IMG/VR virus record: IMGVR_UViG_3300025132_000245
Coordinates: 1-26,422 of that record
Source: a virus
Length of the DNA stretch: 26,422 nucleotides
Strand: one strand, 5' to 3'
Position 1 is the first letter of the stretch, and each line of letters opens with the position of its first letter. Shown piece by piece: positions 1 to 26,422 of the stretch. Under the pieces are notes generated by a model, which saw nothing but the letters and a program-made list of their open reading frames with translations, searched no databases and was not told where the DNA came from. Position numbers and translations under genes: made by a program.

Positions 1-1541
1 CTTTCGGCAACCGGATCAGTTGTTCCGTCTCCTACAATCATTTCACCGTCCCCTAGTACCGCCATTGCAGTAATTGCACCAGTTCCAGATCCTAGTAAAA
101 CTCCACCATCAGTTAAAGTAGAAGCTCCAGTACCACCGTCAGCTACCGGTACATCTGTGCCACCTGCACGATAAATAATATTACCTTCTATATTAACATC
201 ACCAGAAGAAGCTCTTGTAAGTGTAGTATCTGAAGCATGTCCTAATTCTATTCCTGTAAATTGCGGACTATCAGAAGTTTGTACGTCTTGATCCATTGCA
301 TACAGCTCATTAGCTCCTTGACCTGTATTTACAGATGCAAATGTTACTGCATCAGTAGTCTCTACATCTTGGTTCATAGCGTATAATTCATTCGCTCCTT
401 GACCAGTGTTAAGAGTAGCTGCTGCTATTGCCCCAGTAGTTGTTATAGTATTATCATCCATATCAAGAGGCTTATTCATATTCCATTTAGTACCTGAATG
501 TGAATAAGTAAATGTAGCGTTTGCTCCGCTAACATGAAGTCCTGATCCGTCTGCATCTGAAGAGCTACTTGAACCAGATGCTACTGATATAAGTTTATCT
601 TCTACTAATAAATTAGCAGTATTTAATGTAGTATTAGTTCCTGATACAGTTAAATCTCCTGCTATGACTACTGTAGTTCCACCAGCACCGATAGTAAGAG
701 TATTAGAACCTATGCCATCTAAGATAGTTTTATCTCCTGATGTCATATCTATATCAGTTAAACCAGTTAAAGTAGTATCAGTACCGTTAAGTGCGATAGA
801 TGAATCTCCTATAGTTACTGTATTATTGGTTATGCTTGCTCCGTCTACTTGAGCTGAAGCACTGAAAAGAGTATTACCTAATTCTGTTTCTGCAGTAGAT
901 ATTCTACTGGCTAAAGAAGAACTAGCTGCTGTAAATGATCCAGATATATCAGATGCTAATTGAGCTGAGCTCGTTACTAAGGTTTTTGCGTTGATATTGC
1001 CGATACCTAAAGCATTCGTAGTAATATCACTTTTATTTGTATCTATTCTGCTAGCTAAAGAAGAACTTGTTGATGTGAACGAACCGCTTATTTGAGATGC
1101 TATTTGAGCAGAGCTCGATAGTAAAGTATTTCCTAATTCAGTTTCTGCAGTGGATATTCTGCTTGCTAGAGAAGAAGATGTTGAGGTAAAAGAGCCACTA
1201 ATATCTGATGCTATTTGAGCTGAACTTGATAGTAAAGTATTTCCTAATTCACTTTCAGCTGTTGATATTCTACTGGCTAATGAAGAGCTTGTAGAAGTAA
1301 AAGAACCGCTGATATCTGACGCTATCTGTGCTGAACTTGATACTAAAGTGTTGCCTAATTCTGTTTCTGCTGTAGATATTCTACTTGCTAAAGAGGAAGA
1401 TGTAGCAGTAAATGAACCACTAATATCTGATCCTATCTGCGCCGAACTTGATACTATATTAGTTCCGGCTAAATTTATTCCAGTAACTGTTACTGAATCC
1501 CCGGATGCTGGTTGAATTGTATTTACTTTTAATATACTCAT
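1..1541 (-). CDS. Repeat-rich tail fibre protein, C-terminus cut by window edge
   Basis: The frame opens at an ATG at 1541 (protein begins MSILKVNTIQPASGD) and stays open to position 1, giving about 513 codons without a stop. After a short N-terminal segment come five copies of a 37-residue Ser/Thr-rich repeat, with cores such as SSAQIASDISGSFTS and SLASRISTAETELGNTL; one copy is longer. A later block, GDLTVSGTNTTLNTANLLVED, is shared with the fibre at 2214-3611, followed by two copies of a NTGQGANELYAM motif. The low-complexity, Cys-free, repeat-built composition is typical of trimeric phage fibre shafts, so I infer a distal tail or receptor-binding fibre. It follows the 92-aa fibre-like gene by 3 nt, so the two are probably cotranscribed. 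The missing C-terminus would hold any tip or chaperone domain. The fibre call is firm; receptor specificity cannot be read. Confidence 0.8.
   Translation of the reverse strand, partial: MSILKVNTIQPASGDSVTVTGINLAGTNIVSSSAQIGSDISGSFTATSSSLASRISTAETELGNTLVSSSAQIASDISGSFTSTSSSLASRISTAESELGNTLLSSSAQIASDISGSFTSTSSSLASRISTAETELGNTLLSSSAQIASQISGSFTSTSSSLASRIDTNKSDITTNALGIGNINAKTLVTSSAQLASDISGSFTAASSSLASRISTAETELGNTLFSASAQVDGASITNNTVTIGDSSIALNGTDTTLTGLTDIDMTSGDKTILDGIGSNTLTIGAGGTTVVIAGDLTVSGTNTTLNTANLLVEDKLISVASGSSSSSDADGSGLHVSGANATFTYSHSGTKWNMNKPLDMDDNTITTTGAIAAATLNTGQGANELYAMNQDVETTDAVTFASVNTGQGANELYAMDQDVQTSDSPQFTGIELGHASDTTLTRASSGDVNIEGNIIYRAGGTDVPVADGGTGASTLTDGGVLLGSGTGAITAMAVLGDGEMIVGDGTTDPVAE
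898..1430 (-). repeat. 111-nt (37-aa) tandem repeats in fibre shaft
   Basis: Five diverged in-frame copies encode SSAQIxSDISGSFTSTSSSLASRISTAETELGNTL-like units. The equivalent GATATTCT positions fall at 898, 1042, 1153, 1264 and 1375. Spacing is exactly 111 nt, except for one 144-nt unit that carries an insertion. The regular period and in-phase length suggest shaft segments that can expand or contract by recombination. Confidence 0.85.
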
Positions 1542-1544
1542 ATC

Positions 1545-1823
1545 CTAAAATGTTTCTACTTTTACTATTGATGTGGCCGGTATTGTAAATGTTACGCCTG
1601 AGTTGACCTGCATAGGTCCATATATAGAAGTATAGTTACCTGCTGTTGCTGAAGTATCTTCAGACATACTAATAGGATTAGAGTTACCTAAACCCCCTGC
1701 AGTTATTCCTGTTAGAGCTGAGCCGTCTCCCTTAAAAGCAGATGCTGTGACGGCATTTATAACGTTAAGATTACTTAAAACGGCATCAGAACCGCTTGTT
1801 ATGATTTTTTTCCAGTTCGGCAT
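1545..1823 (-). CDS. 92-aa fibre-like protein with docking-type N-terminus and no shaft
   Basis: The product begins MPNWKKIITSGSDAVLSNLNV, matching the start of the 465-aa fibre at 2214-3611 (MATWKKVIVSGSTANLANLQV). It then has KGDGSALTGI, which matches the QGDGSSLTGI block of that fibre. The last ~45 residues are a compact segment ending in VTFTIPATSIVKVETF. It therefore looks like the two ends of a fibre protein without the repetitive shaft. It might cap or anchor a fibre at the baseplate or collar, or it might be a degraded paralogue; the reading frame is intact. A TATTTATA box lies about 67 nt upstream, and the next fibre gene starts 3 nt downstream. No Shine-Dalgarno sequence precedes the ATG. 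Confidence 0.7.
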   Translation of the reverse strand: MPNWKKIITSGSDAVLSNLNVINAVTASAFKGDGSALTGITAGGLGNSNPISMSEDTSATAGNYTSIYGPMQVNSGVTFTIPATSIVKVETF

Positions 1824-1889
1824 TTTACTTTATATTATGGTTGGTAACTCAATAGAGCCCACTTCCTGTCAAGGCCAATAATTCTTTTA

Positions 1890-1897
1890 TATAAATA
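1890..1897 (-). promoter_or_regulatory. TATTTATA box (candidate phage promoter)
   Basis: The coding strand reads TATTTATA inside TTATATTTATATAAAAG, 67-74 nt upstream of the ATG at 1823. It is one of nine same-orientation copies in intergenic gaps. Promoter function is inferred from position and recurrence only. Confidence 0.45.
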
Positions 1898-1942
1898 TAA
1901 AGCTTTTTTTAATAAGAACCAAATATAAGAGATACTTTAAAT

Positions 1943-2164
1943 TTACTTCTTCAATCCCGATAATTTAGTAAATACGTTATAAAACATCTCAAACTCAACT
2001 CCTTTATAGTTTGCTTGTCTTAACTTAGTAAGAACAAAATCTATTTCTTGTTCAGTTAAAGTTTCGTTTGCTATTTTCTTATCTACTAAATTTTTTTTAG
2101 CATCGGTTCCTGTAATAACTTTTCCTTTTGATATTAGTGCCATTAATCTTTTGAATATTTCCAA
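1943..2164 (-). CDS. Small conserved-looking hypothetical protein (73 aa) in fibre locus
   Basis: The reading frame starts at a TTG codon at 2164. An in-frame TAG lies immediately upstream (2165-2167), and the first in-frame ATG is residue 8 (2143). I prefer the TTG start because the N-terminal residues form a hydrophobic helix that continues into the fold, but the ATG would give a viable 66-aa protein. The product is charged and probably mostly helical, with a Thr-Asp-Ala-Lys stretch and a C-terminal FVLTKLRQANYKGVEFEMFYNVFTKL-like half. No enzyme motif is visible. It lies between two fibre genes, after a hairpin and before a TATTTATA box, so a role in fibre assembly or attachment is possible but unproven. 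Confidence 0.65.
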   Translation of the reverse strand: MEIFKRLMALISKGKVITGTDAKKNLVDKKIANETLTEQEIDFVLTKLRQANYKGVEFEMFYNVFTKLSGLKK

Positions 2165-2179
2165 CTATTATGTAATCAA

Positions 2180-2197
2180 AGGGGGAACTAGCCCCCT
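2180..2197 (-). terminator. GC hairpin after the 465-aa fibre gene
   Basis: The coding strand reads AGGGGGCTAGTTCCCCCT, a 6-bp stem including five G-C pairs, followed by TTTGATTA. It starts about 17 nt after the TAA that ends the fibre gene. The U-tract is weak, so it may be a partial terminator or a 3'-end stabiliser. Confidence 0.55.
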
Positions 2198-2213
2198 ATA
2201 TTCCTTAAACTAA

Positions 2214-3611
2214 CTATACGTAGATGTATGCGTTACTAGCATCTACTTTTATGTTACCTCTTTTTGCGACTTTAGCTCCATCCCCATCATGAGAATCTTC
2301 AGTATCTACTACTAAAGCTACGTAAGCGTTTGGTACAACTGCTGTAGAATTCCATGAAACAGATCCTGTAGCATAAGCTAATCTATCTTTGGCAACGTCA
2401 TAGAAAAATGCTGCTCCTGAATTTCCACTTGAACCTGATGAGAATACCAATCCTTGATCACCTGTTCCTGAACCGGAATGTAATAGAATAAATTGATCTT
2501 CTACGTTTAGGTTAGTAGTCTGTAATGAAGTAGTAGTACCTTGTACTGTTAAGTCTCCTGTAACCGTTGCGTTTCCACTTACTGTTAATCCAGCAAATGT
2601 TGGACTATCTCCAGTCTGTAATCCGGTATCAGCATTAGTTGTATTACCGTTAGATACTATTCTTACAGTACCTTGAGATGGTGAACTAAGTACTGAGGCT
2701 GATATAATACCGTCTGGTGCACTAATAGTAATAGTATTGGCAGTTACTGCTGTACTAATAGTATTATCACCTGATATAGTAAATGTTTCTCCTCCGTCTA
2801 TAGCATTAGATGTACCTGAATCAGCATCGATAGTAAATGATGTAGATATAGCAACTGTTGAAGCTGAGGTTATCCTACCTTGAGCATCTACAATAAATCT
2901 AGGAATAGCTGTAGTAGTACCGTAAGTACCTGCAGAAACTGCTGTATCAGCTAATTTAGCTGCTGTTACTTGATCATCTGCTATATGTGCTGTATCGATT
3001 GCCCCGTCGACTAAATGTTCGCTATCGATAGAATCGTCTGCAATTTTAGCACCATTGACTGAATCATTACCTAAATGAGAATTTAGTACTCCTCCTGCTG
3101 CTATCCCAACTCCGTTAGAATCTAAATTAAGAGAAGATCCTGATCTATCTATAGAAAGAGCAGATCCACCTCCTCCAGTTAATCCGTTACCAGCAGCAGC
3201 TGTAGCTATTCTTACTGTACCTGAATTAGCTTCTAAACCTGTTCCTGCTAAAGGAGTAGCTAGTTGAGAAATATTAGCTCTACCTTCAGTACCAGAATCT
3301 GATACTATAATTTTATCTCCTGTAGCTAATGTTGCACTAGTAAGATCTGAGCCAAAAGCATCTATATCTAATGTAGTTGCAGCGATACCTGTTAAACTTG
3401 ATCCGTCGCCTTGATAAGAACCTGAAAAGCTTCCGGAGTGTTTTAATCCAGTTGCTCCTGTAGTAGCGACTATATTTCCTGAACCGTTGACAGCAGTGGT
3501 AGTAAGGTTACCTGAGTTACCGGTTACCAGACCAGAACTTAATGCATCAACTTGCAAATTGGCTAGATTCGCGGTAGATCCAGAAACGATCACCTTTTTC
3601 CATGTTGCCAT
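2214..3611 (-). CDS. Tail fibre protein (465 aa)
   Basis: The N-terminus (MATWKKVIVSGSTANLANLQ) is shared with the 92-aa gene downstream. It is followed by a YQGDGSSLTGI block at about residues 67-76 and Gly/Ser/Thr-rich beta-type sequence with NGLTGGGGSALSID. At about residues 183-225 there is a run of ~10-residue units (AKIADDSID, EHLVDGAID, AHIADDQV, AKLADTAV), typical of trimeric phage fibre shafts. A GDLTVQGTTTSLQTTNLNVED block near residue 350 is shared with the fibre at 1-1541. The C-terminal ~100 residues (FILLHSGSGTGDQGLVFSS onward) look globular. The gene has its own TATTTATA box upstream and a hairpin downstream, so it may be a single-gene unit. The role as a structural fibre is inferred from composition and modules. 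Confidence 0.8.
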   Translation of the reverse strand: MATWKKVIVSGSTANLANLQVDALSSGLVTGNSGNLTTTAVNGSGNIVATTGATGLKHSGSFSGSYQGDGSSLTGIAATTLDIDAFGSDLTSATLATGDKIIVSDSGTEGRANISQLATPLAGTGLEANSGTVRIATAAAGNGLTGGGGSALSIDRSGSSLNLDSNGVGIAAGGVLNSHLGNDSVNGAKIADDSIDSEHLVDGAIDTAHIADDQVTAAKLADTAVSAGTYGTTTAIPRFIVDAQGRITSASTVAISTSFTIDADSGTSNAIDGGETFTISGDNTISTAVTANTITISAPDGIISASVLSSPSQGTVRIVSNGNTTNADTGLQTGDSPTFAGLTVSGNATVTGDLTVQGTTTSLQTTNLNVEDQFILLHSGSGTGDQGLVFSSGSSGNSGAAFFYDVAKDRLAYATGSVSWNSTAVVPNAYVALVVDTEDSHDGDGAKVAKRGNIKVDASNAYIYV

Positions 3612-3647
3612 AATATTTTCTTTTTAAATTTAGTTTAAGTCGTTTTA

Positions 3648-3655
3648 TATAAATA
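3648..3655 (-). promoter_or_regulatory. TATTTATA box (candidate phage promoter)
   Basis: The coding strand has TTATATTTATATAAAACG, 37-44 nt upstream of the fibre ATG at 3611, in a 57-nt gap. It matches the other boxes in orientation and flanks (A before, TA-rich after). Confidence 0.5.
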
Positions 3656-3668
3656 TAACATTTTTTTC

Positions 3669-4361
3669 TTATCCATCTGTGCCTACATAGAAACTGCCTG
3701 ATAGATCAGCATACAGTCCTCCAAGTACGGCTGATGGTGCAGATGATTGAGTTGTAAATATTACAACCCCTTCATTATTTATCTTAAAAAGTTCACGAGA
3801 ACCAGAAAATAATGTAAAGTTTTTATTACTACCGAGCTCTATAGATAACGAACCTGTAATATTAATATCGTTACTGGTTGCATACATCGAACCAGTTTGT
3901 TGGAATAAATTTAAGTTTACTACTCCATTAGTAAAGTGAGTAGATCCTGTATTAATATTTACTCCTCCGGTAACTCCTATACCTAATCCTGGGTCTACTT
4001 CTAGTATAGCATTACCGCTTGAAGCTCCTCCAGTTAGCCCATCACCAGCTAGTACAGCAGTTATATCTCCTGATCCTCCTCCACCTCCTCCAGCAGAAGG
4101 AAAATTAAATTCTGCAAAAGATGCTGAGTTTGAGAATCCACTGTATCCAGGAGTTGAAAAAGCTATAAATTTACTACAAAGGTAAGTTTTAGCTTCTGAT
4201 CTTACGTAGATAACTTGACCATCCTTAAGACGAGACTCATCTAAAGCCCTCATAGTAGAACCAGAATCTACTGTAGTCCATCCTCCTTGGACATACTCTA
4301 CAGCAGTGAATGCTCCTGAGTCTCCTGATCTTACGTAAATATCTCCTGCAGTAGTTGGCAT
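3669..4361 (-). CDS. Fibre-associated structural protein (230 aa)
   Basis: The N-terminal ~90 residues (MPTTAGDIYVRSGDSGAF onward, with DGQVIYVRSEAKTYLCSK) look like a small globular domain containing the only Cys. A seven-glycine hinge (GGGGGGSGDI) follows. Then comes fibre-type sequence with AGDGLTGGASSG, resembling the NGLTGGGGS block of the 465-aa fibre, and a beta-rich C-terminus ending SGSFYVGTDG. The hinge suggests a head domain flexibly joined to a fibre or collar segment. The gene starts 9 nt after the 1394-aa adhesin, so the two are probably cotranscribed and may form one fibre complex. No catalytic motif is visible. Confidence 0.7.
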   Translation of the reverse strand: MPTTAGDIYVRSGDSGAFTAVEYVQGGWTTVDSGSTMRALDESRLKDGQVIYVRSEAKTYLCSKFIAFSTPGYSGFSNSASFAEFNFPSAGGGGGGSGDITAVLAGDGLTGGASSGNAILEVDPGLGIGVTGGVNINTGSTHFTNGVVNLNLFQQTGSMYATSNDINITGSLSIELGSNKNFTLFSGSRELFKINNEGVVIFTTQSSAPSAVLGGLYADLSGSFYVGTDG

Positions 4362-4370
4362 AGTTTATTT

Positions 4371-7300
4371 TTATGGTGCTGACGCTGAGTCTGGCATTAA
4401 GAAATATCTTGAGTTATTAGTATTTTTTCCTTCTGCAAAAACCATCCCCCAAGTATCTGATCCTTCAGTTGTATTCTCTACTGGGAAGTAATATACCCCG
4501 GAAGCAACCGTACCTGGAATGGAAGCGTCTTTTGCATATAAATAGAATTCTTTAGCAGTTCCTGTACTATCTGGAGGTACTCCATCGTACATAGTTTTAG
4601 GTTTACCGAATTGATTACTTGCGCTAGGGAATACTACTACTACATGCTGTGAACCTCCTGAGCTAAAGTTAAAATATCCAAGAGTTGATACTCCTGCAGT
4701 ACCTGTATCTGATAATGTACTTAATGATTTAGATGCTAGTAAAGTTACATTAGCTGCTGCTCCATAAGAAGAAGTGAATGTACTACCGATAGAGCCACTA
4801 ATTAAGTGAGCTATTAAAGAACCAGAATATATGTCTACTCCATCTCCTCCTGTATCTCCTGCTGAACCAAAAAATTGAGCTTCAGATGCTGGATTAGCTG
4901 ACCATTTTACTCCGTAGCCATATACTAATCCTTTTTGAGATACTATAGTTAAACTTCTATTATAACTTGCACTTTCGTTAAAATTATCTACTATAGAAGC
5001 ACTATAGTTATAAGTTCCTGCCGCTAGCGTACTTGCTGCTTGTATTTGATAAGACGATGAATTAGCATTTTGAGGAACAGCCTTGAATGAAGAAGCATTA
5101 GTTCCTCCCAAAGACATTGAAAACGGAGTATCACTTTCATCATCAGTTATTGATACTGATACTAAATTAGTACTAGTAGATACTGATGCAGTTAAATTAG
5201 CATTTTGATTACTAAATGAAGCTGCAGGTGAACTATTAGCAGTGACATTTACTGTTACATTACCTGTACCTATATTATCGTATTGGTCTCTATAAGTTAT
5301 AGTAGAGGTGTAAGTATTACCTGAACCTGAAGATGAGCCGCTTACGTTTTGTCCTATCGTTAAGTTACCACTATTATTAACCACAATAGCAGCATTAGAA
5401 GAAGTAAATGATTGAACTGCTGCAGAATTATATTGAGGTGAATAAGTAACTCCTAAATCTGCTTGAGTACCAGTTCTACCGTTAGAGTTAGTAACTATAT
5501 TTGATCCACTTAAAGCTGATTCTATAATATAGAAAGTTCCATTAGTAGTTAAACTTCCTGTTGGAGCTTGGTTTATACTAAAACTAACCGGAGCGTTAGT
5601 AGTATCAAAACTTCCTGTATCAGATATAGAAGAAGTAAATTGATAATTTCCTGCTGCTAGATTAGCGCTAGCTGTTATTAAAAATGTAGTTCCTGATCTA
5701 TTAGATCCTAAATTAGCTGAACCTGTAAAAGTAAATGAACTATAATCAATAGCATCACCATCAGGATCAGAGAATGAAATAGTATATAATGTATTACCTG
5801 TTCTAGCTCCATTAGTATTCAAGTTAGCTGTAGTAGGAGTAGATGTTACACTAGGTGCTGAATTATTAGTTACGGTTACTGTGAAAGTATTTTTAGTTGT
5901 AGTACCAAAAGCATTTGAAGCAGTTACTGAAGCATTTATAGTTTCTCCTCCGTCATTCGAACCAGATATATTAGAAGATAAAGTTACATATCCTGAACTG
6001 TTAATTGCAAATTTACCTGATGGATTTACAGCCCAAGTAACAGATTGACCATTAGTAACTGTAAACCTAGCAGCTGTTCCAGCAATTCCACTTGCTGCAG
6101 TAGTTACACTTGCTCCATTTAAAGCTGATTCTATTATATAAAAAGTACCGTTAGAAGTTATACTTGGAGCTACATCATCAGCTATTGTTAATGTTACAGC
6201 TGCTGAAGCTGAAGTAGTATTATAAGGATCAGTTACTGATGCGCTATAGATATAACTGTTAATTAAATCAGAGTTTATATTTTGAGAAGATTTCCTAGTA
6301 ATTTGCCCTGCAGAGCTCATTTGAAAAGGATCTTCATGTGGATCATTTATACTGGTACCTGAGTAAGTACCTATCGATACTGGAGTGCTATCTATTTTTA
6401 ATCCTGCTAATGTAAAATTTCTATAAGTTATAGTATCTCCTTCTGAATCAGTAGCAGTTATTTGTTTAGTACTATCCCCGTCGTTAGAATCTTCGCTAAA
6501 TCCTGTGATAGTTTGATTATTGATAGTAGGATTTACGTTATTAGTTACATTTATAGTAATAGGAAGTTTAGTAATTGAATCTACATCTCCGTTTCCAAAG
6601 TGTTCATCAGAAGCACTTATGCTAAATGAGTAGGAAGAAGTTGTTTCATAATCTAAAGATGCAGTAGCTTGAGCTATTGATACATAAGTTGATGACTTAG
6701 TTATAGTAAAATGATTACCTGGTATAGAACTTGACTGAATAGTAATAGCATCAGATTCAGCATCAGTAAAGTATATTTTAGTTACTTCTCCTGTAGAAGC
6801 ATTTTCGTTTCTATTAGCACTAAAAGAAGTTATAATACTACCTCCGGTAGACGTTTCTCTAAATACTGGAGCTTGATTAGGTACTACTCTAATGTATATA
6901 GTTTTATTTGTAGTAGCGTTAAATGTATCTGTTGCTGATACTATAATAGGATGAGCTAAAACATCATCTCCTCTATTAGCTGTATTAAAAGATGCTGTAG
7001 CTAAAGCGTTTAACGTTAATTGACCACTTCCTGATACTCTAAACTTATCTGCAGTATAAGCTGAGCTAGTACCAAAAGTTAAAGATTGTCCTTCTGGATC
7101 ACTCCCCGCTAAAGTTACAACAGCTGATCCTGAAGCGGTAAACTCAGCTACTGTTTGATTACCAGTAGTTATAGAGGGACTAGTATTAGGAAAAAATATA
7201 GCATCTAAAAATTCAGTTACACTTCCTGAAGTTCCTGCATTAAAAGAAGAAGTAAAGAAGCCAGGTAAATGTACTTGAGATATCACTCTATTAGCATTAT

Positions 7301-8555
7301 AAGTTATATCACTAAATCCTGAAGCTGCTGCAGAAGCTGATATTTGAGCTGAACTTGATATAGTACCTGTGGGTACTGAGGTAAGATAAGAACTACTAGC
7401 TGCATTTAATGATGTAATACTTGTACTAGCCGATCCTGTGAAAGTATTTAGAGCTGAAAGACTAGTGTTTGCTGATCCAGTAAAAGTATTTAAAGCAGTA
7501 ATACTAGTATTTGCTGATCCAGTAAAAGTATTCAAGGCTGTAATCCTTGTATTAGCTGAGCCTGTGAATGTATTTAAAGCAGAAATATCCGTAACTTGAT
7601 CAGAACTAAATCCTAATGCTGCAGCTGAAGCAGAAGTTAATATATTTACAAATGCTGAACTTGAATATACTTGAACATCGTTAGAAGATGTATTAAATAT
7701 TATGTCTCCTGATTGTAAAGTAAGAGAACCAGTAGCACTATTAGCAAAAGAAGGTAATCTTAATACTCCTCCTTGAATTTGTATAGCATTTGATGCACTT
7801 AACTTTAAAGTACTGCCTGCTATTAAGGTAGGAGTACCTCCTGTAGCAGACCTAAACTGAGTTGCTGTAACAGAACCGGTTACTATTTGATTACCCACAA
7901 AAGTATTAGAACCAGTTGTGGCTAAACCGCTAGTATCTCCTCCAGAAGATGTTACAAACCCAAAAGCATCTATTTGAGCTGAACTACTTATGGTTCCAGC
8001 TGGTATTGAAGTAATATAAGATGAAGTTGCTGCTTGTAATGAGTTTAATCTACTATTTGCTGAACCTGTAAAGACATTCAATTGACTTACATCACCTGAT
8101 GAAGTAACGAATCCTAAAGAATCTATTTGATTTGAGCTACTAACTATACCAGAAGGTATATTAGTTAAATCAGTATAACTAGAAACACCTGATGAAGTAA
8201 TAAACCCTAACGATGCTATTTGAACTGAAGAGGAAACAGTACCTGCAGGTGCAGAAGTTAAGTAAGATGATGTTGCTGCTTGTAACGAACTAAGTCTACT
8301 TAAGGTAGAGCCTGTGAATGTATTAGTAGATCCTGAAAATGTATTAAGTGGTAATAAAGAACTAGCACCAGATGAACCAGCTTCTAAAGTAGCAATCCTA
8401 GTATTTATACTTGAACCGTTAAGAATTATATCTGAACCGCTTACAAGTAGACCGCCAGTAATAGCTAGAGCATTACTCTGTGGATTTAACTGTATGTTAC
8501 CTGAATCGTTACTAAATATTAAGGAACCAGATAATTCTGTTATGAAATTAGTCAT
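4371..8555 (-). CDS. Giant tail fibre/adhesin with cadherin/Ig-like repeats (1394 aa)
   Basis: Residues 1-60 are a short N-terminal domain. Residues ~60-440 are repetitive shaft: alternating SSYLTSxPAGTxSSSxQI blocks and four tandem LNTFTGSANTxI units (residues ~326-381). After FLDAIFFPNTSPSI (near residue 450) come about seven domains of ~93-122 residues, beginning near 465, 558, 670, 792, 897, 993 and 1107. Most open with N/D-x-x-x-P and carry D-(P/A/S)-(E/D)-(G/S)-D/Q patterns such as FTDAESDAITI and ATDSEGDTITY, like cadherin or bacterial Ig-like folds that often bind calcium. Residues ~1205-1394 form a non-repetitive tip containing most of the aromatics. I infer a long host-binding fibre. 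It leads an operon with the 230-aa gene and has a TATTTATA box upstream. Confidence 0.85.
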   Translation of the reverse strand: MTNFITELSGSLIFSNDSGNIQLNPQSNALAITGGLLVSGSDIILNGSSINTRIATLEAGSSGASSLLPLNTFSGSTNTFTGSTLSRLSSLQAATSSYLTSAPAGTVSSSVQIASLGFITSSGVSSYTDLTNIPSGIVSSSNQIDSLGFVTSSGDVSQLNVFTGSANSRLNSLQAATSSYITSIPAGTISSSAQIDAFGFVTSSGGDTSGLATTGSNTFVGNQIVTGSVTATQFRSATGGTPTLIAGSTLKLSASNAIQIQGGVLRLPSFANSATGSLTLQSGDIIFNTSSNDVQVYSSSAFVNILTSASAAALGFSSDQVTDISALNTFTGSANTRITALNTFTGSANTSITALNTFTGSANTSLSALNTFTGSASTSITSLNAASSSYLTSVPTGTISSSAQISASAAASGFSDITYNANRVISQVHLPGFFTSSFNAGTSGSVTEFLDAIFFPNTSPSITTGNQTVAEFTASGSAVVTLAGSDPEGQSLTFGTSSAYTADKFRVSGSGQLTLNALATASFNTANRGDDVLAHPIIVSATDTFNATTNKTIYIRVVPNQAPVFRETSTGGSIITSFSANRNENASTGEVTKIYFTDAESDAITIQSSSIPGNHFTITKSSTYVSIAQATASLDYETTSSYSFSISASDEHFGNGDVDSITKLPITINVTNNVNPTINNQTITGFSEDSNDGDSTKQITATDSEGDTITYRNFTLAGLKIDSTPVSIGTYSGTSINDPHEDPFQMSSAGQITRKSSQNINSDLINSYIYSASVTDPYNTTSASAAVTLTIADDVAPSITSNGTFYIIESALNGASVTTAASGIAGTAARFTVTNGQSVTWAVNPSGKFAINSSGYVTLSSNISGSNDGGETINASVTASNAFGTTTKNTFTVTVTNNSAPSVTSTPTTANLNTNGARTGNTLYTISFSDPDGDAIDYSSFTFTGSANLGSNRSGTTFLITASANLAAGNYQFTSSISDTGSFDTTNAPVSFSINQAPTGSLTTNGTFYIIESALSGSNIVTNSNGRTGTQADLGVTYSPQYNSAAVQSFTSSNAAIVVNNSGNLTIGQNVSGSSSGSGNTYTSTITYRDQYDNIGTGNVTVNVTANSSPAASFSNQNANLTASVSTSTNLVSVSITDDESDTPFSMSLGGTNASSFKAVPQNANSSSYQIQAASTLAAGTYNYSASIVDNFNESASYNRSLTIVSQKGLVYGYGVKWSANPASEAQFFGSAGDTGGDGVDIYSGSLIAHLISGSIGSTFTSSYGAAANVTLLASKSLSTLSDTGTAGVSTLGYFNFSSGGSQHVVVVFPSASNQFGKPKTMYDGVPPDSTGTAKEFYLYAKDASIPGTVASGVYYFPVENTTEGSDTWGMVFAEGKNTNNSRYFLMPDSASAP
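5512..6159 (-). repeat. Duplicated Ig-like module in the giant fibre
   Basis: Two segments about 609 nt (203 aa) apart encode SNGTFYIIESALNG (near 6121-6159) and TNGTFYIIESALSG (near 5512-5550). The DNA is nearly identical across ~38 bases, unlike the other more diverged domains. This suggests a recent internal duplication spanning roughly two domains. Confidence 0.6.
7413..7580 (-). repeat. Four 42-nt tandem repeats (14 aa) in giant fibre shaft
   Basis: Four in-frame copies of ALNTFTGSANTxIT follow each other without spacers at 7539-7580, 7497-7538, 7455-7496 and 7413-7454. The two middle copies are nearly identical in DNA, so copy number may vary between relatives. Confidence 0.85.
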
Positions 8556-8590
8556 TTTCTACTTTATTTTCTTTAGCTCAAACTTTCGTT

Positions 8591-8598
8591 TATAAATA
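8591..8598 (-). promoter_or_regulatory. TATTTATA box (candidate phage promoter)
   Basis: The coding strand reads CGATATTTATAAACG, 36-43 nt upstream of the giant-fibre ATG at 8555, in a 49-nt gap. It shares the orientation and core of the other eight copies. Confidence 0.5.
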
Positions 8599-8604
8599 TC
8601 GCTA

Positions 8605-9462
8605 CTATAAACTCCTTTCAGTCTCAGCTCCAAATTTAACAGCAGATTTAGAATAAAATTTCTTAGAATTATAAGCTTGTGCATTTATAGTATCTGTTAT
8701 TATATGACCAAGTAAGTTTATAGTAAACTCAGTTTTATTAATTCGTTCATTTCCTTGCACAACTTCAGTAACAGTAGAATAAGTATCAATCATAGCTCTA
8801 AATCTAAACTTATTAGGGTCGCCCCAGTAAGAATCTGAGGCAAAATTAATACCTTCTATTAATTTATTGTTTTGTTCTAGATAATCGGTAAATATTATAC
8901 ATGAATAAGTAATATTAACATAGTCAGGTATAGTAACAGCGTAATATTCTTCTTCAGGTATTCTGTTATTTACTAATGCAAACCTATCATATACGTTTTG
9001 CTTGCTAAAAGTTTTACTAAATATACCAAAATTATGAGGATAATTAGCATCTAACTTGTTTCCTAAGTTTCTATTCTTTTCTAAAGTATCTCTCCTAAAT
9101 AATATTATAGGAGCTTGCATTTTACCATTTTTATCTCTGTAGAATCCGTCTTTTTGAACAGCAGACCATCTTTCTGGTGAGCCATATACTAGTGGTACGT
9201 TAATTATTTTACCGTTTTGTTTAACTTGAGGTCTTAATACTTCATTAAAGTAGTAGTATATAGCTTCATCTATATCTTTTATACCTACTTTAAAGTTCTT
9301 TATTTCATCATTATCTCTTCTTATTTGGTTTTCTCTATTTTTATCAGTATTCAAACCGCTCTTTGAGGCTATTTCACGCCCACTTTCAGGATTTTTATAT
9401 GTAGATATAGTATCCTGGGATAATTTTTCTTGATCTTTCGGTAAATTAGGTTTTGCTGCCAT
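8605..9462 (-). CDS. Putative neck or tail-completion structural protein (285 aa)
   Basis: The first ~55 residues are hydrophilic, rich in Lys, Asn and Asp, and probably disordered. The rest is a soluble alpha/beta domain with motifs such as VPLVYGSPERWSAVQKDGF, a D-R-F-A-L-V-N-N-R segment and a C-terminal FTINLLGHIITDTINAQ. I recognise this type of protein from capsid-to-fibre intervals of marine T4-like phages, but I cannot assign a T4 number. It is the last of four tightly packed genes (9462 starts 1 nt after the upstream stop) following the capsid gene, which in T4-like genomes is a neck/connector position. A connector, tail-terminator or sheath-stabiliser role is plausible; the evidence is positional. 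Confidence 0.6.
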   Translation of the reverse strand: MAAKPNLPKDQEKLSQDTISTYKNPESGREIASKSGLNTDKNRENQIRRDNDEIKNFKVGIKDIDEAIYYYFNEVLRPQVKQNGKIINVPLVYGSPERWSAVQKDGFYRDKNGKMQAPIILFRRDTLEKNRNLGNKLDANYPHNFGIFSKTFSKQNVYDRFALVNNRIPEEEYYAVTIPDYVNITYSCIIFTDYLEQNNKLIEGINFASDSYWGDPNKFRFRAMIDTYSTVTEVVQGNERINKTEFTINLLGHIITDTINAQAYNSKKFYSKSAVKFGAETERSL

Positions 9463-9463
9463 A

Positions 9464-9949
9464 TTATCTTACTTCTGCTATTCCAACTCTGTCTGCTCTT
9501 GTTAAATGGCAATCTACTATAATAGATATTGAAGATCCAAACCTAGAACCATACGAAGTAAGGTTGTAACTCTTGTCTCTACCGTAGAATAACTGGTTTT
9601 CTCTAACGGTATCTACTTCATAATAGTCTTCATGCCACATTAATATATCTCCTACTTCAGGAACGACGTTTACATCAACTAAATCGGGTCTAAGGAAAGC
9701 AAATGATGCTTCTCTATTAAGATCTGGACCGAAATCCTGCATATCTACTACTTGGTCCCCTCTAGTTATCAAACAATTGAGTTTTACAGGTGTATTATAG
9801 GATTTTTCCAATGATTCACCGTAAATATTAATGTTTATTTCGTCCAAAGCAATTTTATAATATAAAATTTCCTGTTCTACAATATCTTTTAGTAGTTCTC
9901 GGTTTATATTAACCAGTAAGTCGAAATCTCTGTTAGATCCAAATAGCAT
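9464..9949 (-). CDS. Putative head-closure/neck protein (161 aa)
   Basis: The protein starts MLFGSNRDFDLLVNINRELL, with an N-terminal helix rich in acidic residues. A mainly beta domain follows, containing GPDLNREASFAFLRPDL and the conserved-looking VVPEVGDILMWHEDYYEVD, then a GRDKSYNL segment. Small beta-barrel proteins with a VGD-I-x-W-x-x-x-x-Y-E-V core are common among phage head-closure and neck proteins, and this is the basis for the call. It starts 1 nt after the 106-aa gene and ends 1 nt before the next, so it belongs to a four-gene unit downstream of the capsid protein. No catalytic residues are evident. An exact equivalence to T4 gp13 or gp14 is not established. Confidence 0.6.
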   Translation of the reverse strand: MLFGSNRDFDLLVNINRELLKDIVEQEILYYKIALDEININIYGESLEKSYNTPVKLNCLITRGDQVVDMQDFGPDLNREASFAFLRPDLVDVNVVPEVGDILMWHEDYYEVDTVRENQLFYGRDKSYNLTSYGSRFGSSISIIVDCHLTRADRVGIAEVR

Positions 9950-9950
9950 A

Positions 9951-10271
9951 TTAGTATTCTCCAGGAGTTTTCATACGTTCCACAGATTTCGAAGCTACAT
10001 TGAAGGTATTAATCTCCATATACTTCGATAAAGCATTCTTTTTTAACGATTCGAATGCAGTTGCTGCAGTTTTTTGAGTTATAATCTTTACTTTAAAGAT
10101 ATATTTATTGGTTGCATCGTCAGAATTAGCAATAGTACAGGTAGTTACACCTGGAAGCGCTCTTATTAAGTCTGCAAGTACGGATGGACTAGCATCTCTA
10201 CTAGTTACTTGTACCATAGCCCTGTAAGGAGTATAATTTGCTTCAGATAATATAATTTTTGATAACTTCAT
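9951..10271 (-). CDS. Small alpha/beta hypothetical protein (106 aa) in neck operon
   Basis: The reading frame overlaps the stop of the preceding gene by one base (TAATG), a sign of translational coupling. The product has an N-terminal strand-helix (MKLSKIILSEANYTPYRAMV), then VLADLIRALPGVTTCTIA, KYIFKVKIITQKTAATAFE and a final helix. This beta-alpha-beta-beta-alpha pattern resembles a small ferredoxin-like or ACT-like fold, based on visual pattern only. It has no catalytic motif. Its position between the 380-aa and 161-aa neck candidates suggests a minor structural or assembly role. A TEAxxA-type helix after the second strand is the only other clear landmark. Confidence 0.6.
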   Translation of the reverse strand: MKLSKIILSEANYTPYRAMVQVTSRDASPSVLADLIRALPGVTTCTIANSDDATNKYIFKVKIITQKTAATAFESLKKNALSKYMEINTFNVASKSVERMKTPGEY

Positions 10272-11413
10272 TAGCCAATGTATATAGTATAAGGTATATC
10301 TGATAATGTTTTGCGTAAATTTTCACTTTCTGACGCTTTTCTTTCTAATTGAGCTTGTCTAGATGTCTGTTCTAACATCTCTTTTAGCTCCCCCAGTAAG
10401 TTTTCTTTTTCTGATCTAGCATCTGCTAATAAGTCAGCTTGGTTTAGAGTAGCTTCAGAACCAGGAACCGGTACTGTTTGATACTTTCCTCTAATATATG
10501 CTAGTAATTCTTTAGATAATGCTAAAGTATATCTAAATATCCACTGTCTTCCTATACTATTAATATGAGAATAAACTGGATTAGTATAAGGTACCTCTGC
10601 AACGTTAGTAACTAAACTTTTATCACTAGTATGACTAACGCTTCTTTTATCATTTACCTTATAGTATTCGAATCTTAAACTACCAGCTTTCTTAGGAACT
10701 GGGAATAGTTTAAGTTGGTTATTTACTAACTCAAATGAATAAGCTGATCTTCTTATTTGATCGTTAAACTCTATAGCTTGTACTTTTAATATATCAAATG
10801 AAGCAGGCATTAGTAAGAAGTTAACTCCAGGACTAAATGATCCGAAGTCAAATGCATCCATTAATGATTGAATACCTGTTCCTGTACCTGCATAAGGATC
10901 AAAGTACCTTAATATAGCAGGAGGAGCTTCGTAGAATATCTTTCTTATTTCAATACTACCTGTAATACCTTCATCTTCAGCCCATTGATTTAAATCATAA
11001 TCTTGAACATTCTTAACAGTAGTTAGTGACCCAGTATACCTTGTAGTATACCCTCCTACTTCAGCTTCAGTACCATAATTTTTACTTACTTCTACTAATC
11101 TTTGTAGAGAAGGATCTAATAGTGTATTATTTATACTACTTCCGGTAGAAATACCTTCTATACTTAAATAATTTTCTCTTACTTTATATTGAAATACTTC
11201 GTTTCCGTATGTAGTAGTAGCTTCTTCAAAGCAAGCAAAGAAAGATCCGTCTTGAAGTTCTACATCCATTAAGGGGTACCCTAATCGAGTTCCGCAAAAT
11301 TTAGCTACCTTTTCTGCATCAGCTTGGAATTCAGTATCAGTATCGTAAAATCCAAAAGGAGTAGAGCCTGTTGCAAAAGTTGCACTACCATCCCATATAG
11401 TTACATTAGCCAT
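10271..11413 (-). CDS. Putative neck/connector structural protein (380 aa)
   Basis: This is the first gene after the capsid operon terminator, with a TATTTATA box 15-22 nt upstream of its ATG. The N-terminal part has RLGYPLMDVELQDGSFFACFEEA, followed by GNEVFQYKVRENYLSI. The middle has QDYDLNQWAE, IEIRKIFYEAPPAILRYFDP and a Gly/Ser region. The C-terminal ~70 residues form a long charged helix (LLADARSEKENLLGELKEMLEQ) that could be a coiled coil. The LGYPxxDVELxD start is familiar from structural proteins downstream of gp23 in marine T4-like phages, and its position suits the neck (gp13-like). Homology to T4 gp13 itself cannot be shown from the sequence alone. No enzymatic motif is visible. 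Confidence 0.65.
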   Translation of the reverse strand: MANVTIWDGSATFATGSTPFGFYDTDTEFQADAEKVAKFCGTRLGYPLMDVELQDGSFFACFEEATTTYGNEVFQYKVRENYLSIEGISTGSSINNTLLDPSLQRLVEVSKNYGTEAEVGGYTTRYTGSLTTVKNVQDYDLNQWAEDEGITGSIEIRKIFYEAPPAILRYFDPYAGTGTGIQSLMDAFDFGSFSPGVNFLLMPASFDILKVQAIEFNDQIRRSAYSFELVNNQLKLFPVPKKAGSLRFEYYKVNDKRSVSHTSDKSLVTNVAEVPYTNPVYSHINSIGRQWIFRYTLALSKELLAYIRGKYQTVPVPGSEATLNQADLLADARSEKENLLGELKEMLEQTSRQAQLERKASESENLRKTLSDIPYTIYIG

Positions 11414-11427
11414 CTAATAGAGTTTTT

Positions 11428-11435
11428 TATAAATA
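11428..11435 (-). promoter_or_regulatory. TATTTATA box after the capsid-operon terminator
   Basis: The coding strand reads GCTATTTATAAAAAAC, directly after the U-tract of the 11438-11463 terminator and only 15-22 nt before the ATG at 11413. If it is a promoter -10-type element, the transcript leader would be very short, about 10 nt. Confidence 0.5.
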
Positions 11436-11437
11436 GC

Positions 11438-11463
11438 AAAAAAAAAGAGGGCCGAAGCCCTCT
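11438..11463 (-). terminator. Rho-independent terminator after the major capsid gene
   Basis: The coding strand has AGAGGGC-TTCG-GCCCTCT, a 7-bp GC-rich stem with a stable UUCG tetraloop, followed by a run of T residues. It begins about 25 nt after the capsid stop codon. It is a textbook intrinsic terminator in the right orientation. Confidence 0.93.
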
Positions 11464-11487
11464 CTTTATTAACATTCTAGGTTAATC

Positions 11488-13077
11488 TTAAATCTGAGAT
11501 AAGTCTGAGATAAAGATTCTTCCGTAGAATTCAGGTCTGATCATTTTCTTAGCGTAACGAGTCATTAAACCTTTTCTAGGAGTGAAGGTTTCAGGATCGT
11601 ACACAAGAGGTGTCATTAATAATGGAACATAAGGAGCATATACTGCACCAGTTTCTAAGAATTGAGATCCTCTAAATCCTAACAAGATTGTATTTTCAGT
11701 CATATAAGGATTCTTATATACTTTAAATCTGTTAGCAAGAGATCCAACTCTCTGTACGCCCATATTGTACTCAGCTTGATCGCCATCAGTTGAAGCTGCA
11801 TATCCTGGAATAGATTCTAGGATTGTAGAAACGTTTGGAGAACATACTAAGAAGTTTGCACCACCTCTTAAAGTCTTCTGATGGATCTTGTTAGATACTT
11901 TTTGGATTTTAGTACCAAGAGTTTGGAACCATTGTCCTTGAGTATTGTAGAAATCAGAAGTTGAAGTAGACCAAGATGTACCGTCCCAAATTTTATTGTT
12001 TTCGGCAGACCATCTTTCAGTAGTTCTTGCTTCAAGAATTAACATATCAAGAATCTCTAGATCGATTTCCATTGAAATGTACTCACTTAATAGTGAAGTC
12101 AATTCAGCTTCTGCATCGATAGAGTGATATGCGTTAAGATCTTGAGCAAATTCTGGAGTCCATTGTGCCTTTAACTTTCTTGTCTTAGCCACAATTGCTT
12201 CAGATGCTAATTGAACATCAATTTCAGGTATTCTGATTGAAGTATCAACAGCTCTGTCTGAGTTAGCCTGGAAATCACCTCTATCGTTATCTACTGGTTG
12301 CTTGTGATACAATACTGTTGCATCAATTGTACTAGTAGTAAAGTTAGAAGCAGTAACTACGAACGTTACAGCGTTTCCAGAAATAGTAGTTAATTCAGGG
12401 TGAGAAGTAATATCAGAAGAAGCAGAGAAGATTCTAAATGCTCTTGCTGCTAATTGATCGATATTATCTGATCCTGAGAATGTAGTAGTAAACGATTTAA
12501 ACTGTCCAGGTTGGATATCGTTGTTGTATCCAATAGAGGCAGAAGTAGCAGCCGCTTGAGCAGTACCAGCAAACGCTTTCGAAGAAGAGTTGATAGTATA
12601 CCCAAATTGACCTGCTCCATATAAACCGCCGCTAGGATCAACATCTACTCCAATTTTGGAGTTTGCAGTTGATACGTTACCGTACATATTTGCACCGTCA
12701 GCTCTTCCTCCTACTCCGTCTCCATATTTGAAGTCTAAGTAAAATACAAGTCCTGATGGTAGATTCATTGGTTGTACTGATACAAAGTCCTGTGCTACGA
12801 TTTGAGCAAAGACTTTACGTACTAATGGTAGAGCAACACCTGCCCACTGCTCGCCGTCACCAGCAGAAAAAGATCCTCCTGATGTACCAACTGTGTTAGC
12901 TTCAGCAACGATTTGTTTAGCTTGGTTCTCAAGAATCATAGCCATGTTGTTTGCATGTCTTTCATCACTGATACCTTCTAACAAACCAGAAGCTTGCCAC
13001 TTGTCAGCTAGTCTAGCAGCGTCAGCTTGTAAGCTTTTGTAAGTGTTTGAACTCTCTAATAGGTTTTTAATTTCCAT
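11488..13077 (-). CDS. 23: Major capsid protein, T4 gp23-like (529 aa)
   Basis: This protein forms the hexamers of the phage head. Its length (529 aa) is close to T4 gp23 (521 aa). The N-terminal ~59 residues are helical and charged, as in the gp23 propeptide. VAE-ANTVGTSGGSF at residues 57-70 matches the place and style of the gp23 cleavage site (T4: IAE-AEIGGDHG). After it comes VRKVFAQIVAQDFVSVQPMN-(L)PSG, equivalent to the conserved AxDxxGVQPMNxPTG region. The C-terminal part keeps YAPYVPLLMTPLVYDPETFTPRKGLMTRYAKKMIRP, a gp23 hallmark. It follows the scaffold gene by 11 nt with no box between them, so it is expressed from the scaffold unit and ends at a strong terminator. The start ATG gives a typical propeptide length. 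Confidence 0.95.
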   Translation of the reverse strand: MEIKNLLESSNTYKSLQADAARLADKWQASGLLEGISDERHANNMAMILENQAKQIVAEANTVGTSGGSFSAGDGEQWAGVALPLVRKVFAQIVAQDFVSVQPMNLPSGLVFYLDFKYGDGVGGRADGANMYGNVSTANSKIGVDVDPSGGLYGAGQFGYTINSSSKAFAGTAQAAATSASIGYNNDIQPGQFKSFTTTFSGSDNIDQLAARAFRIFSASSDITSHPELTTISGNAVTFVVTASNFTTSTIDATVLYHKQPVDNDRGDFQANSDRAVDTSIRIPEIDVQLASEAIVAKTRKLKAQWTPEFAQDLNAYHSIDAEAELTSLLSEYISMEIDLEILDMLILEARTTERWSAENNKIWDGTSWSTSTSDFYNTQGQWFQTLGTKIQKVSNKIHQKTLRGGANFLVCSPNVSTILESIPGYAASTDGDQAEYNMGVQRVGSLANRFKVYKNPYMTENTILLGFRGSQFLETGAVYAPYVPLLMTPLVYDPETFTPRKGLMTRYAKKMIRPEFYGRIFISDLSQI

Positions 13078-13088
13078 GAGTTTTGTTA

Positions 13089-14318
13089 TTATTTAATTAT
13101 TCCAGCTAATTTTTGCATTCTACGAACAGCATCGGATACTTCTGAAATTACTTCTGGCTTACTTGCAGTAGTACCAGTAGCTTTAGAAGCCATTCCTTTG
13201 TGTTCTTTGATTGTAGTCTCTTTTTTAGTAACTATATTTTCACTAACAGTTTCAAATACTAATTTTACTTCTTTGACTGTTTCTGCTTTATCAAAAGCAG
13301 CAATAACGTTTACTTTTTGAGACTCTGTAAGGTTATTGGCCTTAAAGATCTTGTTTACGTAAAGAAGTTTACTATTTAAAATATTTACTTCGTTAAGATC
13401 CTTCTTAAGAGTTTCGATAGTTTTAACTGATTCTTTCAGGTCTTCTTCCAACTTAGCAACTCTGTTGACGTTGTAATCTTTACCATCTGATTCAGCATTG
13501 ACTTGAGTAGAAGTATCTTCTTCCATAGCATCTTTATCTTTGCTATGTTTAGCTTCCATCTTATCATCTTTATCGTGTTTAGCCTCTTCCATTTCCTTTT
13601 CTTTATCACCTTCGGAAACAGCTTCTAGTTCTTGAAGTAATTCATCTAAATCGATTTCTTCTTCATCTTCGGCTGGTGCATCAGGAACTTCTAAATTATC
13701 CTCATCCCCCATACCTTCAATGTCTCCTGCGTCCATATCGTCTGCAGGTTCGCCGCCGCCCATTTCTGTGCTAATGATATCTCTGATTAAGTCTTTAAAT
13801 TGATCAACTGTAAGGTCTCCTAATTCTTCGTCTCCATCAGCATCATCTTCGGCTCCATGATCTTCAGCTTCGTCTTCAGATTCTTCTGAATCATCCTCGG
13901 CCTCGTCTTCTTCAGCTTCGCCAACTGGTTCTACTTCTGATAGATCTTCCTCTACTGCTTCGTCTTTTTCGTCTTTATGAGCTTCGTCCATATCATCATC
14001 TTTAGCTTCATCCATGTCCTTATCCTTGTGAGCTTCGTCCATGTCTTTATCTTTATGAGCTTCGTCCATGTCCTTATCCTTGTGGGCCTCGTCCATGTCC
14101 TTGTCGTGATGCTTGGCTTCCTCTACTTCTTCTTCGACCTCGTTAGTTGCTACTTCATCGACTTCTTTGTCTTCCATCTCTTGAAGTTTAGCAGCTAACA
14201 TGTCTTTTAGATGAGGAGTTAAAGTCTCTTCTAAAGCTTCTTTAGCGTTAGCAATAGCGGCTTCTCTTACAGATTTAGCTTCAGCAATAGCTTGCTTGAA
14301 TAAATCTTTGTTTGCCAT
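13089..14318 (-). CDS. Prohead core scaffolding protein, gp22-like by position (409 aa)
   Basis: The protein is extremely acidic and helical and lies just upstream of the capsid gene, the position of T4 gene 22. Residues 1-50 form a charged helix containing QAIAE-A at residues 10-14, a gp21-type (I/L)xE cleavage site. Residues 69-121 carry six HKDKDMDEA-type 8-10-residue units, three of them perfect. Residues ~120-270 are a very acidic, probably disordered region. Residues ~290-345 (RVAKLEEDLKESVKTIETLKKDLNEV) are a coiled coil, and the C-terminus ends VRRMQKLAGIIK. Scaffold proteins of this kind fill the prohead and are degraded by the protease. The assignment rests on position, acidity and coiled coil rather than clear sequence similarity to T4 gp22. 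Confidence 0.8.
   Translation of the reverse strand: MANKDLFKQAIAEAKSVREAAIANAKEALEETLTPHLKDMLAAKLQEMEDKEVDEVATNEVEEEVEEAKHHDKDMDEAHKDKDMDEAHKDKDMDEAHKDKDMDEAKDDDMDEAHKDEKDEAVEEDLSEVEPVGEAEEDEAEDDSEESEDEAEDHGAEDDADGDEELGDLTVDQFKDLIRDIISTEMGGGEPADDMDAGDIEGMGDEDNLEVPDAPAEDEEEIDLDELLQELEAVSEGDKEKEMEEAKHDKDDKMEAKHSKDKDAMEEDTSTQVNAESDGKDYNVNRVAKLEEDLKESVKTIETLKKDLNEVNILNSKLLYVNKIFKANNLTESQKVNVIAAFDKAETVKEVKLVFETVSENIVTKKETTIKEHKGMASKATGTTASKPEVISEVSDAVRRMQKLAGIIK
13956..14111 (-). repeat. 27-nt tandem repeats in scaffold gene (HKDKDMDEA)
   Basis: In-frame units of about 27 nt encode HKDKDMDEA. Three consecutive copies are perfect at protein level (residues 79-105), with degenerate copies on either side. 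Synonymous differences between copies (for example GTGAGC versus ATGAGC on the plus strand) show they are not brand-new duplications. Confidence 0.85.
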
Positions 14319-14340
14319 TATAAATTTTTTAGGTATTTCT

Positions 14341-14400
14341 ACGATTATTTTAAATCGTAATAGAAAGTATTATTTATTGATACAGTATAAGTGACTGTAT
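14341..14400 (-). promoter_or_regulatory. Two consecutive hairpins in the scaffold-capsid leader
   Basis: Between the box at 14408-14415 and the ATG at 14318, the leader can form two hairpins. One is a 7-bp stem (ATACAGT 14380-14386 with ACTGTAT 14394-14400). The other is a 6-bp stem (ACGATT 14341-14346 with AATCGT 14353-14358). Neither has a following U-tract, so they are not terminators; mRNA stabilisation or translational control of the capsid operon is possible. Confidence 0.5.
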
Positions 14401-14407
14401 ATTCGTA

Positions 14408-14415
14408 TATAAATA
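14408..14415 (-). promoter_or_regulatory. TATTTATA box ahead of scaffold-capsid operon
   Basis: The coding strand reads TATATATTTATATACG just after the 14422-14450 terminator and 90-97 nt before the scaffold ATG. The terminator-then-box layout is what a new transcription start would need. Confidence 0.55.
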
Positions 14416-14421
14416 TATAAG

Positions 14422-14450
14422 AAAATAAAAAACCCGACAGAAAGTCGGGT
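14422..14450 (-). terminator. Rho-independent terminator after the 142-aa gene
   Basis: The coding strand has ACCCGAC-TTTCT-GTCGGGT, a perfect 7-bp stem, followed by TTTTTTATTTTC. It lies about 25 nt after the stop codon of the 142-aa gene and separates it from the scaffold-capsid operon. Confidence 0.93.
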
Positions 14451-14474
14451 CTTAAGTGTAGCGGTCTTAAATTC

Positions 14475-14903
14475 TTACGAATCTAATATATCTTTAATTT
14501 CGTTTTTGAATTTTTGTTCTTTAGTAAGCTTAGTTTCTTCTACGCCTTCTTCGTAGCCTCTACCTTTTTCTCTAGCTTGTCTTTTTACTGATGAAAAGTC
14601 TTTTGAGAAAGCATCCCAAGCTTTACAAAGTTTGTTGTCTTTATTAGCCTGGCAATATTCCATTGCTGATAATCCTCCTTTGACTGCTGCAAATAATCCA
14701 GCTCCATAAGTAGCTAAATATCCTAGTAGTGAAGGATTTTGCATTACCATATCTAAAATATCAGTTCCTTCTGTTAATTCTTCTTCTGGAATTACTGCTA
14801 CTTCATCTTCTGATAGAGCAACTTCTTGCTCTTCCATTTTCTTATCGTCCTTTTTACCTTCGGCGATAAATTTTCTTAAGTCGAAATTGTTATAGTTGCT
14901 CAT
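14475..14903 (-). CDS. Candidate capsid internal/core protein with targeting-like N-terminus (142 aa)
   Basis: The N-terminus MSNYNNFDLRKFIAE-GKK ends in FIAE-G. This strongly resembles the capsid-targeting peptide of T4 internal proteins (MKTYQEFIAE-A), which the gp21 protease removes. Residues 17-50 are acidic. Residues 58-81 (SLLGYLATYGAGLFAAVKGGLSAM) are strongly hydrophobic and Gly/Ala-rich, long enough to span a membrane. C84 and C93 form a C-x8-C pair, and the C-terminal ~45 residues are charged helix. The gene sits between protease and scaffold with its own TATTTATA box and terminator, so it is a separately expressed head-region gene. I infer a protein packaged inside the prohead and possibly ejected with DNA. 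A plain core component is the main alternative. Confidence 0.65.
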   Translation of the reverse strand: MSNYNNFDLRKFIAEGKKDDKKMEEQEVALSEDEVAVIPEEELTEGTDILDMVMQNPSLLGYLATYGAGLFAAVKGGLSAMEYCQANKDNKLCKAWDAFSKDFSSVKRQAREKGRGYEEGVEETKLTKEQKFKNEIKDILDS

Positions 14904-14923
14904 TTTGTTGTAAGTTATTTATA

Positions 14924-14931
14924 TATAAATA
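14924..14931 (-). promoter_or_regulatory. TATTTATA box upstream of the 142-aa gene
   Basis: The coding strand reads CATATTTATATATAAATAAC, 21-28 nt upstream of the ATG at 14903. Uniquely, this site also contains a TATAAATA on the coding strand (14916-14923), the T4-type late-promoter orientation. Confidence 0.5.
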
Positions 14932-14951
14932 TGTATTTTTTTCGAAAAATT

Positions 14952-15530
14952 TTATGATCTTAATATATCGTTAATAATATTGTCTAAATTGGCATAAGGA
15001 GCTTGTTTACCTTTATTTTCTTGTAATGAAATTGGATTCATAAAAGCTCCATGAGTAGAGGGATTAGAAACAAAATCCCAGCATACTAATTCAAAGTCTG
15101 GTTGTACCTCTAATTGGCCTTCGTTGGTTTGTTGAACTGAACCTGTACCTCTTGATGATATACCAATAGTATGACCTGCTTTAATGATTTCTTTAACTAT
15201 ATTACCAGCTGGGGTATTTAATAGTTCTACACGTCCCATCAAGTCGTCTCCGTCCCAGTAAAGGTCTTTTACTATATGAGAAGCATTCTTGAGAGAGACT
15301 ACCGGAGATTCAGGATGATCTAGTTCGCCGAAAGCATTACCATTCTTTACGAATTCATCCATATACTTCTTAGCTTCTCTTTCTAAAATTTCTTTTTTAT
15401 AAACTCTACCGTTTTGATTTTCAGAAGAAGCTCTCTGCATAATACCTTCAACTTCGAAGACTCCAGGGCGTCCTTTCGCTTCTTTTAAGGTAGGTCTAAA
15501 TGGCGTAACGTCTACTAATAATTGTGCCAT
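14952..15530 (-). CDS. 21: Prohead maturation protease, T4 gp21-like (192 aa)
   Basis: This serine protease cleaves capsid and core proteins during head maturation. Visible landmarks are FGELDHP with His72, HTIGISSRGTG with the candidate catalytic Ser125/Ser126, and FELVCWDFVSNPSTHGAF, which holds the conserved acidic Asp. This is the His/Ser/Asp layout of the peptidase U9/S77 prohead protease family, and the length suits it. RASSENQNGRVYKKEILERE near the N-terminus is also typical. The gene starts 2 nt after the 477-aa core-like gene, so it is probably in the unit beginning at 18047. Substrates likely include the capsid protein and neighbours carrying (L/I/V)xE-A/G sites. The C-terminal tail (NLDNIINDILRS) is short and charged. 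Confidence 0.92.
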   Translation of the reverse strand: MAQLLVDVTPFRPTLKEAKGRPGVFEVEGIMQRASSENQNGRVYKKEILEREAKKYMDEFVKNGNAFGELDHPESPVVSLKNASHIVKDLYWDGDDLMGRVELLNTPAGNIVKEIIKAGHTIGISSRGTGSVQQTNEGQLEVQPDFELVCWDFVSNPSTHGAFMNPISLQENKGKQAPYANLDNIINDILRS

Positions 15531-15532
15531 AT

Positions 15533-16966
15533 TTAAAAGTTTGGTGTGAATACTGTTGGTTTGGGTTCTTCTTCTATTTCTCCTGCTGCTCTAGCTTGTG
15601 CTACTATTTCAGGGTCAAGTCTTTTTGCTTTAGGTAATTGCAAATCTTTAGTAAAACCTTTCTTAGTTACTGGTCTTAGGTCTTGCATAAAAGCTGATTC
15701 AATAGCAGGACCTATAAATACTCCTACTTTTAAACCTTCATCATTCTCTATAGTATCCATACTATCGTAAATTTTTTGAATTTTATCTCTAGTTTTACTA
15801 TAGAAAGATTCTACTTCAGTAACAATATTTTCTAACTGATTAACTACCTGTTGAGCTCCGGCAAATGATTGATATTCATCTCCAATAGAAGAAAGTCTAT
15901 TAGTAGCTGCTTCATTAAGATTTTCAGTTAAACTTTTTTTTATAATAGATTTTATAGCTTCTTTTAATTGCTTTTCTTTTTCAGCTTGTTTTTCTTTAGC
16001 TATATCGTAAGTAGATTTTTTACCAGCTCGTTGGTCTTGATCGTGAGCTTTTTGCATTCTTTTCATTGCATAGCTCTCATCTTTACCCATAGCTTTTTTG
16101 ATAGCTTTATCTTTAGCAGCCATATAATCGTCAGAGTCGATGTCTCCATCTCCGTCATGATCTTTGCCTTGCTTTTCTTCCATAGATTCAAAATCGTCAG
16201 GACCAATTCCGGGTAACTCTTTATCGTAATCTACTTTATCAGTTTCAATACCTCTGTTGTAGTATTGATAGTTTGCAGCAGCATATGCCTCAAATTCATC
16301 TTCTATATCAGCTCCATCTTTAAGATCTTGATAATGCATATCTAAGAAATCTTTGATAATATTATTAGATATTAAATCTTTATATTTAGATTTTAATACT
16401 CCTATAACTTTACCAAGCATAGCTTTTTTAGCATCTTCTGACATAGGTGGGTTAGGGTTAACTACTTCTTCAGTTTCTTCTTTCAAAGTAGCTTTTTTCA
16501 TACCGTTAAAGGTATCTATATCTTTAGCTCCTCTTTTTACTTCTTTTTCTCTATCGTGCTTATCTACATTGTTAGATTCACCTGCCATTAAATTTAAGTA
16601 ATGATTACAGTCTTTATCTAAATTTTCTTTAGCTTTTGCTTCAGCCTTATAGTAGTCTTCAACTTTGACATGCATGTGGGCCATAATGTCCATAGCTGCT
16701 AATTCAGCTCTAATACCTCTCTCTAAAGCATCTAGAGAATAATTTCTTTCAGGCCTATCATCATAAACTTTTTCTGCAGTAGGTTTTTCAACTTTAACTT
16801 CATACAGCATATTTCGATTTTTTAAAATCTGAACTGTAGAATCGAAGCTATCATATTGAGAAACATACATTGGATATTTTTGTCTCATTTGACGAACAAA
16901 TTCAGACTTAGCCAACCTGCCCTCGGTTACGGCTCTGTATTTTTCTGTTACTGTTATAGTTCTCAT
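15533..16966 (-). CDS. Prohead core-like protein with an EF-hand loop (477 aa)
   Basis: The protein is charged and mostly helical, without membrane segments. Residues ~55-115 are basic-acidic helix. Residues 269-280 read DHDGDGDIDSDD, which fits the 12-residue EF-hand loop (D at 1, 3, 5; G at 6; I at 8; D at 9 and 12) and suggests one calcium site. It is followed by YMAAKDKAIKKAM, a suitable exiting helix. Residues 330-353 form a Lys-rich helix ending NLNE-A, a gp21-type site. Residues ~375-410 (VVNQLENIVTEVESFYSKTRDKI) look like a coiled coil. It overlaps the 77-aa gene by 4 nt (ATGA) and abuts the protease gene. It occupies the interval between portal and protease where T4 has core genes 67 and 68, but no homology to them is visible. 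Confidence 0.65.
   Translation of the reverse strand: MRTITVTEKYRAVTEGRLAKSEFVRQMRQKYPMYVSQYDSFDSTVQILKNRNMLYEVKVEKPTAEKVYDDRPERNYSLDALERGIRAELAAMDIMAHMHVKVEDYYKAEAKAKENLDKDCNHYLNLMAGESNNVDKHDREKEVKRGAKDIDTFNGMKKATLKEETEEVVNPNPPMSEDAKKAMLGKVIGVLKSKYKDLISNNIIKDFLDMHYQDLKDGADIEDEFEAYAAANYQYYNRGIETDKVDYDKELPGIGPDDFESMEEKQGKDHDGDGDIDSDDYMAAKDKAIKKAMGKDESYAMKRMQKAHDQDQRAGKKSTYDIAKEKQAEKEKQLKEAIKSIIKKSLTENLNEAATNRLSSIGDEYQSFAGAQQVVNQLENIVTEVESFYSKTRDKIQKIYDSMDTIENDEGLKVGVFIGPAIESAFMQDLRPVTKKGFTKDLQLPKAKRLDPEIVAQARAAGEIEEEPKPTVFTPNF
16127..16162 (-). other. EF-hand/dockerin-type calcium loop coding segment
   Basis: This segment encodes residues 269-280 of the 477-aa core-like protein. All six ligand positions of a canonical EF-hand loop are satisfied, with Asp instead of Glu at position 12. 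Only one loop is present, as in dockerin half-units. Confidence 0.7.
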
Positions 16967-17196
16967 AAATAATCAAATCCTTTAGTATGTGATGGTCGTT
17001 TAGGACGACTAACCTGTTTATATCCTTGTCTCTTTAACGTTTTAACTGCTCTGTTACTTTTACCAAAAGCAAACGGAGTAGCATAAGTTGCTCCTTTTCC
17101 AGGAGTAAATGAAGCGCCTCCAGAACCTACTGCATTAGCTTCATCTAATTCTTGCATTACTTCTCTAACTAAAGATACTAAGTCTGATCTTTTCAT
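16963..17196 (-). CDS. 77-aa head-region protein with capsid-like cleavage motif
   Basis: The N-terminal 16 residues form a short helix (MKRSDLVSLVREVMQE). Residues 17-39, beginning LDE-ANAVGSGGASF, align without gaps to residues 57-79 of the major capsid protein (VAE-ANTVGTSGGSF onward) with 11 of 23 identities, and the alignment starts at the predicted protease site. The rest is basic (KTLKRQGYKQVSRPKRPSH) and ends FDYL. It overlaps the upstream gene by 4 nt (ATGA) and the downstream gene by 4 nt, so it is translationally coupled within the portal-to-protease unit. I infer a minor head protein whose N-terminus is removed by the gp21-like protease. The basic tail could contact DNA. A chance match in a Gly-rich segment is the alternative. 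Confidence 0.7.
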   Translation of the reverse strand: MKRSDLVSLVREVMQELDEANAVGSGGASFTPGKGATYATPFAFGKSNRAVKTLKRQGYKQVSRPKRPSHTKGFDYL

Positions 17197-18047
17197 AGAC
17201 TTCGAAGCTCATTAACTAGCTCATAGTATTGCATTAAATTAATAAGATGAGTATCTGAAATCTTCTCTTTAGAATCTAAAGGCCTGATTGCTTTTGATAT
17301 TTCATCTAATTTAATTTTAATTACTTCATTTTTTACTTTTTTTGATAGTTTACTTACTATCTCAGAAAGTTTCTTTAATTCTTCATTAACTATATTATGA
17401 AGTCTTTTAGTCGAACTTACTGAAGTTATAAATTCTTTTAAAATATTTTTTTGTTCAGGAAGAAGATTTTTATAATTATCATTAAATTTTTCTAACAAAA
17501 TTTTAAATGTAAGTAATCTTAAATCTTTATCGTATTTAGAATATTCCTCTATTAAAGTTTCTTTTACGTTTTCTTGATCCTGAGAAGCAGTAGTTAAATG
17601 CTCTAAAAGATTAGTTTTATAATCCACTAAAAACTGAGGATTAACTAAGCTTGAGTTATTCTGTGCTTCTAATAAGCAATACAGAGAAGCAAGAGGTTTA
17701 TAGTCTCTAACTTGTATAGCGAAAAATTCGTCTATATTATAGCTTTCTTTAATATCTGATATTAAACTATACTTTTGATTCTTTAAAGTCTTTTGATTAA
17801 GCTTCCTTGAAATTTCAGTTATAGTTGAAAGAATAGCTTCAGCTTTATTTTGATTTACGCCACTGTTCTTAAGTATAAATTCATACAATTTGAACTCTTT
17901 ACTTAAGCTAGATTTACCGGTAAAATGTTTTTTGAGAATTGCTAATGCAGGGCTATCTTTTTTAGATAGAGTATCTGCTGCTATTTGTTTAACTAGCAGT
18001 TCGAATATTAAACCAGTATTACGTAATTTAGAGTGCTTTATCTTCAT
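17193..18047 (-). CDS. Helical hypothetical protein downstream of the portal (284 aa)
   Basis: This protein is Lys/Leu/Ile/Asn-rich and almost entirely helical, with no Trp. It starts MKIKHSKLRNTGLIFELLVKQIAADTLS. A likely coiled coil spans about residues 200-265 (LHNIVNEELKKLSEIVSKLSKKVKNEV). I recall similar KxKHSKxxNTGLIFELLV starts next to gp20 in marine T4-like phages, but they have no assigned function. The gene opens a unit of four overlapping or abutting genes that ends with the protease, and it has a TATTTATA box 17-24 nt upstream. A role in prohead core initiation on the portal would suit its place, but nothing in the sequence proves it. Confidence 0.65.
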   Translation of the reverse strand: MKIKHSKLRNTGLIFELLVKQIAADTLSKKDSPALAILKKHFTGKSSLSKEFKLYEFILKNSGVNQNKAEAILSTITEISRKLNQKTLKNQKYSLISDIKESYNIDEFFAIQVRDYKPLASLYCLLEAQNNSSLVNPQFLVDYKTNLLEHLTTASQDQENVKETLIEEYSKYDKDLRLLTFKILLEKFNDNYKNLLPEQKNILKEFITSVSSTKRLHNIVNEELKKLSEIVSKLSKKVKNEVIKIKLDEISKAIRPLDSKEKISDTHLINLMQYYELVNELRSL

Positions 18048-18063
18048 TATATACGTTTACTAT

Positions 18064-18071
18064 TATAAATA
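18064..18071 (-). promoter_or_regulatory. TATTTATA box ahead of the 284-aa gene
   Basis: The coding strand reads ACATATTTATAATAG, 17-24 nt upstream of the ATG at 18047, in a gap of only 28 nt after the portal gene. Confidence 0.5.
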
Positions 18072-18075
18072 TGTA

Positions 18076-19971
18076 TTAATTACCTAAATCTTTTATATTG
18101 TCTTCTTTAAGTAAATCTGGTTCTTTTTCATCTTTTTTAGCAAAGACCATATCTTTTAAGGAATTTTCATTTTTATAATAAACCGCTTTGGTAGTAGAGT
18201 TTTCCATAACGTTTTCATTATCTGAAGGATATCCGCCATGCATACCGTGAATACCTAAAGGATCTCTACCTCCTAAACCGTCCTGAGTACCATAAATAGA
18301 AGCTTTTTCTCTAGGTCGACCACCTTCTGGGCCTGGTTCTCCATGACCTGGTATACTAGCAGGGTCCTCATAGCCTGCTGGTACATCTCCTTGTGAACCT
18401 CCTTTAGGTGTCGAAGTAGCCCTTCTACCGTACATTGAAGCTAAATCATGAGGAGTACCGTATGACATTCCAGACTTAGCAGGATCATTACCTTCACCTT
18501 CAATTTGAGTTAATCTAAATAGACGTTTAGAATCTTCTCTTACTAAGTCTCTTTCGTCAGTATATTGATCTTCAGATAAATCGAATAATTTTTCATAAAT
18601 ATAATCTGTAGAGAACATTTTAGATTCTTTCATTTGGGAAGCAAGATCTATCTTTTCTTTTAATAAAGCTACTTTTTCTTGTTCAAATATTATAGAAGGA
18701 GTTGTTAATTTAAGATCAAAGTTAGTTAAACTTTCTCCAGTAAATCCTTGAGAATATAAATGAACTAATGCTATTTTAGTAAGTTCAGATTCTAGTATTC
18801 TCTGTACTCTTTCAACTGTTCTAGCGAATCTAATATCTTCTGCAGCTAATGTTGCTTTACCCTGTAAGTCCCCTTCGTATCCAAAATAAGCTTTAGGTAT
18901 CTTTAATGCTGCAAACATTTTAGCCTGTAGGTACTCTACATCTTTTGTACCATCGTATTCTAAACCTTTAGTAGTTTCTATTCTTGTAGAAGTATCTCCT
19001 CCTCTTACAGGAAGGTAAAAATCTTCCATTTGATTCTGTAAATTGAAACGTAAGTTATATTGACCATCTTGACCGACATAAGGAGTCTTTTTCATCTGAT
19101 TTATGGTCTTCTGCATAAATTGCTCAACTTCGTTTGGAGGTATATTTCCTACGTTTATATAAAACATTCTCTTTTCTGGTGCACGCATTATTCTATGAAT
19201 AAGCATTGCATCTTCCATTAAAGTAACTTGTTTAAAAATCTTTCTAGCAGGTTCTATATAAGATCTACCATAAGGTAAGTAGTTAGTATCTGATATTAAT
19301 CTAAAATGAGCAATTTCGTAGTTATCAAAATTAATTACTTTTTTATCTCTTTTAGGTATATAGTTAGGATCTGCAGTTGCAGCTAATCCATCAGGATCTA
19401 ATGTAAATGATACTTTAGTTGGTTCTTCAGGATCTATACCTTCATATCTTACCATATGATAAACTGTATAAGGTAGAACATTGTATACGCCGAACTTCTC
19501 TGCTATCTCTAGCTTTAGGAAAAAGTCTCCGTACTTACACATGTTCCTGGTCCACGACCATAAGTTAAATTCTATATTTAATATGTCGTAGAATAAATTG
19601 TATAATATTCTTTGAATATTTTCATCTGAAGATTGAACTGATAAAATTTCATTTTGATCATTTTTAACTGTAGCTTCGTCAGCTATAATATCTAATGCTG
19701 AGGCAATTATAGAATCAGTATCCATTGCTTCATAATCTGAATATAATTGAATCCTTAATGTTTGATAATTTAAGTTAGGATTAAATATATTTCTATTATT
19801 ATAGATATAAAGTCTACTAAATCTATCTAATAGGGAGTTAGTTTGAAATCTACCAGAAGTTTGTATTTGATTTATATCGGCTACTTTAAGTTGATCTCCG
19901 CCGACGTTTCTCAGTACTACGTCAGTAGCGAAGACTCTTCTAAGTCTAGAAAAAAGTGAAGTATTAGCCAT
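18076..19971 (-). CDS. 20: Portal protein, T4 gp20-like (631 aa)
   Basis: This protein forms the dodecameric vertex ring through which DNA is packaged and to which the neck attaches. Hallmarks include DTDSIIASALDIIADEATVKN near residue 85, a WTRNMCKYGDFFLKLE segment near 140-155, and LIHRIMRAPEKRMFYINVGNIPPNEVEQFMQ near 255-290, very close to the T4 gp20 RAPERRxFYIDVGNLP motif. KGLEYDGTKDVEYLQAKMFAALKIPKAYF near 340 and QGKATLAAEDIRFARTVERVQ near 370 are also typical. The length exceeds T4 gp20 (524 aa) because of a C-terminal ~130-residue Gly/Pro/Asp-rich, probably disordered tail (from about residue 500). It lies 26 nt after the terminase gene with its own TATTTATA box. Confidence 0.96.
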   Translation of the reverse strand: MANTSLFSRLRRVFATDVVLRNVGGDQLKVADINQIQTSGRFQTNSLLDRFSRLYIYNNRNIFNPNLNYQTLRIQLYSDYEAMDTDSIIASALDIIADEATVKNDQNEILSVQSSDENIQRILYNLFYDILNIEFNLWSWTRNMCKYGDFFLKLEIAEKFGVYNVLPYTVYHMVRYEGIDPEEPTKVSFTLDPDGLAATADPNYIPKRDKKVINFDNYEIAHFRLISDTNYLPYGRSYIEPARKIFKQVTLMEDAMLIHRIMRAPEKRMFYINVGNIPPNEVEQFMQKTINQMKKTPYVGQDGQYNLRFNLQNQMEDFYLPVRGGDTSTRIETTKGLEYDGTKDVEYLQAKMFAALKIPKAYFGYEGDLQGKATLAAEDIRFARTVERVQRILESELTKIALVHLYSQGFTGESLTNFDLKLTTPSIIFEQEKVALLKEKIDLASQMKESKMFSTDYIYEKLFDLSEDQYTDERDLVREDSKRLFRLTQIEGEGNDPAKSGMSYGTPHDLASMYGRRATSTPKGGSQGDVPAGYEDPASIPGHGEPGPEGGRPREKASIYGTQDGLGGRDPLGIHGMHGGYPSDNENVMENSTTKAVYYKNENSLKDMVFAKKDEKEPDLLKEDNIKDLGN

Positions 19972-19986
19972 TAGGGTATATTTTTA

Positions 19987-19994
19987 TATAAATA
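19987..19994 (-). promoter_or_regulatory. TATTTATA box ahead of the portal gene
   Basis: The coding strand reads AACTATTTATATAAAAATA, 16-23 nt upstream of the portal ATG at 19971, in the 26-nt gap after the terminase stop codon. Confidence 0.5.
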
Positions 19995-19997
19995 GTT

Positions 19998-21572
19998 TTA
20001 TTTAAGTAACCAAGAAATATCCTCTTCGCCACCTTGTGTCTTTAAAAGATACGGATTATTTTCCGATCTACCAACAGTTGATATGATTGCTTTATTTTGA
20101 GCATTTAAGTTATTAAAGCTAGATAATTGTGCTCTGGCAAGGTCCATACCTTGCTGTCTTAGTCTTAATGCAGTATCCCTTATATATAGAGCAGTTGCAG
20201 CTGATATTACTAAATCATCGTTATAACCATCTTGAGCTTGAGCTTTACCATTTTTCCATATAAAAACTCTCATTTCTTCTAATAATCTTTTAGATTGGAT
20301 AGTTACCGATTTATCTCTTACATACTCCATTAACTTAGCAATAACTAAAGGCCTTGTTCTTGCTGACATAGTGAATCCAGGTACTAATTGGTCTCTTTCG
20401 TATTTAGTCATATATGATTCTACAGTATCTAAATGATTTCTAGGAGAATAATATAAGTTCCTATATTCTCTTTCCATTACCTGCTCTATAGTAGCCCAAC
20501 CTATATTAGCATTTTCAACTACTAACAATGCATCATTATACTCTGCAGCTATACCAACAAGTACATTACCGAAATCCTTAGGTGATAGTTTACCTTTATA
20601 CTCAGCTACTTGAACGCATGACTCAATATCAAATATATGGAATGCTGAATAGTCGGTAGAGTCTCCTCTAGCGACGTCAGCTACTACCATATACGATTTA
20701 GAATAATCTACTCCTTCCCAAACCCATAAGTTACCATCAACTCCTCTTCTTTCTAAAGAATCTTTTAACCAAGTTTTTTCTATGAAGAGCATATCGTCTG
20801 GCTCAAATACTGTATCACCTGAAGCTAAGAAGTCGCAGTCACATTCTTGACCTGCCATACGAGGACCTAAGTCAGCATCTTGTTGTTCTCTCCATTTTTT
20901 ATCTCTTTCAGGATGAACCGTCCATGGAAGTCTAATAGGTAAGAAACTATTTTCACCTGCTTCAGCTTTAGCCCATGTATGATGAAACCAATTACCAATA
21001 CCATTAGGAGTAGATAGTGCCATACATTGACCACCTGTAGCTAACGTTTGTTGAGCAGCAGTAAAGGTTTCATCAATATTATCTATAAAAGCTGCCTCAT
21101 CCATAAGGAGTAACGATACTGCTTCAGATCTTGCAGCATCTGGAGATGATGATTTAGCTTGTACTTTAGAACCATTTTTTAATCTTAACGATAATTTATT
21201 CTTCTCTACAGCAGGTAGTCTTAACCATTTAGGTAATTGATCATACATAAAAGTAACTTTAGTAACTAAGTTACGAGCTGTTGCTTGAGTAGTTGCTAAA
21301 GCTAATACGTTTTTATCTTTATGGAATAACATTAACCATAAACTGTATGCTGAAGCTAAAGTAGATATACCTAGCTGTCTAGACTTAAGAGTAATTAAAT
21401 ATTGATTGTCTCTAAATAAATGAAGTACTTTTTCTTGAAAAGGGTACAAAGCAAATAAAATCCTACCTCTTGTAGGATGCTGTATATAGCAGTACTTTCT
21501 CATAAAGTACGCCGGATCTTTAGCACACTTAATATACTCTTGTGCTATTATTTTTTTTATATCTTGTGCCAT
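19998..21572 (-). CDS. 17: Large terminase subunit, T4 gp17-like (524 aa)
   Basis: This is the DNA-packaging motor ATPase and headful nuclease. The ATPase domain has a YPFQ adenine-binding (Q) motif at residues 43-46, a variant Walker A LKSRQLGIST at 62-71, Walker B LLLMDEAAF at 154-162 with catalytic Glu159, and coupling motif LSTPNG at 186-191. The RNase H-like nuclease domain has VADVARGDSTDYSAF with Asp299, VVENANIG with Glu353 and DGYNDDLV with Asp452/Asp453, so all three metal-binding acids are present. Length is a little shorter than T4 gp17 (610 aa). It starts 2 nt after the 473-aa putative nuclease-fold gene and is followed directly by the portal. No recognisable small terminase lies in the window, and T4 genes 18 and 19 are absent between 17 and 20. 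Confidence 0.96.
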   Translation of the reverse strand: MAQDIKKIIAQEYIKCAKDPAYFMRKYCYIQHPTRGRILFALYPFQEKVLHLFRDNQYLITLKSRQLGISTLASAYSLWLMLFHKDKNVLALATTQATARNLVTKVTFMYDQLPKWLRLPAVEKNKLSLRLKNGSKVQAKSSSPDAARSEAVSLLLMDEAAFIDNIDETFTAAQQTLATGGQCMALSTPNGIGNWFHHTWAKAEAGENSFLPIRLPWTVHPERDKKWREQQDADLGPRMAGQECDCDFLASGDTVFEPDDMLFIEKTWLKDSLERRGVDGNLWVWEGVDYSKSYMVVADVARGDSTDYSAFHIFDIESCVQVAEYKGKLSPKDFGNVLVGIAAEYNDALLVVENANIGWATIEQVMEREYRNLYYSPRNHLDTVESYMTKYERDQLVPGFTMSARTRPLVIAKLMEYVRDKSVTIQSKRLLEEMRVFIWKNGKAQAQDGYNDDLVISAATALYIRDTALRLRQQGMDLARAQLSSFNNLNAQNKAIISTVGRSENNPYLLKTQGGEEDISWLLK

Positions 21573-21574
21573 AA

Positions 21575-22996
21575 CTAACTTATTTTGACATATACCGAAG
21601 AGATAGAACTTTTACTACCTGCATAAGATAATATGTCTGCCGATGCTTTTTTAACATCTTTAGCATTCCCAGTTTTGAAAGCATCTACAACTTCTAAAGC
21701 CTGATATTTTGAAACAATAAATTTTTTACTAATTTTATTTTCCATATCTTCTTTATCGTAATCAAGACCGGTATATTTTTTTAATAGGTAACTAAATCTT
21801 TCAACAAAACTATCTTCAAGATTATTGGCCATTGCTTTAGCATCAGCATTAGTTGGAATTGGACCAAGATTATGTTTATCTAAAAACATTTTCAATGGAC
21901 CGCCACCAATCTTTCCTCCAGCTGCTTCAGTGCCTTTTATTTCACCTTGGAAACTACCAAAATCTCTCAACTGTATATAAGAGCCATCAGTAAAATAAAT
22001 ATAAGCATCAATAGACTTTGGGGATGCTTTATACTCGCCATTAAATGTACCGGGTGATTCTTGTTTGTCTAAATTAAATACTTGAGCGTTAGGTTTAGAA
22101 CTTTTTTTAAGAGATATTCCAATCAAAGAATTACTTTTATATAAATCTATAAGTTGATTATTTAAATTGGTTAGATTAGTTTGAAATTCGATATCTAACA
22201 CTGAGGAATCAACAGCCCATATATCTGCTGGGTTCCATTTATTATCATCTATTCTACCGAGGTTACCTTTTTTTCTAGCTATTTTCCAAGAATTATAAAT
22301 CTTTTTTACAAAATCTGAACCTCTATGAAACTGAATATTCTTGTTCTTTACTACATCTAGTACTTTATTAGCAGTTAATACTAAAGGTTGAATCCAATCT
22401 TTTCTACTCTCTACGAATGATATTATTTCTTCTAAACTTGAAGTAGTAACTGTAAAGTTTTTAGCTTTAGTAAAATTTTCTTTTGTTAAATCTTTCTCAT
22501 TTATTTTACTTCCTTTTACTCTAAATGCTATTGCATTTACTAAACATTGAGCAGATTCTTGAAGAGCAGTATTAAGAGACCCGGCTCCTGAGCCTTTTCC
22601 TCCTCCAAACTCAGAAGTTTTTGCTAACATAGAAGTGTTAATTGATTCACCTTCTTTATTAGTTAGTGTTACTTTGCCTTTGCTTTCATCCCAATTTTCT
22701 AGTTCGGCTACTTTTTCTCCATTTGGGTCATGGACTAAAAAAGTTTTTTCAGACTTAGCAAGTACTAATGGTTCGTTATTCTTTATTTTATTTATGAGGA
22801 TATCAATTCTACGATAACCTTTATAATCTCCACTACTAGCATCTTTAGCAAGGTTGGAAGGAGATAATGTAGTCTCTGTTAATTTAAAACCAAAGATAGA
22901 TTCAAAAACTTTAAGATCGTTTTCGTTATTGACGTCAGGGTATCCTTTTTCGGACATCCAAGCCCATTCTAGTATTGTTCTATCTATAAGACTCAT
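21575..22996 (-). CDS. Unknown protein with possible PD-(D/E)xK-like core (473 aa)
   Basis: I place the start at the ATG at 22996, 1 nt after the upstream stop. A longer frame exists to 23089, but its extra 31 residues are read out of frame through the Gly/Asp/Glu-coding 3' end of the neighbour. The protein starts MSLIDRTILEWAWMSEKGYPDV. Residues 127-137 are TSEFGGGKGSG. Residues 252-260 (NKWNPADIW) and 291-298 (LIGISLKK) give a P-x-D ... (S)-x-K pair in beta-strand context, as in PD-(D/E)xK restriction-type nucleases with a substituted acidic residue. The C-terminal third is beta strands followed by helices. It lies just before the terminase, so a packaging-associated or DNA-processing role is conceivable. 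The nuclease reading is tentative; the fold may be inactive. Confidence 0.55.
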   Translation of the reverse strand: MSLIDRTILEWAWMSEKGYPDVNNENDLKVFESIFGFKLTETTLSPSNLAKDASSGDYKGYRRIDILINKIKNNEPLVLAKSEKTFLVHDPNGEKVAELENWDESKGKVTLTNKEGESINTSMLAKTSEFGGGKGSGAGSLNTALQESAQCLVNAIAFRVKGSKINEKDLTKENFTKAKNFTVTTSSLEEIISFVESRKDWIQPLVLTANKVLDVVKNKNIQFHRGSDFVKKIYNSWKIARKKGNLGRIDDNKWNPADIWAVDSSVLDIEFQTNLTNLNNQLIDLYKSNSLIGISLKKSSKPNAQVFNLDKQESPGTFNGEYKASPKSIDAYIYFTDGSYIQLRDFGSFQGEIKGTEAAGGKIGGGPLKMFLDKHNLGPIPTNADAKAMANNLEDSFVERFSYLLKKYTGLDYDKEDMENKISKKFIVSKYQALEVVDAFKTGNAKDVKKASADILSYAGSKSSISSVYVKIS

Positions 22997-22997
22997 A

Positions 22998-24008
22998 TTA
23001 TCCTTCTTCTCCTGCTTCGAAATCAATAGGTTCATCAGATAGGTCTTCACCTCCTTCAGCACCACCAATATCTCCACCGGCGTCGTCACCTCCTAGATCT
23101 TCTCCGCCTCCTGCAGCATCTCCACCAGGAAAGTCTCCTCCCCCGCCTCCGCCACCGGAATCAAATTCAGGAGTTTCTGCATCTTCTTCTCCTGCGCCAG
23201 ACATAGGTGCTTCTTTATAAAGAATATTAAGTTTATCTAAAGCCTGTTGATAATCGCTTATTTTGTTTATTATGTACCTTTTACCCATTATTTGAGCTTC
23301 AAAAGTACTTCCTGTCCATTTTAAAATATAATCTTGTCCATTTTTGAGATTTACTCTAAAAGATGTAGGTCTTGGAGAGATCCAATCTACACTTTCTACA
23401 AACTCTTTAAAGTCTTCAGTTTGTAGTTTTATTATAGCAGATTTTAAAGTAGGAAATTTCGATAAAATTTGATCAGTAGCATCTTCCAATACAGGTCCAA
23501 CATCTGATGCTGGTTCTTCTGGTGTTGGTTCTTCCTCTTCTATTAATTCATCTAATAGTGATTCCTTCATTAGATCTTTAAATCTTTTAGAAGGTAACAT
23601 ATCTTCAGGCTCTATGTAAGTTCTAGAACCTTTTGGATCTACATGAGGTCTTCCATAATCATCTTTATCGTCTGCTTCTTCTAAACCAGGAAAGTTACTC
23701 ATGTTTTGTAAAAACTTGATTTTTTCTTCTTCATTTCCTGGTATATCGTCTTTAAAGTGTTTGATCATACCAGGGTCGTAATCTTTTTTAGGAAAGTACA
23801 TAATAACATTTCCGTTACCATCATCGTCTACTATATCGGTAATTCTTGCATCAAAAAAAGTTTCTATAGTTTGAGCAAATGAATTTACTAGTGCTTTATT
23901 TCTTCTTGGAGCTTTAATATAGTAAAGATGATCTGGTGCTTCATTAAGCTCAAATAGGACATCTTGATATGCTTCAAGAATAATATTTTTTAGATGTGAT
24001 TTTTTCAT
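22998..24008 (-). CDS. Acidic head-region hypothetical protein with processing-like N-terminus (336 aa)
   Basis: The first 24 residues form an amphipathic helix (MKKSHLKNIILEAYQDVLFE) ending LNE-A, which resembles both the start of the 77-aa protein and gp21-type cleavage sites. Residues ~25-110 look like a small alpha/beta domain (NSFAQTIETFFDARITDIVDD). Residues ~150-185 are acidic and disordered. Residues ~185-265 form a second alpha/beta domain (KFPTLKSAIIKL, YILKWTGSTFEAQIMGKRYI). The last ~65 residues are Gly/Asp/Glu-only low complexity, including a seven-Gly run, ending FEAGEEG. It abuts both neighbours, so it belongs to the unit starting at 25211. I do not recognise the family. A structural or scaffold-like head role fits its acidity and the processing motif. 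Confidence 0.6.
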   Translation of the reverse strand: MKKSHLKNIILEAYQDVLFELNEAPDHLYYIKAPRRNKALVNSFAQTIETFFDARITDIVDDDGNGNVIMYFPKKDYDPGMIKHFKDDIPGNEEEKIKFLQNMSNFPGLEEADDKDDYGRPHVDPKGSRTYIEPEDMLPSKRFKDLMKESLLDELIEEEEPTPEEPASDVGPVLEDATDQILSKFPTLKSAIIKLQTEDFKEFVESVDWISPRPTSFRVNLKNGQDYILKWTGSTFEAQIMGKRYIINKISDYQQALDKLNILYKEAPMSGAGEEDAETPEFDSGGGGGGGDFPGGDAAGGGEDLGGDDAGGDIGGAEGGEDLSDEPIDFEAGEEG

Positions 24009-25211
24009 CTAGTCTTTACTTTTTTTCTTATATCCTTTATGCCAATGTTCGTTTGATGTTTTAATATCTAGCTCATTGACTGGAATATTTTTTACTGTTT
24101 TTCCGCTTTCAAATAAAACGTCATAATGAGTAACTACGTATTTACTTCCTTCCTTTACTAATGTATGTTTTTCAGGAATACAATCTCCTTTACCGTATTT
24201 TTCGTGAACTACTTTAGCAGCACAGTCATGAGCAAAACCAGGTCCTGCTTCATCTACATCTGCAACTTCTTGATCTGCTCCTGTCTTTTTAATTTTACTA
24301 TGCATTTTAGCTTCGTAATCTTTCTTTTCTTGATTTAATTTTTTAACCTTAGAAATAAATCCTTTTCTTTTAGGATCATCTTGGGGTAATTTATTCATTG
24401 AAGGAGCTAACTTTTTGACTTTATCTATATCAGCTTGAATATCAGATAAGTCTCTTGCTTCGTTAGCTTTAGGATTAGGCTTTACTATTTTTGTATAAGC
24501 CATAGTCATTGGACTTTCTGATACTTCTTCTTCTAAGGCAAGTTGATCTAATGCTGGTTGCTTTTCTTCAAACTCTAAATAATGCTGTGCTTTAGAAATA
24601 TACTCTCTAGCTAAAATTACTTTAGATTGCCACCAGTTAGGAAAGTCTACCTCACCGTCCATTTGATCATACTTATTCAATTGCTTATATAATTTAGCTG
24701 CATAAGTAGCAATGTCATACGCATATTGCTTTAACATATCTGGTTCATCGTCTGTATGTCCTACGTCCATATCATCCTCTCCACCATCTGGTTGAGGTGC
24801 TGGTTCTGCATCCATAGGTACCTCTTCTTCATTTTGAGTAGCTAAATCTTTTTCAGTTTGTATCATAGCCTGAATTTTTTTAATTTTATCCTGATCCGCA
24901 GGTGAAAGCCTACCCATTCTTTTTCTTTCCATATCCTCTTCGTCTCCTGGTTTCATCTCTGAAGTAAGTTTTACATTAACTCCGTCATCTGCTAAATCTT
25001 TAGCTTTTTTCTCATCATCGGTAGATACCATACCTTTATCGGCTTCCGCAAGTAGTTTAAGCTTGGCCTGTAATGATTCTTTTAATTCTTGTAGTTGGTT
25101 AATAGTATTGGGAACATTTATAGACTTATTGTTAGTAAAGGTATCGCTTTTTAAAGTTTGTAAAGCAGTCTGTACCTTATTAAGTCTATCTTGGACTTCT
25201 TGGTAGGTCAT
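24009..25211 (-). CDS. Acidic helical hypothetical protein in head operon (400 aa)
   Basis: The protein opens with a Gln-rich helix (MTYQEVQDRLNKVQTALQTL) and a coiled-coil-like region to about residue 60, with LLAE-A at residues 53-57, a possible gp21-type site. Residues ~75-165 are acidic and probably disordered. Residues ~165-225 (YAYDIATYAAKLYKQL to HYLEFEEKQPALDQL) are helical. Residues ~265-310 are Lys-rich. The C-terminal ~80 residues form a compact domain with AHDCAAKVVHEKYGKGDCIPEKH (two Cys) and a beta-rich HYDVLFESGKTVKNIPVNEL ending in NEHWHKGYKKKSKD. It leads the unit that ends with terminase and has a TATTTATA box 23-30 nt upstream. The family is unknown to me. Virion association is inferred from neighbours and composition. 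Confidence 0.6.
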   Translation of the reverse strand: MTYQEVQDRLNKVQTALQTLKSDTFTNNKSINVPNTINQLQELKESLQAKLKLLAEADKGMVSTDDEKKAKDLADDGVNVKLTSEMKPGDEEDMERKRMGRLSPADQDKIKKIQAMIQTEKDLATQNEEEVPMDAEPAPQPDGGEDDMDVGHTDDEPDMLKQYAYDIATYAAKLYKQLNKYDQMDGEVDFPNWWQSKVILAREYISKAQHYLEFEEKQPALDQLALEEEVSESPMTMAYTKIVKPNPKANEARDLSDIQADIDKVKKLAPSMNKLPQDDPKRKGFISKVKKLNQEKKDYEAKMHSKIKKTGADQEVADVDEAGPGFAHDCAAKVVHEKYGKGDCIPEKHTLVKEGSKYVVTHYDVLFESGKTVKNIPVNELDIKTSNEHWHKGYKKKSKD

Positions 25212-25233
25212 AGTTTAAAGGTTTATATACGTA

Positions 25234-25241
25234 TATAAATA
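25234..25241 (-). promoter_or_regulatory. TATTTATA box ahead of the terminase-containing unit
   Basis: The coding strand reads TTTATTTATATACGTATATAAACC, 23-30 nt upstream of the ATG at 25211, in a 36-nt gap. A short palindrome, TATATACGTATATA, overlaps it on the downstream side. Confidence 0.5.
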
Positions 25242-25247
25242 AATAGA

Positions 25248-25877
25248 CTAATCGTCCCAAATAACGTTTTTAAACTTCTCAGGGGTTAACCCGAAAAAAT
25301 CAGTCTTCCATTTACTTTGTTCAAAAAAATCTAAATTATACCATTGATCTTTAAGTTCAATGAGCTCTAAGGCTACTTTATCCCAGTCTAATTTAAGAAC
25401 TAATTTTTCGATTTCTAACTTTTTTTCAATAACAGCATCATATTCAAATGCGTCCCATTCATAATGAAATACTTCAAATACATGATCTTTTGAAACATAA
25501 TCGATAGAAATATCTATTCCCCATTTAGGCTTCATTTTAATTAACTTATAAAGCATTGGATTACTACTTTCAGCTACAGCATGTAACTGTTCTAAAGCTT
25601 GATCACTAAATCCTTTTCTTTCAAATAAGTCTGAATGGTTTATATGAGCTCCATTTCTTTTGTCCCATATAAACCAATCTTGTCTCAAACAATCTTCATG
25701 TCTTCTTTCGATTTGTTTGTATCCATTTCTAACTAAAAATGCTTGTTCAGCTTTAGTTAAATGGTAACCATTTTGATCGAATAGATCTACACAGTTAGGA
25801 TCTTTAAGTATATTAACATCTTCTGTAGCATCTAAAAAATTAGGTTCTTTTTTTAAAAATGTATTTGCTACTTTCAT
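25248..25877 (-). CDS. Unrecognised soluble protein (209 aa)
   Basis: The gene overlaps the preceding one by 4 nt (ATGA), so the pair is coupled. The protein is rich in aromatic and acidic residues: Trp and Phe/Tyr are frequent (HEDCLRQDWFIWDKRNG, VFEVFHYEWDAFEYDAV, DQWYNLDFFEQSKW). It is probably helical in its C-terminal half, with no signal peptide or membrane segment. Two histidine-containing stretches (RRHEDC and GAHINHSD) could be structural or metal-binding, but no known catalytic motif emerges. It ends just before the first TATTTATA box of the head region, so it probably belongs to a different, upstream unit. Its function is unknown, and a regulatory or nucleic-acid role cannot be told apart from a structural one. 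Confidence 0.65.
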   Translation of the reverse strand: MKVANTFLKKEPNFLDATEDVNILKDPNCVDLFDQNGYHLTKAEQAFLVRNGYKQIERRHEDCLRQDWFIWDKRNGAHINHSDLFERKGFSDQALEQLHAVAESSNPMLYKLIKMKPKWGIDISIDYVSKDHVFEVFHYEWDAFEYDAVIEKKLEIEKLVLKLDWDKVALELIELKDQWYNLDFFEQSKWKTDFFGLTPEKFKNVIWDD

Positions 25878-26422
25878 ATTGCTTTTTTACCTAGATGAGT
25901 TATTTTTATCTTATTATTATAATTATATTCTTTTCCAGTAAGTGAAAGTAAAATAGATCTTATAATATTTCTTTTTGTTACTTTTTTAATTTCAATTTTT
26001 ATTCTCTTTTTATCGGGATTAAAAGTATTGCATTTAAAATAGTGATTTAAATTAACATCATCACTAACAATATCGTAATTTTTTACCACATTATAAACAG
26101 ATTCATAACTTTTTTCAAAAAATTTTCTCATAAATGTTTGTTCAGCATCTACATGTACGTGAGGTATAAAAGTTCCATAGTTGGGTGAAATATAAATTTG
26201 AACTTTATAGTTTTTATAGTAAGCTTCTAATTCTCTATAAGAATGAAAAATTTGTTTGAAATCTATTTTTTTACCATTAGTATTAAACGTAATACATTCA
26301 AGTATTTTATTTTTATCAAATAAATCTATTACAACTTGTCTTCCTAATCCTGGATGTATATCCCATTTTTCAAAATAAGGATTCCAATGTACAGTTAAAG
26401 GTATATTAAAACTATTTTTATT
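25874..26422 (-). CDS. Unrecognised protein, N-terminus beyond window edge
   Basis: The frame is open from the stop at 25874 through position 26422, giving 183 codons with no start required inside the window. An internal ATG at 26131 could be taken as a start, but the upstream 97 codons look like real protein, for example TVHWNPYFEKWDIHPGLGRQ and QIYISPNYGTFIPHVHVDAEQTF, and I read this as a partial gene. The visible part has a HPGxGRQ motif, an FIPHVHVDAE segment with two His, and a basic C-terminus (KKRIKIEIKKVTKRNIIRSI). The stop overlaps the next start by 4 nt. Function is unknown; the His-x-His and HPG motifs might hint at metal or nucleotide binding, but this is speculative. Confidence 0.65.
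   Translation of the reverse strand, partial: NKNSFNIPLTVHWNPYFEKWDIHPGLGRQVVIDLFDKNKILECITFNTNGKKIDFKQIFHSYRELEAYYKNYKVQIYISPNYGTFIPHVHVDAEQTFMRKFFEKSYESVYNVVKNYDIVSDDVNLNHYFKCNTFNPDKKRIKIEIKKVTKRNIIRSILLSLTGKEYNYNNKIKITHLGKKAI

Follow-up and report, generated by a model that had tools for sequence, protein, structure and literature searches.

A variable head-gene slot in a T4-like phage encodes a putative accessory head cargo protein with an interchangeable N-terminal leader

Injected head proteins are known mostly from the T-even phages and a few giant phages. In T4, leaders of 10–19 residues target the internal proteins (IPs) to the core, and gp21 removes these leaders (PMC9026906). The T4 proteins Ip1-3 have only the leader in common, are injected into the host and block type IV restriction enzymes (PMC12373910); such modularity of leader and body is a hallmark of the T4 internal proteins (PMC12373910; PMC3012670). 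In phages of the phiKZ/SPN3US type, near-identical N-termini are situated on the diverged proteins gp53 and gp54 (PMC5694885).

The window analysed here comprises all 26,422 nucleotides of one stretch of viral DNA and represents part of a T4-like phage genome; its major genes are all encoded by the minus strand and run as follows: terminase (19998–21572), portal gp20 (Portal_T4, E 9e-68), three head-region genes, gp21, the ORF under study (14475–14903), a scaffold-like gene and gp23. The gp21 homologue, a prohead protease (14952–15530, minus strand), matches Peptidase_S77 (E 2e-34) and phrog_207 (E 2.8e-53), and the major capsid protein is a gp23 homologue (11488–13077, minus strand; E 5.7e-81). 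Between the gp21-type protease and an acidic gp22-like scaffold (13089–14318, minus strand), the latter assigned by its position and make-up, lies the ORF. The scaffold begins with MANKDLFKQAIAE/AK, where the slash here and below marks a putative cleavage point, and its last residues are RRMQKLAGIIK; it also includes a series of DKDMDEAHK repeats that are nearly identical (about 13980–14110) and whose number varies among relatives. The nearest cultured phage is Flavobacterium phage immuto, with a capsid protein 66.5% identical, followed by Microcystis phage Mel-JY01 (52.7%, capsid protein) and then Rhodothermus phage RM378; since these are the nearest cultured phages, the host is probably a member of the Bacteroidota.

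ORF 14475–14903 (minus strand, 142 residues) is a real gene, as judged from its close homologues, a dN/dS of about 0.2 in comparisons with two homologues, the conservation of its start, and the presence of a box upstream and a strong terminator downstream. The homologues occur in metagenomic viral contigs at 76% identity over residues 11–142, and the leader aligns too. Upstream of the ATG, a putative late-promoter box is formed by the palindrome TATTTATATATAAATA (14916–14931, minus strand), with TATTTATA located 28 nt before the start codon. Downstream, an intrinsic terminator, AAGACCCGAC-TTTCT-GTCGGGTTTT plus a T run (14429–14453, minus strand), has a predicted energy of -15.3 kcal/mol (z -4.6). 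The box and terminator that the original prediction assigned to the ORF are thus both present, and both recur in genes of the same slot that share its leader type, class A: the TATTTATA box at -26 to -35 in 14 of 21 and the terminator in 17 of 21, so that a separate transcription unit is indicated in the relatives as well. On the coding strand, TATTTATA is found at 1890, 3648, 8591, 11428, 14408, 14924, 18064, 19987 and 25234, upstream of most gene groups of the window. It is the reverse complement of the T4 late box TATAAATA, and 11 of the 14 matches to TATAAATA in the window lie on the non-coding strand side.

The protein consists of a leader, an acidic linker, a helical body with a Cys pair and a C-terminal tail. 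The class-A leader (residues 1–15; 14859–14903, minus strand), with the N-terminal sequence MSNYNNFDLRKFIAE/GKK..., is a putative capsid-targeting peptide ending in FIAE/G, and M1, F7, L9, E15 and K17 are invariant in an alignment of 17 homologues. The acidic linker (residues 16–45; 14769–14858, minus strand) is modelled at low confidence and ends in ELTE45/G46. The body (about residues 46–126; 14526–14768, minus strand) is predicted to be helical and holds a weakly hydrophobic Gly/Ala-rich stretch (residues 57–81) and C84-x8-C93, which confirms the C-x8-C pair noted earlier; the Cys pair is present in 16 of 16 body-bearing homologues with a spacing of 8–10 residues. The conserved C-terminal tail LTKEQKFKNEIKDILDS (about residues 126–142; 14478–14528, minus strand) contains K128, E129, F132, K133, I136, K137, L140 and D141 as invariant residues in the 17 homologues. 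Some family members (L012, L039) are devoid of the body, and L012 retains the tail despite this. Across the 17 family members, mean pairwise identity amounts to 74% in the leader (residues 1–17) and 82% in the tail, compared with 36% in the body (residues 46–126). Neither the conserved tail nor the second site, ELTE45/G46, formed part of the original prediction.

Two protease-type sites border these segments. The leader ends in FIAE15/G, with E15 invariant, and a second hydrophobic-x-E site ([ILV]xE/[GAQ]) precedes the body in 16 of 16 body-bearing members, in the variants ELTE/G, DITE/G, EVNE/G, GVNE/G, DLNE/A, DINE/A, QIDE/Q, EVNE/A, TLEE/G, NLNE/G and NINE/G. As a protease-type site, ELTE45/G46 is better conserved than FIAE15/G. 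Because the second site precedes the body in all of these members, the mature product is probably residues 46–142; cleavage at E45 agrees best with the family, and E15 would be a first or additional site. The expected processing enzyme is the gp21-type protease encoded by the adjacent Peptidase_S77 gene, and the capsid protein contains a site, IVAE/A, that aligns with T4 FLTE/A. Motifs of the type [ILVF]xE are common (in immuto, about 8% of the comparable internal windows have one), so that a single site proves little; the argument lies in the conservation of the sites at fixed borders between modules. Multiple sites within propeptides are known in T4 and in giant phages. The inner-body ejection proteins of phiKZ/SPN3US also carry long propeptides, in which a relative of gp21 cuts at several xxE sites, but they belong to giant phages, their propeptides exceed 100 residues, and no homology to the ORF was found.

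Most relatives contain, inserted between the two sites, an extra module of 55–70 residues (PGFxHDCAAHVVHETYGYGxC...) that the window ORF does not carry. This module is also preceded by an xxE site, (I/V/M)(D/E)E before (T/A/S)(A/G)PGF, and such precursors would be cut at the module borders. In the window, a copy of the module constitutes the C-terminal ~75 residues of 24009–25211 (55% identity). The model of the module, of moderate confidence (pLDDT mostly 65–81), resembles SH3/Tudor/KOW domains, a common fold for which no match is significant; several of the resembling domains bind RNA polymerase. The module, which contains Cys and His and is predicted to form a small SH3/Tudor-like barrel, is common to the conserved head-region protein 24009–25211 and the relatives' slot cargo (L001:3743–4405), and PHROG 22379, 11470 and 764 also carry it.

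Compared with T4 IPI/IPII/IPIII, the ORF likewise possesses a short N-terminal leader ending in hydrophobic-x-E and its own terminator (T4 record X04567), and a gp21-type protease is encoded in the same phage. Like the T4 IPs, it is an accessory gene, with a leader conserved on unrelated bodies and a content that varies between relatives. However, its leader has 15–17 residues instead of 10 and is not significantly similar in sequence, a second conserved site is located about 30 residues on, the C-terminal tail is conserved, the gene lies between 21 and 22, and the host group is probably Bacteroidota. In addition, T4 IPII and IPIII are basic (pI about 9.6), whereas the putative mature protein has a pI of 4.7 (after E15) or 6.5 (after E45). 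Since the mature protein is not basic, the ORF product is filed as one that would work like a T4 internal protein and is not placed in that family. The close resemblance to the T4 peptide claimed by the original prediction is overstated: the T4 leader MKTYQEFIAE scores 21 against the ORF N-terminus, below the 24 that is the median best score of shuffled leaders over the window proteins, although the peptide is too short for this to exclude homology. Direct homology to the leaders of the T4 IPs or gp22 is likewise not above chance, and the FIAE and Y4/F7 spacing common to the T4 and ORF leaders is suggestive only. Because the T4 likeness is not above chance, support for reading the N-terminus as a leader comes from its conservation across unrelated bodies. 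The whole explanation preferred here, with a probability of roughly 0.72, is an accessory head cargo protein working like a T4 internal protein.

A membrane-active protein, such as a pore, a holin-like protein or a factor assisting DNA entry, which once ejected would touch the inner membrane of the host through its hydrophobic segment, is an unlikely alternative. The Gly/Ala-rich segment named by the original prediction does exist at residues 57–81, and in occupants of the same slot with other leader types (classes B and C) the helices are clearly hydrophobic, with 19-residue means mostly of 1.6–2.8. The usual transmembrane level for a 19-residue Kyte–Doolittle mean is about 1.6. However, the best such mean in the ORF is 1.11, below a typical membrane helix, a Lys is located inside the segment, and four homologues of the same family (L007, L050, L051 and L070) carry a non-hydrophobic segment in its place; the segment is present but weak, and its hydropathy does not fit a transmembrane or holin-like protein. 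Database comparison gives the protein no family: Pfam yields no match up to E 1, the best PHROG match (E 0.012, of unknown function) and the best PDB match by sequence (E 0.62) are not significant, and the cargo bodies yield nothing above the Pfam cut-offs. The AlphaFold2 model of the ORF is poor, with a mean pLDDT of 51.6, so no fold search was made on it.

The slot between protease and scaffold is highly variable, and this bears on a second alternative. The contigs were gathered by the neighbouring protease alone, so the slot content is unselected. Among 57 loci with both flanks, the window included, the slot is empty (no ORF of at least 45 aa) in 8, and the others hold 1–3 ORFs from six unrelated families. 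Presence of a class-A protein changes at least 8 times on the protease tree, in which branch support is moderate; the slot labels on this tree come from simple regular expressions, and of these only the scoring of class A as present or absent is used. The closest relatives by protease hold different slot proteins; in L004, for example, the protease is 90% identical and the slot protein is unrelated. A structural part of the core of the prohead, gp67/gp68-like or an auxiliary scaffold, that is targeted, degraded and lost and has no role after injection, is quite improbable on this pattern, since the gene is missing from close relatives or replaced there by unrelated proteins. Such a component would suit a small acidic precursor encoded among the head-assembly genes, with the protease on one side and the scaffold on the other, features reminiscent of T4 gp67/gp68; in T4, moreover, gp22, gp67 and gp68 likewise belong to the core or are cut by gp21, and IPIII also helps head assembly. 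Nevertheless, T4 gp67/68 are essential and lie between 20 and 21, and the 8 empty slots, a purely comparative argument, speak against a universal core protein of this type; the ORF also has a conserved non-acidic body, which from E45 to the tail contains few conserved sites yet keeps its Cys pair. In addition, dozens of unrelated bodies carry this leader, some of them encoded at other places in the immuto genome.

The accessory cargo reading draws its main support from this reuse of the leader. Over all sequences collected, the class-A leader heads 69 proteins in 34 body clusters, while 25 N-terminal cases of a further leader type, class D, fall into 23; both cluster counts are upper-end values, as BLASTP clustering at E 1e-3 may miss distant homology. 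With 34 body families and the higher identity of leader than of body, the N-terminus is constant and the body varies among relatives; the check proposed in the original prediction thus came out in its favour. A DNA pattern covering the leader alone is found on contigs of other clades with wholly different bodies. Conversely, one hydrophobic slot body family occurs behind leader types A, B and C (type C versus type B, 47%; type A versus type B, 32%). Because one leader heads 34 body clusters and one body stands behind three leaders, leader and body appear to be exchanged as separate modules. Closely similar tags head unrelated proteins in related phages, from which we infer that the first ~17 residues are a removable capsid-packaging tag. 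In the same phages, the type B leader reads MKLSxIILES and the type C leader MKKSQLxEIIREILxE. Similar N-termini occur in the window at 16963–17196 (MKRSDLVSLVREVMQELDE/A), 22998–24008 (MKKSHLKNIILE/A) and 9951–10271 (MKLSKIILSE/A), and these may be additional head or core proteins that undergo processing. A tblastn search of 50,697 phage records with the whole ORF protein and with the leader gave no match; among these records, Immutovirus was the only group in which leaders of class A and class D were detected. The 160-kb genome of immuto, whose host is Flavobacterium sp. LMO8, encodes four clear class-A proteins (at 1803, 103806, 117631 and 118632) and two class-D proteins (at 25061 and 111675). 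The gene immuto26A_194 (L136:47631–48632), annotated as a cob(I)alamin adenosyltransferase, has a class-A leader (MADNFNLRSFLTE/N) and no Pfam match, and its name is probably wrong.

In the type D leader, the scaffold end RRMQKLAGIIK is situated near the N-terminus of other proteins, for example MKKQILSEEFxRMQKLAGIITE. The scaffold source of RMQKLAGI is the C-terminus, at about 13089–13121. Among the matches listed, RMQKLAGI is mostly C-terminal, mainly in scaffolds, and is N-terminal in at least 14 otherwise different ORFs; the class-D leader scores 49 against the scaffold C-terminus, compared with a shuffled-control maximum of 37. An N-terminal RMQKLAGI followed by a protease-type site occurs in L136:41675–42139, L138:25061–25456, L145, L158, L168, L169, L218 and others. 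No paper on the motif was found in a literature search beyond whose reach most subscription journals lay. Likening class A to the scaffold N-terminus (DLFKQAIAEAK) failed, the score of 23 being below the null median. The least likely reading takes the N-terminus as some other localisation or regulatory peptide of late proteins, the ORF protein acting inside the producing cell; packaging is indeed inferred and class-A leaders are also borne by genes at a distance from the head genes (immuto 1803 and 103806; several contigs), but T4 ip genes too lie outside the head cluster, the leaders end in protease-type sites, and the class-D leader points to prohead assembly because it is an exact copy of the scaffold C-terminal 8-mer.

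Under the accessory cargo reading, the ORF would be expressed late from its own transcription unit. The N-terminal leader (residues 1–15/17) would recruit the protein to the assembling prohead core, the C-terminal tail possibly helping, and the neighbouring gp21-type protease would cut FIAE15/G and ELTE45/G to yield a helical protein of ~97 residues (46–142) with the Cys pair. The mature product would remain in the capsid with the DNA, most likely be delivered to the host and act early in infection; a speculative best guess for the host target is a strain-variable function such as a defence system. Packaging and processing are very likely on the sequence evidence, and delivery into the host, argued by analogy with T4, is moderately probable. 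The core of the original prediction, a capsid-targeted internal protein cleaved by the prohead protease and distinct from the scaffold, is supported by the conserved leader, the variable body and the absence in some relatives. Its proposal of membrane contact and counter-defence found no direct support, given the weak hydropathy, the absence of a known family, the poor model and the non-basic mature protein, and a counter-defence role is tentative and rather doubtful.

A wider proposal stands at even odds: in immuto-like far-T4 phages, the interchangeable leaders A, B/C and D would mark a fast-changing set of prohead cargo, cut by the protease and in part made in the form of precursors with several modules; the genome of an uncultured phage would then reveal its injected repertoire, and the window protein would be one such cargo. 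As cultured immuto carries class-A and class-D proteins, the leader idea is directly testable; no immuto proteomics paper was found in the literature search. Immuto (L138, L139) also encodes a 7-deazaguanine DNA modification pathway (QueC, QueD, QueE, QueF, FolE and DpdA), and in this context injected proteins could plausibly act against modification-dependent restriction. Loading cargo by means of a scaffold-tail copy at its N-terminus would, if true, be new. Should the leaders act as packaging signals, predicted virion cargo would come to include dozens of unknown proteins from aquatic phages that are abundant and uncultured, and candidates for early-infection or anti-defence functions could be listed by their leader.
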